Part shown: positions 1 through 64,000 of the stretch, piece after piece
Numbering within the stretch: position 1 is the first letter of the stretch
Layout of the letters: each line of letters opens with the position of its first letter
Source: Acidobacteriota bacterium
GTDB taxonomy: Bacteria; Acidobacteriota; Vicinamibacteria; Vicinamibacterales; CAVVIG01
DNA: 64,000 bases
NCBI GenBank assembly: GCA_003222395.1
Contig: QHWB01000042.1
Location: 62,001 to 126,000 of the forward strand
Direction of reading: 5' to 3'
Notes under the pieces: generated by a model
Told to the model about the DNA's origin: nothing
Databases searched by the model: none
The model's input: the letters and a program-made list of their open reading frames with translations, nothing else
Program-made: the position numbers and the translations under genes

Positions 1-1245
1 GTCGTCACGATTGGCGCGGTTGCCGGCGTGTTCCACTGGCTGAACCGCGAGCAGCCTGCATCACCGGCGCGTGCAAACCTGTCCGCCGCACGCCCGGCGG
101 CGTCACCAGCCCCCGCGGCCTTGATCGATGAAGCGCCGCCGACGTCAATCGACCCGGTACCGGCAGACGAGGGATCACGGACGGACGAGGGATCACGGAC
201 GGACCAGGGACCAGGGACGGACCGGGGACCAAGGACGGACCAGGCACCAACGACCAAGGACCAGGGACCCATCCAGCTCGAAGACCTGGTGAGCCGGCTC
301 ATGCCGGCGGTGGTGACGGTGCAGACCACGAGCGGGCGCGGCAGCGGATTTTTCGTGGCGGCCGACACGATCCTCACGAACGTTCACGTCGTCGGATCCA
401 ACGCCGGCGTCACGATTCGACGCGCGGACGGGTCGACGACGAACGCTCGCGTGGAGTCGACGTCGGCGGCGTACGACATCGCGGTACTGAAAGTCGACGC
501 GCCGCGTGGAGATCAGACGACCATCCCCATGGGATCGGCGGCCGGCGCGCGCGTCGGACAGGAAGTGATCGCCATCGGGACGCCGCTCGGTTTCCTGCAG
601 AACACGGTCAGCCGCGGGATCGTCAGCGGCCTTCGCGACGTCGACGGCTCGACGCTCGTGCAGACCGACGCCGCGATCAATCCCGGCAACAGCGGTGGCC
701 CGCTCCTCGATCGCAACGGTGCCGCAATCGGCATCATCAAGTCCGGGTACCAGGGTCGCGACGGGTTGTCGTTCGCCATTGCGATCGACCATGCGCGCGC
801 CGTGCTCGAGGGACGACCGGCGCCGGCAGCGGCGGCAAGCAGCACGCCGTCGCAGTACAAGCCGCTCGCGCCCGCCGTCGCGTCGGCGACCGACGAGCGC
901 CGCGCCATGGCGGAGAAAGCCTTCGATCAGCGGATGGCGCAGATCGGACAGACGGCGCAGAATCTCGACGACTACTGGCGACGCTTCCGGGCGGCCTGTT
1001 ACGAGGGCAAGGTGAGCGCCGGATTCGATCACGAGTGGTTTGCGTTGTTCGATCCGCGCACCATGCAAGGTGCCGTGGCGCCGACGTGCGGTCCGTGGTA
1101 CAGCGAGGTGCGCCGTATGGCGTTCGACATCCGCGATCAGCTGCTCGCGCTCGACGAGCGGGCGCGGCAAGAAGGCGTCTATCCGGGCACCCGCCGCGAC
1201 GCGCGGCGCCGCTATCGACTCGACTACGCCGGGTGGGATCGCTAA
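1..1245 (+). CDS. HtrA-like (S1C) trypsin-fold serine protease, 5' truncated
   Basis: The frame is open from base 1 and the first residues are the end of a hydrophobic stretch, so the start lies outside the window and the protein is probably membrane-anchored with its protease domain outside the cytoplasm. The catalytic triad is visible at residues (counted from base 1) His129 (TNVHVV), Asp159 (YDIAVL) and Ser231 (GNSGGP), with spacing typical of HtrA/DegP. Before it lies a low-complexity Asp/Gly/Arg/Thr linker at about residues 55-90, encoded by iterated DNA words. No PDZ domain follows. Instead there are about 120 charged, probably helical residues that I cannot assign to a family. It is followed after 19 bp by the glycosyltransferase. 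The protease assignment is firm; its substrate is unknown. Confidence 0.88.
   Translation, partial: VVTIGAVAGVFHWLNREQPASPARANLSAARPAASPAPAALIDEAPPTSIDPVPADEGSRTDEGSRTDQGPGTDRGPRTDQAPTTKDQGPIQLEDLVSRLMPAVVTVQTTSGRGSGFFVAADTILTNVHVVGSNAGVTIRRADGSTTNARVESTSAAYDIAVLKVDAPRGDQTTIPMGSAAGARVGQEVIAIGTPLGFLQNTVSRGIVSGLRDVDGSTLVQTDAAINPGNSGGPLLDRNGAAIGIIKSGYQGRDGLSFAIAIDHARAVLEGRPAPAAAASSTPSQYKPLAPAVASATDERRAMAEKAFDQRMAQIGQTAQNLDDYWRRFRAACYEGKVSAGFDHEWFALFDPRTMQGAVAPTCGPWYSEVRRMAFDIRDQLLALDERARQEGVYPGTRRDARRRYRLDYAGWDR
166..270. repeat. Iterated-word repeat inside the protease gene
   Basis: Direct repeats of words such as GACGAGGGATCACGGACG and GGACCAGGGA are iterated about eight times in imperfect form. 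They encode the Asp/Thr/Gly/Arg-rich linker of the protease and stay in frame. The style matches the micro-repeats found in other gaps of this window. Confidence 0.7.
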
Positions 1246-1264
1246 CCCTTCCTGCCTTGATATC

Positions 1265-2389
1265 ATGCCGAGCGTGCGGATCGGCATCGACGCCCGCAAG
1301 CTGCACGACTTCTCCATCGGCACCTACATCCGCAACCTGCTGCGGCAGCTGGCGCGCCTCGACCGGCAGACGGAGTTCGTGGTCCTCTGCCGCCCCGAAG
1401 ATCGTGAGACGCTCTCGTCGCTCGGCGAGAACTTTCGCGTCGTCACCGAGACGTCGGGCAATTATTCGGTCGCCGAGCAGTTGAAGATTCCGATCGCGCT
1501 CCGGCGCGAAGGGGTCACGCTGTTTCATGCGCCGCATTACGTGCTGCCGCCGCTCGTGCACTGCCGCTCGGTCGTCACGATCCACGACTGCATCCACCTG
1601 ATGTTTCCGCAGTACCTGCCGAATCGCGTGGCGCTGGCGTACGCGCGGACGTCGATCCGGCTCGCGGCAAGGCGCGCAACGCGCGTGCTCACCGTTTCGG
1701 AAAGCTCGAAGCGCGACATCCTGCGCTTCGTCGACACCGAGCCCGACAAGATCGACGTCATTTACAACGCGTTCGACGATCGCTTCGGCGTCGAGCCGCG
1801 CGAAGAGGACGTTGTGCGGGTCCGCGAGCGCTACCAGCTCGGCGACGAGTTCGTGCTCTACGCCGGCAACGTGAAGCCGCACAAGAACCTCGAACGGCTG
1901 ATCCAGGCGTTCAACGCCGTCCGCAAGCGCGGTCTCGATCATCTCAAGCTCGTGCTCATCGGCGACGAGATCTCGAAGTACGCGGCGCTGCGTCGAGCGG
2001 TCCACCACCATCAGCTGCACAAGTACGTGAGGTTCCTCGGATACCTGCCGGAGGAAACGCTCGCGGTCATGTACCGCCTCGCCGCGGTATTCGTCTTTCC
2101 ATCGCTCTACGAGGGCTTCGGCCTTCCGCCGCTCGAGGCGATGGCCAGCGGTACTCCCGTCGTCACCTCGAATCTCTCGTCGCTGCCGGAAGTCGTCGGC
2201 GACGCGGCAATGCTCGTCGATCCTTACGATCCGCAGGCGATCGCCGACGGGATGCAGCGAGTGCTGACCGACGAGCGTCTCAGGCGCGAGCTGCGGACGA
2301 AAGGGCTGGCCCGCGCGAGGCAGTTCTCATGGGAAACATCGGTCCGCCGCGTGCGCGAGATCTACGGCGAGGTCAACAACGGCAACTAA
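1265..2389 (+). CDS. Glycosyltransferase, GT4 family
   Basis: A 374-residue GT-B fold glycosyltransferase, probably transferring a hexose from a nucleotide sugar to a growing lipid-linked polysaccharide at the inner face of the membrane. The ATG at 1265 begins [11 protein letters not shown], the typical first strand of this family, so the much longer upstream extension of the frame is rejected. The C-terminal half carries the GT4 donor-site features: [10 protein letters not shown], then a GYLPEE stretch, then the EX7E-type segment ([16 protein letters not shown]). It opens a block of four genes for exopolysaccharide synthesis, with 1 bp to the conserved reading of the next gene. The acceptor and donor sugars cannot be told from sequence. 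Confidence 0.9.
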
Positions 2390-2420
2390 AATCGCCTTCG
2401 TACATGATTGGCTGACGGGG

Positions 2421-3473
2421 ATGCGCGGCGGCGAGAAGGCGCTCGAAGTCTTGTGCGAGCGCTTTCCCGACGCGGAGCTGTTCACGCTCGTGCACGTTCC
2501 CGGGTCGGTGTCGCCGACCATCGAGCGGCTGGCGCCGCACACGTCGTTCGTCCAGCGGCTTCCGTTCGTCAAGACGCTGTACCGCCATTACCTGCCGCTC
2601 TTCCCGACGGCAATCGAGCAATTCAACTTCGATCGCTTCGACCTCGTCTTCAGCGTGAGCCACTGCTGCGCGAAATCGATCGTCCATCCGGGCGCCGTGC
2701 CGCACGTGTGCTACTGCCTGACGCCGATGCGCTACGCGTGGGATCAGTTCGACGCGTACTTCGGGCCGGCACGGCTCGGGCGGCCGGCGAGCGCCGTCAT
2801 GCGGCGCGTGATGGCGCGGCTCGCGCGGTGGGACCGTGACACGGCCGACCGCGCGGACCGCTATGTCGCTATCTCTCATTATGTTGCCGGCAGGATCGCC
2901 CGATACTATAATCGCGAGGCGACTGTGGTCTATCCGCCCGTCGACACCGACTTTTTCCAGCCCGACGCCGCCTCTCCCGGAGTCCCCTTCGCGATCGTCG
3001 TTTCCGCGCTCGTGCCGTACAAGCGCGTCGACCTCGCGCTCGACGCGTGCCGCATCGCGCGCGTTCCGCTGACGATCGTCGGCGAGGGACCGGAACGCGC
3101 GCGGCTCGAGGCGTCGGCAGGAGCGGACGTGAGATTTCTCGGCCGGCGGTCGAACGAGGAGATTCGCGAACTGTACCGCGCGGCGGCGGTCACGCTGCTG
3201 CCGGGCGAGGAAGACTTCGGCATCGTGCCGCTCGAAGCGCAGGCCTGCGGGCGGCCGGTCGTCGCGGTCGCGCGGGGCGGCGCGCTCGAAACCGTCGTTC
3301 CGAACACGACGGGCGTCCTCGTCGACGGGGCAACACCGGAAGCATTCGCCGACGCGATCGATCGCGCCATCGCGGCACGATTCGATCGATCAGTGATTCG
3401 GCAGCATGCCGAGCGGTTCAGCCGCAAGCGGTTTGGAGACGAGATGGAAGCTTTGATTCGCGATGGTCAATAG
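2421..3473 (+). CDS. Glycosyltransferase, GT4 family (start uncertain)
   Basis: A second GT-B glycosyltransferase of about 350 residues. The C-terminal donor site is clear (GEEDFGIVPLEAQACG). The first canonical start, ATG 2421, yields MRGGEKALE. Ten further codons upstream, from 2388, read [11 protein letters not shown], which is the usual N-terminus of this family. No ATG, GTG or TTG exists in frame there, so translation may begin at a non-canonical codon (ATC 2391 is a candidate) or by re-initiation at the preceding stop (TAA 2387-2389). The 3' end overlaps the next gene by 11 nt. Probable role: the next sugar transfer in the same exopolysaccharide pathway. Confidence 0.85.
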   Translation: MRGGEKALEVLCERFPDAELFTLVHVPGSVSPTIERLAPHTSFVQRLPFVKTLYRHYLPLFPTAIEQFNFDRFDLVFSVSHCCAKSIVHPGAVPHVCYCLTPMRYAWDQFDAYFGPARLGRPASAVMRRVMARLARWDRDTADRADRYVAISHYVAGRIARYYNREATVVYPPVDTDFFQPDAASPGVPFAIVVSALVPYKRVDLALDACRIARVPLTIVGEGPERARLEASAGADVRFLGRRSNEEIRELYRAAAVTLLPGEEDFGIVPLEAQACGRPVVAVARGGALETVVPNTTGVLVDGATPEAFADAIDRAIAARFDRSVIRQHAERFSRKRFGDEMEALIRDGQ

Positions 3474-4914
3474 ACATAATCGGTTGCTCGTCGCGTTCCA
3501 CGTCATCTCGGACGCGCTGCTCGGGGTGACGGCGTTCATCATCGCCTACGCGCTGAGATTTCATACTCCGATCGTCACCGCGCTCATCCCAATTACGCGC
3601 GGCGTTCCGCCGCTGCAGCAGTACATCCAGGACCTTCCGTTCGTCGCGACGCTCGTACCGCTCGGCTTTCAGCTGCAGGGCCTCTATCGGCTGCGGCGCG
3701 GCCGATCGCGCGTCGACGATTTCTTCGCCGTCTTCGTCGGCAGCATTCTCGCCGTCGTGTTCGGCATCGTCGCGACGTTGTACGTCCAGACCTATTTCGC
3801 GAGCCCCGAGACGAAGAGCCGCGGCGCGTTCGAGGTCTCGCAGGCCGTCTGGGCGATCTTCCTCGTCCTCAACGTGGCGCTCGCCTATGCCTCGCGCGAG
3901 CTCGTCCGAGAAGTTCTGGAGCGACGCTGGCGCGCCGGCATCGGCCTCAAGCGCATTCTCATCGCGGGCGCCGGCGAGCTCGGGCGTCTGGTCGCCGACA
4001 AGATTCTGGAGCATCGCGAGCTCGGGTATCAGATCGTCGGCTTCGTCGACGACAGGGCGGCGGGCGATCATCTCGGCTACCGCGGACTGCCGCTGCTCGG
4101 CACGATCCGCGAGGCGGCCGAGATCTCGTCGCGCGAGGGAATCGATCACCTTTACGTCGCGCTGCCGCCCGAACAGCACGTGCAGATGCTCGAGCTGATC
4201 GAAACGACGAGCCGGGAGTGCGTCGACGTGAAGGTGGTGCCCGATCTGCTGCAGGTCATCGCGCTCCGGGCGCGGCTCGAGGATCTCGACGGCGTCCCGG
4301 TCATCAACATCAACGACGTTCCGCTGCAGGGCTTCAATACAATCGTGAAGCGCGGAATCGACGTGGTCATCTCGAGCGGCGCGCTCGCGCTGCTGTCGAT
4401 TCCGATCGGCTCCATCGCGCTGCTGGTGAAGGCGACGTCGCGCGGTCCGGTGTTCTACCGCCAGGAGCGCATGGGGCTCGACGGCAAGACGATCAACATC
4501 GTGAAGTTCCGCTCGATGCACCACGAGGCCGAGAGAGACACGGGGCCGGTGTGGGCGCGCGAGAACGATCCGCGCGTGACGGTGCTCGGAAAGTTCCTCC
4601 GCAGGTCGAATCTCGACGAGCTGCCGCAGCTCTGGAACGTGCTGCGCGGCGACATGTCGATCGTCGGGCCGCGGCCCGAGCGTCCTCACTTCGTCGAGCA
4701 GTTCAAGCATCGCATCCCGCAGTACATGCTGCGCCACAAGGTGAAGGCCGGCCTGACGGGTTGGGCGCAGGTGAACGGATGGCGCGGCAACACCTCGATC
4801 GAGAAGCGCATCGAATACGACCTCTATTACATCGAGAACTGGTCGGTGCGCCTCGATCTCAAGATCATGTGGCTGACCCTCCTGCGCGGCTTCTTTCACA
4901 AGCATGCCTACTGA
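3463..4914 (+). CDS. Polyprenyl-phosphate sugar-1-phosphate transferase (WcaJ/EpsE type)
   Basis: A 483-residue initiating enzyme of exopolysaccharide synthesis. It transfers a sugar phosphate from a UDP-sugar to undecaprenyl phosphate. The N-terminal ~110 residues hold hydrophobic membrane segments. A Rossmann-like CoA-binding domain follows (RILIAGAGELG). The C-terminal bacterial sugar transferase domain has KATSRGPVFYRQERMG, KFRSMHHEAE, LDELPQLWNVLRGDMS and VGPRPE, the hallmark motifs. The length is normal for the WcaJ class. The start overlaps the upstream glycosyltransferase by 11 nt, which suggests translational coupling. The sugar (glucose or galactose) cannot be decided. Confidence 0.93.
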   Translation: MVNRHNRLLVAFHVISDALLGVTAFIIAYALRFHTPIVTALIPITRGVPPLQQYIQDLPFVATLVPLGFQLQGLYRLRRGRSRVDDFFAVFVGSILAVVFGIVATLYVQTYFASPETKSRGAFEVSQAVWAIFLVLNVALAYASRELVREVLERRWRAGIGLKRILIAGAGELGRLVADKILEHRELGYQIVGFVDDRAAGDHLGYRGLPLLGTIREAAEISSREGIDHLYVALPPEQHVQMLELIETTSRECVDVKVVPDLLQVIALRARLEDLDGVPVININDVPLQGFNTIVKRGIDVVISSGALALLSIPIGSIALLVKATSRGPVFYRQERMGLDGKTINIVKFRSMHHEAERDTGPVWARENDPRVTVLGKFLRRSNLDELPQLWNVLRGDMSIVGPRPERPHFVEQFKHRIPQYMLRHKVKAGLTGWAQVNGWRGNTSIEKRIEYDLYYIENWSVRLDLKIMWLTLLRGFFHKHAY

Positions 4915-4999
4915 TAGCTCTCGGCTGATAGCTCTCGGCTGTCAGCTATCGGCTCTCAGCTGGCGCCTGTCGGCTGGCGGCTGTCGGCTCGCCGCTAAT
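4915..4999. repeat. Iterated-word micro-repeat between polysaccharide genes
   Basis: The gap is filled by imperfect repetitions of the words GGCTGATAGCTCTC, GGCTGTCAGC and GGCTGTCGGCT, several of which are self-complementary (AGCTGATAGCT-like). No gene or terminator U-tract is seen. It ends 5 bp before the next start. Confidence 0.6.
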
Positions 5000-5004
5000 C
5001 AGCC

Positions 5005-5946
5005 ATGAAACAGCGCGTCGTCATCACCGGAGCAGCCGGTTTCATCGGCTCGCACCTCGCCGAAGCTCTTCTCGATCGCGGCTACTCGGTCATCGGCATC
5101 GACAATCTCCTCACCGGCGATACGGCGAACATCTCCCACCTGCAGAACCGCGACTTCCTGTTCATCAAGCACGACGTCACCAACTATATCTACATCGACG
5201 GTCCGGTCGACTTCGTACTGCATTGGGCGAGTCCGGCGAGCCCGATCGACTATCTCGAGCTGCCGATACCGACGCTGAAGGTCGGCGCGCTCGGCACACA
5301 CAAGGCGCTCGGCCTCGCTAAAGCGAAGGGCGCGCGGTTCGTGCTGGCGTCGACCTCCGAGGTGTACGGCGATCCGCTCGAGCACCCGCAGAAAGAGACC
5401 TACTGGGGCAACGTGAACCCGGTCGGACCGCGCGGCGTGTACGACGAAGCCAAACGCTTCGCCGAAGCCATGACGATGGCGTACCACCGCTACCACGGAG
5501 TGGATACGAAGATCGTCCGCATCTTCAACACGTACGGCCCGCGGATGCGCGTCAACGACGGCCGCGCCGTGCCGGCCTTCATGTCGCAGGCGCTTCGCAA
5601 CGAAGACGTCACGGTGTTCGGCGACGGAACGCAGACCCGCAGCTTCACCTACATCGCCGATCTCGTCGACGGCATCGTCCAGCTGATGCTGTCGAACGAG
5701 AACGATCCGGTCAACATCGGAAATCCGCGCGAGATGACGATCAAGGAGATCGCGGAGACCATCATCCGCATGACGCGATCGAAGAGCCGGATCGTCTACA
5801 AGCCGCTGCCGACTGACGACCCGAAGCAGCGCAAGCCGGACATCACGCGCGCGCGGACGCTGTTGAACTGGCAGCCGAGGGTGGAGCTGGAAGAAGGTCT
5901 GGTGAAAACGATCGAGTATTTCCGGACGAAAGTGTCGCCGTCGTAG
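5005..5946 (+). CDS. UDP-glucuronate decarboxylase (UDP-xylose synthase) family SDR
   Basis: A 313-residue extended short-chain dehydrogenase. The N-terminal NAD site is [10 protein letters not shown], and the catalytic pair is YDEAK (Tyr and Lys). The stretches [19 protein letters not shown] and [19 protein letters not shown] closely follow the UDP-glucuronate decarboxylase (UXS) pattern rather than GalE. It would make UDP-xylose for the polysaccharide built by the upstream genes. The length matches the family. It ends convergently 9 bp from the receptor gene. Another NAD-dependent nucleotide-sugar epimerase/dehydratase is the main alternative. Confidence 0.88.
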
Positions 5947-5955
5947 TCGTGCGTT

Positions 5956-8364
5956 TCACTTCCACTTGAGCATCATGAAGCCGCGCAGGATCGGGCCGAC
6001 GCTGTTCGCGAATCGGCCCCACTGAGGCGCGCCCACGACGGCGTACACGTCGCGCGGGTTGAAGTGATTCGTCGCGTTGAACAGCTGAATGCCGAGGTCC
6101 GCCGATCGCTTGCGCACGGTGAACGTCTTGTAGACCACCAGATCGGTGGCCATAAACGCCGGAAACGAGCGCAGGTTGGTTTCGACCGCGACGTATCGCT
6201 GATCGACGACGGTGTACGGGAATCCCGAGCGCCATTCCACGACCGGCGACACGACGACGCGTGCGGGCAGATCGACCGTTCCCCAGGCGACGATGCGATC
6301 GCGGGCGTCGGTCGGGAGCCGCGTCATCCCGGCGCGCTGCAGCAGCGGCACCGCGAGCGACTGGAACAGCGTCGCGAAATCGTTGAACTCGCCGCGGCCC
6401 GACGACCGGACGTAGCTGACGAACAGCTGCTGATCGTGCTTCCAGCGCTGACGAACCGACACCGCGAGCTCGCGGTAATCGGTTGCGCCGTCGCTGCGGA
6501 CCGGAAGCGCCCCGCCTTCCGCCCTCACCCGCAGCGTCGCGATCCTCGTCGTCCGACGATCGGTGACGCCAACCTGTACGTCGAGGCTCGACGTCAGCTG
6601 ACGTTCGAGCGACGCCGTCGCCGTCAGGGCGCGCGGCAGCTGTAGCTGCTGAACGCTGGGATCGTAGACGAGCGTCCGCTCGATCTCGTCGGACTCGGAA
6701 TCGATGTCGTGCTCGATGCGCCTGGGATAGCCGGCGTACGCTTCGACGGCGAGCGGCAGGTGCGCGACGAACGTACCGTATCCGCCCTTGACGACCGTCG
6801 CGCCGCGCTCGTCGAGCGCGTACCTCGCGCCCGCGCGGAACGACGGTGCGGCGCCGGCGTGGCCGCTGCCGCCGTCGATGCGCGCGCCTGCGTCGATCGT
6901 CAGCCGCCCTGATGCCTGCCACACGTCGCGCGCCGCCGCGCCGACGGGCATATCGCGCGCGCCGATCAACGTGCGCGGGTCGAACTCCACCCGCCGGACG
7001 AGTCGGCCCGCCGCGTTCGAAACCAGGATCGGCGTCTCTTCCACCGTTCCGGTGAGGCGGCGCGCCGCGATTTCGCCGGCAACCGTGACGTCGTGCGATG
7101 TCCTGCCGAGAATCGCCGTACGCTCCCACACCGCCTTCACGGCGTAGCGCGCCGATTTGCGCGTCACGGTCGCGAACCAGTTGTCATGCCACCCCGACGG
7201 CGTGAGATGCGACACGCCGGCGCCGTTCGGAATCGACGAGGTGTCGTGCCTGAGCGCGGAGAGCTGCAGCGTGAGCACGCTCGTGTCGGCAATCACGAGA
7301 TGGTTCGTGAATCCGGCGAAGGCGTCGTGCGACGCGAAGTCGGCCGTCGCGCTCTGATCGCGTCGCGGGCTGAGTCCCTTCGATCGCGTGGCGCTCGGGA
7401 ACAGGAATCCCTCGACGCTGGCGCTGTCCCGCGGCGTTGCCTGCAGATCGACGCGCCAGAACGCCACAGAGCTCTTCTCGACGACGTCCGGTCCCGTGCG
7501 GGTGGTCACCTCCGGCACCGGAATTCGCTCGTAGTCGTGCTCAGCGGCTGCGAAATAGCGCAGCCGGCCGGCAAGTCGTGCGCCGCCTCCGTAGATGCGC
7601 GGAAAGATTCCTTCGATGCGGCCGAAGCCCGGCATCGTGAACCGCGGGCGCGGCACGACGCCCTGCACGCCGAACTTGAACCGATCGCCGCCCGAAATGG
7701 TGCGGATCTGCACGACGCCGCCGACGAGATCGCCGTACGTGGCGCCCATCGGATCGCGGAGCACGTCGACAGCCTGCACGGCCTCGAAGGGCAGGTTGAT
7801 CGACGAGATGCCCGTCGCGGGATTGGTGACGTTGAAGCCATCGATGAGGAGCGGCGTGTCGGACGCGCGCGCGCCGCCCACTTGAAGCAGGCCGTCGGGT
7901 CCGCGAACGACCGACGGCAGCAGCGGCAGCGACTCCCGCGCCTTCAGGTGCGATGACGGCAGCCGCGCCACCGTGTCGGCGGTGATCGAGCTGCCGAGCG
8001 TTGCGTTCGTAGGAGCGGCGACGGTCGCCGGTTCGGCGCTGGCGACGACGGTCGTCGTTTCGGTCGCGCCGGCGAGCGCCAGAACGATGCGCGCCGCGTC
8101 GGCGCGTGAAACCGTCACCGTCCGAAAGCCATCGAGCGTCACGACGATCGTGCCGCCGAGCGCCGCTTCGAAGGAGAAGGTGCCGTCGGGATGGGTGGCC
8201 ATCGTGGCGACGATGACGTCGCCATCGCGCAATTGAACGGTCGCGCCGGGAAGCGGCAGACCCGTCTGATCGACGACCACTCCCTGCGCCGGCTGCGCGA
8301 GAACCGGCGCGCTGATTCCGCTGACGGCGATGATCGTCAGCAGCGCGCGAACGCAGCGATACAT
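5956..8364 (-). CDS. TonB-dependent receptor, Oar-like, with carboxypeptidase-regulatory N-domain
   Basis: An 802-residue outer-membrane protein. The signal peptide is at residues 1-23 (ends VLAQ), followed by a carboxypeptidase-regulatory-like beta-sandwich (GVVVDQTGLPLPGATVQL). The plug domain contains LLIDGFNV and the QAVDVLRDP/GGVVQIRT region, and the rest is beta-barrel. Unlike the other four receptor sequences here, the last residue is Lys (LKWK) rather than the Phe typical of barrel C-termini. Ligand unknown. A start-proximal GAGGATG can serve as ribosome-binding site. A sigma-70-type promoter lies about 40 bp upstream. It stands alone, convergent with the UDP-sugar gene. Confidence 0.85.
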   Translation of the reverse strand: MYRCVRALLTIIAVSGISAPVLAQPAQGVVVDQTGLPLPGATVQLRDGDVIVATMATHPDGTFSFEAALGGTIVVTLDGFRTVTVSRADAARIVLALAGATETTTVVASAEPATVAAPTNATLGSSITADTVARLPSSHLKARESLPLLPSVVRGPDGLLQVGGARASDTPLLIDGFNVTNPATGISSINLPFEAVQAVDVLRDPMGATYGDLVGGVVQIRTISGGDRFKFGVQGVVPRPRFTMPGFGRIEGIFPRIYGGGARLAGRLRYFAAAEHDYERIPVPEVTTRTGPDVVEKSSVAFWRVDLQATPRDSASVEGFLFPSATRSKGLSPRRDQSATADFASHDAFAGFTNHLVIADTSVLTLQLSALRHDTSSIPNGAGVSHLTPSGWHDNWFATVTRKSARYAVKAVWERTAILGRTSHDVTVAGEIAARRLTGTVEETPILVSNAAGRLVRRVEFDPRTLIGARDMPVGAAARDVWQASGRLTIDAGARIDGGSGHAGAAPSFRAGARYALDERGATVVKGGYGTFVAHLPLAVEAYAGYPRRIEHDIDSESDEIERTLVYDPSVQQLQLPRALTATASLERQLTSSLDVQVGVTDRRTTRIATLRVRAEGGALPVRSDGATDYRELAVSVRQRWKHDQQLFVSYVRSSGRGEFNDFATLFQSLAVPLLQRAGMTRLPTDARDRIVAWGTVDLPARVVVSPVVEWRSGFPYTVVDQRYVAVETNLRSFPAFMATDLVVYKTFTVRKRSADLGIQLFNATNHFNPRDVYAVVGAPQWGRFANSVGPILRGFMMLKWK

Positions 8365-8404
8365 CGATCCATCCTCAATCTTGCAATGATCTTGCGGCGG
8401 GAAG

Positions 8405-8432
8405 AGTATACCGGGCGTCAGCGGCGCCGCAA
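8405..8432 (-). promoter_or_regulatory. Putative sigma-70 promoter of the receptor gene
   Basis: On the minus strand TTGCGG (8432-8427), a 16-nt spacer, then TATACT (8410-8405), about 40 nt before the receptor's ATG at 8364. The -10 box is a 5/6 match; the -35 is weak. The GC content around it is lower than in the coding regions. Confidence 0.5.
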
Positions 8433-8541
8433 AGTGAATCGAAGGTGGTCCCCGCGCGTTTGCGGCGATGGCGCGGCGGCCGTCAGGTGGAACCCGATTC
8501 CGGCGACCTTGGTCTGACCCTGGAGTGACAAAGTGCCAACA

Positions 8542-8814
8542 TCAGCGGGCACCAAAGCGCTCCACCGCGCGCGCGCGCGCCTGCGCCGCCATCTCTTCGC
8601 GGTTCCTCGGCGATGTCGTCGTGGTCAGCGAATCGATCAATCGCCTGGCGATCTTCGCCACGTCGTCGATCGCGCGGTTGAACGCCGCCTCGTTCGCCTT
8701 CGACGGCGCGTTGAACCCACTGAGCTTCCGGACGAACTGCAGCGAAGCGGCGCGGATCTCCTCGTCAGTGGCGGGAGGATCGAAATTGAAAAGAGTTTTG
8801 ATATTTCTGCACAT
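8542..8814 (-). CDS. DUF2277 family small protein
   Basis: A 90-residue protein that begins MCRNIKTLFNFDPPATDEEI and continues FVRKLSGF and PSKANEAAF. These are the conserved features of the DUF2277 family, whose function is not established. It is soluble and mostly helical, with no signal peptide. It is a single gene between an EttA gene and a receptor gene, both on the same strand. The start is fixed by the family's conserved N-terminus. The 177 bp between it and the receptor start hold no other gene. Confidence 0.88.
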   Translation of the reverse strand: MCRNIKTLFNFDPPATDEEIRAASLQFVRKLSGFNAPSKANEAAFNRAIDDVAKIARRLIDSLTTTTSPRNREEMAAQARARAVERFGAR

Positions 8815-8819
8815 ATCTG

Positions 8820-8846
8820 ACGCTCGCCTGAAAGGCTCGCGCTACG
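8820..8846. repeat. Dispersed repeat word (copy 1)
   Basis: The word GCTCGCCTGAAAGGCTCGCG occurs here and again at about 29769-29788, inside the N-terminal coding region of a 'sulfatase' gene. It contains the inverted pair GAGCC / GGCTC-like half-sites. Here it lies between DUF2277 and ettA. Confidence 0.6.
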
Positions 8847-8875
8847 ACGGGGCGCGTCCAAAGCCTCGGCCACGA

Positions 8876-10549
<1,674 letters not shown>

Positions 10550-10560
10550 GCGTTGTCCGA

Positions 10561-10638
10561 AATTGCTGATTTCAGATTGCTGATTTCAGATTGATTGCTG
10601 ATTTCAGATTGCTGATTTCAGATTGATTGCTGATTGCC
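10561..10638. repeat. ATTGCTGATTTCAGATT iterated repeat, left arm
   Basis: Four to five imperfect copies of ATTGCTGATTTCAGATT (with GATTGATTGCTG variants) lie directly upstream of ettA. The right arm at 10756-10848 carries the reverse complement of the same words, so the two arms could pair across about 120 bp. Related words recur at 19904-19990. Confidence 0.85.
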
Positions 10639-10755
10639 GATTCCCTGCCGACCGCGCGCTATGACCAGCGACATTCTCCAGTCGCGTCGTCGGCAGCACT
10701 CTCGACCGACGAACTCGAAACAATATCGTACAATCTCGCGATCGCCAATGATTCC

Positions 10756-10848
10756 CCAATCAGACAATCAATCAGGCAATCAATCAACAATCAATCAGCA
10801 ATCAATCAGCAATCAATCAGCAATCTGAAATCTGCAATCAGCAATCTC
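10756..10848. repeat. AATCAGCAATCTGAAAT iterated repeat, right arm
   Basis: Imperfect tandem words CAATCAATCAG, CAATCAGCAATC and AATCTGAAATCTG run up to the base before the dinB ATG. They are the inverted counterpart of the array at 10561-10638. The ~120 bp between the arms (10639-10755) holds no gene; TACAAT at 10729 is a possible -10 element for dinB. Confidence 0.85.
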
Positions 10849-11907
10849 ATGATCCGCCGCATCGTCCACATCGACATGGATGCCTTCTACGCCTCCGTCG
10901 AACAGCGCGACGACGCGTCGCTGCGCGGTAAGCCGGTCGCGGTCGGGGGGCAGCCCGACAAACGCGGCGTCGTGGCGGCGGCGAGCTATGAAGCGCGCGC
11001 GTTCGGCGTGCGCTCGGCGATGTCGATGGCCAAGGCAGTCCGCCTGTGCCCGTCGCTCATGATCGTCCCACCCGATTTCGCGCGGTACAAAGCGGCGTCG
11101 ACCGCCGTGTTCTCGATCTTCCGCGAGGTGACGCCGCTCGTCGAGCCGCTGTCGCTCGACGAGGCGTACCTCGACGTCACCGAAAATGCGTGGGGCGAAA
11201 CGCTCGGCACCGCCGTCGCGAAGCGGATCAAACAGCGCATCCGCGACGAGACGCAGCTGACGGCGTCCGCGGGTGTCGCGCCGAACAAATTCCTCGCGAA
11301 GATCGCGTCGGGCTGGAAGAAGCCGGACGGGCTGACCGTCATCAGTCCCGATCGCGTCGAACCGTTCCTGCAGAAGCTGCCGGTCGACGCCTTGTGGGGC
11401 GTCGGGCCGGTGACGGCGCAAAAGCTGCGCGCGCGCGGCATCGAACGGCTCGTCGACGTGCGGACGGCCGACGTTCAGCTGCTGCACGAGACGGTCGGCA
11501 GCCTGGCCGACTGGCTGCGGCAGCTTGCGGGCGGCGTCGACGATCGACCGGTCGTGCCGAATCGCGAGGTGAAATCGTCGGGATCGGAGAACACGTATCC
11601 GGAAGACCTTGTCGAATTCGAAACGATCCAGCGCGAGATCGCCGAAATGGCCTCGCACGCGATTCGGTGGCTGGCCCGAAAGGATCTGCTCGCGCGGACC
11701 GTGACGATCAAGGTTCGTTACAGCGACTTTACGACGATCACCCGCAGCCACACCGCTCCGGCGACGCGCGATGAAGCCGACTTGACGGCTCGGGCGGTAC
11801 GGCTGCTCGAAAAGACCGACGCGGGCCGGCGCCCGATCCGGCTGCTCGGCGTCAGCGTCCATAATTTCTGTACCGAAGCGGACGAGGCCGAACTTCGGCT
11901 ATTCTGA
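10849..11907 (+). CDS. dinB: DNA polymerase IV (DinB, Y family)
   Basis: A 352-residue translesion polymerase. Start ATG 10849 gives MIRRIVHIDMDAFYASVEQ, the standard N-terminus, so the longer frame upstream is repeat-encoded and rejected. Catalytic carboxylates are visible in HIDMDAF and SLDEAYLDVT. A helix-hairpin-helix motif follows (LWGVGPVTAQKLRARGI), and the little-finger domain runs to the end. No obvious beta-clamp peptide is seen at the C-terminus (ends EAELRLF), although that segment could serve. The length equals E. coli Pol IV. The repeat array abuts the start and leaves no clear ribosome-binding site. Confidence 0.95.
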   Translation: MIRRIVHIDMDAFYASVEQRDDASLRGKPVAVGGQPDKRGVVAAASYEARAFGVRSAMSMAKAVRLCPSLMIVPPDFARYKAASTAVFSIFREVTPLVEPLSLDEAYLDVTENAWGETLGTAVAKRIKQRIRDETQLTASAGVAPNKFLAKIASGWKKPDGLTVISPDRVEPFLQKLPVDALWGVGPVTAQKLRARGIERLVDVRTADVQLLHETVGSLADWLRQLAGGVDDRPVVPNREVKSSGSENTYPEDLVEFETIQREIAEMASHAIRWLARKDLLARTVTIKVRYSDFTTITRSHTAPATRDEADLTARAVRLLEKTDAGRRPIRLLGVSVHNFCTEADEAELRLF

Positions 11908-11913
11908 GGGCTG

Positions 11914-11955
11914 CACGATGGCAGCCCTGAAGGGGCAGCCCCGAAGGGCTGCGCT
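11914..11955. repeat. Palindromic repeat after dinB
   Basis: GCAGCCC and GGGCTGC flank an inner GGGGCAGCCCC palindrome, and the element ends GCGCTACACT. It could fold into a nested hairpin. There is no U-tract, so I read it as a dispersed repeat rather than a terminator. Confidence 0.5.
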
Positions 11956-11979
11956 ACACTGCGCGACGCACCGAAAAAC

Positions 11980-12222
11980 ATGCTGAAGGGGACGCGCGAC
12001 GGCATTCTGAAAAAGGTTCAGCCGGTGAGCATCCACGGACAGGTGACGTGGGATGTGTTCTTCACCGACATCGAGGATCCGGACGGACAGGTGACGGTGG
12101 CGCGTATAGGGCCCGAGGCGGTCATCGGCACCAACCTCGAACCCGGCGACCGCATTCAGGTGGAGTACGTGCTCGGCGCCGCGGTCAGAGTCACGCGCGT
12201 CGTCCCGACGACGACAAGCTGA
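11980..12222 (+). CDS. Small conserved-looking hypothetical protein
   Basis: An 80-residue soluble protein, ATG to TGA. Regular alternation of hydrophobic and charged residues (HGQVTWDVFFTDIEDPDG, PGDRIQVEYVLGAAVRVTRV) suggests a small beta-barrel such as an OB- or SH3-like fold; this is inference. No signal peptide, Cys or catalytic motif is present. No strong ribosome-binding site is visible. It lies 72 bp after dinB on the same strand. I do not recognise a family. Confidence 0.6.
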   Translation: MLKGTRDGILKKVQPVSIHGQVTWDVFFTDIEDPDGQVTVARIGPEAVIGTNLEPGDRIQVEYVLGAAVRVTRVVPTTTS

Positions 12223-12230
12223 GCGACTTT

Positions 12231-12426
12231 TTACTTCTTCTCAATCCGTACCGTCTTCAACTCGACGCGGCTGTTCGGCGTTTCACCGGTGCGCGGCGTC
12301 GCCTCGATCGTCTCGACCGCGGGCCTGCCTTTCGACGAGCTCGGGGCATCCCGACCATGCCGAGGGATGAAAGGCCCGGGCCACACATGCGATCGTCAAT
12401 ACGGCGACGAGCGGTCCGTGTTTCAT
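12231..12426 (-). pseudogene. Possible frameshifted small exported protein
   Basis: On the minus strand ATG 12426 begins a signal-peptide-like stretch (MKHGPLVAVLTIACVA) that runs into a premature stop. A different frame then reads cleanly to the TAA at 12233-12231, ending VELKTVRIEKK. The span is 196 nt, not a multiple of three, consistent with one indel. Alternatives: two unrelated chance frames, or a 51-codon gene from a GTG in the second frame. It sits between convergent genes with no other coding potential. Confidence 0.3.
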
Positions 12427-12448
12427 TGCGGGCTCCGAATTCCTGCTC

Positions 12449-13006
12449 TCAAGAGGACGCGTCGATAATCCGCGCCGCGTGCCAGATGTAATGGAGGCTC
12501 GAGATCAACGTGATTGCGAGCGACGCCCAGATGAAGAGATCGACGACGACTGAATGGTAGCGCAGGTAATTGAAGAACATCGCGACGACGGCGGTCAGAA
12601 TGTAAATCGCCGTCGCCGTCTTGCCGAACATCGACGGCCGGAAGGTGCGCGGACCGACGGCGAGATTCACGATCGCTACTGTCAGGACGATGACGACGTC
12701 GCGGCTGATGATGAGCACCGTCAGCCAGATCGGCAAACGATTCATCAGCCCCAGACCTGGCAGCGTCAGGACGACGAACGTCGTGACGAGCAGCAGCTTG
12801 TCCGCCATCGGATCGAGCCACGCGCCGAGGCTCGTCTTCTGCCCCGACCACCGCGCGATGAGGCCGTCGAGCGCGTCGGTGATCCCGGCCACCATGAACA
12901 CCGTCAGCGCCCAGCCGAGGTGACCGTACACGACGAGGATGACGAATGCCGGGATGAGGAGCATTCGCAGGAGCGTGAGCTGGTTGGCTGGGGTCAGCGC
13001 GGTCAT
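12449..13006 (-). CDS. pgsA: CDP-alcohol phosphatidyltransferase, PgsA-like
   Basis: A 185-residue integral membrane enzyme. The CDP-alcohol phosphotransferase signature DG-x2-AR-x8-G-x3-D-x3-D is intact (DALDGLIARW, then TSLGAWLDPMADK), within about six transmembrane segments. The most likely reaction is CDP-diacylglycerol + glycerol-3-phosphate to phosphatidylglycerol phosphate. The N-terminus (PANQLTLLRMLLIP) is PgsA-like. Its ATG overlaps the stop of the upstream TPR/SLH gene by 4 nt (ATGA), so it is translationally coupled at the end of a seven-gene minus-strand run. A cardiolipin synthase-type CDP-alcohol enzyme is the alternative. Confidence 0.85.
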   Translation of the reverse strand: MTALTPANQLTLLRMLLIPAFVILVVYGHLGWALTVFMVAGITDALDGLIARWSGQKTSLGAWLDPMADKLLLVTTFVVLTLPGLGLMNRLPIWLTVLIISRDVVIVLTVAIVNLAVGPRTFRPSMFGKTATAIYILTAVVAMFFNYLRYHSVVVDLFIWASLAITLISSLHYIWHAARIIDASS

Positions 13007-14388
13007 CGGCCGGCGCGCGCACCGAGCTGAGCGATCGCCGCAAGCTTGTCGATCGCGTCGATCGATTCGGCTCCCGTCACCGGACGCGACGGCTGAAACG
13101 TGTTCTCGGCCCCCATCTTCATCACCCCGGACGCGACGGCGGCCGACGCCGCGGGATATGCGATGTGCCCCTGCGAGAGATCCGCGAACTTCAGCCTGGC
13201 GCCGTCCCATGCCGGCTTCTGGCCGGGAGACTTCGCGGCGATCCGCACGAGCAGCCGCGCGACCGCCTGCGCGAGATCGGTCCGCCGGACGATCGCGCGC
13301 GGCTGGAAGGCGTGGTTGGCGAACGGCTCCATGACGCCGGCGCGGGCCACGGCCACGATCCACGCCGCCGCCCAGTTGTTCCGTACATCGGTGATGAGCA
13401 CGCCGTCGCGCGAACGGCCCGCCTGCAGCAGCGGCGAGAGGCGGACGCCGATGAGCGCGGCGAGATCGGCGCGCGTAATCTGCGGCGCCTGATCGATGGC
13501 GCGATATTCGGCCGGCAGCCGCGCCACCGCCAGCTTCTCGCGCGTGTCATCGAGGCGCTTCTCGACAGCGGCATTCGGCTCGATCGCAACCGAATCGCTG
13601 TAGGCCTTGACTGCGGCCTCGAAGTCGCCGCGGCTCTCGAGGATGTCGCCGATTTGCACGAGCGATTCGGCGTCGGGCGCGTCGAGCGCGGCCGCTTTCC
13701 TGTAATGCTCGAGCGCGGCGTCGAGGTTGCCCTTGCGCCGTTCGATGGCCCCAAGTTCACGGTACAAGAAAGGGCTTTCGGGCGACGCGGCGATGGCCGC
13801 CGCATACGCCTGAGTCGCGTCATCGAGCCGCCCGGCGCGCGCCGCCTGACGCGCGCGCGCCACGCTCTGTTCGACGAGCCGGAACTTCAGCACCTCGACG
13901 CGCTGGCGGATGTCGGCGAGCGACGCATCCGCGGCGACGGCCGCTTCGTATGCCGCCACCGCATCGCTGTCGCGGTTCATCGCGAGCAGTGACTGGCCGC
14001 GGCCGACGAGCGCAGAGACGTCGCGCGGCTCCCGTTCGAGCGCGCGATCGAAATGCGGAAGCGCCGACCTGGGATCCTTCTTCGCGAGCTCCAGGTAGCC
14101 GAGCGACGTCTCGGCCGGGTAGAACGCGGGCGCGGTCAACGCCGCCGCGAACTCGTGCTCGGCGTTCTTCAGATCGCCGGCCTGGAGAAACGTCCACCCG
14201 CGCGAGGCATTGATCGCGGGCGCCGTGCCGGTGAAGTCGTCCGGAACCCGCGGCTGAATGAAATCGGGGAACCTCGGGGTCGTGACGATCGGCAGCGGGA
14301 TCGCTTTCGGCCGCGCGCACGCGCTCGAAAGCAGCAACAGTGCGAGCACGATCGGATAACACGCAGAGCATGCAGAGATCGCAAACAT
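13003..14388 (-). CDS. Lipoprotein-like TPR protein with C-terminal S-layer homology domains
   Basis: A 461-residue exported protein. The N-terminal hydrophobic segment ends LLLLSSAC, a lipobox-like site, so lipid attachment at Cys is likely. Several TPR units follow (about residues 50-270). The last ~170 residues have SLH-type repeats (GVMEPFANHAFQPRAIVRRTDLAQ and GVMKMGAENTFQPSRPVTGAE). ATG 14388 is chosen because CGGAG lies just upstream; a GTG at 14421 is the alternative. It follows hflX by 40 bp (7 bp with the longer start) and overlaps pgsA. SLH domains usually bind secondary cell-wall polymers or peptidoglycan, so an envelope scaffold role is inferred. Confidence 0.8.
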   Translation of the reverse strand: MFAISACSACYPIVLALLLLSSACARPKAIPLPIVTTPRFPDFIQPRVPDDFTGTAPAINASRGWTFLQAGDLKNAEHEFAAALTAPAFYPAETSLGYLELAKKDPRSALPHFDRALEREPRDVSALVGRGQSLLAMNRDSDAVAAYEAAVAADASLADIRQRVEVLKFRLVEQSVARARQAARAGRLDDATQAYAAAIAASPESPFLYRELGAIERRKGNLDAALEHYRKAAALDAPDAESLVQIGDILESRGDFEAAVKAYSDSVAIEPNAAVEKRLDDTREKLAVARLPAEYRAIDQAPQITRADLAALIGVRLSPLLQAGRSRDGVLITDVRNNWAAAWIVAVARAGVMEPFANHAFQPRAIVRRTDLAQAVARLLVRIAAKSPGQKPAWDGARLKFADLSQGHIAYPAASAAVASGVMKMGAENTFQPSRPVTGAESIDAIDKLAAIAQLGARAGR

Positions 14389-14428
14389 CGATCTCCGCGT
14401 TCTGCAGCGCCCGTACATCACCGAAATT

Positions 14429-15718
14429 CTACCTCTGTGACGCGTCGAGACGACCGAGAAGGCGGCGCGGGACGTCGGCGACGATCGACACCTGGCCGTC
14501 GCGCGCTTCGTGCACGATGACGTGCGCGTGCCGGTACACGCGCGCGATGCGTTCGCGGTCCGCCGGCTTGTCCGGATCGAACGTCATCGTCACGCGTCGG
14601 ACGTCGAGCGCCAGCCGCGATGCGATCGTTTCGACCAGCTCGTCAACGCCGTCGCGCCTGAGGGCCGAGATGCACAGCGCCGACGGATCCTGTTCCTGCA
14701 GCCGGCGCGTTTCGTCCGGCGTCAGGGCATCGCACTTGTTGTACACCTCGACGAACGGCACGTCGGACGCGCCGACCTCGTCGAGAACGGAGCGAACCGC
14801 CGAAACTCGCCGATCGCGATCGGCGGCCGAGGCGTCGATCACGTGCAGCACGAGGTCGGCCTCGGCGACTTCCTCCAGCGTCGCGCGAAACGCGGCGACG
14901 AGCGCGTGCGGCAGCCGGTCGATGAATCCAACCGTGTCAGAGACGAGCAGCTCCCGGCTGTCGGGCAACCGCACCTGCCGGATCAGCGGGTCGAGCGTCA
15001 CGAACAGCGCGTTGGACGCTTCCGCGTCGGCCCTCGTCAGCACGTTGAACAGCGTCGTCTTGCCGGCGTTCGTGTAGCCGACGAGCGCGACGGTCGGCAC
15101 CGATTGTTTGCGCCGCCGTTCGCGCAGCTGCGCGCGGCGCTTGCGCACGTGCTCGATGTCGTCGGAGATCGCGTGGATCCGCGTGCGGATGCGGCGGCGA
15201 TCCGTTTCCAGTTTCGTCTCGCCGGGTCCGCGCGTGCCGATTCCACCGCCGAGGCGCGAGAGGGCGTCGCCGGAGCCGGCGAGCCTCGGCAGCAGGTATT
15301 TCAGCTGGGCGAGCTCGACCTGCAGCTTGCCTTCGCGCGTGCGGGCGCGACGGGCGAAGATGTCGAGGATCAATTGCGTGCGATCGACGATCTTGCGGCC
15401 CACCTCTTCCTCGATGTGGCGAAGCTGCGCCGGCGTCAGCTCGTTGTCGAAGATGACGACGTCGACGTCGAGCTCCGCCGCCGAGGCGGCCAGCGTCTGG
15501 ATTTTGCCGGCGCCGAGAAAGGTGGACGGATCCGGTTTCGGCCGCTCCTGCATGAGCCGCAGCACCACCGCCGCACCGGCCGCCTCGGCGAGCCCGGCCA
15601 GCTCGTCGAGCGATCGCTCCGCCTCGAGGCGTCTCGCGTGGCCGGAAATCAACCCGACGAGCGCCGCCCGCTCCGACCGCGTCACCCGCGCTGCAGGCAT
15701 CGCTCGATCTCGTTCCAT
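14429..15718 (-). CDS. hflX: GTPase HflX
   Basis: A 429-residue GTPase that splits or rescues ribosomes under stress. The HflX N-domain includes MQERPKPDPSTFLGAGK and VIFDNELTPAQ. A coiled linker with the GIGTRGPGETKLE motif follows. The G domain has G1 GYTNAGKTT, G3 DTVGF and G4 NKCD. ATG 15718 overlaps the tsaC stop by 37 nt; the in-frame ATG at 15700 (MPAARVTRS) is also plausible. All motifs are intact. It lies in the long minus-strand operon after tsaC. Confidence 0.95.
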   Translation of the reverse strand: MERDRAMPAARVTRSERAALVGLISGHARRLEAERSLDELAGLAEAAGAAVVLRLMQERPKPDPSTFLGAGKIQTLAASAAELDVDVVIFDNELTPAQLRHIEEEVGRKIVDRTQLILDIFARRARTREGKLQVELAQLKYLLPRLAGSGDALSRLGGGIGTRGPGETKLETDRRRIRTRIHAISDDIEHVRKRRAQLRERRRKQSVPTVALVGYTNAGKTTLFNVLTRADAEASNALFVTLDPLIRQVRLPDSRELLVSDTVGFIDRLPHALVAAFRATLEEVAEADLVLHVIDASAADRDRRVSAVRSVLDEVGASDVPFVEVYNKCDALTPDETRRLQEQDPSALCISALRRDGVDELVETIASRLALDVRRVTMTFDPDKPADRERIARVYRHAHVIVHEARDGQVSIVADVPRRLLGRLDASQR

Positions 15719-16317
15719 GCAATAGCGCCCGCCCGAATCAATCGCGGCTCGGTCGTCGTCGCGTCGACGATCGTCGACGGCGCGCCGCCGGGCGTGTTCC
15801 CCGTATCGATCAACAAATCAATTCGATCGCCCAGCGTTCGCTCCACTTCGTCGGGATCCGCCGTCGCGTGCTGTCCGCTGATGTTCGCGCTCGTCGCCGT
15901 CACCGGACGTCCGGCGAGGCGGCAGATCTCTCGCGCGACATCGTGCGCCGGGACCCGGACGGCGACGGTGCCGCTGCCGGCGGTCACACCGGCCGCCAGC
16001 GCGGCCGGCGCAGGCACGACGATCGTCAGCGGCCCCGGCCAGAAGCGTTCGGCCAGCCGCACCGCCAACGGCGGAAGCGGAATCATCCCCGTTTCGACCT
16101 GCGCGACGTCGGCGGCAATCAGCGGCAAGCCGCGGTCGTCCGGCCGTCCCTTCACGTCGAACAGACGCTTTACCGCATCGGTCCGAAACGGATCCACGGC
16201 AAGCCCATACAACGTGTCGGTCGGGATGGCCACGATGCCGCCGGCAAGGATCCATTTTGCGGCTTCTTCGATGGCGTCGCGCTGCGGCGCATCCGGATCG
16301 ACCGCCACGCGCCGCAT
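15682..16317 (-). CDS. tsaC: L-threonylcarbamoyladenylate synthase (TsaC/Sua5/YrdC)
   Basis: A 211-residue cytoplasmic enzyme. It makes threonylcarbamoyl-AMP from threonine, bicarbonate and ATP for the t6A37 modification of ANN-decoding tRNAs. The YrdC fold motifs are present: GGIVAIPTDTLYGLAVDP, KGRP and TATSANISGQ. The length is that of the short (TsaC) form with no Sua5 extension. The start ATG shares its A with the stop of the MFS gene (TAATG), and the 3' end overlaps hflX, so three genes are translationally chained. Confidence 0.92.
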   Translation of the reverse strand: MRRVAVDPDAPQRDAIEEAAKWILAGGIVAIPTDTLYGLAVDPFRTDAVKRLFDVKGRPDDRGLPLIAADVAQVETGMIPLPPLAVRLAERFWPGPLTIVVPAPAALAAGVTAGSGTVAVRVPAHDVAREICRLAGRPVTATSANISGQHATADPDEVERTLGDRIDLLIDTGNTPGGAPSTIVDATTTEPRLIRAGAIAWNEIERCLQRG

Positions 16318-17633
16318 TATGAGTCCACCATCGCGCGGTGCACGGCAATCGCGGCCGCGGCCATGATCGCGAAATCGACGAAGAACACCACTCGGATGCT
16401 CGCGCCGCCGAGGAGTCCGGCGAAGAACGGACTGATGGCCATGCCGACGAGCGACGCGCTCGTCAGCACGCCGAAGCCGGTGCCGTGCGCACCAGCCGGG
16501 ATGACGCGCCCGGCCGCGCTGTAGGACGCGGTCATCGCGGCGCCAATGCCGATGCCGAACAACACCGACGCGAGGCTCATCAGCCACACGCTGCGGGACG
16601 CACCGAACAGCAGCGTGCCGAACGCCGCGACGGTCGCACCGGCGCCGATCACAAGCCGCGTCGAGTACCGTCTGAGCAGCTTGCCGCACACGTGGTGGCC
16701 GAGCGCGCCGGTGCACGCCATGATCGAAAACAGCACGCCCGACACCAGCGCGACCTTCGCGCGTCCGACGCCCACCGCTTCGACCCAGAGCGGCAGCACC
16801 GGACCAAAGCTGCGATCGACGAACTGCAGGCCGAAGATCACCGCCATCATCAGGATGAAGTTCTGGAACGCCAGCACGTCCCGAAAGGTAACCGGGTTCG
16901 CGGCGTTCGGGACGCCGTCGACGGTCGCGGCGTCGGCGGTCGTCGCATGCGTGGCGTGATCGTCGTACATCACGTACACCGCGACGAGACCGATGGCGTA
17001 GAAGAGCGCGGTAACGATGAACGCGCGGCGCAGACCGACGAGGCCGGCGAGCACGCCGCCGATGACGGGCCCGACGGCGGGGCCGAGACGCTGCGCCGTC
17101 TGCACCAGGCCGATTGCCGACGGCATGCGATCGCGGGGCGCCGATTCAGCGGCCATCGCGACCGACAGCGCTCCATAGCCCGCGAACAATCCTTGCACGG
17201 CACGCAACGCGAGCACGTGCCACGCGCGCGTCACCAGCGCCATCGCCGCCATCAGCACGACGAAGCTCGCCATCGATCGCTCGACCATCAGCTTGCGTCC
17301 GTAGCGATCGCCGAGCTTCCCCCATGCCGGCGCGAGGATCGCCGTGAGGCCGGGCGTCACACCGAGGCTGACGCCAGTCCAGATCGCGACGTGGCCGACA
17401 TCGGTGACGCCCAGCTGACCGATGAAGAGCGGAAGAAACGGCATCACGAGGGTGAAGCCCGTGTACCCCATGAAGCTCGCAGCCGTGACGGCGTAGACGT
17501 TACGCTGCCAGCCGCCGCGCGAAGCGTTCGTGCCGGCTGCAGCGCGCCGGGTGCCGGGCGCACCGTGGCGGTTGCCGGCTGCTGTGGAGGCGTCTGGGTT
17601 CGCTGAGCGCAACGTTTTATAAGGCTGACGCAC
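16317..17633 (-). CDS. MFS transporter, multidrug-efflux-like
   Basis: A 438-residue membrane protein with about twelve hydrophobic segments. The first begins after a ~45-residue Ala/Arg/Gly-rich leader that may not all be translated. Features of drug:H+ antiporters are visible: GKLGDRYGRK (motif A between TM2 and TM3) and RLGPAVGPVIGG (motif C-like). The substrate cannot be inferred. It ends TAATG into tsaC and starts 9 bp after glpX, within the same operon. Confidence 0.85.
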   Translation of the reverse strand: MRQPYKTLRSANPDASTAAGNRHGAPGTRRAAAGTNASRGGWQRNVYAVTAASFMGYTGFTLVMPFLPLFIGQLGVTDVGHVAIWTGVSLGVTPGLTAILAPAWGKLGDRYGRKLMVERSMASFVVLMAAMALVTRAWHVLALRAVQGLFAGYGALSVAMAAESAPRDRMPSAIGLVQTAQRLGPAVGPVIGGVLAGLVGLRRAFIVTALFYAIGLVAVYVMYDDHATHATTADAATVDGVPNAANPVTFRDVLAFQNFILMMAVIFGLQFVDRSFGPVLPLWVEAVGVGRAKVALVSGVLFSIMACTGALGHHVCGKLLRRYSTRLVIGAGATVAAFGTLLFGASRSVWLMSLASVLFGIGIGAAMTASYSAAGRVIPAGAHGTGFGVLTSASLVGMAISPFFAGLLGGASIRVVFFVDFAIMAAAAIAVHRAMVDS

Positions 17634-17642
17634 TCGGACTGG

Positions 17643-18641
17643 TCAAAAGCGTATTTTGACGTCCCCGGCGGTCGCGACGTGAATGCTGTCGATGAAGCGG
17701 ATCCGGTGTGGATCGTTCTGCATGATCACCGAGCTCGTCCGGGTGCCGTCGCCGAAGAAGCGGACGCCGCGCATCAGGGTGCCGTCGGTCACGCCGGTCG
17801 CGGCGAAGATGATGCTCTTGCCGGGCGCGAGATCGCTGGCGCGGTACACCTTCCCGAAATCGGTGATGCCCATCGCCCGGCAGCGGTCCTCGTGCTCGGG
17901 CTTGCTTACGACGAGACGCGCGTAGATTTCGCCGTTGAGACAGCGCATGGCCGCGGCCGTGAGCACCCCTTCCGGCGCGCCGCCGGTGCCCATCACCGCA
18001 TGAACGCCGGAACCGACCACAGCCGCCGCGATGCCGGCGGAGAGATCGCCGTCGCCGATGAGCCTGATGCGCGCGCCGGTCGCGCGGATGTCGTCGACCA
18101 GCTTTTCGTGGCGCGGGCGATCGAGCACGATGACGACGAGGTCTTCGACGCGGCGGCCGAGAGAGCGCGCGATCGCCTCGAGGTTCTCGCGCACCGGCGC
18201 ATCGAGGTTGACCGAATCCTTCGAGCTCGGGCCGACGACGAGCTTCTCCATGTACAAATCGGGCGCGTGCAGCAGCCCGCCGCGTTCGGACGCGGCCAGC
18301 ACCGCGATCGCATTCGGCGCGCCTGTCGCGCAGAGGTTCGTTCCTTCGAGCGGATCGACGGCGATGTCGACTTCCGCGTACCGCACCGGCCTTGGTCCGC
18401 TGAGGTCCTTCGAGTGCACCAGACCGACTTTTTCGCCGATGAACAACATCGGCGCCTCGTCGCGCTCGCCTTCGCCGATCACGATAGTGCCGTCGATCGG
18501 CACCGAATCCATGACGCGCCGCATCGCTTCAACGGCGACGTGATCCGATTTGTGGCGGTCGCCCTGGCCCATCGTGTGTGCGCAGGCGATGGCGGCCTGT
18601 TCGACGACGCGGAGGAATTCGAGGGAGAGGTCGGAGTCCAT
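17643..18641 (-). CDS. glpX: Fructose-1,6-bisphosphatase class II (GlpX)
   Basis: A 332-residue phosphatase of gluconeogenesis that converts fructose-1,6-bisphosphate to fructose-6-phosphate. Family motifs are visible: [11 protein letters not shown] (metal-binding), [14 protein letters not shown], and [14 protein letters not shown]. The length is normal. Some bacterial GlpX proteins also act on sedoheptulose-1,7-bisphosphate. It is 9 bp upstream of the MFS gene and 22 bp downstream of the acyl-CoA dehydrogenase on the same strand. Confidence 0.95.
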
Positions 18642-18644
18642 AGA

Positions 18645-18685
18645 ACGGTTTGAAGTTTGTACTTCATACTTCCGACTTCAAGCGT
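18645..18685. repeat. Short inverted repeat between glpX and the dehydrogenase
   Basis: TTGAAGTTTGTACTTCA followed by TACTTCCGACTTCAA forms an imperfect palindrome of GAAGT/ACTTC words. It overlaps the last codons of the acyl-CoA dehydrogenase (ending LKSEV), another case of a repeat running into a reading frame. Confidence 0.5.
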
Positions 18686-19887
18686 TCACCATAAGGAGGC
18701 AGCTCGCAGCGCGTCGGACGATCCACACGGTAGCCGAGGAGGTAATCGGCCTGCATGATCTTGTGAATCTCGCGCGTGCCTTCGTAGATGACCGCGCCCT
18801 TGCAATTGCGGTAGAAGCGTCCGGCCGGGTACTCGTCCGAGTACCCATTGGCGCCGTGGATCTGCACGCAGTCGGCGGCGGCGCGCTCCGACGCGACCGT
18901 CGCGAACCACTTCGCGAGGCCGGTCTCACGCGTATTGCGCAGCCCCTGGTTCTTCAACCATCCCGACCGCATCCACAACAGGCGCGCCGACTGATAGTCC
19001 GATTCCATCTGCGCGATCATTTCCTTCACCAGCTGGTGCTGCCCGATCTCGACGCCGAAGGTCTTTCGCTCGAGCGCGTACTTCACGCTCGCGTCGCGGC
19101 ACGCGCGAATCAGTCCCGTCGCGCCGGCCGCGACGGTGTAGCGCCCCTGATCGAGCGCGAACATCGCGATCTTGAACCCCTCGCCGATGCGCCCGAGCAC
19201 GTTCTCTTCCGGCACTTCCACGTCGGCCATCTTGAACCAGCCGGTATTGCCCGCGAGGATGCCCCACTTCTCCTTCATCGGACCGCTGGTGAATCCCTTG
19301 AACGCGCGCTCGACGATGAACGCGGTGAGGCCGGACGGATCGCGCTCTCTTTTCTTTTCCGGATCGGTCCACGCGACGACCAGAAAATGATCGGCGACGT
19401 CGGCGAGCGAGATCCAGCTCTTCTCGCCGTTGAGGACGTAGCGATCGCCCCTCCTGACCGCCGTCGACTGCATGCCGCGCACGTCGCTCCCGGCAGACGG
19501 CTCCGTGAGGCCGTAGCCGGCGATCTTCGTTCCGTGCGCCTGAGGCACGAGGTACTTCTTCTTCTGCGCTTCGGTGCCCCACGTCAGCAGCGAGAGACAG
19601 TTGAGGCCGGCATGCACCGACATGATCACGCGCAGCGATGTGTCGACGTACTCGAGCTCTTCGCTCGCAAGCCCGAGGCAGATGTAGTCCATGCCGGCGC
19701 CGCCGTACTCGGCAGGCACCGACACGCCGAGCAGGCCAAGCCGCGCCATGCCGCCGAGAATGCGGTCGCGATCGAAATGATGCGTACGGTCGTTCTCGCG
19801 GACGAACGGAGCGACTTCGCCCGCCGCCCACTCGCGTACCGATTGTTCGAGCAGGCGCTGCTCGTCGGTCAGGGTGAAGTCAATCAT
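18664..19887 (-). CDS. Acyl-CoA dehydrogenase (glutaryl-CoA-like branch possible)
   Basis: A 407-residue FAD enzyme that oxidises an acyl-CoA to the 2-enoyl-CoA. It has the three-domain ACAD fold with [12 protein letters not shown] (FAD/substrate loop), [10 protein letters not shown] and the C-terminal [11 protein letters not shown], whose Glu is at the usual catalytic base position. ATG 19887 is preferred to a TTG two codons earlier, since [10 protein letters not shown] is typical. Substrate chain length is unknown. It is the first gene of the seven-gene minus-strand run, preceded by an ATTGCTGATT-type repeat. Confidence 0.92.
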
Positions 19888-19899
19888 CGTCAAGTCTCG

Positions 19900-19990
19900 G
19901 GAATTGCTGATTGCAGATTTCTGATTGCTTCATTCATTGCTTCATTGATTGCAATCAATCGGCAATCAGCAATCTGAAATCAGCAATCCC
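19900..19990. repeat. Self-complementary ATTGCTGATT repeat cluster
   Basis: The left half reads ATTGCTGATTGCAGATTTC and the right half reads CAATCAGCAATCTGAAATC, with TTCATTGATTG words between. The halves can pair as one long imperfect hairpin. The words are the same as those around 10561-10848, more than 9 kb away. Confidence 0.85.
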
Positions 19991-20006
19991 AAAGTCGGGG
20001 ATCGTA

Positions 20007-20798
20007 TCACGCGCGGCGGGCGACGTGCACGGGTGCGCCGCGTTCGACATGAAGCGCCGCGGCGGCGTTCGAGCCATTCGCGGCGATCTCGAGATGCTCG
20101 GTACTGCCGAACAGCGCGCACACTTCGCCGGCAGCCGCGTCGGCGTAGGTCGACACGATTTTCGACACGGCGTGCGTGCCGACGCGCACGTCGAGCGCCG
20201 CGCCGCCGAGTTTGTCGAACGTCTTCCGATCGATGTTGGTGATCAGATTTCCGAATCGATCGATCCTCAATACTTCACCGGCAATCGCATCGTCGCTGAC
20301 CTGCGGCTCGGGAATCTGCAGCCGGTGGATCCCGCCCGCGGGTCGTCCCAGCGCGGCGAGCTCGATCCCTTTGGCCAGCCACGCGGCCGCCGGCGCGAAG
20401 CGATCGCGTCCTTCGAACGTGCGGCTCACTGTCGGCCGTGCGTAGCGCCGCTCGCTCAATTCGACGACGCGCCGCGGCGCGTGCTCGTCGAGGACCGCGG
20501 TGAGCACCCCGTTGTCGGGCGCGACGAATTTGTGGTCCCCCGCGTCGGCGGCGATGCCCCTGCGCGACGAACCGACGCCTGGATCGACGACGACGAGGAA
20601 GATCGTGCCGGGCGGAAAGAATTTATACGAAGCGGCGAGCTCCAGCGCGCCTGCAAGCACGTCGTGCGCCGGAATGTCGTGCGTGATGTCGACGAACGTC
20701 ACGTCGGGGCAGATGCCGAGCGCGACGCCTTTCATCGTGCCGGCGTAATGGTCGCGCGTGCCGAAATCGGTCAACAATGCGATGACCGCTCTGGACAT
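20007..20798 (-). CDS. SAM hydrolase / adenosyl-chloride synthase family (DUF62)
   Basis: A 263-residue enzyme of the SAM hydroxide adenosyltransferase family, which splits S-adenosylmethionine to adenosine and methionine using water. N-terminal LLTDFGTRDHYAGTMKGV, then FVDITHDIPAHDV and VVDPGVGSSRRG, are family hallmarks. No sign of the halide-pocket insertion of fluorinase was recognised, so hydrolase is the default. The start ATG is preceded at 6 nt by TAAGCT, which fits a leaderless -10 element. No downstream gene is on the same strand within 100 bp. Confidence 0.9.
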   Translation of the reverse strand: MSRAVIALLTDFGTRDHYAGTMKGVALGICPDVTFVDITHDIPAHDVLAGALELAASYKFFPPGTIFLVVVDPGVGSSRRGIAADAGDHKFVAPDNGVLTAVLDEHAPRRVVELSERRYARPTVSRTFEGRDRFAPAAAWLAKGIELAALGRPAGGIHRLQIPEPQVSDDAIAGEVLRIDRFGNLITNIDRKTFDKLGGAALDVRVGTHAVSKIVSTYADAAAGEVCALFGSTEHLEIAANGSNAAAALHVERGAPVHVARRA

Positions 20799-20935
20799 GT
20801 GCCTAGCTTATCGAATCGCGAGAAGGCGCGAAGAACAACGCGCGGACGAACAACAACCGCAGAGCTCGCTCGGACCGCACAGGTGTCGTCGTGGAGGCGC
20901 CGATACCGCGATTTCGTGGATTCGGACCGCGGACG

Positions 20936-21586
20936 CTACGCCGGCTTCCGAAACAGGATCTCTCGCAGATTGTTCTGCAGCAGAAAGGAATCCGAGACGC
21001 GCAGGCCGGAGAACAACCGGATGATGTCGCGATTGAGGAGCGTGGCCTGACGGCCGCGCGCCGACGGATACGGGCGATGCTTCAGCGTCATCTCGTCGCT
21101 GATGATGTATTTCGTGTAATTCTGCACCTGCGCCTGCGCAGTGCCGAAGAAGCCGAGCAACGCCCCGTCAGGTCGCAGGACCCGCGTCAGCTCGTTGGCG
21201 AGCTCCGCCGCCGATGCCTTGTCGAGATAGTCGATCAAATCCCAGCAGAGAATGCCGTCGACGGTGTTCGTGACCTGCGGGAATCGCTGCTTCAGAAAGG
21301 CCGGCAGCTGTTCGAGCTTGCCGCCGCGCACGTGGCGATCGATGTCGGCAAAGATGTCCTCGACGAAAATCTTGCAGCCGAGCTGCTCGCCAAAAAAGCT
21401 GACGTTGCTCCCGACGACCGGGCCCAGATCGAGCAAGACGGGCGATTCGTGGGCCGTAAGGCTCGACAGGAACTTGCGGAGAGCTTTCGTCGCGAAAACC
21501 GGATCCTCGGCCGCGGCCGTCGTGGGACGACCGGGCCGTTCTTCCGGCTCACTACGGCGCGGGCCAAGACGGTCGAGAAGACCCAC
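20936..21586 (-). CDS. Class I SAM-dependent methyltransferase-like protein
   Basis: A 216-residue protein starting at GTG. Motif I is LLDLGPVVGSNVSFF, a variant in which the usual GxGxG is GPVVGSN. An acidic strand-2 end follows (VEDIFADID), then ILCWDLIDYL and a VLRPDGALLGFF post-motif. Those features indicate a Rossmann methyltransferase; the degenerate glycine loop leaves activity uncertain. Substrate unknown. It lies 18 bp after the bactofilin gene on the same strand, so the two are probably co-transcribed. Confidence 0.72.
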   Translation of the reverse strand: MGLLDRLGPRRSEPEERPGRPTTAAAEDPVFATKALRKFLSSLTAHESPVLLDLGPVVGSNVSFFGEQLGCKIFVEDIFADIDRHVRGGKLEQLPAFLKQRFPQVTNTVDGILCWDLIDYLDKASAAELANELTRVLRPDGALLGFFGTAQAQVQNYTKYIISDEMTLKHRPYPSARGRQATLLNRDIIRLFSGLRVSDSFLLQNNLREILFRKPA

Positions 21587-21604
21587 TGACGACAGTCGGG
21601 GATT

Positions 21605-22147
21605 TTAAGCCCGAGCCGGCTGCGGCTGCTGACTGCCCTGCGTGGACGACTGCCCCTGCGGTTGCGCGGTCGCCTGCGGCGTCTTCGGCTGGCTCGGTGC
21701 GGGCGTGGCTTTGCGCTGCATGTCGACGCTGCCGCGGAAGTGCGCCCCTTCGGCGATCGCGACGCGTGGCGAGATGATGTCGCCATCGACCGATCCGTTG
21801 TCGCGGATGTCGACCTTGTCGCTCGCGGTCACGTTGCCCGTGACCTCGCCGAGCACGATGACAGACTTCGCGAACACCTGGGCCTTGATGCGGCCGTTGG
21901 GACCGATCGTCAGCACGTGATCGCGCAGCTGAATCGTCCCTTCGACGTGACCCTCGATGGTCAGATCCTCGCTACCGTTCAGCTCGCCCTTGATGACGAC
22001 GGACTTCCCAATATTCACGATGTCCTTCTCCATATGTTGACTTGCGTCTGGCCGAGGACCGGGGGTTCCCGGTATCGACGGCGCAGGCGGCTGCGGCGCC
22101 GTCGGTTGCCCGCTGGCCGGTCTCACCGCTTCATCGCGTTTCCACAT
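21605..22147 (-). CDS. Bactofilin (polymer-forming cytoskeletal protein)
   Basis: A 180-residue protein with a central right-handed beta-helix domain at about residues 40-145: regular turns such as GELNGSEDLTIEGHVEG, GEVTGNV and GSVDGDII. It is flanked by Pro/Gln-rich disordered tails, the usual bactofilin layout. Bactofilins self-assemble without nucleotide and scaffold cell-wall or polysaccharide machinery. A strong GGAGG site sits 8 nt before the ATG, and a good promoter lies 75-105 bp upstream. It is divergent from the cysteine desulfurase gene. Confidence 0.93.
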   Translation of the reverse strand: MWKRDEAVRPASGQPTAPQPPAPSIPGTPGPRPDASQHMEKDIVNIGKSVVIKGELNGSEDLTIEGHVEGTIQLRDHVLTIGPNGRIKAQVFAKSVIVLGEVTGNVTASDKVDIRDNGSVDGDIISPRVAIAEGAHFRGSVDMQRKATPAPSQPKTPQATAQPQGQSSTQGSQQPQPARA

Positions 22148-22220
22148 GTCACGTTCCTCCGCCTGACCGCTGCAAAGTTGGGCGATCTGCCGAGTCTTCT
22201 CGGACCGAAAGGTTCTGGCC

Positions 22221-22250
22221 AGTATAGGGGACTGTTCGAAAGCTTGTCTA
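22221..22250 (-). promoter_or_regulatory. Sigma-70-type promoter of the bactofilin gene
   Basis: On the minus strand TAGACA (22250-22245), an 18-nt spacer, then TATACT (22226-22221). Both boxes are 5/6 matches to consensus. It would give a leader of about 65 nt ahead of the bactofilin ATG at 22147. Confidence 0.6.
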
Positions 22251-22300
22251 GTCCTTTTGTTACCGCGATTTAGCGGGAATGGTACAATGAAAGGTTCACG

Positions 22301-23464
22301 ATGCGTGTCTATTTTGACTACAACGCCACGACGCCTCTCGCGACCGAAGTTCGCGACGCTATCGTGCGCGCGATGGACGACGTTTACGGAAACGCCTCAA
22401 GCGTGCATCACTTCGGCCAGCAGGCGAAGGCGGCGATCGACGATGCGCGATCAGCGGTCGCCGCGCTCATCAACGCCGATGCATCGGAGATCGTGTTCAC
22501 GAGCGGCGGGACCGAGTCGGACAACTTCGCGATTCGCGGCGCGGCTGAGGCGATCGAACCGACCGGCCGTCGTCATCTCATCGCGAGCGCCATCGAACAC
22601 GAAGCCGTGCTGAACACGCTCAAGGCGCTCTCGCGCCGTGGATGGCAGACGACGCTCCTCGCCGTCGAACAGTCGGGCATCGTCTCGCCCGATCGTCTGC
22701 GCGAGGCAATGACGAAGGAGACGGCGCTCGTCTCGGTGATGCACGCGAACAACGAGATCGGAACCGTCCAGCCGATTGCGGAGCTCGCCGAGATCGCTCA
22801 TGCGAACGGCGCGCTCATGCACACCGACGCGGTGCAGTCGCTCGGAAAGATTGCCGTCGACGTACGTGCGCTCGGCGTGGATCTGCTGTCGCTCTCGGCG
22901 CACAAGTTCAACGGTCCGAAAGGCACCGGCGCGCTGTGGATCAAACGCGGCACGCGAATGATGCCGACGATGACGGGCGGCAAGCACGAGCGCAATCGGC
23001 GCGCCGGGACCGAAAACGTGCCGGCGATTGTCGGGCTCGGCATCGCGGCCCGCCTTGCTGTGAACAAGCTGACGAGCGAAAGCGATCGGCTGGCGCGGCT
23101 GCGCGATCGCCTCGAAGACGGCATCCTGCAGGGCGTCGGCGGGACGGCAATCAACGGTGTCCGATCGCCGCGCGTCCCCAACACGACGAACATCAGCTTC
23201 GACCGCGTCGAAGCCGAGAGCCTCCTGATCGCGCTCGACCTCGAAGGGATTGCGGTATCAACCGGGTCGGCGTGCTCATCGGGCACGCTCGAGCCGTCGC
23301 ACGTCCTGCGCGCCATGGGTCTTCCGGCACACCGCACGCAGAATTCGCTCCGCTTCAGCCTCGGCTCGTTGTCGACGGACGAAGAAGTCGATCGTGTGAT
23401 TGAGGTGCTGCCGCGACTGGTGGAGAAACTTCGCGGCCTCACGCGCAAAACCGTTTCGGCATGA
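22301..23464 (+). CDS. Cysteine desulfurase (NifS/IscS family)
   Basis: A 387-residue PLP enzyme that takes sulfur from cysteine as an enzyme persulfide. The N-terminus is YFDYNATTPL. The PLP-binding Lys is in SAHKFNGPKG and the active-site Cys in STGSACSSGTLEPSHVL. GAAAGG-like GAAAGG 7 nt before ATG 22301 is the ribosome-binding site. mnmA starts 40 bp downstream, as in the Bacillus subtilis YrvO-MnmA pair where the desulfurase is dedicated to tRNA thiolation; that role is inferred here. A TACAAT at 22283 may be a -10 box, but it overlaps the ribosome-binding region. Confidence 0.93.
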   Translation: MRVYFDYNATTPLATEVRDAIVRAMDDVYGNASSVHHFGQQAKAAIDDARSAVAALINADASEIVFTSGGTESDNFAIRGAAEAIEPTGRRHLIASAIEHEAVLNTLKALSRRGWQTTLLAVEQSGIVSPDRLREAMTKETALVSVMHANNEIGTVQPIAELAEIAHANGALMHTDAVQSLGKIAVDVRALGVDLLSLSAHKFNGPKGTGALWIKRGTRMMPTMTGGKHERNRRAGTENVPAIVGLGIAARLAVNKLTSESDRLARLRDRLEDGILQGVGGTAINGVRSPRVPNTTNISFDRVEAESLLIALDLEGIAVSTGSACSSGTLEPSHVLRAMGLPAHRTQNSLRFSLGSLSTDEEVDRVIEVLPRLVEKLRGLTRKTVSA

Positions 23465-23504
23465 AAATGCGGCCACGAAGACGCGAAGAAGAACTTTATT
23501 CAAG

Positions 23505-24572
23505 ATGCGAATTGTCGTAGCGATGTCCGGCGGCGTGGATTCATCGGTGGCTGCGGCGCTGCTCGCCGAGCAGGGCCACGACGTCATCGGCGTGTCGATG
23601 CAGCTGTACGATCAGACCGACGGCCAGACGTCGTTCGGCAGCTGCTGCACGCTCGACGATCTCTACGATGCGCGGCGCGTCGCCGCCGCCATCAACATCC
23701 CGCATTACATCGTCAACTTCGAGAAGCAGTTCGACGAGCAGGTCGTCTCGAACTTCGTCAGCGAGTACGCGTCGGGACGCACGCCGCTGCCCTGCGCGCA
23801 TTGCAACAGCGACCTGAAGTTCGCCACGCTCGTCGATCGGGCGCGCGGCTTCGGCGCCGACGCCGTGGCGACCGGCCATTACGCGCGGGTCGCGCGCGAT
23901 CCGGCGACCGGCCGCTTTCTCCTGAAGCGCGGCGCGGATCCGGCAAAGGATCAGTCGTACTTCCTGTTTTCGCTCACGCAGGATCAGCTCGGTTGCGCCG
24001 TTTTTCCGGTGGGCGATCGACCGAAGGACGCCGTGCGCGCTTACGCGCGCGAGCGCCGGCTGCCCGTCGCCGACAAGCCGGACAGCCAGGAGATCTGCTT
24101 CGTTCCCGACGGACGATACGCGGGCTTCGTGAAGAAGCACGCTCCCGACGCCGCGCGCGACGGCGTCATCGTCGACGAAGACGGACGCGTGGTGGGAACG
24201 CACGAGGGAATTCATCGGTTCACGGTCGGACAGCGCAAGGGTCTCGGTCTGTCCTCGTCGCCCGGGATTCCGATGTACGTGCTGCAGCTCCGCCCCGCCG
24301 ACCGGCGGGTCGTCGTCGGACCGAAGTCCTCGCTGGCGCGGACGACGCTGACCGCATCAGGCGTGAACTGGATCGCGGAGGAGCCGTGCGCGCCGGTTCG
24401 CGCGGCGGTGCAGATTCGGCATCGCCATCAGGCCGCGCCCGCGGCCGTGAGGTCGCTCGGCGACGCGGGCGCTGAGGTCGTCTTCGACACGCCACAACTC
24501 GCGATCACGCCGGGACAGGCCGTCGTGTTCTACGACGGCGACAGCGTGATCGGCGGCGGATGGATCGATTAA
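23505..24572 (+). CDS. mnmA: tRNA-specific 2-thiouridylase MnmA
   Basis: A 355-residue ATP-dependent enzyme that makes 2-thiouridine at position 34 of tRNA(Lys, Glu, Gln). The PP-loop is AMSGGVDSSVAA at residues 5-16. The two catalytic cysteines are in TPLPCAHCN and SQEICFVPDG. ATG 23505 is chosen because MRIVVAMSGGVDSS is the standard N-terminus; a longer frame upstream overlaps the desulfurase and is rejected. The ~40-bp gap contains GCCACGAAGACGCGAAG, one of the word-type micro-repeats. It ends convergently 6 bp from trxB. Confidence 0.95.
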   Translation: MRIVVAMSGGVDSSVAAALLAEQGHDVIGVSMQLYDQTDGQTSFGSCCTLDDLYDARRVAAAINIPHYIVNFEKQFDEQVVSNFVSEYASGRTPLPCAHCNSDLKFATLVDRARGFGADAVATGHYARVARDPATGRFLLKRGADPAKDQSYFLFSLTQDQLGCAVFPVGDRPKDAVRAYARERRLPVADKPDSQEICFVPDGRYAGFVKKHAPDAARDGVIVDEDGRVVGTHEGIHRFTVGQRKGLGLSSSPGIPMYVLQLRPADRRVVVGPKSSLARTTLTASGVNWIAEEPCAPVRAAVQIRHRHQAAPAAVRSLGDAGAEVVFDTPQLAITPGQAVVFYDGDSVIGGGWID

Positions 24573-24578
24573 TCGCTC

Positions 24579-25529
24579 CTAGACGGTCGCGAGATGTTCG
24601 GGGATGTTGTCGAGGAAGTGCTCCGCGTCGATCGCCGCCATACACCCTGAACCGGCTGCCGTGATCGCCTGCCGATAGATGTGGTCCTGCACGTCGCCGC
24701 ACGCAAACACCCCGGCGATGCTCGTCTTGGCTCCGTCGTGCGTGCGGATGTAGCCGTTCTGATCGAGCTCGACCTGCCCGCGGAAGAGCGATGTATTCGG
24801 CGTATGGCCAATCGCGACGAACACGCCGGCGACCGGCAGGTCGGCGCGCGCCTGCGTCTTGTTGTGGCGCACCACCATCGCGGTCACCTCGCCTTTGCCG
24901 GTGTCGCGGATTTCCTCGACCTCGCTGTCCAGCATCCAGACGATCTTCGGGTTGGCGCGGGCTTTGTCCTGCATGATCTTCGACGCGCGTAGCGTGTCGC
25001 GCCGGTGCACCAGCGTCACTTTGGTGGCGAAGCGTGTGAGAAAGATCGCCTCTTCCATCGCCGAGTCGCCGCCGCCGACGACCGCAATCTCCTGCCCGCG
25101 GAAGAAGTAGCCGTCGCACGTCGCGCAGGTCGACACGCCGTGTCCCATCAGCGTCCGCTCCGAAGGCAACCCGAGAAGGCGCGCCGACGCGCCCGTGGCA
25201 ACGATGATCGTTTTCGCCGCGTGGTCCGCCTCGCTCGTCTTCACGCTGAACGGGTAGGCGCCGCACAACTCGACTTTCTCGACGTTGCCGTGAACGAACT
25301 CCGCGCCGAACCGCTGCGCCTGGTCCCGCATCTCGGACATGAGATCGGGACCCATGATCCCGTCGCGATAACCGGGATAATTCTCGACCATCGTCGTGAG
25401 CATCAGCTGGCCGCCCGCCTCGAGTCCTTCGATGACGAGCGGCTTCAGGTTGGCGCGTGCTGAATACAGGGCGGCGGTCAGTCCGGCGGGGCCCGACCCG
25501 ATGACGACGACGTTACGCGTAGCGGCCAT
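24579..25529 (-). CDS. trxB: Thioredoxin reductase
   Basis: A 316-residue FAD/NADPH flavoenzyme that reduces thioredoxin. The FAD site is GSGPAGLTAALYSARA, the redox-active disulfide is CATCDGYFF, the NADPH site is GGGDSAMEEA, and the C-terminal FAD motif is GVFACGDVQD. Length and motif order are those of the low-molecular-weight bacterial enzyme. Its ATG shares one base with the trxA stop (TAATG), making it the last gene of glgA-trxA-trxB. Confidence 0.96.
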   Translation of the reverse strand: MAATRNVVVIGSGPAGLTAALYSARANLKPLVIEGLEAGGQLMLTTMVENYPGYRDGIMGPDLMSEMRDQAQRFGAEFVHGNVEKVELCGAYPFSVKTSEADHAAKTIIVATGASARLLGLPSERTLMGHGVSTCATCDGYFFRGQEIAVVGGGDSAMEEAIFLTRFATKVTLVHRRDTLRASKIMQDKARANPKIVWMLDSEVEEIRDTGKGEVTAMVVRHNKTQARADLPVAGVFVAIGHTPNTSLFRGQVELDQNGYIRTHDGAKTSIAGVFACGDVQDHIYRQAITAAGSGCMAAIDAEHFLDNIPEHLATV

Positions 25530-25882
25530 TAGAGATGCTTGTCGATCACTTTCTTCAACTCGTCCTTATGTGCGATGCCGATAACCGATTCGACGACCTG
25601 ACCGCCCTTGAACAGCAGCAGCGTGGGAATGCCGCGCACCTGATAGCGCTCGGGCACCTTGGGGTTCGAATCGATATCCATCTTGCCGATCGTGACGCGG
25701 CCGGCGTATTCGCTCGCCAGCGCGTCGATCGTCGGGGCGATTCGCTTGCAGGGGCCGCACCATTCGGCCCAGAAATCGACTAGCACCGCGTGTCCTGCCT
25801 TGAGGACCGTCTCGTCGAAATTGCCGTCGGTAAACGTCTGCACGCTGCCTACTGCCATCGTCTGAACGTTGTCTGTGGCCAT
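25529..25882 (-). CDS. trxA: Thioredoxin
   Basis: A 117-residue cytoplasmic thiol-disulfide reductant with the WCGPCK active site, FWAEWCGPCKRIAP context and the cis-proline loop VRGIPTLLLF. A ~15-residue N-terminal extension precedes the fold. The start overlaps the glgA stop and the stop overlaps the trxB start by one base each (both TAATG). Translational coupling with its own reductase is clear; coupling with glycogen synthase is unusual. Confidence 0.96.
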   Translation of the reverse strand: MATDNVQTMAVGSVQTFTDGNFDETVLKAGHAVLVDFWAEWCGPCKRIAPTIDALASEYAGRVTIGKMDIDSNPKVPERYQVRGIPTLLLFKGGQVVESVIGIAHKDELKKVIDKHL

Positions 25883-27336
25883 TAAGCTCTCCTCGTCCGC
25901 TTCAGCGCACGTTCATATATTTTGACGTACTCCTTCGCCGAACGGTCCCACGAAAAATCCTGAGTCATGCCTGCGCGCTGCAACGCCAGCCATCGCTGCC
26001 GGTTGCCGAAGCACTCGAGCGCGCGCGTCAGCGCCCCGAGCAACGCCGGCGGCGAATAATCGGTGAATACGAAGCCGGTCTTCGGCGTGACGGTATCGGC
26101 TAGACCGCCGACCGCATGGACCACAGGGATCGTTCCGTAACGCATGCTGTACATCTGATTCAGGCCGCAGGGTTCGAAGCGCGACGGCATCAGGAACAGA
26201 TCGGCGCCGGCTTCGATGAGATGCGCGAGCGCCTCGTCGAATCCGATGCGCGCGCCGATTCGATCGGGCCGCTCAGCCGCGAGCGCCGTCCACAAGTCCT
26301 GGTACCGCGCGTCGCCGGTACCGAGGACGACGAACGAGGCCTCGAGGCGCAGCAGATCCTCGCTGAGCTCGGCGATCAGATCGAAGCCTTTCTGATCGAC
26401 CATGCGCGAGACCATCCCGACCAGGGGCCGCTTCAGCGCATCGGCGTCCGACGGCAGACCGTAGCGCTCCAGCACCGCAGCCTTTGCCGCCGCTTTCCCC
26501 GATAGATCGTCCGCCGAGTATGGCCGCGGGATGAATCGATCGCCGGCCGGATCCCATTCGTGCGTGTCGATGCCGTTCAGGATGCCGACGAGATCGGCGC
26601 GGCGCGCGCGCAGAATTCCGTCGAATCCGAATCCCAGCTGCGGCGTCTGGATTTCTTCCGCGTAGCGCGGGCTGACCGTCGTCAGCAGCGTCGCGTCGTT
26701 GATGCCGCCCTTCAAGAAGCTGATGCGGCTCCAGTATTCCATCCGGTCGACGGTGAATTCATCCCATCCGAGATCGATCCGCGGCAACCAGTCCGGCTCG
26801 AAGAGTCCCTGGTAGGCCAGGTTGTGGATCGTGAACACGGTCCGCGTGCCGCCGAGCACCGGATGGCCCGCATATAACGTGCGCAGATAAACAGGCGCGA
26901 CGCCGGCCTGCCAGTCGTGGACGTGCACGATCGAGGGTGCGGCTGCGCGGCGCGCGGCGACTTCGAGCGCCGCGCGGACGAGAAACGCGAATCGCCGCGC
27001 GTTGTCGGTGTAGTCGACGTTGTCGACGCCGTACAACGCGTCGCGATCGTAGAGATCCGGACAGTCGACGAGAATCGCGCGCGCGCCGTCGGGAAGCGGC
27101 GCTTCGAAGAAACCGGCGTCGGCGGCAAACCCCCCGACGGTGACGGGAAAACGCTCGACGAGCGATCCGGCCGTCACACCGCGATATCTCGGCGTGACAA
27201 CCGTGACGTCCCATCCGAGTCGGGCAAGCGCAGGCGGCAGCGCGCCGAGCACGTCCGCCAGGCCTCCGGTCTTCGCGAACGGCAGCGCCTCGGACGCGAT
27301 CTGCAAGACAGATCGTTCGTTGAGTTTCTTTGCCAT
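25882..27336 (-). CDS. glgA: Glycogen synthase (ADP-glucose), GT5
   Basis: A 484-residue GT-B enzyme that extends alpha-1,4-glucan from ADP-glucose. The N-terminal KTGGLADVLGALP loop binds ADP-glucose. Other motifs are VHVHDWQAG, TIHNLAYQG, LNGIDTHEWDP and the C-terminal EPCGLNQMYSMRYGTIPV (EX7E region). The length is normal. It is the first gene of a three-gene unit with trxA and trxB. No other glycogen gene is in the window. Confidence 0.95.
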   Translation of the reverse strand: MAKKLNERSVLQIASEALPFAKTGGLADVLGALPPALARLGWDVTVVTPRYRGVTAGSLVERFPVTVGGFAADAGFFEAPLPDGARAILVDCPDLYDRDALYGVDNVDYTDNARRFAFLVRAALEVAARRAAAPSIVHVHDWQAGVAPVYLRTLYAGHPVLGGTRTVFTIHNLAYQGLFEPDWLPRIDLGWDEFTVDRMEYWSRISFLKGGINDATLLTTVSPRYAEEIQTPQLGFGFDGILRARRADLVGILNGIDTHEWDPAGDRFIPRPYSADDLSGKAAAKAAVLERYGLPSDADALKRPLVGMVSRMVDQKGFDLIAELSEDLLRLEASFVVLGTGDARYQDLWTALAAERPDRIGARIGFDEALAHLIEAGADLFLMPSRFEPCGLNQMYSMRYGTIPVVHAVGGLADTVTPKTGFVFTDYSPPALLGALTRALECFGNRQRWLALQRAGMTQDFSWDRSAKEYVKIYERALKRTRRA

Positions 27337-27402
27337 CGTGGTGATGTTCTGATGTGGTGACCCTCTGTTCTGGATAACGGCGAGCGCTACGGCGCGAGGC
27401 GC

Positions 27403-29910
27403 TCAGCGCCGGGAGTGGGGCCCCGGCGTTTGGGAATGCCTACTTTCCAGCGCGCGGCCTCGTGCGGCCTCCTGTTGCGCTTCAGCCGGCTTGCCCCGAC
27501 GCGAGTAGACGTCGGCGATCACGTAGTGCCCGAGCGGCGCGAACTCCGACTCGGGCGCGAGCTCAATCCCTTTGCGCGCGAGTGCGATCGCTTCGTCGAG
27601 GTTCTGCTCGAAATCGAGATACAGCTTCGCCAGGAACAGATGGCCTTCTGCGAAGCCGGGATTGAGCTCGATCGCCTTTCGAAACGCCTCGCGCTGACCC
27701 TCGCGATCGCCGAGACGCTCGTACAACTTTCCGAGGTTGAACGCCGCCTTGTAACTGCCGGCGTGCAGATCGATTTCCCTGCGGTACTCCGCGATGGCGC
27801 CCTGAAAGTCGCCCCGCTGCTCGGCGAGGAGCGCGAGGTTGTAGTGCGCGAGGCGGACGTCGGGTTTGTCGGCGATCGCCTGATGGATGTCGCGTTCGGC
27901 CGCGACGAAGTCGCCGCGCTGGAGCGCGACGACGGCGAGCGCGTTGCGCGCGGCCGCGAGCTTCGGCTCGAGTTCGAGTGCGTGCGTCAGCTCCGCTTCG
28001 GCGGCGTCGAGCTTCCCGTTGTCGAGCAGGATCTGCGCCGCTTCGTACCGGATCTGCGCGTTTTTCGGGTCGAGCTCCATGAAGCGGCGGTAGCCGACCA
28101 TCGCCTCCTCGTCGCGCCCGAGCGCGCGGTACGCGTTCGCCATGTTGACGACGACGAGATCGTAGTCGGGTTTCAGCTCCAGGGCGCGTTGGTACTGCGC
28201 GATGGCGTGCCGGTAATCGTGCCGCCGGTAATACTCGTTTCCAAGCATGAACCAGGCGTCGATGACCTTCGGATCCTGCGCGACGACGCGTTCGAGCGCG
28301 TGCAGCGCTTCCTCCGATTCGCGATCGTGGCGCGCGGTCTCGCGCGCCGCGGTCATCAGGTTGAACAGCTCGATCTTGTCCTTCGGGTCGGCGAGGCCCG
28401 CGCGATCGCTCGAAGCCGCCGCGACGAACGTGCCGACGTAGCCGAGCGCCGCGAGCCGCTGGCGCGCATCCGGATCGACTTCAACGTCCGTTTTCGCCGC
28501 CGGCGCCGCCGCCGACATCCGGCGTTCGAGCGCGCTCAGCTCCTGCTGCATCCGATCGCCGAGCGCGGGCCGTTCCGGATAGATGTTCTTCGATTCCGTT
28601 GGATCCTGCTGCAGATCGTACAGTTCCGGACGCGGCGCCGCGACGTACTTGTAGCGCCCGGAGGTGAGCGCGCGGAGATCGCTCCATCCGAAATGGAATC
28701 GCGGGTAAACCGCTTCGGAATACGCGCCGAGGCCGAGCTCCTTCCTGGCCCCGGTCATGAGCGGCACGACGCTCGCGCCCTCGAATTGTTCCCCGGTCTG
28801 GACGCCGAGCAGGTCCAACGCCGTCGGCAGGATGTCGATGCTCCGCACCGTGTCGGTCACGCGCCGACCCGCCATCGAATCGAACGGCGCACGAATCAGG
28901 AGCGGCACGTGCAGGGTCGCCTGATACACGAAGAAGCCGTGCGTGCCTTCGCCATGCTCGCCGAGGCTCTCGCCGTGATCGCCCATCACGACGACCACGG
29001 TGTTCCGCGCGAGGTCGTGCGTGTCGAGGTACGAGAGCAGGCGGCCCACCTGCGAATCGACGAAGGCGATCTCGCCGATGTACGGGTGACCCGCATAGCG
29101 CGACGCGAACGGCTCCGGCGGCTGGTACGGTGAATGCGCGTCGTAGAAATGGACCCATCCGAAAAAGCGCCGCGACCCGATCCGATCCAGCCACGCAAGC
29201 GCTTTGTCGGCCACTTCGTCGCCGGGGCGATCGACGCTGCCGAGCGACAGCGACTGGTATTTCGTCAGGTCGAAATCGTCGAAGTAGGTCTCGAATCCCT
29301 GCGATACGCCCCATTTGTGATCGAGCACGTACGCGCCGACGAAGCCGCCCGTCGCGAACCCGCGATCGCGCAGGCGCTCGGCGAGCGTCGTCTCGCTGTC
29401 GTCGAGAAAAAAGCCGCCGTTGTCGCGGACGCCGTGGGCCGGCGGAAACTTGCCGGTGAAGATCGACGAATGAGCGGGCAGCGTGAGCGGCGCCGGCGCG
29501 ACCGCCTGCTCGAAGAGGATTCCTTCGCGCGCGAGCCGATCGAGGTTCGGCGTCGCAATGCCATCGAAGCCGTACGCGTGGATGCGGTCGGCGCGCGTCG
29601 TGTCGAGCGTCACGAGCAGGAGATTGAGGTCCGATGGACGGACGCCCGAGGGCAAATGTCCGAGGGGCTCGCCGCGGACCGAAGTCACCGTGCGCGGCAT
29701 GTAACGCCACCAGCCGATCGCCGCGGCGAAGGCGGCGACGACGAGGATCAGGGACCACGATCGCCAGATTCGCTCGCCTGAAAGGCTCGCGCTGCCCCTC
29801 AACCGCGGGAGGCCACGCCTCGGCCGCGGGAGGCCACGCCTCGGCAGCGGGAGGCCACGCCTCGGTAGCGCGAGGCTTTTAGCCGAGCGGGGCGTCGCGC
29901 TCCACTTCAC
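27403..29910 (-). CDS. Alkaline-phosphatase-superfamily 'sulfatase'-like protein fused to TPRs (paralogue 1)
   Basis: An 835-residue membrane protein starting at GTG 29910, which overlaps the stop of paralogue 2 by 4 nt. Residues ~12-47 are a repeat-encoded Arg/Pro/Leu-rich stretch, followed by one transmembrane segment (~52-68). The catalytic domain has TLDTTRADR (Asp103) and GDHGESLGEHG (Asp311, His312). At the nucleophile position it reads LTLPAHSSIFTG: Thr143 where sulfatases have Cys/Ser, and His instead of Arg. This looks like phosphodiesterase (NPP) sites. A RLAALGYVG linker (~485) leads into about nine TPRs. The last residues are encoded by a GC-rich hairpin. Predicted periplasmic hydrolase or transferase; substrate unknown. 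Confidence 0.82.
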   Translation of the reverse strand: MKWSATPRSAKSLALPRRGLPLPRRGLPRPRRGLPRLRGSASLSGERIWRSWSLILVVAAFAAAIGWWRYMPRTVTSVRGEPLGHLPSGVRPSDLNLLLVTLDTTRADRIHAYGFDGIATPNLDRLAREGILFEQAVAPAPLTLPAHSSIFTGKFPPAHGVRDNGGFFLDDSETTLAERLRDRGFATGGFVGAYVLDHKWGVSQGFETYFDDFDLTKYQSLSLGSVDRPGDEVADKALAWLDRIGSRRFFGWVHFYDAHSPYQPPEPFASRYAGHPYIGEIAFVDSQVGRLLSYLDTHDLARNTVVVVMGDHGESLGEHGEGTHGFFVYQATLHVPLLIRAPFDSMAGRRVTDTVRSIDILPTALDLLGVQTGEQFEGASVVPLMTGARKELGLGAYSEAVYPRFHFGWSDLRALTSGRYKYVAAPRPELYDLQQDPTESKNIYPERPALGDRMQQELSALERRMSAAAPAAKTDVEVDPDARQRLAALGYVGTFVAAASSDRAGLADPKDKIELFNLMTAARETARHDRESEEALHALERVVAQDPKVIDAWFMLGNEYYRRHDYRHAIAQYQRALELKPDYDLVVVNMANAYRALGRDEEAMVGYRRFMELDPKNAQIRYEAAQILLDNGKLDAAEAELTHALELEPKLAAARNALAVVALQRGDFVAAERDIHQAIADKPDVRLAHYNLALLAEQRGDFQGAIAEYRREIDLHAGSYKAAFNLGKLYERLGDREGQREAFRKAIELNPGFAEGHLFLAKLYLDFEQNLDEAIALARKGIELAPESEFAPLGHYVIADVYSRRGKPAEAQQEAARGRALESRHSQTPGPHSRR
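27407..27428. repeat. GGAGTGGGGCCCC hairpin repeat (copy 1)
   Basis: CGCCGGG (27407-27413) pairs with CCCGGCG (27422-27428) around AGTGGGGC. It begins one base from the stop of the 'sulfatase' and encodes its last residues. The core GTGGGGCCCC recurs at 60831-60842 and 61850-61860. Confidence 0.6.
29766..29885. repeat. GGGAGGCCACGCCTCGG tandem repeat in the 5' end of paralogue 1
   Basis: Three near-identical copies of GGGAGGCCACGCCTCGG (palindromic core GAGGC/GCCTC) follow the dispersed word GCTCGCCTGAAAGGCTCGCG, which is also at 8822. The array is translated as repeated GLPRPRR-like units at the N-terminus of the protein. Confidence 0.85.
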
Positions 29911-31859
29911 CGGATCCGATCCATCGCGGCTCGCGCGTCGGTCAACGTCGAATCCAGATCGAGCGCGAGACGATACTCGTTGCGGGCTTCTTCACGATGA
30001 CCACGCGTCTCTGCCAGGCGTCCCAGCTCGAGATGCGCGAAGCCGATCTCCGGATTGATCTTGAGGGCCTCTCGGTACGCCTGCTCTGCCGCATTCTGCT
30101 GCCCTGCCGCGCGCGAGACGAGCCCACGCGTCATCCAGCCGTCGAACGACGCAGGCTCGAGGCGCAGGCCGGCGGCGACGCGATCGAACGCCGCATCGAA
30201 GCGGCCCGCTGAAGCAAGTGTCTTCGCGGCGTCGAAGTACAACGTCGGTTCGCGCGGCGCCAGCGCGATCGCCAGATCGAGTTCGACAACCGCCTCGTCG
30301 TAGGCGCCGCGTGCGGCCAGCGCGCGTCCAACGTACTGATGGGCCTCGAACGCGCGCGGGAACGATCGCGTCAAAGCGCGGAACTTCGTTTCGGCCTCGC
30401 GCGCACGGCCGGTTTCGAGCAGAGAGAGCGACGAGTTGAACGCCTTCACGTACGCGTCGTAGCTTCCGATTTCCTGTTTCGGATCGCCGCCGGCGCGCGC
30501 GCCAAGGGTCATGGCACCGCCGACATATCCGAGGCTCCGCAGCCGCTCGGCTGTCTGGGCGTCCACCGTGGACGGCGCAGCCGTCGCGCTCTCGCCTCGC
30601 GACGCCATCAGTGCGAGCGCGCGAGCGAGCCCCGTCGCCGTCGCTTCGCGCAGCGCTTTCCGATTCTCCAGCTCCGCGCGGTCGCTCTCGAGGTCGTAGA
30701 GCTCAGGATCCGGCGCGTCGATGTACTTCCATGCCCCGTCGCGGACGCTTCGAATCGCCGCCCATCCGAAATGCAGTTCGCCGAACCGACTCTCAGCGTA
30801 CGACGGCGATTGGAGGGGCGGAGCAAGCTGCGCCCCTCTACCGGCACCGACGCGTGTCGCCACCTTCGTCTTTGTAGGGGGCGAGCTTACTCGCCCCATT
30901 ACAGGCAGCAGGCTCAATCCATCGAACGATTCGCGCGTCCTGACGTTCAGCAGGTCCAATACTGTTGGCACGATGTCGACGTGCCGGACCTGTTCGCGAA
31001 CGGTGAGCCCAGACTGTACTCCTGGACCCTGGATGATCAGCGGCACGTGCAGCGTCGCGTCATATAAAAGGATGCCGTGCTCCGATTCGCCGTGCTCGCC
31101 CAGCGACTCCCCGTGGTCGCCGGTCGCGACGATGACGGTCTCGCGTCGGCGTTCGGGCGAAAGCGCGCCGATGACCAGCGATACGCCGAAATCGGCCGCC
31201 GCCACCTCTCCGTCGTACGGGCGGCCGGAGAATTTCGCCGCGAAGGCCGGCGGCGGATCGTACGGCGCGTGCGGATCGTAGAAGTGTACCCAGAGAAAAA
31301 ATGGACGCGGCGCCGACGCGATCCATCGCGCCGCCTCGCGCGCGACTTCCGGCGCGCGCCGCTCGAGCGACGACACGGTGACATGTGAGCGTCCCATGCC
31401 CTCGAATCGATCGTTGTAGGCCTCGAACCCGCGCGCGAGCCCAGTTGATCCACGCAGGACGAACGACGACACGAACGCTGCCGTGTGATACCCGGCATCG
31501 TGAAGCATCGCGGCCAGAGTCGGCACGCGATCCGACAGCATGAAGCCTGCGTTATCGTGGACGCCGTGCGCAGTCGGGTAACGTCCCGTCAGGATCGACG
31601 CGTGCGACGGCACCGTGAGCGGCGCGTGCGCCGTCGCGTCGAGGAACACCGCACCCTGACGGCCTAACTCGTCGAGCGTCGGCGTGACATCGTGTGGCCC
31701 GCCCTCGACACCGACGCGGTCGGCCCGCAGCGTGTCGATCGTGACCAGGATGAGATCGCGCGGCGCATCAAGCCGCGGTCGATCGGCCGCGCGACATGCC
31801 GTCATTGTCGTGACGACGACCAGAATCGTGGTGCAACTGAAAGAACCGTGCGAGCTCAC
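29907..31859 (-). CDS. Alkaline-phosphatase-superfamily 'sulfatase'-like protein fused to TPRs (paralogue 2)
   Basis: A 650-residue exported protein from GTG 31859 with AAAGGAA just upstream. The hydrophobic N-terminus ends at TTMTAC, so it may be a lipoprotein. Metal-site motifs are TIDTLRADR (Asp42) and GDHGESLGEHG. The nucleophile loop is LTVPSHASILTG, with Thr82 replacing the formylglycine Cys/Ser. Residues ~321-350 are an insertion encoded by two perfect DNA hairpins and are absent from paralogues 1 and 3. A RLRSLGYVGG linker leads into five or more TPRs. It is divergent from a TonB-dependent receptor and coupled to paralogue 1 by a 4-nt overlap. Confidence 0.82.
   Translation of the reverse strand: MSSHGSFSCTTILVVVTTMTACRAADRPRLDAPRDLILVTIDTLRADRVGVEGGPHDVTPTLDELGRQGAVFLDATAHAPLTVPSHASILTGRYPTAHGVHDNAGFMLSDRVPTLAAMLHDAGYHTAAFVSSFVLRGSTGLARGFEAYNDRFEGMGRSHVTVSSLERRAPEVAREAARWIASAPRPFFLWVHFYDPHAPYDPPPAFAAKFSGRPYDGEVAAADFGVSLVIGALSPERRRETVIVATGDHGESLGEHGESEHGILLYDATLHVPLIIQGPGVQSGLTVREQVRHVDIVPTVLDLLNVRTRESFDGLSLLPVMGRVSSPPTKTKVATRVGAGRGAQLAPPLQSPSYAESRFGELHFGWAAIRSVRDGAWKYIDAPDPELYDLESDRAELENRKALREATATGLARALALMASRGESATAAPSTVDAQTAERLRSLGYVGGAMTLGARAGGDPKQEIGSYDAYVKAFNSSLSLLETGRAREAETKFRALTRSFPRAFEAHQYVGRALAARGAYDEAVVELDLAIALAPREPTLYFDAAKTLASAGRFDAAFDRVAAGLRLEPASFDGWMTRGLVSRAAGQQNAAEQAYREALKINPEIGFAHLELGRLAETRGHREEARNEYRLALDLDSTLTDARAAMDRIR
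30812..30897. repeat. Two-hairpin element inserted in frame in paralogue 2
   Basis: Hairpin A pairs GAGGGGCG (30813-30820) with CGCCCCTC (30831-30838). Hairpin B pairs GGGGCGAG (30878-30885) with CTCGCCCC (30890-30897) around CTTA. Both stems are perfect. The element lies inside a coding region and adds about 25-28 residues without breaking the frame. Confidence 0.85.
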
Positions 31860-31868
31860 GCGTTTCCT

Positions 31869-31899
31869 TTGCGGGACGATCTATGCCGAAGTGTATACT
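31869..31899 (+). promoter_or_regulatory. Putative promoter of the receptor gene at 31922
   Basis: TATACT at 31894-31899 is a 5/6 match to the -10 box. TTGCGG at 31869-31874 is a possible -35 but with a long 19-nt spacer. It lies in the 62-bp divergent gap between paralogue 2 and the receptor, ahead of a strong AAGGAGG site at 31908-31914. Confidence 0.4.
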
Positions 31900-31921
31900 C
31901 GCCCGCCAAGGAGGATGAGGC

Positions 31922-34651
31922 ATGAACTGGAAACGGGTGGTTCCCGTTCTCGCGCTCACCTGTGCGATGGGCGGTCTCGCGAGGCCGCTGTTCGCTCAGG
32001 CCGTGCAGACCGCGGCCCTGACCGGCACCGTCAAAGACAGCACCGGCGCCGTCCTGCCTGGCGCGACGGTGAACGTCTCCAGCCCCTCGCAGGTCGGCGG
32101 CGTGCAAACGAGCGTCTCCGACTCACAGGGGATCTATCGCTTCCCTGCGCTGCGTCCCGGCATCTACGAGATGGAAGCGACGCTCGCCGGATTCAAGACC
32201 GTCAAACAATCGAACATCGTCCTGCCGCTCGGCACGACGATCACGATCGACCTGACGCTCGCCGTCGCGTCGGTCAGCGAGACGGTCCAGGTGACCGGGA
32301 CGAGTCCAGTCGTCGACATCAAGAGCTCGGCGTCGAACACGAACCTGACCGACGCGATGCTGCAGAACCTGCCCACCGGCCGCTTTCAGCCCGACATCAT
32401 CAACCTGACGCCGGGCGTCAGCAGCAACGTCGCCTTTGGTGCGACGCAAAGCTCCAATGCGCTGCTGATGGACGGCGTCGACGTGAGCGATCCCGAGGGT
32501 GGCACACCGTGGTCGTTCTTCAACTACAACTGGGTCGAGCAGGTGCAGATCGTGGCGCTCGGCGCGAACGCCGAGTACGGCGAGTTCACCGGTGTCGCCG
32601 CGAACAGCATCATTCGAGCGGGCAGCAACAGATGGACGGGTCTCGGCGAGTACCTGATGGAGCGGAAGAACTGGCTCGCCGACAACACGACATCCCTGTC
32701 CGCAGACCTGCGCAAGACGTTCACGCCGCGCGAGATCAAATCGTACTGGGACACCACCGGCCAGATCGGCGGTCCGCTGGCGAAGGACAAGCTCTTCTTC
32801 TTCTCCGGCTTCCAGTACCGCAACATTCAGGATCGCCCGGCCGGATTCGCCGGCAACTTCACGAGCGAGAAGGACCCGCGCACGCTCCACAAGCTCACGT
32901 GGGCCGCGGCGCCCAGCGTCCGCGTCGAAGGGTTCGTCGAATGGGACAAGTACGACGTCGAGGGTCGCGGCGCCAGCGCCCAGCGGCCGACGACCGAGGT
33001 CACCGCACTCGAGCCATCGCCCGAATGGAACTGGAACGGCCAGATTACCTGGACGATCAACTCGAAGACGATGCTGAATGTTCGGAACGGCGGCTACTGG
33101 GGTTACTTCCCCGTCGAGCCGACGCCGCCGCAGACGCGCAGCGGGCCCTACCCGCACTACGATTCGCTCAGCAACATCTACAGCGTCAACGTCCCGTACT
33201 TCGGCAGGTTCGATCGCACCCGCAATGTGACCGCGGCAACACTCACCCGCTACGCCGACAAGTTCGCCGGCAAGAGCCACGAGCTCAAGTTCGGATTCGA
33301 GTTCGAGCGATCGAAGATCCGCAACGAATCAGGCTATCCGGGCGGCCGCTATTACTACGATTACGGCGGTCCGTATACCGTTACGTTGTGGGAAGGCTAC
33401 GTCACTAATGCCGTGGCCAAGCGCGCATCGATGTACGCGCAGGACAGTTGGACCGTTACGGATCGACTGACGCTCAATCCCGGCCTGCGCCTCGACATCA
33501 ACCGCGGTTCGGTGCCGACCGGCACCGTCCTCTCCAATCACGCGCTGGCGCCGCGCATCGGCGCCGCTTTTGACGTGATGGGGGACCACAAGACGGTTTT
33601 GCGCGCGCACTATGGCCGCTTCTTCGACGCGCTGTTCGGCGGACAGTTCGAATTCATGGACCTGACGCAGCAGCATCCGAAGATCACCGCTGAAGTGCTC
33701 GGGCCGAATCGATTCAGCGAGATCGATCGACGCAACCCGGCGACGAATCTGGGCATCAGTCCCGATGTTCGCCAATCGTATTCGGACGCATTCCTGGCGG
33801 GCATCGAACGCGAGCTTGTTTCCAATCTATCGGTGACGGCCCAGTACATCCGCCGGAACTTCCGCGACTTCATGGGCTTCGTCGACACGGGATCGATCTA
33901 TGCGCCGACACCAAAAGTCGATCCAGGACCCGATGGCAGGTTGGGAACGGCCGACGACGGCGCGTCGCTCACGGTCTACAACAAGACGAACCCAGGTCAC
34001 GAGTTGCTGCTGTTCACGAATCCGGACAATGCGTTCCGCGATTACGACGCGTTCCAGTTAATCGGCACCAAACGCTACTCGAACAACTGGCAGGCGCAGC
34101 TGTCTTACACCTGGTCGCATTCGCGCGGCACGGTCGATAACCGAGGCGGCACCAACTCAGGGGGCGGGGGCAATCAGGGCCTTGGACAGACCGGCGGGTT
34201 CGCGAACCCGAACCATCTGATCAACATCAACGGCGATTCGCGATTCGACTACACGCATCAGGTCAAGCTCGATGGGACGTACCGCGTGCCACTTTTCGGC
34301 GGATTCAACATCAGCGGTGTGTACCGCTACACGACCGGGCTCGCATGGGGCCGCCTTGCCACAATCCGCGGTCTGACGCAGGGTTCCGAATCGGTTCGCA
34401 TCGAGCCGCTCGGAACCCGGCGCACCGATGCGGCAAACTACCTCGATTTCCGCGCGGAGAAGACGATCCCCCTGGGATCCTCCGCCCGGCAAATTGGCAT
34501 CTACCTTGACATCTTCAACGTGAACAACCAGGGAATTCCCGACAACGGAGACCGCCGAAGCGTCATAGAGAATTCCGGAACGACGTTCGGCAACCCGAAC
34601 CGCTGGATCAGTCCGAGACTGGCGCGGCTCGGCTTCCGTTTGATGTTCTAA
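31922..34651 (+). CDS. TonB-dependent receptor, Oar-like
   Basis: A 909-residue outer-membrane receptor with a perfect AAGGAGG 7 nt before ATG 31922. The signal peptide (~1-25, ends LFAQ) is followed by a carboxypeptidase-regulatory domain (GTVKDSTGAVLPGATVNV), a plug domain (NALLMDGVDVSD, EFTGVAANSIIRAGSN) and a long barrel ending in Phe (GFRLMF), as expected for BAM-inserted proteins. No SusD-type lipoprotein adjoins. It is divergent from a 'sulfatase'-TPR pair and convergent with the third paralogue, which suggests uptake linked to periplasmic hydrolysis; that is inference. Confidence 0.88.
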   Translation: MNWKRVVPVLALTCAMGGLARPLFAQAVQTAALTGTVKDSTGAVLPGATVNVSSPSQVGGVQTSVSDSQGIYRFPALRPGIYEMEATLAGFKTVKQSNIVLPLGTTITIDLTLAVASVSETVQVTGTSPVVDIKSSASNTNLTDAMLQNLPTGRFQPDIINLTPGVSSNVAFGATQSSNALLMDGVDVSDPEGGTPWSFFNYNWVEQVQIVALGANAEYGEFTGVAANSIIRAGSNRWTGLGEYLMERKNWLADNTTSLSADLRKTFTPREIKSYWDTTGQIGGPLAKDKLFFFSGFQYRNIQDRPAGFAGNFTSEKDPRTLHKLTWAAAPSVRVEGFVEWDKYDVEGRGASAQRPTTEVTALEPSPEWNWNGQITWTINSKTMLNVRNGGYWGYFPVEPTPPQTRSGPYPHYDSLSNIYSVNVPYFGRFDRTRNVTAATLTRYADKFAGKSHELKFGFEFERSKIRNESGYPGGRYYYDYGGPYTVTLWEGYVTNAVAKRASMYAQDSWTVTDRLTLNPGLRLDINRGSVPTGTVLSNHALAPRIGAAFDVMGDHKTVLRAHYGRFFDALFGGQFEFMDLTQQHPKITAEVLGPNRFSEIDRRNPATNLGISPDVRQSYSDAFLAGIERELVSNLSVTAQYIRRNFRDFMGFVDTGSIYAPTPKVDPGPDGRLGTADDGASLTVYNKTNPGHELLLFTNPDNAFRDYDAFQLIGTKRYSNNWQAQLSYTWSHSRGTVDNRGGTNSGGGGNQGLGQTGGFANPNHLININGDSRFDYTHQVKLDGTYRVPLFGGFNISGVYRYTTGLAWGRLATIRGLTQGSESVRIEPLGTRRTDAANYLDFRAEKTIPLGSSARQIGIYLDIFNVNNQGIPDNGDRRSVIENSGTTFGNPNRWISPRLARLGFRLMF

Positions 34652-34738
34652 TGGTTTGCTGGTTGCTGGGGCTGGTTGGTCGTTGCTGGCGACCAGCCAC
34701 CAGCAACCGCCGGCAACCAGCAACCAACTCCCAGCCCC
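34652..34738. repeat. GGTTGCTGG / CCAGCAACC inverted repeat between convergent genes
   Basis: The left half iterates GGTTGCTGG and GGTCGTTGCTGG. The right half iterates CCAGCAACC and CCGGCAACCAGCAACC. It could fold as a long imperfect hairpin and act as a bidirectional terminator, but there is no clear U-tract. The same words recur at 36747-36780, so the third 'sulfatase' gene has them on both sides. Confidence 0.8.
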
Positions 34739-36625
34739 CTACTTTTTCACACGTGAGACCGCGTCGGCGAGGAATTGACGCGCCTCGGCGTTCGACGGCT
34801 GCACGTCGGCGGCCGTCTGCAGGTACGGCAGCGCGCGCTGCGGATCGCCCTGCAGCGTGAGAATCCTTCCAAGCAGCAGGTTCGCGCGGAAGTGGCGCGG
34901 CTCGAGGTCGAGCGCTGCGCGCAGCTCGCGGCCCGCGTCAGGCACGCGATCGATGCGCGCGTACACCGACCCGAGCGAATAGCGCGCATCAGCCCACTTC
35001 GGCATTCGCGACGCGACGATCTCGAAATGGCCCGCCGCAGTTTTCAGATCGCCGGTCTCGTACAGCGCGACGCCGAGCTCGTAATGCGCGAACATGTCCT
35101 CGGGGTCCAGGGCGGTCGCCTTCTTCAACGGCTGGACGGCGCGCGCGTACTGTTTCTGATGCGCCCGCGACACGCCCAGCTGCAGCTGGGCCAGCTTTAC
35201 GTTCGGCTCGCTGGCCGTGACTTTCTCGAGCAGCGGAATCGCCCTCTCAAACGCGCCATCGTCGACCTCCATTTGAGCGGCGTGAAGCGCGTTGGCGAGC
35301 GCGATCCGATCCTTTGCGTCGACGCCGCTCGCCGGCGGCGTCGAGCCGCTGACGTAGCCAAGCGCCGCGAGCCGACGAGCGAGATCGGGATCGATCGTCG
35401 ACTCGCGTCCGGTTGCGCGCGCGGCGCCGCCGCTCTTGCGGATGAACTCGTCGAGCTCCCGCTGCATGCCGTCGACGATGCGCGGGCGGCCGGCGGCGAG
35501 GTTGCGGCCGGCATTCGGATCGGCGATGAGATCGTACAGCTCTGGCTTTGGCGCGCGCACGTACAAGAACCGATCGGCGCGCCACGCCGTCAATGGACTC
35601 CATCCAAACGCGCGACGCGGATACTCGGTCTCGGCGTACGCGGGACGGTCGGCGTCGGTCGCGTCCGGTTTCAACCGCACGAGTGATTCACCCTGCATCG
35701 CCGGAGGAACGGCGACGCCCGCCGCCTCGACGAGCGTCGGCGCGAGATCTGCGAGGCGTACACGCGAAGAGATCCGCGATCCCGGCGTCGACAGGCCCGG
35801 CACGCGAACAATGAGCGGCACGTGCAGCTCGGCTTCATAGAGGAACATGCCATGCGTATCCTCGCCGTGATCGCCGAGCGCTTCGCCGTGATCCGCGGCG
35901 ACTGCGACGAAGGTTGTCGCGCCGGCAGCCGCGATCAGGTGACCCGCCGCGCGATCGACGGCGGCAATCTCGCCGTCGTACGGCGCGGCCGTGAATCGTT
36001 TCTTCAGATCGGAAGGCGGATCGTACGGATCGTGGGGATCGTAGAGATGCACCCACAGGAACCACGGTCCGCCTCCAGCCGACGCCAGCCATTGTCCTGC
36101 CCGCGCGGTCACCTCCTCGCCGCGCCGCTCGACAGTCTGATACCGATCGTCTCCGGGGCGACGCAGCCGAAAGCCGGCGTCGTACACATCGAAGCCTCGA
36201 TCGAAGCCGGGCGCGGTGCCGTTGCGCGGATCGAGAATCAGCGATCCGACGAACGCGGCCGTCCGATAACCGGCGTCGCGCAGCAGCGCAGGGAGATATG
36301 GCACCGATGCGGGCAACGGCGATCCGAAGTCGTTCACGTGATGAAACGGCGGGAAGGTACCCGTCAGGATCGTCGCGTGCGAGACGGTCGTGATCGGCGC
36401 CTGAGCGTAGGCGTGCGTGAACACGACAGCCGTCCGCGCGAACGCGTCGAGCGACGGCGTCAGCCCGCGCGTCGACCCGAGAAATCCCATCCGGTCGGCG
36501 CGCGTCGTATCGAGCGTGATGAGAAGAATGTTTCTTCTGGTCGCTGGGGGCTGGGGGCTGGGGGCTAGGGCGTTGAAACCGGCTAGAGCGAAGGCAGCGA
36601 GGACAAGGATTGAACCGGCGCGCAT
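34739..36625 (-). CDS. Alkaline-phosphatase-superfamily 'sulfatase'-like protein fused to TPRs (paralogue 3)
   Basis: A 628-residue exported protein. The N-terminal hydrophobic segment (MRAGSILVLAAFALAGF) is followed by a repeat-encoded APSPQPPATRR stretch. Metal-site motifs are TLDTTRADR (Asp39) and ADHGEALGDHGE. The nucleophile loop is ITTVSHATILTG with Thr79 at the Cys/Ser position; the conserved Pro is also Val. A RLAALGYVSG linker precedes about six TPRs. The ATG comes directly after the A-tract/hairpin at 36626-36653, so no ribosome-binding site is possible unless the hairpin opens. RLKPDATDADR (35640-35690) may be another repeat-encoded peptide. Confidence 0.8.
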   Translation of the reverse strand: MRAGSILVLAAFALAGFNALAPSPQPPATRRNILLITLDTTRADRMGFLGSTRGLTPSLDAFARTAVVFTHAYAQAPITTVSHATILTGTFPPFHHVNDFGSPLPASVPYLPALLRDAGYRTAAFVGSLILDPRNGTAPGFDRGFDVYDAGFRLRRPGDDRYQTVERRGEEVTARAGQWLASAGGGPWFLWVHLYDPHDPYDPPSDLKKRFTAAPYDGEIAAVDRAAGHLIAAAGATTFVAVAADHGEALGDHGEDTHGMFLYEAELHVPLIVRVPGLSTPGSRISSRVRLADLAPTLVEAAGVAVPPAMQGESLVRLKPDATDADRPAYAETEYPRRAFGWSPLTAWRADRFLYVRAPKPELYDLIADPNAGRNLAAGRPRIVDGMQRELDEFIRKSGGAARATGRESTIDPDLARRLAALGYVSGSTPPASGVDAKDRIALANALHAAQMEVDDGAFERAIPLLEKVTASEPNVKLAQLQLGVSRAHQKQYARAVQPLKKATALDPEDMFAHYELGVALYETGDLKTAAGHFEIVASRMPKWADARYSLGSVYARIDRVPDAGRELRAALDLEPRHFRANLLLGRILTLQGDPQRALPYLQTAADVQPSNAEARQFLADAVSRVKK

Positions 36626-36653
36626 AAAAAAGGCGGGCCCTTTCGGACCCGCC
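36626..36653 (-). terminator. Rho-independent terminator abutting a start codon
   Basis: On the minus strand GGCGGG-TCC-GAAAGG-GCCCGCC (36653-36632) is followed by TTTTTT (36631-36626), a textbook terminator for the receptor gene at 36779-40045. The U-tract ends exactly at the ATG of paralogue 3. Confidence 0.75.
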
Positions 36654-36746
36654 GTACATCCTACCTCTGGCTGTATCGGTTCATGAAGGGTTGCGGTGTT
36701 ACGATTCCGGACTATTCCAAAACGGACAAAACCTTACACGATTCCG

Positions 36747-36780
36747 CCAGCCCCAGCCCCAGCCCCAGCAACCAGCAACT
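36747..36780. repeat. CCAGCCCCAGCCCC / CAACCAGCAACT repeat
   Basis: Tandem CCAGCCC words followed by AGCAACCAGCAAC run into the stop codon of the receptor gene. They share words with 34652-34738 and with 36540-36565 inside paralogue 3. Confidence 0.65.
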
Positions 36781-39700
36781 AGAAGATCACTTTCACCGCC
36801 CACTGCATCGCACGCGGGCCGCCCTGCGCGATGACCGGATTGCCGGCATCGACGTCGGGCGTCGATCCGATCGTCCCGAACAGGCCGCTGCGGACGTTCG
36901 TGCTCTGCGCGAGTCCGAGATTCACGCGGTTCAGGAGGTTGAAGATTTCCCAGCGCGCCTGGATGCGCGCGCCGCCACCGAGCTGGAATTCTTTGATAAC
37001 GTTCACGTCCCACTGCGCCAGTCCCGGGTACCGCGCGCTGTTGCGGCCGCAGCTGCCGAGCGTCCGCGCCGCCGGCGTTCCGTACGCCTGCGTCGCATTC
37101 GTGATGAAGGCCTCGGGGTTCGTGAAGTCGTAAATCGGATCGGCGAGGCAATTCGCGCGGATCGATCCGGTGTCCTGCCCCGATTGATCGCGGCTGCCGA
37201 TGTTCGGCGTGAACGGTCGGCCGCTCAGCGCCGTGAACACCGTGCCCACTTCCCAGCCGCGCGTGGCGGCGTTGGTGCCGGGGATGGCATAGACGCCGCC
37301 GACGTTGAAGTTGTGACGGCGATCGAAACCGCACGGCCCGCGATTCGCCGTCGGATCGTACGGGTTGTTCGCCTGCGGAAAGTCGTTCCGGCCGCGGCTG
37401 TTGTCCGAGTTGTAATCCTCGCACCGCGACAGCGTGTAGTTGTACTGCGTATTGATCCCGTGCCAGTTCTGCTGCCGGTACGAGAGCTGCAACGCGTCGT
37501 ACCACGACTTGCCATCGTTGGTGAGCTGGATGACGTGCTTCAGCGTCGGGAACTGAGTGAAAAACGGCCGGTTCACTTGAATCGCCGTGGTCGCCGTCCC
37601 GAGCGCTGGGCCGTTGATGTCGCGGAACCACGATTGATCGCGGCCGCGCGAACCAAGATACGTGACGGTCACCGCGTTGCCGCGGAAGATCTCGCGCTGC
37701 ACGGTCGCGTGGAAGTAGTGGTACATCGGCGTCTTGTAGTCAGTCGGGATCGAGAACGCGTTGAAGGGCGGCTGGCCGGTCGGACTCGACCCGAAAATGG
37801 AAACACCCGGCTGGACACAGATGAAATCGCCGCTGATCACCGCCGCGTTCGGATTGATGCAGGTGACCGAGCTCGCGTCCGGCGCCTTGGTCTGCGATCC
37901 ATTGAGGGACACGGAGAAGACGCCGAGATCGGGATTCGTCATCGCGCCCGAGCTCGCCGCAAGACCGCTCCACGTCGTGTTCGGCGAGTGGATCGTCTTG
38001 AAGTCGGGCAGATCGTACGTGAGTGCGTACCCGCTTCGAACGCTCGTGCGCCCATCGCCGGTAACGTCCCAGGCGATCCCCGCGCGCGGACCGAAGTTGT
38101 TCTTGTCGATGTCGTACAGGCGATCGAGGCCGGAACCCAGCCTGACGAGCCCCTGTCCCGTGATGAAATTCGACGCGAGGCTGTTCACTTCTTTCAACGG
38201 CAGGTTGATGTCGTAGCGGAGACCCAGGCTGACCGTCACACGCGAAGACGCCTTCCAGTCGTCGTTGATGAAGGCGCCGATGGACTGCTGCGACATGTTC
38301 CGCGAGGTCGAACCGAACGACCGGCCGATCGTGTCGAAGCGGCCGAGCAGCAACCCCACGAGCGAATCGACGTCGTCGAACGAGCCGCCTCCGGTGGCGG
38401 TGATGCTCGTTCGCGCGCGATTACGCACGCTGTGATTCTTACCCATCTGCCAGTTGCCGCCGACCTTGATCGTGTGCTGATCGCGCGTCTGCGTCAGCGA
38501 ACCCGAGATGTCCATCGTCTCGGTCGGCGCGGTCGTGATCGGGTAGCCGCCGACACCGCCGATGTAGCCGAAGGGGCCGAGCGTGACCGCGGGCACGCCG
38601 AAATCGGCTGCGTCGAGCGGACCGGTGTTGAGGCCGAGGCTCGCCGGATCGACTTTGTTGTTCACATCGATCGTCTGTGAGATGCGGTTGTAGCCGAACC
38701 TCACCTGGAGCAACGATTTCGGTGATAGCGTCGAGTTCCAGACCAGGCCGACGAGCGCGACCCGCGTCGGATCGGTCACCGAGTTGAACATATCCGTCGG
38801 GCCGTTCGCCGGCGTCAGCTCGCCGACGAACGCCGGCGCCGACTGGTAGCTGTTGCCGAAGAAGAAGCGGCCGTTGACGAGATTGTCCGAATTGACCTGA
38901 TGATCGATCTTCAGCGAGAACGTGTTCATGTTGGCGACATTCGCCGAATTCACTGTCATCGTCCCCGACGCGTCGGTCGGGTAGAACTTCAGCAGGTTCT
39001 CCCCGATCGGGTTCGTCGTCAGGCCGACCGCCGCGATGCGCGCGCGCGCCGCCGTGATCTCGGAGGGCTTCGGCACCTGAACCTGATAGGGCGACGTCAC
39101 CGCGAGACGCTGGCCTTCGTAGTAGCCGAAGAAGAACGTCCGGTCTTTCTGGATCGGGCCGCCGAAGGTGCCGCCGTACTGCTGGTTCTTGACCGGCGTG
39201 GTCTCGCCGCCCGCCTTCTTCACGAAATAGTTCGGCGAATCGGTCCAGTCGTCGTGGCGGAAGTAATACGACGTGCCGTGCGGTTGATTGGAGCCGCTCT
39301 TCATCACGACGTTGATCGCGCCGCCGCCCTTGACGCCGAATTCGGCCGAGGGCGTCTGCTGCACGGTGAACTCGGCGATCGCGTCCATCGGCACGAGCGT
39401 CGCGGGCACGCCGACGACGCCCGTCTGATTCAGCACCGAGTCCCCGTAGTAGCGGTCGTTGTTCGAGATGCCGTCGATCATGTAGTTGTTGGAGGTCCGG
39501 CGCGCGCCGCTGATGCTGACGGCGAGAAACCCACCGCCCGGATCCCGCTGCACGCCGGGCGTCACGCCGAGCAGCGAGTTGAAGTCGCGGCCGCTCAGCG
39601 GGATCTGTCCGATGCGCTCGGTGTCGACGTTGTTGTTCAACTTGTCCGAGAACTCGACGAGCGGCGACACGCCCTCGACGGTAATTGTTTCGGACTGCGC

Positions 39701-40045
39701 GCCGACTTCGAGCTTGAAGTCGACCTTGGCGACCGTGCTCACAGCGACCTGAGCATCGCGGCTGACCGTCTTGAAGCCGGCGAGCTCCGCCACCACCTTG
39801 TAGACGCAGATCGGCAGTTCCGGAAGGCTGTAGCCGCCGTTGGAATCGGTCGTCACCGTCCGGGTCAATCGAGTGTCAGGACACGTCGCCGTGACCGCGA
39901 CGCCTGGCAGCACGCCGCCGGTGGCGTCGGTGACCGATCCGGTGATGTCTCCGGTCGTTTTCTGGGCGTACGACGGCGATGAGGCAAGAGCCAGGCTTCC
40001 GCAGATGGCCAGGACAAACCGCAACCAACCCACTGAGCGCTTCAT
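36779..40045 (-). CDS. TonB-dependent receptor, Oar-like (large)
   Basis: A 1088-residue outer-membrane receptor. ATG 40045 (MKRSVGWLRF) is chosen because GAGGGG lies just upstream and the signal peptide (ending SYAQ) starts there; a 27-codon upstream extension is rejected. The carboxypeptidase-regulatory domain is GDITGSVTDATGGVLPGVAVT. The plug has DGISNND and SGRDFNSLLGVTPGVQ. The barrel ends in Phe (WAVKVIF). A near-consensus promoter precedes it and a terminator follows it, so it is a monocistronic unit. Its last ~225 residues are closely matched by the remnant at 40271-40951. Confidence 0.9.
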   Translation of the reverse strand: MKRSVGWLRFVLAICGSLALASSPSYAQKTTGDITGSVTDATGGVLPGVAVTATCPDTRLTRTVTTDSNGGYSLPELPICVYKVVAELAGFKTVSRDAQVAVSTVAKVDFKLEVGAQSETITVEGVSPLVEFSDKLNNNVDTERIGQIPLSGRDFNSLLGVTPGVQRDPGGGFLAVSISGARRTSNNYMIDGISNNDRYYGDSVLNQTGVVGVPATLVPMDAIAEFTVQQTPSAEFGVKGGGAINVVMKSGSNQPHGTSYYFRHDDWTDSPNYFVKKAGGETTPVKNQQYGGTFGGPIQKDRTFFFGYYEGQRLAVTSPYQVQVPKPSEITAARARIAAVGLTTNPIGENLLKFYPTDASGTMTVNSANVANMNTFSLKIDHQVNSDNLVNGRFFFGNSYQSAPAFVGELTPANGPTDMFNSVTDPTRVALVGLVWNSTLSPKSLLQVRFGYNRISQTIDVNNKVDPASLGLNTGPLDAADFGVPAVTLGPFGYIGGVGGYPITTAPTETMDISGSLTQTRDQHTIKVGGNWQMGKNHSVRNRARTSITATGGGSFDDVDSLVGLLLGRFDTIGRSFGSTSRNMSQQSIGAFINDDWKASSRVTVSLGLRYDINLPLKEVNSLASNFITGQGLVRLGSGLDRLYDIDKNNFGPRAGIAWDVTGDGRTSVRSGYALTYDLPDFKTIHSPNTTWSGLAASSGAMTNPDLGVFSVSLNGSQTKAPDASSVTCINPNAAVISGDFICVQPGVSIFGSSPTGQPPFNAFSIPTDYKTPMYHYFHATVQREIFRGNAVTVTYLGSRGRDQSWFRDINGPALGTATTAIQVNRPFFTQFPTLKHVIQLTNDGKSWYDALQLSYRQQNWHGINTQYNYTLSRCEDYNSDNSRGRNDFPQANNPYDPTANRGPCGFDRRHNFNVGGVYAIPGTNAATRGWEVGTVFTALSGRPFTPNIGSRDQSGQDTGSIRANCLADPIYDFTNPEAFITNATQAYGTPAARTLGSCGRNSARYPGLAQWDVNVIKEFQLGGGARIQARWEIFNLLNRVNLGLAQSTNVRSGLFGTIGSTPDVDAGNPVIAQGGPRAMQWAVKVIF

Positions 40046-40097
40046 CGGTGCTGTCCCCTCTTGATGAGCCGCGGCGGTGCACCGCGACAATCCGAAC

Positions 40098-40126
40098 GTT
40101 GTAGGCCCGCTCCGCTCGAGAGTCAA
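40098..40126 (-). promoter_or_regulatory. Near-consensus sigma-70 promoter of the large receptor gene
   Basis: On the minus strand TTGACT (40126-40121), a 17-nt spacer, then TACAAC (40103-40098). The -35 is a 5/6 match with ideal spacing. It predicts a leader of about 45 nt that includes the GAGGGG ribosome-binding site. Confidence 0.7.
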
Positions 40127-40220
40127 GCCGCATGATGTAAAGGATATGAAAGGCGGACGGACGATCCGGGTCGCCGGAGAACGCTGTCCGATCGCGAGAC
40201 GGCTGACGATCAGCGGTTAG

Positions 40221-40254
40221 GAGGTCAGAAGTCTGGGACCAGACCTCTGACCTC
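40221..40254. repeat. AGGTCAGA long hairpin
   Basis: GAGGTCAGAAGTCTGG (40221-40236) and CCAGACCTCTGACCTC (40239-40254) form a 16-bp stem with one mismatch and a 2-nt loop. It lies between the remnant's stop and the promoter of the large receptor. There is no U-tract, so it belongs to the micro-palindrome class. The remaining 225-bp gap shows no gene. Confidence 0.8.
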
Positions 40255-40270
40255 TGACGTGGTCACGGCC

Positions 40271-40951
40271 TTAGAACAAGACTTTCAACGCCCACTGCAT
40301 CGCGCGGGGACCGCCTGTGCCAAGTACCGGATTGCCGCGGTCCACGTCGGGGGTCGATCCGATCTTGCCGAACGAGCCGCTGCGCACGCTGGTACTGAGG
40401 AAGTTGCCGAGGTTCACGTGGTTCGTCACATTGAAGATCTCCCACCGCGCCTGGATGCGCGTGCTTCCCTGCAGCTTGAATTCCTTGACGATGTTCAGAT
40501 CGAGTTGAGTGAAGCGCGGTCCCCGGCCGCTGTCTCGACCGCACGTGCCGAGCCTGCCGGGCGTCGGCGATGCAAAGGCGTCGGACGCACTCGTGATCGC
40601 CGACCGCGTCGTATTCGGATCCGGAAAGAGATAGTCGAGGCTGTAGTTGTAGATCGGGTTCGCCAAGCAGTCGGCTCGGAGTTGCCCGGTGTTCTGTCCG
40701 GACTGGTCGAATGTTCCGACACCCGGAGTAAACGGCCGGCCCGACACCGCACTGAACACGGTGCCAACTTGAACTGGAGCGCCGCCGACGGACGTTCCTG
40801 GCACCGAGTAGCTTCCACCCAGATTGAAGTTGTGACGGATGTCGAACGCGCACGGCCCTTCGTTGTTGGATGGATCGTACGGGTTCATTGCCTGTTCGTT
40901 CGCCGCGTCGCGGTTGCCCGAGTTGTAGTCGGTGCACTTCGACAGGGTGTA
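40271..40951 (-). pseudogene. C-terminal remnant of a TonB-dependent receptor
   Basis: About 226 residues closely match the C-terminus of the neighbouring 36779-40045 receptor: YTLSKC versus YTLSRC, DQSGQNTG versus DQSGQDTG, RIQARWEIFN, RSGSFGKIGSTPDVD and a final PRAMQWALKVLF. The match begins abruptly at the TAC at 40951-40949. Upstream there is no signal peptide, plug or N-domain, and the fdhE gene starts within 80 bp on the other strand. It is therefore a truncated copy left by duplication and deletion. The open frame extends to 41014, but the added residues look unrelated. Confidence 0.85.
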
Positions 40952-41028
40952 GCAGCAGCTCAAGAAGCTGCAAAACGTGGTCAGGGTTGTAACGCCGCCC
41001 GAGAGGAGTGTCAAGCTACAATCCCGAC

Positions 41029-41898
41029 GTGCCCGAGCGTCCGCCCCGCGCGCCTCGCGCTGAACCGCGCGAGGTCGTCGAGCTCAAACAGATCAAGGCG
41101 TCGCAACCAGAGCTGGCGTCAGCCGTGGACATGCAGCTCGCGCTCGTCGACATGCAGCGGCGAGTGCAGGGGCGCGTGCCGCTGCCCTGGATTCAGGTGG
41201 ACCCCGAGTGGCTGCGAGCGCAGCAGACGGCCGGACGTCCACTCGTGCGCTTCCGCGACATCCCGCTGGAGTGGACCGATTTCCGTCTGACGTTCCGCCA
41301 GACCGCCGACATCCTTCAGCGGTTCGAAGCGCTCGAGCGCGCCGACTACAACAAGATCGTTGCGCTCGGGCGGGAAGGAAACGCGCTCGAGACGCTCGTG
41401 ACCAATTGGTACGACGCAACGTCGAGGGTCGATGCCGCCAACGACACGAAAGTGCGGACACTAGCTGAAGCGCCGGCCGCGCTGGATCAAGTGCTGTTGC
41501 TCGCGCTGCGGCCGTTTCTCGCTCGCTGCGCGGAAGCGCTGACCGAGCGCGTCGATCTGGGATCGTGGAAGCACGGGCACTGCCCGTTCTGCGGATGGGA
41601 GCCCGAGTTCGCCGTGATTACGCCGAGCGCCGATCGCCGGTTGATCTGCGGCCGGTGCCTCGCGCAGTGGATGTTCGCGCCGCTCGCGTGTCCGTTCTGT
41701 GCGAACGACGACCGCGCGCTCATCACCTCGTTCGCGACGCGCGACGGCCGCTACCGCGTGTACGCGTGCGACGTCTGCCGCCGCTATCTGAAGGCGTACG
41801 ACGCGCGAAACGCCGCGCGTCCGGTCATGGTCTCAGTGGATACGATCGCCACGCTGCCGCTGGATGCGGCGGCGATTCAGAGAGGATACGTAGGTTAA
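41029..41898 (+). CDS. fdhE: Formate dehydrogenase accessory protein FdhE
   Basis: A 289-residue cytoplasmic protein of the FdhE family, which assists maturation or quality control of exported formate dehydrogenases. Four CxxC pairs, for two rubredoxin-like metal sites, are intact: HCPFCGWEPEF, ICGRCLAQW, ACPFCAND and ACDVCRRYLK. The start is uncertain. GTG 41029 has TACAAT exactly 6 nt upstream, as for a leaderless message; GTG 41008 adds seven residues. No formate dehydrogenase gene is within the window. It is convergent with the carboxypeptidase gene after a 23-bp gap. Confidence 0.88.
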   Translation: MPERPPRAPRAEPREVVELKQIKASQPELASAVDMQLALVDMQRRVQGRVPLPWIQVDPEWLRAQQTAGRPLVRFRDIPLEWTDFRLTFRQTADILQRFEALERADYNKIVALGREGNALETLVTNWYDATSRVDAANDTKVRTLAEAPAALDQVLLLALRPFLARCAEALTERVDLGSWKHGHCPFCGWEPEFAVITPSADRRLICGRCLAQWMFAPLACPFCANDDRALITSFATRDGRYRVYACDVCRRYLKAYDARNAARPVMVSVDTIATLPLDAAAIQRGYVG

Positions 41899-41921
41899 CG
41901 GGCGGACACGCTGGTCCTGTC

Positions 41922-42944
41922 CTACCGCTGCTGTTGCTGCGCCTTCGGCGCGAGAACCGTCTGCGCCCTCGACGAGAGCCAGTTGAACAGGTTCTGCGTT
42001 TCCATGAAGCGGCCCGCATTCGATCGCGCGCCGAGCACGACGACGGCCACGTCCGGTCCCTGCGGCAGACGGAGCAGCGTCGCCAGACAGTATCCAGCCT
42101 TCGAGATGAATCCGGTCTTGCCCGCGCGCACGTCGACGTCCGCCCGGCCGAGCAGGTGATTCGTGCTGTGGAAGGTGATCGGCCGCGGGCGCAGCGCCTT
42201 CGTGTACACCGTGTATTCCGGCATCCGCATGATCGACGCGATCCGCTCGTCGCCCGAGATGTGCGTGATGAGGCGCGCCATGTCGTACGCCGACGACACG
42301 TTGTCCGACAGCAGACCCGAAGGATCCGCGTAATGGGTGTTCTCGAGACCGAGCTCGGCGGCCTTCTCGTTCATGCGCGGGACGAACCCTTCGGTTCCGT
42401 ACGGCGACACGCGCGCGAGCGCTCGTGCCGCGGCGTTGTCCGAAGCGATGAGCAGCAGATGGAGCAGATCATCTGCGGTCACCTTGTCGTTCGCGTGCAG
42501 ATGCGTCGTCGAGGCCTGGAACACGTCGCCGCGGGCGACGGTCACCTCCTCGCTGAGATCCGGGTTGTTCTCGAGGAAGACCGTCGCCGTCATCATCTTC
42601 GTGATGCTGGCAATCGAGCGCTGTGTCTGCGCGTTCTCTTCCCAGAGGATTTCGTTCGTCTCGGGGTTATAGATGATGGCGGCCGCGGCGCGAAGATACG
42701 GGACCAGATCGCCGCCCGCGTCGACGCGATACCGCGGCAGCGCGGTGTCGGCCATCTCGCGCGCCATCGCGACGGTGCGTGCGCGCGCGAGCTTCGCTTT
42801 GCGCGTTTGCGAGCGCTCGCGCGAATACGTCGTGCTGCGCTTCGCCTTGGTGGGCGCAGCCTCAGCGGCAGTCGGCGCGAGGCCGATACTGACGAGACTG
42901 AAGAGCGCAACAGGACCGATCCAGAAAAACGGTTTTCTGCTCAC
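41922..42944 (-). CDS. D-alanyl-D-alanine carboxypeptidase (PBP5/6-like)
   Basis: A 340-residue periplasmic serine peptidase that trims the terminal D-Ala of peptidoglycan pentapeptides. The three penicillin-binding motifs are present: SxxK in SITKMM, SxN in ASDNAAA, and KTG in RAGKTGFISKAG. GTG 42944 is chosen because it starts directly before the signal sequence (KPFFWIGPVALFSLVSIG), followed by a basic spacer. A 50-codon upstream extension is rejected. There is no obvious C-terminal amphipathic anchor; it ends in a Gln-rich tail. Confidence 0.92.
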   Translation of the reverse strand: MSRKPFFWIGPVALFSLVSIGLAPTAAEAAPTKAKRSTTYSRERSQTRKAKLARARTVAMAREMADTALPRYRVDAGGDLVPYLRAAAAIIYNPETNEILWEENAQTQRSIASITKMMTATVFLENNPDLSEEVTVARGDVFQASTTHLHANDKVTADDLLHLLLIASDNAAARALARVSPYGTEGFVPRMNEKAAELGLENTHYADPSGLLSDNVSSAYDMARLITHISGDERIASIMRMPEYTVYTKALRPRPITFHSTNHLLGRADVDVRAGKTGFISKAGYCLATLLRLPQGPDVAVVVLGARSNAGRFMETQNLFNWLSSRAQTVLAPKAQQQQR

Positions 42945-43166
42945 GTAGACTGCCCCGAACGTCTGTTGAAGTATGCCGGACGCCGGTAGTGTAGCAGATA
43001 ATCCATAGACGACAAGGCGATTATCCTCACGCTGCCGCGCGGTCCGGATACCGCTGAGCCCACGCCCGAGCCCAGACCAACTCTTGTGCCACAATGCGCA
43101 ACCGCACTTCGGTCGCTGTTTTCACAGTTATCGGCATTTTCAGCCGCCGAGCGCAGAGCGGTTTCG

Positions 43167-43703
43167 ATGACAGCGCGTGACCAGGAGGAATACACGGCAC
43201 TGCGTTCCACGATTCGTGAACGCGGGACGACTCGCGTCTGGATCTTCGTCGTCGGGATGGCGGCGTGGGCCGCCGTCCTGGTGGCCACGGTCGCGCTGGC
43301 CGCTCCGCCGGCAGGGATGCTGATCCCGCTCGTCGTACTCGCATCGACGTTCGAGGCGGTCTTCGGGCTGCACGTCGGGGTCGAGCGGATTGGCAGATAT
43401 ATTCAGGTCTTCTATGAAGAAGAAGGTACGCCCGGCTGGGAAACCGTGGCGATGACCTTCGGCCGACCCGCCGGCGGCGTCAGGACCGACGCGTTGTTTT
43501 CGGTTCCCTTCGGGCTCGCCGGCGCGATGAACATCGTTCCTGGACTTCTGGTTGGACCGACCCGCGAGGAGCTCGTCTTCCTCGCGGGCGCGCATGCATT
43601 GTTCCTGCTGCGGCTCGTCGCGGCGCGCGCCGGCGCCGGCCGCCAGCGCGCAATCGATCTGGAGCGTTTTCGGAACATGAAACGCGAGATGTCGGGCCGC
43701 TGA
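43167..43703 (+). CDS. Hypothetical two-helix membrane protein
   Basis: A 178-residue protein with two hydrophobic segments at about residues 23-43 and 48-66 (WIFVVGMAAWAAVLVATVAL and the following stretch). A soluble C-terminal part follows, with EEEGTPGWETV, then another apolar region and a basic tail. ATG 43167 starts MTARDQEEYTALR. The family is not recognised. It is divergent from the carboxypeptidase gene and convergent with the M20 peptidase (11-bp gap). Base composition is like its neighbours. Confidence 0.7.
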   Translation: MTARDQEEYTALRSTIRERGTTRVWIFVVGMAAWAAVLVATVALAAPPAGMLIPLVVLASTFEAVFGLHVGVERIGRYIQVFYEEEGTPGWETVAMTFGRPAGGVRTDALFSVPFGLAGAMNIVPGLLVGPTREELVFLAGAHALFLLRLVAARAGAGRQRAIDLERFRNMKREMSGR

Positions 43704-43714
43704 ACGGCCGGAAG

Positions 43715-44959
43715 TTATTTCTGCGCGAGCGCGACCGTCAGCAGCAACGCGTGCTGCGCTCCCTGCCACGCATCGGTCACGTCGAACGATTCGGTCAGCG
43801 CGTGTGCTTCTCGTCCTCGACCTCCGCCGCCGATCGTGATCGCCGGGATGCCGAGGCTCATCGGCAGGTTCGAGTCGGTCGATCCTTCACCGAGGTTCGC
43901 GTTGAACCCGAGCGCCGCTGCCGTCTCCAGCCCCGCGCGTACGATCGGCGCACGTTCCGGCGTCGATCCCGCGGGGCGATCGCCGACCAGCTCCTTCGTG
44001 ACCGTGATCGTGCCCGCCTTGCCCCACCGCTGATTCTCTTCGGTGACGGCGGCGTCAACGGCCTTCTGGAAATTCGCATCGACCGCCGCCAGCGACGCCG
44101 GATCGGACGAGCGCATGTCGACTTCCATCCATGCCTCGAACGGAATCGAGTTGACGGACGTGCCGCCGCCGACGCGTCCGACGTTGAACGTCGTCTTCGG
44201 ATGCTGCGGCACCTGCATCTCCTGGATCTTCGCGATGGCGCGCCCCATCGCGCCCATCGGGTTCGCGAGGCCGAAGGCGCCGAAGCTGTGACCGCCGGGT
44301 CCCTTGAACGTGACCCGGTAGCGGTGGCTGCCGACGGCGACGTTGGTCACGTGAACGCCGGTGCCGTCGATCGACACGAACGCATCGATCTGTCCCTTCA
44401 TCGTGTCGTTGAACAGCGCCTTGACGCCGCGCAGATCGCCGAGCCCCTCCTCGCCGACGTTCGCCACGAAGGTAACCGTTCCCGGCGTCGTCACGCCGGC
44501 GTCTTTCAACGATTGGACGATCCTGACGAGCACGGCCAGACCGCGGCAATCGTCGCCGATTCCAGGTCCTCGCAGGACGTTGCCGTCGCGGCGCACTTTC
44601 ACGTTGGTGCCTTCGGGAAACACGGTGTCGAGATGCGCCGCGATGACGACGTGCGGATGCGCCGCGGCGCCTGGCCGATCGCCGAGCACGTTGCCGGCTT
44701 TGTCGATCCGCACGCTCTGCAGGCCGAGCTGGTCGAACGCGCGCTTCAACTCGGCGCCGCGAGCCTCCTCTTTGAACGACGGCGCAGCGATCTCACAGAA
44801 TCGAATCTGATCCTCAATCGTCTGCGGCTCGGCCGCCTTCGCCGCCGCGAGCGCAAGCTTGACGGCCGCCTTCTGCAAGAGATCCGAGATGGTGCTCTGC
44901 TGCGCTGTCGCGGACGCCGCAGCCGACGTCAACACCAGAACAAGAATGCCCTTTCGCAA
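43715..44959 (-). CDS. M20 family metallopeptidase, exported
   Basis: A 414-residue zinc peptidase with a signal peptide (ending SATAQ). Start TTG 44959 is preferred because GGGAGG lies 7 nt upstream, which is ideal; frames opening earlier lack a site. Metal-binding motifs are AAHLDTVFPEG (His, Asp), GPGIGDDCRGL (bridging Asp), ANVGEEGLGD (Glu-Glu) and the C-terminal GREAHALTE (His). The dimerisation domain (GPGGHSFGAFG) identifies the M20/peptidase T-like class. Predicted to cleave peptides or amides in the periplasm; substrate unknown. Confidence 0.9.
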   Translation of the reverse strand: MRKGILVLVLTSAAASATAQQSTISDLLQKAAVKLALAAAKAAEPQTIEDQIRFCEIAAPSFKEEARGAELKRAFDQLGLQSVRIDKAGNVLGDRPGAAAHPHVVIAAHLDTVFPEGTNVKVRRDGNVLRGPGIGDDCRGLAVLVRIVQSLKDAGVTTPGTVTFVANVGEEGLGDLRGVKALFNDTMKGQIDAFVSIDGTGVHVTNVAVGSHRYRVTFKGPGGHSFGAFGLANPMGAMGRAIAKIQEMQVPQHPKTTFNVGRVGGGTSVNSIPFEAWMEVDMRSSDPASLAAVDANFQKAVDAAVTEENQRWGKAGTITVTKELVGDRPAGSTPERAPIVRAGLETAAALGFNANLGEGSTDSNLPMSLGIPAITIGGGGRGREAHALTESFDVTDAWQGAQHALLLTVALAQK

Positions 44960-45153
44960 AGCTTCACCTCCCGACACGTGGCTGCCCTTCGACGATGCGC
45001 CGGGCAAGCCCGCTAACCATAATCCAAATGGTCGTATCCCGGGCGGTCGAGCCCCGGCGCCGCTCGAAAGTTTGTAGACAAAGCGGCGGCAATTCCACAT
45101 ATTCTGACGGGCACTACACAGAGTATCAGGCGTTTGTTATCAGGAGGTTGCCT

Positions 45154-48100
45154 GTGACACGTTCGATTCTTCGAGCGCTCGCCGCGGCGGCGGTCGTGCT
45201 CACGTTCGGTCTCGCGCCGGCGGCGGCGCAGACCGGCCAGATGTTCGGCGAGCTCGTCGGCAAAGTGACCGACGATCAGGGCGGCGTGCTGCCCGGCGTC
45301 ATCGTGACGCTCACGGGTCCCGCGGCAATGGGGACGCCGACGGCCACGACCAACGCGCAGGGCATCTATCGGTTCCCTGCCGTCAACACCGGCACTTATC
45401 AACTCAAATTCGAGCTGGCTGGCTTTGCGCCGTTCACACGTGAAGGCATCGTAGTCCCCGTGCGTCAAACAATCACGGTGGACGCCGTGCTGAAGCTCGC
45501 CTCGCTGCAGGAAACCGTCGTCGTCAGCGGTCAGTCGCCAACTGTCGACGTGGAGAACACGAAAGTCGGCGCCCGGCTCGATCACGAGACTCTGACCTCG
45601 GTGCCGACGTCGCGAACGATTTTCGGATCGACGACCGTCCTGCCTGGAATGACGATGACGCGGCAGGATCCTGGCGGATTGAACGCGGCGACGTCGACCG
45701 GTATGACCGCGCACGGATCGCAGAACTACAACTTGAACTACTACGGCGTGACCGCTGACACTCCGTCGGGTTACGGGTCGATGTACTACATGGACTTCGG
45801 CTCGGCGGAAGAGATCTCGGTGGACACGGCCGCGATGGGCGCAGAGATCGGTGGCGGCGGCGGCGCCAATATCAACGTGGTGCCCAAGTCGGGCGGCAAC
45901 AACGTAAGGGGCGAGGCGCTCTACAGCGTCACTGGCAAAGGCTACTGGGATCACTTCACGGGCAGCAACATTACTGACGACCTGCGCGCGCAGGGCATCA
46001 CCGATCCGACGCTGCGTGGCTTGCAGGACGTGAACGCGAACGCGGGCGGTCCGTTCATCAAGGATCGCTTGTGGTGGTTCGGCTCGTTCCGAAACTATCG
46101 AACGATTGAGGCGCAGCCCAACTACTCGGTGGTGAACACAGACGGCAGTCTCACCAATCCGTTCTTGTCGAACCTCCGGAACTATACGGCGAGCGGAAAG
46201 TATCAAATCAGCAAGAACAACCAGTTTTCCGCCTTCTGGACCTACAACAAGAAATTCCAACCCCACAGAGGCGCCGGCACCGCGCAACCAAGGCCGGAAA
46301 ACACGCTGAACCAGCAGTCGCCGAAAAATCTGTTCAACGGCAACTGGACGTCGGTGCTAGGCCAGAACACCTTTGTCGAGCTGTCGTCGAGCTACTTCCA
46401 CATGCACTGGCCGAGCGACTGGTCCGATGAATTCTACGCGCTGCCCGTGACGCAGCAGCATTCGTCCACGTTCAATATCGACACGGGCATCTACATCGAT
46501 GGCCCCGAGCCGACGGGACAACACTTCCGCGACTCGTACCGGCAACAGCAGAACCTCGGGTTGACGCGGTACGTCGATGGCTGGCTCGGTGCGAGCCATC
46601 AGTTGAAGACCGGCTTCGAGAACTGGTTCGGCTGGGGATCTGAAACTTTCAATATCTTCAACGACACGCGACTTCGCTACAACGGCGACGCCGCGACTTG
46701 CAGTTTCGCGGTCAGAACCGGTTGCAGGCCGAACGAGGTGTGGGCGTGGGCGACGCCGCTGACGCAGAAGCAGCGGATGCGGAACTTCGCCGGGTTCGTG
46801 CAGGACCGCGCGAGCTATTCGCGCGTTACGGTGAACCTCGGGCTGCGCTGGTCGTTCTACGACGGTCTCATCCCGGCACAATCGGGCGGTGGCGGCCGCT
46901 GGTTCCCCGTCACGCAGTATCCCGAAATCAAACCGCCGTTCAACTGGAATACGCTGGCGCCGCGGACCGGCGTCGTCGTGAAGCTGACCGAGGACGGCAA
47001 GAACGTCGTCAAGGCGAGCTACAGCCGGTACTACGAAGTGATGTACATGAGCGAGTTCGCCAGCATCAACCCGAATATCATCAGCACGAGCAGTGACAGC
47101 ATTCCGGTCAAGTACGCCTGGAAGGGCGACTTGAACGGCAACGGCATCGTGGATGACAACGAGCTCGGAGCTCAGACGTTCCGCTACATTCCCAAATCCA
47201 ACAGCATCGACGAGAAGCTGCGCGATCCGAAGAACGACGAGGTAATGGTCGCGTTCCAGCGCGAGCTCGCCAACAACTGGTCGTTGAACGTGGACTGGAT
47301 CCAGCGATGGTTCAAGGATCAGACCGTCGATCAGGATTGCTTTGGCCTGCCGTGCAACGCAGTCGCGTCCACTGCTTACGCGCAGACCCGCGTAGTCCCC
47401 GATTTCGGCCCGGACAACATCCGCGGCACCGGCGACGATCGTCAGCTCGCGTTCTATGACGTGAAGCCCGAGTTCCTCGGCAAGGACTCGTTCTTCCACA
47501 CCAACTGCGGGAACAATGTGTCGGTGAGCTGCACTCAGCGGTACAAGGCGTTCGAAGTCAGCGTCGGCAAGCGCATGTCGAACCGCTGGCAAATGCAGGG
47601 GTCGTACGTGTGGTCGCGGCTCAACGGCGACATCCTGCTCGATTACACGAATCCGAACAACCTGATTGCTTTCGTCGGAAAGGGGTCCACGACGACCGGC
47701 GGCATCGGCAACACCACGTCGCCCGATCAGCCGCACGCGTTCAAGCTGCTCGGCAGTTACCAGGCGCCATGGGGCGTGACGGTCGGCGCAAACTATCAGG
47801 CGGTGAGCGGTCTGCCGCGCGACCGGAATCTGAGCGTTCCGTTCTCACAGGGCACTGCGAACATCCGCGTCGAGCCACGCGGCACCTACCGCGGCGACAC
47901 GTTGAGCTTGCTGTCGCTTCGCGCCGACAAGAGCTTCCGTCTCGGAGGCGGGCACCGCGCTGCGTTCATCGCCGAACTGCACAATGCGCTCAACTCCAGC
48001 GCGGGACAGGCGGCTGCGGCAGGCAGTTACGGCTCGGTGACCCGCGGGTTCGCCAGCCAGGTGGCATTCGACGCCGCGCGCTTGGGAACGTCGTACTTCG

Positions 48101-48162
48101 GACGCGTCCAGGAAATCGTCGCGCCGCGCGTGCTGAAGATCGGGTTGAAGTTCGACTTCTGA
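45154..48162 (+). CDS. TonB-dependent receptor, Oar-like
   Basis: A 1002-residue outer-membrane receptor. GTG 45154 is chosen because AGGAGG sits 6 nt upstream and the signal peptide begins there (TRSILRALAAAAVVLTFG, ending AAAQ). The carboxypeptidase-regulatory domain is GKVTDDQGGVLPGVIVTL and the plug domain includes NYYGVTADTPSGYGSMYYMD. The barrel ends in Phe (KIGLKFDF). A strong terminator follows, before a second receptor of the same type. No SusD partner is seen. Confidence 0.88.
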   Translation: MTRSILRALAAAAVVLTFGLAPAAAQTGQMFGELVGKVTDDQGGVLPGVIVTLTGPAAMGTPTATTNAQGIYRFPAVNTGTYQLKFELAGFAPFTREGIVVPVRQTITVDAVLKLASLQETVVVSGQSPTVDVENTKVGARLDHETLTSVPTSRTIFGSTTVLPGMTMTRQDPGGLNAATSTGMTAHGSQNYNLNYYGVTADTPSGYGSMYYMDFGSAEEISVDTAAMGAEIGGGGGANINVVPKSGGNNVRGEALYSVTGKGYWDHFTGSNITDDLRAQGITDPTLRGLQDVNANAGGPFIKDRLWWFGSFRNYRTIEAQPNYSVVNTDGSLTNPFLSNLRNYTASGKYQISKNNQFSAFWTYNKKFQPHRGAGTAQPRPENTLNQQSPKNLFNGNWTSVLGQNTFVELSSSYFHMHWPSDWSDEFYALPVTQQHSSTFNIDTGIYIDGPEPTGQHFRDSYRQQQNLGLTRYVDGWLGASHQLKTGFENWFGWGSETFNIFNDTRLRYNGDAATCSFAVRTGCRPNEVWAWATPLTQKQRMRNFAGFVQDRASYSRVTVNLGLRWSFYDGLIPAQSGGGGRWFPVTQYPEIKPPFNWNTLAPRTGVVVKLTEDGKNVVKASYSRYYEVMYMSEFASINPNIISTSSDSIPVKYAWKGDLNGNGIVDDNELGAQTFRYIPKSNSIDEKLRDPKNDEVMVAFQRELANNWSLNVDWIQRWFKDQTVDQDCFGLPCNAVASTAYAQTRVVPDFGPDNIRGTGDDRQLAFYDVKPEFLGKDSFFHTNCGNNVSVSCTQRYKAFEVSVGKRMSNRWQMQGSYVWSRLNGDILLDYTNPNNLIAFVGKGSTTTGGIGNTTSPDQPHAFKLLGSYQAPWGVTVGANYQAVSGLPRDRNLSVPFSQGTANIRVEPRGTYRGDTLSLLSLRADKSFRLGGGHRAAFIAELHNALNSSAGQAAAAGSYGSVTRGFASQVAFDAARLGTSYFGRVQEIVAPRVLKIGLKFDF

Positions 48163-48206
48163 ATCGGGTAATCGGGTAATCGAGCAATCGGGTAACGTAA
48201 TTGATG

Positions 48207-48240
48207 GGCGGCGGCCGGGGTGACTCGGCCGCCGTTTTTA
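48207..48240 (+). terminator. Rho-independent terminator after the receptor gene
   Basis: GGCGGCCG (48210-48217) pairs perfectly with CGGCCGCC (48226-48233) around an 8-nt loop, followed by GTTTTTA. It comes just after a short ATCGGGTAATCG-type micro-repeat at 48163-48195. Confidence 0.85.
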
Positions 48241-48317
48241 TTTCCTCTGTTCCTTTCCACGCGTTTCCTTTACGCTCTCCTCTCTCGCCGCGCACACCTC
48301 GAAAGCGGAGGTCGGTT

Positions 48318-51230
48318 ATGCGTCAACGCGTTTACCCCGTTGCCCTTGTCGCGCTTCTCCTGCTCGCGCCGGCCCTGCCGGCCGGCTCGCAGGAACTTCG
48401 CGGCCGAATCACTGGTGTGGTCACCGACAACACCGGCGCCGTGCTCCCCGGCGCCAGCGTCACGATCGCGGGCCCGGCGCTCATTCAGCCGCAGACCGCG
48501 GTCACCGCGGCGGACGGCACGTACCGGTATCCCGCGCTCCCGCCGGGCCTGTACACGGTGACCTTCGAGCTCGCCGGATTCCAGACGCTGAAGCGCGAAG
48601 AAATCCGTCTCGGTCTGAACCAGACGCTCGGCGTCGATGCTCAGCTGCAGCTCTCGTCATTACAAGAGACCGTCACGATCACCGGCGAATCGCCGACCGT
48701 GGATATCAAGAGTACGACGGTTGGAACGAACTTTACGAAGGAGCTGCTGCAGGATATCCCGAACGCGCGCGACGTCTGGGCCGCGATGGCGCAGGCGCCC
48801 GGCTTTCAGATGACCGCCTACGACGTCGGTGGCTCGCACACCGGTACGCAGACCGGGTATCAGACCTATGGCGTCGGCGATCAGAACAAAACGCTGCTCG
48901 AGGGGATCAACGTCACTGAGGGCACTGGCGGCAACGCCGGCTATTTCGACTTCGGCAGCTTCGAGGAATTCCAGCTTGGCGGCTCGGGCAACATGGGCGA
49001 GCAGTCTGGGCTCGGCGCGTTCCTGAACCTGACAATCAAGTCGGGCGGCGACACATTCGGCGCGCAGGTCTACTACGACATCGTGGGCGACAAGACGCTG
49101 TCGAACAACGTGCCGGATGCGTTCAGGACGCCCGGCGGCGTCGATTCGCGCGGATTCAAGGCGCCGACGATCGTCGACCTGGCGACGGGTCAGCGCCTGG
49201 GCCTCTCTCGCGGTAACCCGATTACGAAACAGTACGACTTCAACGTCAACGCGGGCGGACCGATAAAGAAAGGCAAGCTGTGGTTCTTCCTCAGCTATCG
49301 CGACAACAATCAGTACAAGACCATCCTCGGTCTGCCCGGCGAGGTCGCGCAGAGCCAGCTTCTCAACAAGACGGCCAAGGTCACCTATCAGCTCACCAAG
49401 TCGAACCAGGTCATCGGCTTCTACAACGTGCGATCGAAGTTCCAGCCGCTGCGCGATCTATCGCTGGCGATTCCGGTCTCGGCGGCGAACTGGCAGGACT
49501 CGAAGAATCGACCGCAGAAAATCGAGTGGACGAGCACATTGAGCAGCCGCGCCTTCCTCGATCTGCAGGCGTCGCACTGGGGCAACTACTTCCCGCTCTA
49601 TCCGACTCAGACCAAATCGACCTCGGTTGAAGGGGTGCCGGTCGGACGGATCGATCTCGACACCAGCCAGCAGTCCGGCGCGTCGGACTACTACCATAAC
49701 CGCACTACGCTGAAGCCGCAATTCTCCGGCGCGCTCTCGTACTTCGTCGATCGATTCGCCGGAAGCCACAATTTCAAGATCGGCGCGGAGGTGTATCGCG
49801 AACGACGCAATTTCCTGCGGTTCCAGCCGGGCAACATCTACTATCGCGATCGCGGGACGATGCCGAGCGAAGTCGACATCTACAACACGCCGAACACGAG
49901 CTCCGACGATTCGACGTCGACCAATTTCTACGCTCAGGATGGGTGGAGCGTCACACGTCGCTTCACAGTCAACGCCGGCATTCGGTTCGATCGCTACAAG
50001 ATCGGTTGGCCCGAGAACAGCTTCACGCCCGAGCAGACGGCGTACTTCCAGCCGGTGTCGACGCCCGAAACGACTGTCGTCGATCTGAAGTCGACGAGCC
50101 CACGCCTCGGATTCGCGTGGGACGTGGTCGGCAATGGCAAGACGGTGTGGAAGGGATTCTTCGGACGGTTCTACTTCAACCCCAGCACCGATGTCACGTC
50201 GCTCGAAAACCCTGTCGGTCAGGCGGCGTACCGCTATCAATTCAACGATCAGAATGACAACAAGGTCCTGGACGGCCCGCAGGAGCTCGGCCGACTGATC
50301 ACGACGGTCGGGGGGGCCGGGTTCGTGAAGGTGGATCGCGATCTTCAGCACGCGTACGGTCAGGAAGCGTCGACGCATTTCGAGCAGGAAGTCGCGCCGT
50401 ATCTGTCGGCGCGCGCGTCCTACGTCTACAAGAACACGCGCAACGGCTGGGCCGAGATCGATCTGGCGCGCGTCAATGCCTACACGATTCCGTTTGCATT
50501 CACCGACATCGGTCCTGACGGCGTGCGCGGAACGGCCGACGATCAGGTGCTGACGCTGTACGATCGCGCGGCCGGACTGCCGTCTGCGCGCACGTTCACC
50601 AATCCGGGCCGCGTTTCCGGCGTCCCAGCGCTCGACGGCGATTACCACACCGTGGAATTCGCGCTGAATCGGCGATTCCACGACAAGTGGCTGTTGCTGA
50701 CGTCGTTCGAGAATACGTGGGCGGACGATTTCCGGAACACGACCACCGCCACCGGCGCGCTCGACGTCGTCCGGCAGGCGCCGACCGGCTTCACGGGCGC
50801 CACCGACGTCATGGGACAGCCAAACCGCCGCCGGCTCGGACGGCAAAAGACAACGTACTGGAACTACAAGATCCTTGGCCGGTACGTGTTCCCGTTCGAT
50901 ATCGGGGTAAGCGGCTCGTACAAGCTACAGAGCGGCTACAACTGGGCGAGGAACACCAGCGTCGCGCTGCCCAATGCCGGAAGCGAGTCGGTGCTGATGG
51001 AGCCGCTCAGCGCCAACCGTACCGGAAACGTGCAGATCCTGGATTTCCGAGTCGAGAAGCGCTTCAGTGTCGGTGCCGCGCGCAGAATCACAGGGATGAT
51101 GGATCTCTTCAACGCGCTCAACGAGAACCCGATTACCGGATTCCGGACCGTGACGGGAGCGCGGTTCAAGGAGGTCATCTCCGTGCTCGATCCGCGCGCG
51201 GCGCGCTTCGGCGTGCGATGGGAATTCTGA
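48318..51230 (+). CDS. TonB-dependent receptor, Oar-like
   Basis: A 970-residue outer-membrane receptor. ATG 48318 (MRQRVYPVALVALLLL) is preceded by GGAGG at 48307-48311; the frame upstream overlaps the terminator and is rejected. The signal peptide ends PAGSQ. The carboxypeptidase-regulatory domain is GRITGVVTDNTGAVLPGASV and the plug contains KTLLEGINVTEG. The barrel ends in Phe (FGVRWEF). It differs strongly from the preceding receptor in the barrel, so the two probably handle different ligands. The next gene follows after 28 bp. Confidence 0.88.
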   Translation: MRQRVYPVALVALLLLAPALPAGSQELRGRITGVVTDNTGAVLPGASVTIAGPALIQPQTAVTAADGTYRYPALPPGLYTVTFELAGFQTLKREEIRLGLNQTLGVDAQLQLSSLQETVTITGESPTVDIKSTTVGTNFTKELLQDIPNARDVWAAMAQAPGFQMTAYDVGGSHTGTQTGYQTYGVGDQNKTLLEGINVTEGTGGNAGYFDFGSFEEFQLGGSGNMGEQSGLGAFLNLTIKSGGDTFGAQVYYDIVGDKTLSNNVPDAFRTPGGVDSRGFKAPTIVDLATGQRLGLSRGNPITKQYDFNVNAGGPIKKGKLWFFLSYRDNNQYKTILGLPGEVAQSQLLNKTAKVTYQLTKSNQVIGFYNVRSKFQPLRDLSLAIPVSAANWQDSKNRPQKIEWTSTLSSRAFLDLQASHWGNYFPLYPTQTKSTSVEGVPVGRIDLDTSQQSGASDYYHNRTTLKPQFSGALSYFVDRFAGSHNFKIGAEVYRERRNFLRFQPGNIYYRDRGTMPSEVDIYNTPNTSSDDSTSTNFYAQDGWSVTRRFTVNAGIRFDRYKIGWPENSFTPEQTAYFQPVSTPETTVVDLKSTSPRLGFAWDVVGNGKTVWKGFFGRFYFNPSTDVTSLENPVGQAAYRYQFNDQNDNKVLDGPQELGRLITTVGGAGFVKVDRDLQHAYGQEASTHFEQEVAPYLSARASYVYKNTRNGWAEIDLARVNAYTIPFAFTDIGPDGVRGTADDQVLTLYDRAAGLPSARTFTNPGRVSGVPALDGDYHTVEFALNRRFHDKWLLLTSFENTWADDFRNTTTATGALDVVRQAPTGFTGATDVMGQPNRRRLGRQKTTYWNYKILGRYVFPFDIGVSGSYKLQSGYNWARNTSVALPNAGSESVLMEPLSANRTGNVQILDFRVEKRFSVGAARRITGMMDLFNALNENPITGFRTVTGARFKEVISVLDPRAARFGVRWEF

Positions 51231-51258
51231 TAGCTGCTGGACTACACTCGCCGCGCAG

Positions 51259-54200
51259 ATGACCTCTGCGCGGCGGATCTTCATCCTTCTCTATACGGCA
51301 TCGGGCGCGGCGGCTCTCGTGTACGAGGTCGTCTGGACCCGCCTTCTCACGCTTCAACTCGGTCACACAGTGGCGGCGGCGAGCACGGTGCTTGCGGCGT
51401 TCATGGGCGGGCTCGCGCTCGGCGCATGGATCGCCGGTTCTTTCGACTCGCCTGTCGACTCGCGAGCGCGTGCGGCGGCGCCGTTGCGCGCGTACGCGAC
51501 GCTCGAGATCGTCATCGCCGGTTCGGCGCTCCTGCTGCCGCTGGTGCTGCGCGCGTCGGTGCCGGCGCTCGCGTGGGCTTACGCCGACGGCACGGCGCCC
51601 GCACGGTTCGGTCTCGTGCGCGTCGCGATCAGCGTGGTCGTGCTCGGCGTTCCGGCTGCCGCGATGGGTGCGACGTTTCCAATCGCCGCCGAGTGGTTGA
51701 CCGAAGCGGCTCGACTCTACGCCGCGAACACCGCTGGCGCCGCAATCGGCGCCGTTGCCGCCGGATTCTGGTTGATTCCGGCGATCGGACTGCGCGCGAC
51801 AACATGGGTAGGCGTAGCGCTGAACGGCGTCGCGGCGAGCGGCGCGTTCTGGTTGGCGACACGAACGCCAGCGAACACGGAGACCGCAAAGACCGCCGAG
51901 AAGTTCTCTGTTGAAGACCGAACGAAGAATTCTCTGCGATCTCAGCGATCCCGGCGTTCAACTCGCGCGGCGAAGTCTTCAGGCCAATCGGCTCTCGAGG
52001 TGAAGGCTTCCCCGACAATCGCCTGGATCGCCGTCGCCGTCTCGGGCTTCGCCGCGCTCGTCTACGAAGTCGCGTGGACGCGGCTGCTCGCGCTCGTCAT
52101 CGGTCCGACGACCTACGCGTTTGCGACGATGGCGGCGGCGTTCATCAGCGGCCTGGCGATCGGATCGGCGGCGGCGACGCGCATCGCGCGGCGCACCTCG
52201 AGGCCGGCCACGTGGCTCGCCGCGATGCTTCTCGTCAGCGCCGTGTCTGCCGTGGCGGCCGCGTGGTTCGCCGCCACGCGGATGCCGCTCGTCATCGCGC
52301 AGCAGGTGGCCGATCCGAGCGTCGTCTTCAGCCGTCTCGTGGTGTCGCAGGCGGCGAGCGTCGCATTGCTCCTGCTGCCGATGACGGTCGCGCTCGGCGC
52401 GACGTTTCCCTTTGCGCTCGCCGCTGCATCGGGCCCTGTCTCGGCCGAAGCGTCGGTCGCCCGCATGACGTCGCGCGTGTACGCCGCGAATACCGTCGGC
52501 GCCATCACAGGAGCCCTCGCCGCCGGGTTTCTTCTCATTCCACGCATCGGATTGCGCGCCACCTTCGAAGCCGCTGCGCTCGCGGCCGCCATCACCGGAG
52601 GCGTTTGTCTCATCGTGACAATCCGTTCGAGAGAAACTTTTCGCTCGCGCTCCGGAGGCGCACGGCCGGCGGCCGCGAGCATCGCGGCGATCGCCGTCAT
52701 TGTGGCGATGCCGGGATGGGACCGCGAGCTGCTTTCGAGCGGCGCGTATAAGTACGCGCCGTATCTCGGCGCCGGCGATCTCGACACGGTGCTTCGGGCA
52801 GGAGAGCTCGAGTACTACAAGGAGGGCGCGGCCGGAACCGTCAGCGTCCGCCGCCTCACGGGCACGCGCTCGATGGCGATCGACGGCAAGATCGACGCCT
52901 CCGACGCCGGCGACATGTTGACCCAGCGGCTGCTCGGCCTGTTGCCGGTGCTGATTCACGGCCGCGCACAGGAGGTGTGCGTCATCGGGCTCGGCAGCGG
53001 CGTCACGTCGGCGTCGGCTCTCGCGACCGGCACTGTTCAACACGAAGACGTCATCGAGATCTCGCCGGAGGTCGTCGAGGCGTCTAAGCTGTTCGACCGC
53101 GAGAACGGCGGCGTCCTTCGCCGGCCGGATGTGCGGCTCATCGTCGGCGACGGTCGATCGCATCTGCTGCTGACGCCGCGGCGGTACGACGTCATCGTCT
53201 CCGAGCCGTCGAATCCATGGATGGCAGGGGTCGCGACGCTCTTCACGCGGGAGTTTTTCGAAGCGGCGCGTGCGCGGTTGAAGCCGGACGGGCTTCTCTG
53301 CCAGTGGGCGCACACCTACGACATCAGCCCGGCCGATCTGCAATCGATCGTGCGGACGTTCGCGTCCGTCTTTCCCCAGGGCACGATGTGGCTGATTGGC
53401 GAGGGCGACCTGCTGCTCGTCGGCGCGCGCGACGGCGAGATCGCGCCTCGGCTCGCCGCGGTGGAGCACGGCTGCCGGAAAGGCGGCGCGTCCTCGTTGA
53501 TGGCAACGCTCGGCGCCGCCGATGGGACGGCGGCGTTTACGATTCTCTCGCTTTACGCCGGCGGACCCCGAGAGCTCGCGCGATACGCAGACGACGCTCT
53601 CATCCAAACCGACGATCGCACCGCGCTGGAATACTCGGCGCCGGCGGCGATTTATGGACCGAGCGTCGCTGAAAACGCCGTCGCGATTCGTGCGCTCCGC
53701 CCGGAGCTTCCGCCTCCGATCCGTGATGTGACGGCTCCCGCGAGCGACGCAAGCTGGACATCGCTCGGCGCGGTTCAGTTGAAGGCGGAAGCCTACTCCT
53801 TCGCGTACGACGCTTTTCAGCAGGCGCTGTCGCTCAATAGCCGCAATGCCGCGGCGCTGGCCGGCCTCTCGGACGCGGCCGCCGGCTCCCGCCGGCCGCA
53901 GAAAGCGCGCGAATGGTTGGAGGCGCTGGCCGCCAGGGAACCGGACAACGTCGCGGTACGCCTCGAGCTCTCGCGCGTGATGGCCGCCGCCGGCGATTTC
54001 CAGGGCGCCATCGAGGAATCGAGCGCCGCGCTGCGGCTTGCGCCACAGGATCCGCGCGTAGCGGAGCAGGCGGCGGCCGTTCTCGCCGATGCGGGCGACG
54101 GCGATCGCCTCGCGCCGCTGGCCGACGAGCTCGCGGCGCGCTTTCCGGATCGGCCCGATGCGCGCTACTACCGCGCGACTGCGCTTTTTCTCCGCGGTCG

Positions 54201-54519
54201 AACCGAAGACGCGGTGACGGTGTCGCGTCAGCTGGTCGACAGTCAGCCGGCCCACGCCCGCGCACAAAACCTGCTCGGCGCCGCATGCGCGACGCTCGGC
54301 CGAACCGACTGCGCCCGGGCGGCGTTCGAGGCGTCGATCCGCGCGAACCCGCGCGAAGCATCGACGTACACGAATCTCGGCGCTCTGCTGCTCCAAACTG
54401 GCGATGCGCGATCGGCGGCGGAATCGTTCGCCGAAGCGCTCACAATTGATCCGCAGTCCGCATCGGCGCACAACGGGCTTGCGCGAGCGCGCGCGGCGCT
54501 CGGATCAAATCCACGATAG
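51259..54519 (+). CDS. Fused MFS-like membrane / spermidine-synthase-like / TPR protein
   Basis: A 1086-residue fusion. Residues ~1-200 and ~250-470 hold two blocks of hydrophobic helices in MFS-like arrangement, each opening with an ALVYEVVWTRLL / ALVYEVAWTRLL motif. They are split by a hydrophilic loop encoded by iterated DNA words. Residues ~560-740 form a Rossmann domain of the spermidine synthase type (VCVIGLGSGVTSASAL, EISPEVVEAS, SEPSNPWMAG). The C-terminal ~300 residues are TPRs. The polyamine activity is unproven, since the glycine-rich loop is only partly like SpeE. It starts 28 bp after a receptor gene and may be co-transcribed with it. Confidence 0.82.
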   Translation: MTSARRIFILLYTASGAAALVYEVVWTRLLTLQLGHTVAAASTVLAAFMGGLALGAWIAGSFDSPVDSRARAAAPLRAYATLEIVIAGSALLLPLVLRASVPALAWAYADGTAPARFGLVRVAISVVVLGVPAAAMGATFPIAAEWLTEAARLYAANTAGAAIGAVAAGFWLIPAIGLRATTWVGVALNGVAASGAFWLATRTPANTETAKTAEKFSVEDRTKNSLRSQRSRRSTRAAKSSGQSALEVKASPTIAWIAVAVSGFAALVYEVAWTRLLALVIGPTTYAFATMAAAFISGLAIGSAAATRIARRTSRPATWLAAMLLVSAVSAVAAAWFAATRMPLVIAQQVADPSVVFSRLVVSQAASVALLLLPMTVALGATFPFALAAASGPVSAEASVARMTSRVYAANTVGAITGALAAGFLLIPRIGLRATFEAAALAAAITGGVCLIVTIRSRETFRSRSGGARPAAASIAAIAVIVAMPGWDRELLSSGAYKYAPYLGAGDLDTVLRAGELEYYKEGAAGTVSVRRLTGTRSMAIDGKIDASDAGDMLTQRLLGLLPVLIHGRAQEVCVIGLGSGVTSASALATGTVQHEDVIEISPEVVEASKLFDRENGGVLRRPDVRLIVGDGRSHLLLTPRRYDVIVSEPSNPWMAGVATLFTREFFEAARARLKPDGLLCQWAHTYDISPADLQSIVRTFASVFPQGTMWLIGEGDLLLVGARDGEIAPRLAAVEHGCRKGGASSLMATLGAADGTAAFTILSLYAGGPRELARYADDALIQTDDRTALEYSAPAAIYGPSVAENAVAIRALRPELPPPIRDVTAPASDASWTSLGAVQLKAEAYSFAYDAFQQALSLNSRNAAALAGLSDAAAGSRRPQKAREWLEALAAREPDNVAVRLELSRVMAAAGDFQGAIEESSAALRLAPQDPRVAEQAAAVLADAGDGDRLAPLADELAARFPDRPDARYYRATALFLRGRTEDAVTVSRQLVDSQPAHARAQNLLGAACATLGRTDCARAAFEASIRANPREASTYTNLGALLLQTGDARSAAESFAEALTIDPQSASAHNGLARARAALGSNPR
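51880..51990. repeat. Word-type micro-repeat inside the fused MFS gene
   Basis: AACACGGAGACCGCAAAGAC, GAGAAGTTCTCTG, GAAGAATTCTCTGCGATCTC and CAGCGATCCCGGCGTTC form a partly self-complementary patch. It encodes the charged loop between the two membrane halves (THTAKTAEKF-like, then RSQRSRRSTRAAK). The composition is unlike the surrounding helices. Confidence 0.6.
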
Positions 54520-54654
54520 CGTTTTCACCTCCAAAGTTCCGTACAACTGCTCGGCGCCGCTTCAGCGTTTCACCCAAACTCGCGCCATCGAACTCTCGTT
54601 ACCGTCGGGCACACATATTGCTGTCGTATTTAGGGCTTCCAGCGGGAGGACGTC
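54520..54654. other. Intergenic stretch without recognised gene
   Basis: AT content is higher here than in the flanking genes. No terminator is evident after the MFS fusion. The stretch ends in GGGAGGA, a good ribosome-binding site for the small frame at 54655. The following 122 bp (54865-54986), before the methyltransferase gene, also show nothing recognisable. Confidence 0.5.
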
Positions 54655-54864
54655 ATGAGTCTCGTTCGGCTTCTCGGCTTCACTACTCTCGCCTGTGGCT
54701 GCGTGGTTGGCCGTTACCGCGAAGTGGCTACCAGCCGTGAAGTCTCGTACGTAGAGGAAAAGGGCAAATCCTGTGGAAGCCACGGGCATCGGCGAAACCA
54801 CACCATCGCGGCCGAACGTCTGGCGACGGTAAGTCCTATCGCGTTGGCGACGAAGGCGTCCTGA
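54655..54864 (+). CDS. Possible small exported protein
   Basis: A 69-residue frame with a strong ribosome-binding site (GGGAGG 5 nt before ATG). The N-terminus is short and hydrophobic and contains two Cys (MSLVRLLGFTTLACGCVVG), which suggests a lipoprotein-like or membrane-bound small protein. It is followed by YREVATSREVSYVEEKGKSC, a plausible ordered segment. The last ~20 residues look non-coding. No family recognised. A longer minus-strand frame overlaps it but lacks a ribosome-binding site. Confidence 0.4.
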   Translation: MSLVRLLGFTTLACGCVVGRYREVATSREVSYVEEKGKSCGSHGHRRNHTIAAERLATVSPIALATKAS

Positions 54865-54986
54865 TTCGCGTGATGTGACCGTCCGGCCACACCGCCTGTG
54901 CTGTTTCGGTCCATAGCCGGTGGCGCCGTCGACTGGCGCAGCGTCATCCAACTACAGCCCGCGAGCTTCCGTACCGAAAACAAGAC

Positions 54987-55889
54987 GTGGCAATTTTGTT
55001 GAAGCCGTTCGACATTGTTCGGTCGGGCGTCGTCGACGCGCAGTTCTTTCACGCCGACTGCCTCGACGTCTTCCGCCAGCAGCCGGCCCGCAGCGTCGAT
55101 GTTATCGTCACGTCGCCGCCTTACAACCTCGGCGTCCGCTATAACCAGTACGACGACTCGCTCTCGCCGGCGGACTACCTCGAGTGGACGAGCACGTGGA
55201 TCGCGGCGGCGGCGCGCGTCCTCCGGCCCGACGGCTCGCTGTTCCTGAACGTTGGCGCGAAACCGACCGATCCATGGACCGCGCTCGACGTAGCTCAGGC
55301 GGCGCGGCCGCACCTTCAGCTCCAGAACATCATTCATTGGGTGAAGTCGATCTTCATTGACAAGGCGTCGCTCGCGGTCGGCCACTACAAGCCGATCAAC
55401 AGCGATCGATTCCTGAACGACTGCCACGAATTCGTGTTCCACTTCTCGCCACAGGGAACGACCGGGCTCGATCGCCTGGCGCTTGGCGTGCCCTACCAGG
55501 ATCAATCGAACGTTACGAGGTGGCGCGCGGCGGCCGACGGCCTCCGCTGTCGCGGCAACACCTGGTTCATTCCGTACGAGACGATTCAGCGGCGTGATCG
55601 CGATCGACCGCACCCCGCGACATTTCCTTCTCAACTGCCTGAGCAGTGCCTGCGCCTTCACGGACTGAAACAAATCGAGACCGCGATGGACCCGTTCACC
55701 GGTCTTGGCAGCACCGCGGTGGCATGCCTGCGGCTCGGCGTGAATTTCGTCGGCGCCGAAATCGATGAGACTTATCTGAAGGAAGCTGTCGCGCGAGCGA
55801 AGAATGCCGTTGCGACGAAGGCGGTGAAAGCGAACCTCAGGGCAGGACGGGCGGGACAGGCAGGACGGCCCGCCCTTCCTGCGCTCTAG
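54987..55889 (+). CDS. Site-specific DNA methyltransferase (amino-methyltransferase, beta-type motif order)
   Basis: A 300-residue DNA methyltransferase that uses SAM to methylate an exocyclic amino group. Catalytic motif IV is VTSPPYNLGV near residue 42. The SAM-binding motif I (DPFTGLGSTAVA) is near the C-terminus, with VGAEIDETYL after it, so the motif order is IV then I (beta class). SPPY is commonest in N4-cytosine enzymes, though some N6-adenine enzymes share it. No restriction endonuclease or specificity subunit adjoins. The last ~16 residues (RAGRAGQAGRPALPAL) are encoded by a palindromic repeat. Confidence 0.88.
   Translation: MAILLKPFDIVRSGVVDAQFFHADCLDVFRQQPARSVDVIVTSPPYNLGVRYNQYDDSLSPADYLEWTSTWIAAAARVLRPDGSLFLNVGAKPTDPWTALDVAQAARPHLQLQNIIHWVKSIFIDKASLAVGHYKPINSDRFLNDCHEFVFHFSPQGTTGLDRLALGVPYQDQSNVTRWRAAADGLRCRGNTWFIPYETIQRRDRDRPHPATFPSQLPEQCLRLHGLKQIETAMDPFTGLGSTAVACLRLGVNFVGAEIDETYLKEAVARAKNAVATKAVKANLRAGRAGQAGRPALPAL
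55842..55882. repeat. Palindrome forming the methyltransferase 3' end
   Basis: GCAGGACGGGCGGG pairs with CCCGCCCTTCCTGC with one mismatch. It encodes the last residues of the methyltransferase and lies at a convergent junction with zero spacing (stops at 55889 and 55890). It could serve as a bidirectional transcription stop. Confidence 0.75.
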
Positions 55890-57251
55890 CTACTGCTTCT
55901 TCGAAGACACCGGCGCCGGCGGCGGCTTCAGCACGTACTCCTTACGCGACCACACCGACGCGCTCGGACGGTTCACCTTGACGGTGATCTGACGGCGCCG
56001 CTTGGTCGGATCCGGATTCTTCGAGTAGTACCCCAGCACGTAATAGTCGCTCGTCTCCGCATCGATTCGCTTCAACGCGCGGCTGAAGTCGTTCTGGTTG
56101 ACGACCGCGATGCCGCCCGTTTCCTCGGCGATGACGCGCAGGCTGTCCTGCGACTTCCGGACGAACTCGTTCCACTGCTGCGGGTCGACCTGGTCGTCGA
56201 TATCGCCCATGCCGACGAGGCCTCGCGGGTCGATCGTGTACATCGTGACGTTGGCGCGGTTGGCGGTCCGCGTGAGCTCGCCGAGCTCGCGCGCGAGATC
56301 CGCGTCGGCGAACTCTTCGTTCTGCTTCTGCTGCGACGAGAACGGATCGGGCGTGCTGGCCGAGCCGTCCGAATTCTGCGCGTTGATTTGGTTCTGCGAG
56401 CGCGCGAACTCGTTCTGCGCGAACGGCGAGTTCGGATCCATCAGGCCGAGACGCGCGTCCTGGAACGGATTGAAATCGTACCCGTCGCTCACGTAAACGA
56501 GCGCCTTGCGGCGGTTGTGCACCTTCTCGAGCTCGTTCAACACGTCGTTGACCGTCGAGAACGCGACGTGCGCCCGATAGCGTACTTCGCTCGGGCCCTC
56601 GGCGCCGGACGGCCCCTGAATGATGTCGCTCGGCTTCAGCTCGTTGCCGGTCATCTTCTTGATCGCTTCGTCGAGGCGGTTGCGGTCGTACGTCATGTCG
56701 ATCGCGATCGACGAAGGGCCGCTCGAGACGATGCCGAACATGTCGCCGTCGTGGACGAGCTCTTTCGAGATTCTCTTGAACAGATCGCGGACACGTCCCG
56801 TGTTGTGGAACTGCAGATGAAGATCGTCGACGAAGAACAGGAAGATGCGCCCCGACACATCGTTCTTCGGCCGCGTCAGCGGCAGGATGATGCCCTCGGG
56901 CGGCGGCGGCGGCGGCGGCGCCAGCACGTTCGTCACGCGCCCGCCGGTCACGACCGTCATCGACGCGATGTCCTGCTTCACCCCGTCTTCGAAAACTTCG
57001 AAGTCTTCCTTCTTCAGGTCCGGGATGAAATTTCCTTTTTCGTCGCGAACGATCACGTCGTTCGTGACGAGGTCGACCTGGACCTTGAAGGTCGGTTTCT
57101 CCTGGACCGCGCCGTCGGGACGCGCCGGGGCGGGCTGCTGCGCAGCCAGGCTCGCCCCCAGGATCAGGCACCCCACTGCGCACAAACCGCGCAGTGGAGA
57201 GCCCGCGGCGATGAGTGCAATGGACCGGAAACCGTTCGTTTTCAACCTCAT
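55890..57251 (-). CDS. VWFA-related domain protein (Acidobacterial type), exported
   Basis: A 453-residue protein. The signal peptide (ending ASLAAQ) is followed by a short beta domain (FKVQVDLVTNDVIVRDEKG) and then a VWA-like alpha/beta domain at about residues 145-420. FLFFVDDLHLQ stands at the MIDAS-like strand, with VYVSDGYDF and TMYTIDPRG later. The pattern is that of the 'VWFA-related Acidobacterial domain' family. ATG 57251 is chosen; the frame upstream overlaps the TVP38 gene. The classical DxSxS MIDAS is replaced by DDLHLQ. It is the last gene of a four-gene minus-strand run; TATAAT at 57266-57261 may give it its own promoter. Confidence 0.85.
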   Translation of the reverse strand: MRLKTNGFRSIALIAAGSPLRGLCAVGCLILGASLAAQQPAPARPDGAVQEKPTFKVQVDLVTNDVIVRDEKGNFIPDLKKEDFEVFEDGVKQDIASMTVVTGGRVTNVLAPPPPPPPEGIILPLTRPKNDVSGRIFLFFVDDLHLQFHNTGRVRDLFKRISKELVHDGDMFGIVSSGPSSIAIDMTYDRNRLDEAIKKMTGNELKPSDIIQGPSGAEGPSEVRYRAHVAFSTVNDVLNELEKVHNRRKALVYVSDGYDFNPFQDARLGLMDPNSPFAQNEFARSQNQINAQNSDGSASTPDPFSSQQKQNEEFADADLARELGELTRTANRANVTMYTIDPRGLVGMGDIDDQVDPQQWNEFVRKSQDSLRVIAEETGGIAVVNQNDFSRALKRIDAETSDYYVLGYYSKNPDPTKRRRQITVKVNRPSASVWSRKEYVLKPPPAPVSSKKQ

Positions 57252-57261
57252 ATCGCGAGGA

Positions 57262-57825
57262 TTATACATCGCGCAGCGCCCGCCGGGCCGCTCGCGCAAC
57301 AAGAATGACAGCGGCCATCGTCGCGGCCAGGCCTCCAATGAGCAGCGCATAGTAAGACGTTTCGCGCGGCACCTGGGCCTGGCCCGCCACCGCCAGAGCA
57401 ACGCCCGCCACTTTTCCGGCGTAGGCATACATGATCGCGCCGGGAATCATCCCGGCTGACGCCACGAGGAAATCGCGCAGCTTGATCGTGGTCAGTCCCA
57501 GCGCGTAATTCAGGAAATTGAACGGCACGATCGGCGACAGACGCAACAAGAAGACGATCGGCAGGCCGCGCGCGGTCACGGCGCGCTCGACGGCGCCGAG
57601 TCGGCCACCGATCGACAGCGCAGCGAGACGCCGCGCAACGAAATCGCGCGCACCGTAGCGCGCGACGAGGAATGCACCGGTCGATCCGATCAGCGCGCCG
57701 ATCAGCGCGTAGGCCGTGCCTCGCGCGACGCCGTACCACGCTCCAGCGACAATCGTCATCGCCGACGCGGGGATCAGAACGAGCACCGCGATGGCGTAGG
57801 AAACCACGAACGCGAACGGGTTCAC
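57262..57825 (-). CDS. TVP38/TMEM64 (DedA-related, VTT domain) membrane protein
   Basis: A 187-residue integral membrane protein. The VTT-domain motifs are present: GAWYGVARGTAYALIGALIGST and LRLSPIVPFNFLNYALG, with the F/YxxxR-type reentrant region. Family members act as lipid scramblases or flippases. GTG 57825 overlaps the stop of the upstream Arg-rich gene by 4 nt (GTGA). It is 10 bp ahead of the VWFA protein gene. Confidence 0.88.
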   Translation of the reverse strand: MNPFAFVVSYAIAVLVLIPASAMTIVAGAWYGVARGTAYALIGALIGSTGAFLVARYGARDFVARRLAALSIGGRLGAVERAVTARGLPIVFLLRLSPIVPFNFLNYALGLTTIKLRDFLVASAGMIPGAIMYAYAGKVAGVALAVAGQAQVPRETSYYALLIGGLAATMAAVILVARAARRALRDV

Positions 57826-58436
57826 TGATCTGATTCGGGGTCGGACGGTTCGACGCGTTCGTCGCGCTCGCGACGTTCGCCTGCGTTGTCGCCCTCGATC
57901 GAACCGGGGCGATCGCTGAGATCGTGAGGTTCGCTTCGTTCGCCGGACGGCGCGACTGGGACAGCGCCTTGCACATCGCGCGACCGCCCGCGACGCCCGC
58001 GGCGGCGGCGCCTGCGTGCCTGTTCGTTCTGACCGTCGGCCACAGCCGGTGCAGCGCTCGTCGCGTTTTCCGGCGCTGCGTCGCTCGCCGCGATGGTGTC
58101 GTCGGGCGCGTCGGGGGCATCGCGATTTGCTTCGCGCTCGACGGCCGAATGCCGGGCCGCCTTCTCCGCACGCCGCCGTTCGCGCCACATCTCGACGTCG
58201 GGCGAGGGAACGGGTGTATCGAGAATTCTGCGCCAGTCGAACGTGACGCCCGGATTCTGCGCTTGCAGGCTGCGTCGCGCATCGTCGTCGAACGGCTCGC
58301 GCCCTACTCTGATGTTCGGGGGCGTGCGGAACCAGTAGAGCACGCGCGGGCGAGTCTTACCGCGGCGCGTTGTTGGTTCGACGAGGTAGAAATGTTCGTA
58401 GCCGCGTTTGTCGCGAGAGAATTTCAGAAAAGCCAC
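57822..58436 (-). CDS. Hypothetical protein with ordered N-domain and Arg-rich disordered tail
   Basis: A 204-residue protein. Residues 1-75 look ordered and conserved in style (MAFLKFSRDKRGYEHFYLVE, RVLYWFRTPP, VGREPFDD). The rest is acidic/Ala-rich with a block of Arg (RRRRRRGRRGRSR) near residue 145, like RNA-binding tails. No signal peptide. Function unknown; nucleic-acid binding is an inference from composition. It follows the PD...ExE-like gene by 9 bp and overlaps the TVP38 gene. Confidence 0.7.
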   Translation of the reverse strand: MAFLKFSRDKRGYEHFYLVEPTTRRGKTRPRVLYWFRTPPNIRVGREPFDDDARRSLQAQNPGVTFDWRRILDTPVPSPDVEMWRERRRAEKAARHSAVEREANRDAPDAPDDTIAASDAAPENATSAAPAVADGQNEQARRRRRRGRRGRSRDVQGAVPVAPSGERSEPHDLSDRPGSIEGDNAGERRERDERVEPSDPESDQ

Positions 58437-58445
58437 AAAACCAGC

Positions 58446-59075
58446 TCATTTGGATTTCCGTTTGACGGTCGGCTTGCCTTGCTTCGCCTTGGCGGCGCGC
58501 GGAACCGACTTGCGCTTCGGCGGCGCGGAGGCGCGAGAGGCCGCGGCGCGCGAACCGGACCGAGCTGTCGCCGTCCTCGGCTCTGCAACGTGCGGCGTCA
58601 CAGGATGCGGCGCGGCTTTTACCCGCACCGGCGCCGGGGGCGCCTCCTTGTTGCGGAACACCATCGTGAAGCGCACCTGGTCGCCCACTGCGTGGTAGCT
58701 CCAGATTTCGGATACATAGATGTGGTTATCCTCGCAAAGGCGCCGGGCGACGTCGACCATGCCGGCCGGGACGTACAAGTGAAACGGCGCACGCGCTTTG
58801 GAGAAATGGGCCCATTCGGCAAGCGCTTCGAGATGATTCACCGATTCGCCGGTCTCGACCTCGATGACGCCCTGGAGCCTGTGCCCCCGATCCGGCGACA
58901 ACAGCACGACATCTGGAAACATCGGGGCCGGGCCGGCGCCGCTGACGGGCGAGTTCTGTTCGGCCCCGGGATTGATGCCAGCTTCGTACTTTCGGCGAAA
59001 CTTGGCCTGTAACTGGCGAATTATGCGGTCATGCTCCAGCTGTTCGCGAACAGGCCGGACCAGAATCGGGCTCAC
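58446..59075 (-). CDS. Hypothetical protein, possible PD-(D/E)xK-like fold with Lys/Arg-rich tail
   Basis: A 209-residue protein from GTG 59075. About residues 50-80 read MFPDVVLLSPD, then GVIEVETGES, which resembles the PD...ExK core of restriction-like nucleases, but the Lys is Thr. HFSKARAPFHLYVPAG and NHIYVSEIWSY add alternating strand/helix character. The last ~60 residues are Ala/Lys/Arg-rich and probably disordered. No family recognised. It is first in a minus-strand run with the Arg-rich protein. Confidence 0.65.
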   Translation of the reverse strand: MSPILVRPVREQLEHDRIIRQLQAKFRRKYEAGINPGAEQNSPVSGAGPAPMFPDVVLLSPDRGHRLQGVIEVETGESVNHLEALAEWAHFSKARAPFHLYVPAGMVDVARRLCEDNHIYVSEIWSYHAVGDQVRFTMVFRNKEAPPAPVRVKAAPHPVTPHVAEPRTATARSGSRAAASRASAPPKRKSVPRAAKAKQGKPTVKRKSK

Positions 59076-59188
59076 CGAGCGCCTCCAAGCGATTGGATAA
59101 GCACGAGAATGTAAACCCCAAAGTTTAGCATGAATTTGTCAAGCTCAGGAGTTACAACTGGGGCGGATTCCGTTGAGCCACGGTCGGT

Positions 59189-59194
59189 TACAAT
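59189..59194 (+). promoter_or_regulatory. Putative -10 element for leaderless transcription of the receiver gene
   Basis: TACAAT stands exactly 6 nt before the GTG at 59201, so transcription would start at or next to the start codon. No ribosome-binding site is present. The same TAxxxT-N6-start layout is seen at 41017 (fdhE) and, on the minus strand, before the SAM hydrolase at 20798. Confidence 0.5.
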
Positions 59195-59200
59195 ACTTCG

Positions 59201-59608
59201 GTGCCTGGGCTTATTGCCAACCCGACGACGTCGAAGATCCTGATTGTCGATGACGATGAGGGCGTGACGCAGACGTTTGCGCGCATGTTGCGACTCGAAG
59301 GCTATCAGGTTCGCACGGCCATCAACGCTGAGCACGGTCTGCAGGAGGCCGAACAGTGCCATCCTGACGCCATCATCCTCGATCTACGGATGCCGCTCGT
59401 AGATGGTCTTGGATTCCTGAGGCGGTTGCGCGCTCAAGACGATCAACGATCGACGCCAGTCGCAATCGTGACCGGCGATTATTTTCTCGATGACGCGGTG
59501 TCGAGCGAGCTGCGCGAGCTCGGCGCCGAGCTTCGCTTCAAGCCGCTGTGGCTCGAGGATCTCGTCGGCCTCGCCCGCAACCTGCTGAAGTCGAAGGTGA
59601 TTCACTGA
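59201..59608 (+). CDS. Single-domain response regulator (receiver only)
   Basis: A 135-residue CheY-like receiver. The acidic pair is in ILIVDDDEG, the phospho-acceptor Asp in AIILDLRMP, the switch Thr in AIVTGDY and the conserved Lys in LRFKPLW. There is no output domain, so it acts through a partner. No histidine kinase is nearby. The start is GTG without a ribosome-binding site, probably leaderless. Its stop overlaps the start region of hemE, so it heads the haem operon. Confidence 0.9.
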   Translation: MPGLIANPTTSKILIVDDDEGVTQTFARMLRLEGYQVRTAINAEHGLQEAEQCHPDAIILDLRMPLVDGLGFLRRLRAQDDQRSTPVAIVTGDYFLDDAVSSELRELGAELRFKPLWLEDLVGLARNLLKSKVIH

Positions 59609-60663
59609 TCGATTCGGGCAGTCGATTCCTCAAAGCCTGTCGCCGCCAACCGGTCGACGCCACGCCTGTCTGGTTCATGCGTCAGGCAGGCCGCTACATG
59701 AGCGAGTATCGCGCGCTGCGCGAGCGCTATTCGCTGCTCGATCTGTGCAGAACTCCCGATCTCGCGACTGAAGTCACGCTCCAACCCATTCGCCGCATCG
59801 AGGTGGACGCAGCCATCCTCTTTTCGGATCTTCTGCTGCCGCTCGAGCCGATGGGCATTCGGTTCGACTTCATTCGCGGCGAGGGTCCGGCAATCGAGGA
59901 TCCGCTGCGAACCGAAGCCGACCTGGAGCGCGTTCGGCGCTTCGAGCCGCGTGAACATCTGAGGTACGTGCTCGACGCGATCCGGCAGATCAAGCGCGAG
60001 CTCGGTGGCCGCGTTCCGCTGATCGGATTTGCCGGCGCGCCGTTCACGCTCGCGTCATACGCGATCGAAGGCGGGCATTCGAACGCGTTCGCGTACACCA
60101 AAGCACTGATGTACGGCTGGCCATCCGCGTGGCATCGCTTCTGCGACACGATCGCCGATGTGATCAGCGAGTACCTCGTTGCGCAGATCGAAGCCGGCGT
60201 CGACGCCGTACAAGTGTTCGACTCGTGGGTCGGCGCCCTGAACGCGGCCGACTATCGCGAGTTCATCCTGCCGCACACGAAGAAGATCTTCGATCGCGTC
60301 CACGCGCACGCTGCGAACGCCGGGGGCGACGGCGTGCCGACGATTCATTTCGGCGTCGGTACCGGCAGCATCCTCGGCGATCTGCGCGACGCCGGCGGCG
60401 ACGTCATCGGCGCCGACTGGCGGACACCGCTCGACGAAGCGTGGCAACGCATCGGCGCCGAGCGCGCGGTTCAGGGAAATCTCGATCCGACGCTGCTGCT
60501 CGGTCCGCTCGACCGCGTGTTCGCCGCCACCGACGACGTGCTTGCGCGTGCGGGCGGCCGGCCGGGACACGTCTTCAACCTCGGTCATGGCATCCTGCCG
60601 ACGACTCCGGTTGAACATGTGCAAGCGCTGGCGCGCTATGTTCACCAGAAGACCAGAAGTTGA
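59605..60663 (+). CDS. hemE: Uroporphyrinogen decarboxylase
   Basis: About 352 residues. It decarboxylates uroporphyrinogen III to coproporphyrinogen III. Motifs: WFMRQAGRYM (substrate-binding Arg), LFSDLLLPL (catalytic Asp), QVFDSWVGAL and FNLGHGI (His). The family's N-terminus (SRFLKACRRQPVD) has no ATG, GTG or TTG just before it. CTG 59605 with AAGGTG 5 nt upstream is the likely start; GTG 59548 would add 19 atypical residues inside the receiver gene. Either way it overlaps and is probably coupled to that gene. hemH and hemY follow. Confidence 0.93.
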   Translation: MIDSGSRFLKACRRQPVDATPVWFMRQAGRYMSEYRALRERYSLLDLCRTPDLATEVTLQPIRRIEVDAAILFSDLLLPLEPMGIRFDFIRGEGPAIEDPLRTEADLERVRRFEPREHLRYVLDAIRQIKRELGGRVPLIGFAGAPFTLASYAIEGGHSNAFAYTKALMYGWPSAWHRFCDTIADVISEYLVAQIEAGVDAVQVFDSWVGALNAADYREFILPHTKKIFDRVHAHAANAGGDGVPTIHFGVGTGSILGDLRDAGGDVIGADWRTPLDEAWQRIGAERAVQGNLDPTLLLGPLDRVFAATDDVLARAGGRPGHVFNLGHGILPTTPVEHVQALARYVHQKTRS

Positions 60664-60698
60664 TTCAGCGGAGAGTCGCCACTAACCAAGGGACGAGC

Positions 60699-60848
60699 GA
60701 ATCATCGCGGCGAGCGCATGAGCGAGCCGCGACAAATGCGTGGCGCCCACTGGACATGCTCCTGCCCTAAGCAGGCAGGCGCCGCGAATCACCGCGGCGA
60801 GCGAATGAGCGAGCCGCGACAGGTGCGCGGGGGTGGGGCCCCGCGCAC
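60699..60848. repeat. Duplicated REP-like palindromes between hemE and hemH
   Basis: Two copies (60699-60740 and 60784-60826) of GCGAATCACCGCGGCGAGCG followed by AATGAGCGAGCCGCGAC, each with CGCGGC...GCCGCG arms. A perfect GTGCGCGGGG / CCCCGCGCAC hairpin (60823-60832, 60839-60848) follows, ending 10 nt before hemH. No U-tract. They may set RNA stability between the two genes. Confidence 0.8.
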
Positions 60849-60858
60849 AGAGTAATAA

Positions 60859-61746
60859 ATGTTGATGGCGACACGCACTGGTGTCCTGTTAATGGCGCAC
60901 GGCACTCCCGCCTCGATGGACGAGATGCCGGAGTACCTGAAGCTCGTTCGCGGCGGCCGTCCGGCGTCCGATGAACTCGTCGCCGAGATGCGGCACAACT
61001 ACCAGGCGATCGGAGGCCGGTCGCCGCTGACCGACATCACGCAGGCGCAGGCCGATGCGCTGCAGGCGCGTCTCGGTCGCGAGGTTCCGGTTGCGGTCGG
61101 CATGCGCAACTGGACGCCGTTGATCAACGACGCGCTCGCCGGGCTCGCTCGGGCCGGCGTGACGCGGGCGATTGGCATTCCGCTCGCGCCGCAGTTTTCG
61201 ACGCTCAGCGTGCAGAAGTACATCGACGCCGCGACTGCTGCCCTTCCGGCCGGAATGACATTCGAGGCCGTCGAGTCGTTCCACGCACATCCGCTGCTGC
61301 TCGACGCGTTCGCCGAGCGAGTGCGCGCGGCGGCGCCCAAATCCGACGAGCTCGTCGTGTTCACCGCGCACAGCCTGCCGAAACGCGTCATCGACGCCGG
61401 CGACCCGTATGCCGATGAAGTGGCGGCCACCGCGCAAGGCGTCGCCGCGCGGACAGGGCTGAGCAGATACGAATGCGCTTACCAGAGCGCGGGACGGACG
61501 CCGGAGCCGTGGATTGGTCCGGATCTGTCGGAACTGATCGACGAGCAGTCAGGCAAGGGCGTCCGCAAGTTTCTGGTCGTGCCAATCGGCTTCGTCTGCG
61601 ATCACACGGAGATCCTGTTCGACGTCGACGTCCAGGCGGCGCGTACGGCGCGCGAGTTCTCGACATCGCTCCGACGAACCGAATCGCTGAACACGTCGCC
61701 CACGTTTATCGCTATGCTGGAACAGCTAGTGAGACAGTGGCTGTGA
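60859..61746 (+). CDS. hemH: Ferrochelatase (proto- or coproporphyrin)
   Basis: A 295-residue chelatase that inserts Fe2+ into a porphyrin. The catalytic His region is VFTAHSLPKR and the conserved acidic site is VCDHTEILFDVD. LLMAHGTPAS opens the fold. It lacks the C-terminal Fe-S extension of animal enzymes. Because hemY rather than hemN/hemG genes adjoins, it could act in either the protoporphyrin or the coproporphyrin branch; sequence reading alone does not decide. It lies between hemE and hemY. Confidence 0.92.
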   Translation: MLMATRTGVLLMAHGTPASMDEMPEYLKLVRGGRPASDELVAEMRHNYQAIGGRSPLTDITQAQADALQARLGREVPVAVGMRNWTPLINDALAGLARAGVTRAIGIPLAPQFSTLSVQKYIDAATAALPAGMTFEAVESFHAHPLLLDAFAERVRAAAPKSDELVVFTAHSLPKRVIDAGDPYADEVAATAQGVAARTGLSRYECAYQSAGRTPEPWIGPDLSELIDEQSGKGVRKFLVVPIGFVCDHTEILFDVDVQAARTAREFSTSLRRTESLNTSPTFIAMLEQLVRQWL

Positions 61747-61749
61747 CGT

Positions 61750-61890
61750 TCTGTTCTACATACACGCGACGGCTACAGCCCGAGCGTGTCTGCGCGTCAC
61801 AGCCTTGGGCTGTTGCGAGGCGCGCACGCGCCGAGCAACCGCGCCGGAGTGGGGCCCCGGCGCGAGTAGGCAATGATGGGGCCCCACGCG
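61750..61890. repeat. Mixed palindromic repeats between hemH and hemY
   Basis: It contains GGCTACAGCCC, CAGCCTTGGGCTG and the hairpin CGCGCCGG-AGTGGGGCC-CCGGCGCG (61841-61865), then GATGGGGCCCCACGCG. The GTGGGGCCCC core is shared with 27416-27424 and 60831-60842. No gene in this 152-bp gap. Confidence 0.75.
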
Positions 61891-61898
61891 AATAAGAA

Positions 61899-63311
61899 AT
61901 GTTAGATTGCGTCATCGTCGGCGGCGGCATCGCCGGCCTCGCCTCGGCATACGAGCTGTCGCGACGCGGAGTGTCGTTCGTGCTGCTCGAACGAGCGGCG
62001 CGGGCCGGCGGAGTCATCCTCAGCGAAGAAATCGACGGGTTCGTGATCGACGGCGGACCTGACGCGCTCCTGATTCAGAAACCCGACGGGATCAAGCTGT
62101 GCGAAGAGCTCGGCCTCGGCGATCGACTCGTGTCGACGAAGCCGCCGCGTCTTGCGTACATCCAACGCGGCGGACAGCTGCATGCGCTGCCGGCCGCGTC
62201 GGTGCTGGGGATTCCGACGCGCGTCGGACCGTTCGTCTCGACGCGTCTGTTCTCGTGGCTCGGCAAGCTTCGAATGGGCGCCGAGCTGTTCGTGCCGGCA
62301 CGGCGAGATGAAGGTGATGAATCGATCGGGTCCTTCATGACGCGGCGCTTCGGCCGCGAAGCAACCACGTATCTCGCGGAGCCGCTGCTGGCCGGCATCC
62401 ACGCCGGCGACGTGGATCGACTCTCCATTCGCGCGCTCTTTCCGCGATTCGTGGAGGCCGAGCGGACGCACGGCAGCCTGTTGAAGGCATTCCGCTCCAA
62501 TCCGAATCCCGCCAGTCCTGCGAATCCCGAATCCCAAATCCCGAATCCCGGGAAAGGCAACGGCGCGTTCAAATCGCTCGCCGGCGGCCTTTCGGAGCTC
62601 ATTCGTGCGCTCGTCTCGGTCCTTCCGTCCGGATCGATCTGTTTGAACTCGACCGTGTCGCGAATCACGGAGCAGCGCGAACACGGATCGTTTCGCGTCG
62701 AGCGCGCGAGCGGCGATGCGATCGCGGCGCGTGCGGTCGTCATCGCGACGCCGGCCTATGCGACCTCATCGCTGACGCGAGAGTTGGACGGCGAGATTTC
62801 GGGCATCTTCAGCGAAATCCGGTATGCGTCCGCCGCCACCATCGTGCTCGCGTTTCCGCGCCGGGCGGTGGCGCATCCGCTGAACGGATCCGGGTTCGTC
62901 GTGCCGCGTGTGGAGAACACAGGCATCATGGCGGCATCGTGGCTGTCGTCGAAGTGGCCCGACCGCGCCCCGGACGACAAGGTGTTGCTGCGGACGTTCG
63001 TCGGCGGCGCGCGCGACCCGAAGGCGCTCGAGGAGTCGGACGCCGAGCTGGTGTCGCGCTCGATGCGCGCGCTTCGTCCGCTGCTCGGAATCACCGGCGA
63101 GCCGCTGCTCTCGCGCGTCTACCGCTGGGATCGCGCCAACGCGCAGCACGAGGTGGGACATCTGGATCGCGTGGCGGCGATCGAGCGCGCGTTGACGCAT
63201 CATCCCGGATTGTTCGTCACCGGCAGCGGATTCCGCGGCACCGGCATTCCCGACTGCGTGGCCGACGGGCGTGCAACCGGTAAGCAGCTTGCCGAATGGC
63301 TCCGCGCCTGA
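61899..63311 (+). CDS. hemY: Porphyrinogen oxidase HemY/HemG-type (oxygen-dependent)
   Basis: A 470-residue FAD enzyme that oxidises protoporphyrinogen IX (or coproporphyrinogen III) by six electrons. The FAD site is IVGGGIAGLASAYELSRRG. GGPDALLIQKP and AEPLLAGIHAGDVDRLS are family motifs, and the C-terminal FAD loop is FVTGSGFRGTGIPDCVADG. Residues ~200-219 are a repeat-encoded SNPNPASPANPESQIPNP insertion. The 3' end overlaps the exported methyltransferase by 16 nt. Confidence 0.93.
   Translation: MLDCVIVGGGIAGLASAYELSRRGVSFVLLERAARAGGVILSEEIDGFVIDGGPDALLIQKPDGIKLCEELGLGDRLVSTKPPRLAYIQRGGQLHALPAASVLGIPTRVGPFVSTRLFSWLGKLRMGAELFVPARRDEGDESIGSFMTRRFGREATTYLAEPLLAGIHAGDVDRLSIRALFPRFVEAERTHGSLLKAFRSNPNPASPANPESQIPNPGKGNGAFKSLAGGLSELIRALVSVLPSGSICLNSTVSRITEQREHGSFRVERASGDAIAARAVVIATPAYATSSLTRELDGEISGIFSEIRYASAATIVLAFPRRAVAHPLNGSGFVVPRVENTGIMAASWLSSKWPDRAPDDKVLLRTFVGGARDPKALEESDAELVSRSMRALRPLLGITGEPLLSRVYRWDRANAQHEVGHLDRVAAIERALTHHPGLFVTGSGFRGTGIPDCVADGRATGKQLAEWLRA
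62495..62556. repeat. GAATCCC iterated repeat inside hemY
   Basis: Five imperfect copies of (C)GAATCCC with AATCCCAAATCCCGAATCCC at the core are translated as a Pro/Asn/Ser-rich loop. The frame is kept. The words do not occur elsewhere in the window but are the same class of sequence. Confidence 0.8.
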
Positions 63312-63922
63312 TTTCCGCTCTCGCGATCGCCGTCGCTCTTGCCGCTTCGGTGCAATCCACGGTGGCGCAGACGGCGCAGCAGCAGTCGGTGCTCCAGCAA
63401 ATCCGGCAACTCGATCGGGATCAGCTCTCGGTCTCCGAAGAGGACGGCCGGTTCCTCCGCGTGACGGTCGTCTCGTCCGGCGCCCGGCGCGCGCTCGAAA
63501 TCGGCGGCGCGTACGGTTACAGCGCCATCTGGATAGGGCTCGGGCTGCGCGAAACCGGCGGTCGTCTCACCAGCATCGAATACGACCCGGCGCGCGCGAA
63601 GATCGCAGCCGACAACATCCGGCGCGCCGGCCTCTCGGACGTCGTCACCGTCATCTCCGGCGACGCGTTTCAACAGATTCCCAAGCTCGAAGGGCCGTTC
63701 GATTTCGTCTTCCTCGACGCCTGGAAGCGCGACTACAAGCGCTTCCTGGACCTGGTGCTGCCGCGCATGCCGCCGCGCGGCGTGCTCGTCGCGCACAACG
63801 TCGTCAACAAGCGCGCCGAGATGGGCGACTTTCTCGACGCCATCTTGCAGAGTCCCGAGCTCGTCTCCACCATCGTCTCGCCGTCGGGCGAAGGCATGTC
63901 GGTGTCGGTGAAGCTCCGGTGA
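63296..63922 (+). CDS. Exported class I O-methyltransferase-like protein
   Basis: A 208-residue protein with a signal peptide (LISALAIAVALAASVQSTVAQ), followed by a catechol-O-methyltransferase-type SAM domain: ALEIGGAYGYSAIWIG (motif I), LTSIEYDPARAKIAADN, FDFVFLDAWKRDYKRF and HNVVNKRAEM (metal-site-like Asp and Asn). SAM is cytoplasmic, so an exported methyltransferase is odd: it could be membrane-held, non-catalytic or bind another ligand. It overlaps hemY by 16 nt and arginase by 4 nt. Confidence 0.82.
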   Translation: MAPRLISALAIAVALAASVQSTVAQTAQQQSVLQQIRQLDRDQLSVSEEDGRFLRVTVVSSGARRALEIGGAYGYSAIWIGLGLRETGGRLTSIEYDPARAKIAADNIRRAGLSDVVTVISGDAFQQIPKLEGPFDFVFLDAWKRDYKRFLDLVLPRMPPRGVLVAHNVVNKRAEMGDFLDAILQSPELVSTIVSPSGEGMSVSVKLR

Positions 63923-64000
63923 AAGCCGTCCACATCATCGGCGTGCCGCTGGATCTCGGCGGCAACCGCCGCGGCGTCGACATGGGACCGTCCGCGCTCC
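63919..64000 (+). CDS. Arginase (ureohydrolase family), 3' truncated
   Basis: Only the first 27 codons are in the window. GTG 63919 overlaps the preceding stop (GTGA). The reading HIIGVPLDLGGNRRGVDMGP is the typical arginase N-terminus and sets it apart from agmatinase. The rest, including the Mn-binding His/Asp residues, is outside. It is translationally coupled to the exported methyltransferase. Confidence 0.8.
   Translation, partial: MKAVHIIGVPLDLGGNRRGVDMGPSAL

Follow-up and report, generated by a model that had tools for sequence, protein, structure and literature searches.

A gene for a sulfatase-like protein in an Acidobacteriota genome carries two hairpins in the middle of its coding sequence. 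How did they come to lie within an open reading frame (ORF), and what does the protein gain from them? The locus is part of contig QHWB01000042.1 and was studied within a stretch of 64,000 nt (the window), which also encodes two paralogues of the protein. The initial annotation of this DNA had read the hairpins as a palindromic element that entered a working gene.

Host gene and loop length

The features of the host gene (paralogue 2 of the three in the window) are as follows.

29907-31859, minus strand: host gene, an intact ORF of 650 aa that carries the insert; its protein combines an alkaline-phosphatase-like Sulfatase domain (Pfam) with TPR repeats at the C-terminus
30813-30838: hairpin 1, perfect 8-bp stem GAGGGGCG/CGCCCCTC
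30878-30897: hairpin 2, perfect 8-bp stem GGGGCGAG/CTCGCCCC
codons 30825-30890, minus strand: predicted disordered loop, residues 324-345, pLDDT <50

Both perfect 8-bp hairpins exist as initially annotated, and the ORF shows no internal stop across either of them. The Sulfatase domain spans residues 35-306, and the host protein has all 34 columns that are invariant across a 44-protein alignment. That is, frame and flanking motifs are indeed kept. Thr82 and His86 are invariant in the 44 homologues. Classical sulfatases show a Cys/Ser-x-Pro-x-Arg formylglycine motif at this place. Judging from these residues, Thr may serve as the nucleophile in this family, whose members are perhaps no sulfatases at all.

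We compared the length of the loop between the GLSLLP and FGW motifs. It comprises 53 residues in the host protein versus 32 in one window paralogue and 31 in the other, so the additional loop described in the initial annotation is found at that place, while its size is nearer 21 residues net than the approximately 25 given there. The comparison was extended to 153 aligned homologues. Public genome records contributed 100 of these, loci of relatives 36 and the window's own genome 17 (117 loci in all, some of them almost identical). The loop is readable in 151, since two sequences are cut off within it after 2 and 9 residues. Respective lengths are 22-39 residues in 148 homologues and 40-43 in three (median 31), with 31 or 32 residues in 105/153. 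Thus, none of the 153 exceeds 43 residues, and the case that had been named as speaking against an inserted element, i.e., distant homologues with the same loop encoded by non-palindromic DNA, was not encountered among them. The loop is nevertheless variable within the family even without the insert (22-43 residues).

Among the relatives searched, which included no genome of the same genus, none provided a close orthologue of the host gene with an empty site. By identity, the nearest homologue is that of G009 (67% over 171 aa), which carries ten copies of a 12-bp tandem repeat at the same loop position (L060:3216-3335). It was dropped as an empty-site comparator because the contig enters the repeat array and the sequence is unlike the query thereafter: the frame stays open past the array but the translation no longer resembles a sulfatase, perhaps owing to fusion, truncation or misassembly.

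Within the AlphaFold model of the host protein (mean pLDDT 86.8), pLDDT falls below 50 over residues 324-345 of the insert, the longest such stretch inside the chain, while the flanking ten-residue blocks score 93 (311-320) and 94 (351-360). The insert is thus predicted to be a disordered loop. This disorder is a prediction only, since three other stretches (1-24, 154-164 and 448-454) also fall below 50 and since low pLDDT is expected anyway for an insert that is covered by no other sequence of the alignment.

A dispersed family of GTAG-tagged palindromes

A BLAST search of the 101-nt stretch at the insert against its own genome led to a repeat family, i.e., to dispersed matches to the first of two units (best non-self E 1.9e-4) with the common form GTAGGGGCSGAGCTTGCTCSGCCC. 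The insert itself divides into the following parts.

30816-30841, minus strand: REP unit 1, palindrome 30816-30835 (GGGCGCAGCTTGCTCCGCCC on the minus strand) plus GTAG at 30838-30841 (minus), 2 nt away; the gene reads ..GAQLAPP..
30842-30873: spacer of 32 nt separating the two GTAG tags
30874-30897, plus strand: REP unit 2, GTAG at 30874-30877 directly adjoining palindrome 30878-30897; the gene (minus strand) reads MGRVSSPP

Unit 1 (hairpin 1) matches GGGCGGAGCTTGCTCCGCCC at 19/20 positions with one mismatch and unit 2 (hairpin 2) matches GTAGGGGCCGAGCTTGCTCGGCCC at 21/24 with three, two of which sit, by reading the sequence, at mirrored stem positions such that pairing is preserved. Allowing for up to three mismatches, the window matches one family consensus once and the other twice, always at the insert, compared to shuffle means of 0.00 and 0.03; no shuffle equalled the number found in the window.

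A genome-wide search with a pattern of the palindrome yields 28 family palindromes within the 7.74-Mb genome (G000) versus one for a reversed control pattern, and a looser pattern yields 50 versus 6. Patterns used before were dropped, namely two with fewer matches (8 and 14) than their controls (58 and 53) and another one that matched the window alone. Across 60 genomes, the family is found 57 times in a relative of another genus (G016), which is the richest among the genomes searched, 28 times in the window's genome, 11 times in G002 and 0-5 times per genome in the remaining 57, with controls at 0-2. In three genomes or more, copies lie in unrelated genes as well as at gene boundaries.

We collected 109 units in 81 clusters from four genomes. 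An exact GTAG is present at one or both ends of 68/109 units, and 28/81 clusters are dimers, whose exact tags lie outside in 8 cases and inside in 4, with one or both absent in 16. The window dimer shows the rarer, inward-facing arrangement (4 versus 8 outward among the 28); GGAG and GTAAT are found at its outer ends. As described in the text of PMC3733652, GTAG REPs feature a GTAG beside a short stem-loop and occur as single units and dimers, most of the latter 20-100 bp apart. A repeated short palindrome (20-40 bp), a GTAG at the stem end and pairs in opposite orientation are all found here; the insert is by its sequence a dimer of GTAG-type REPs. Membership in a dispersed family, the open frame and the lack of such a loop in the homologues compared together bear out the initial reading of a palindromic DNA element in frame within an intact ORF. 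For the four 20-mer palindromes of the family, no match was obtained in the open-licence literature searched, where PMC3733652 was compared by its text.

In-frame copies within other genes

Next, we classified the 81 clusters with a codon model trained on the genes of the window, skipping clusters less than 150 nt from a locus end and taking those of G016 from among the matches listed. In total, 24 clusters are in frame within one gene, 4 keep the same frame but include a stop, 42 touch different frames or a gene boundary, 10 are weak and one is non-coding. The in-frame share is 11/30 in the window's genome, 10/39 in G016 (among the matches listed), 3/10 in G002 and 0/2 in G025. For random positions of the same loci, respective shares are 38% (245/645), 54% (460/848), 58% (131/225) and 74% (31/42), and within the window 53% (263/500) of random positions are called in frame. 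That is, REPs are not enriched in genes; they are about as frequently in frame as random positions in the window's genome and less so in G016, G002 and G025.

The set of 24 includes weak cases, e.g., L310 with scores of 6.0 and 6.9, and the comparison with relatives covers a few of its members. Host genes include those of an Hsp70, a threonine synthase and an Lhr-type helicase, and it is these three of the 24 that have independent support. In the alignment of the threonine synthase with its solved homologue 1vb3, a gap of 17 residues covers GAELAPP, and the helicase has 46 residues between aligned blocks versus 20 in the solved chain 7lhl. For Hsp70, relatives at 75-84% identity include versions with a short loop: the segment comprises 80 residues in the window's genome versus 57-61 in G009, G002, G014, G008 and G017, and G016 carries a REP dimer within the same segment (77 residues). 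Other close relatives show 69-135 residues, partly via a second variable loop; the segment is length-variable in general. Compared to solved DnaK, no gap is observed at the Hsp70 insert, and DnaK presumably has a longer segment at this place. The second variable loop holds repeat arrays in G006 (L257; VAQDFSVPG-like) and G010 (L252; TAEAVPYG-like). For a glycerate-kinase-like gene (DUF4147/MOFRL protein; L167), classed as weak and thus outside the 24, the part that aligns with a solved relative begins shortly after the REP peptide.

We also studied the register in which the units are translated. GAELAPP/RAEQAPP is found for 23 units, GGASSAP for 9 and GRSLLRP, the register that includes the TAG of GTAG in one orientation, for 2. 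In an exploratory test, in which the units of a dimer are not independent, these counts (23/2/9 for registers A/B/C) differ from a 40/20/40 null with p 0.003; when only the first unit per cluster is counted (16/2/6), the p-value is 0.027. Within one gene of G016 (L296; G016:C50:45217), RAEQAL is tandemly repeated between in-frame REP peptides, which suggests, from the sequence, a local expansion after insertion.

Are GTAG REPs a recurring source of new protein loops in this bacterial family? About 30% of the examined clusters are in frame, one register, GAELAPP/RAEQAPP, prevails and REP dimers are seen in the same Hsp70 loop of two genera, and we regard the question as evenly balanced. If true, protein evolution similar to that known from the palindromic elements of Rickettsia (RPEs) would take place in large-genome bacteria unrelated to Rickettsia.

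Origin of the insert and related elements

The sulfatase-like gene is best explained by a GTAG-type REP dimer that was inserted into loop codons and is kept as an in-frame, tolerated, disordered extra loop, a reading that we hold with high confidence. The route would likely be single-strand transposition of the REP by a TnpA-REP (RAYT) enzyme, as has been proposed for REPs generally; according to passages of PMC8266576, this enzyme acts on REPs in single-stranded form and may disperse them. Surviving insertions would be those that keep the frame, lack an in-register TAG and fall within a tolerant loop. We propose three reasons why the insertion in the window persisted: its length leaves the frame intact, the TAG of GTAG is not in register and additional residues are tolerated by the loop. 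The gene would now encode about 21 extra residues as a disordered loop, with catalysis probably unchanged. Mobilisation by a RAYT, translation of the insert and its neutrality are parts of this account that we infer.

Alternatively, the loop might be an insertion hot spot for any tandem or palindromic repeat, with the REP as one of several sequence types produced there by replication slippage or template switching instead of transposition. Several loci lend this some weight, i.e., the ten-copy array of the G009 homologue at the same point, the Hsp70 with REPs in two genomes (G000 and G016) and unrelated arrays in a neighbouring loop in G006, as well as the G016 gene with tandem RAEQAL beside REP peptides. 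Still, local slippage cannot spread REP copies across unrelated genes and gene boundaries, as is seen in at least three genomes, and we consider this origin possible but rather doubtful.

An ancestral or lineage-specific loop, whose GC-rich codons form hairpins by chance and without any mobile element, is very improbable. The 101-nt stretch folds better than 200/200 of its dinucleotide shuffles (z -4.32). The hairpins alone prove no element, since the 64 8-bp hairpins of the whole window (overlapping ones counted) are within the simulated range (mean 42.7, maximum 77) and a pair within 90 nt is present in 49/100 simulated windows; we thus rejected the hairpin count as proof, as it is at chance level in such a GC-rich window. 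The length variation of the loop within the family also fits a chance origin. What identifies the hairpins as a real element is that both units match a GTAG-tagged dispersed family (28 copies versus one in the control), which shuffles do not match. Selection of the hairpins for a role in mRNA or DNA (termination, supercoiling, mRNA stability), as hypothesised for REPs in the text of PMC3733652, with the protein loop as a by-product, is just as improbable given that the mid-gene position and the lack of a comparable loop in homologues provide no sign of a conserved role.

The inserted REP dimer has known counterparts. In 2013, Di Nocera et al. (PMC3733652) described both GTAG and CGTC REPs within genes: their text reports copies wholly inside ORFs, more than half of which form dimers or groups that encode 20-30 residues, and a roughly identical insertion site in the recB genes of two Xanthomonas species. 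The window insert resembles the GTAG type described there in its tag, short palindrome, many copies, opposite pairs and in-ORF copies. The same text stresses host genes of DNA synthesis and repair, whereas host genes here are of various kinds and the host belongs to the Acidobacteriota; it also assigns one group of transposases from Acidobacteria to those that have other inverted repeats on their flanks. Intragenic GTAG REPs are thus already known, and the interest of the present case lies in their recurrence across genes and genera of this lineage.

The Rickettsia elements, to which the initial annotation had pointed as the known precedent, are such a precedent but not the only one, and the intragenic GTAG REPs are closer. 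RPEs are described in passages of PMC3767692 and PMC2229807 as palindromic DNA within ORFs that causes no loss of frame and encodes solvent-exposed residues, with orthologues carrying insertions at the same loci. The window insert behaves similarly in that it is in frame within a normal gene with conserved flanks; its exposure is suggested by the low pLDDT. RPEs (Rickettsia, Wolbachia) are 100-150 bp long, and their likeness to the insert is judged from these descriptions rather than from sequence. Furthermore, an RPE-carrying guanylate kinase has been tested experimentally according to the same sources, while the window insert is known from sequence and model. Some RPEs are REPs of the other super-family, because the text of PMC3733652 equates RPE-4 and RPE-6 of R. 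conorii with intragenic repeats of this species that it assigns to the REPs (CGTC type).

REPs, extragenic by name, are pictured outside genes. A sizeable in-frame share would offer many natural insertions, some with short-loop relatives, and thereby a way to study the conversion of mobile DNA into protein, the register that is tolerated and the question of whether such loops ever gain a function. The sulfatase case by itself is one modest example.

A point against the proposed mobilisation by a RAYT is that the sole RAYT-type (Y1_Tnp) gene detected in the window's genome (L001; G000:C106:59066-59383) lies among a different REP family. This gene sits among tandem GTAGCGCGAGCCTTTCAGGCGAGCG units in a REPtron-like locus and is flanked by these rather than by the family of the sulfatase gene. 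GTAG REPs often, though not always, come with a RAYT that the same REP flanks. With up to two mismatches, this second REP family is matched 481 times in the genome versus 0 for the control, with three matches in the window; the 28 copies of the inserted family are modest beside this number. The genome hence resembles the RAYT/REP pairs (REPtrons) described in parts of PMC8266576 and PMC3733652 in having one Y1_Tnp gene among GTAG palindromes, and differs from them in that the REP family at this gene is not that of the sulfatase gene. In G016, copies of a third REP type (GTAGGGCGGGTCC...) surround the RAYT, and by eye no copy of the sulfatase-gene family is seen within about 600 nt on either side of the G002 RAYT.

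The abundant family around the RAYT-type gene also occurs next to the host gene, outside the insert.

29771-29889: neighbouring dimer of this other REP family (GTAGCGCGAGSCTTTYAGSCGAGCG), with a tandem array of 21-bp repeats (29805-29876) between its units; located just downstream of the host gene, where the paralogue-1 ORF has its 5' end

The real start of the paralogue-1 ORF may lie further downstream. A further copy of the same abundant family is located at 8821-8845 of the window.
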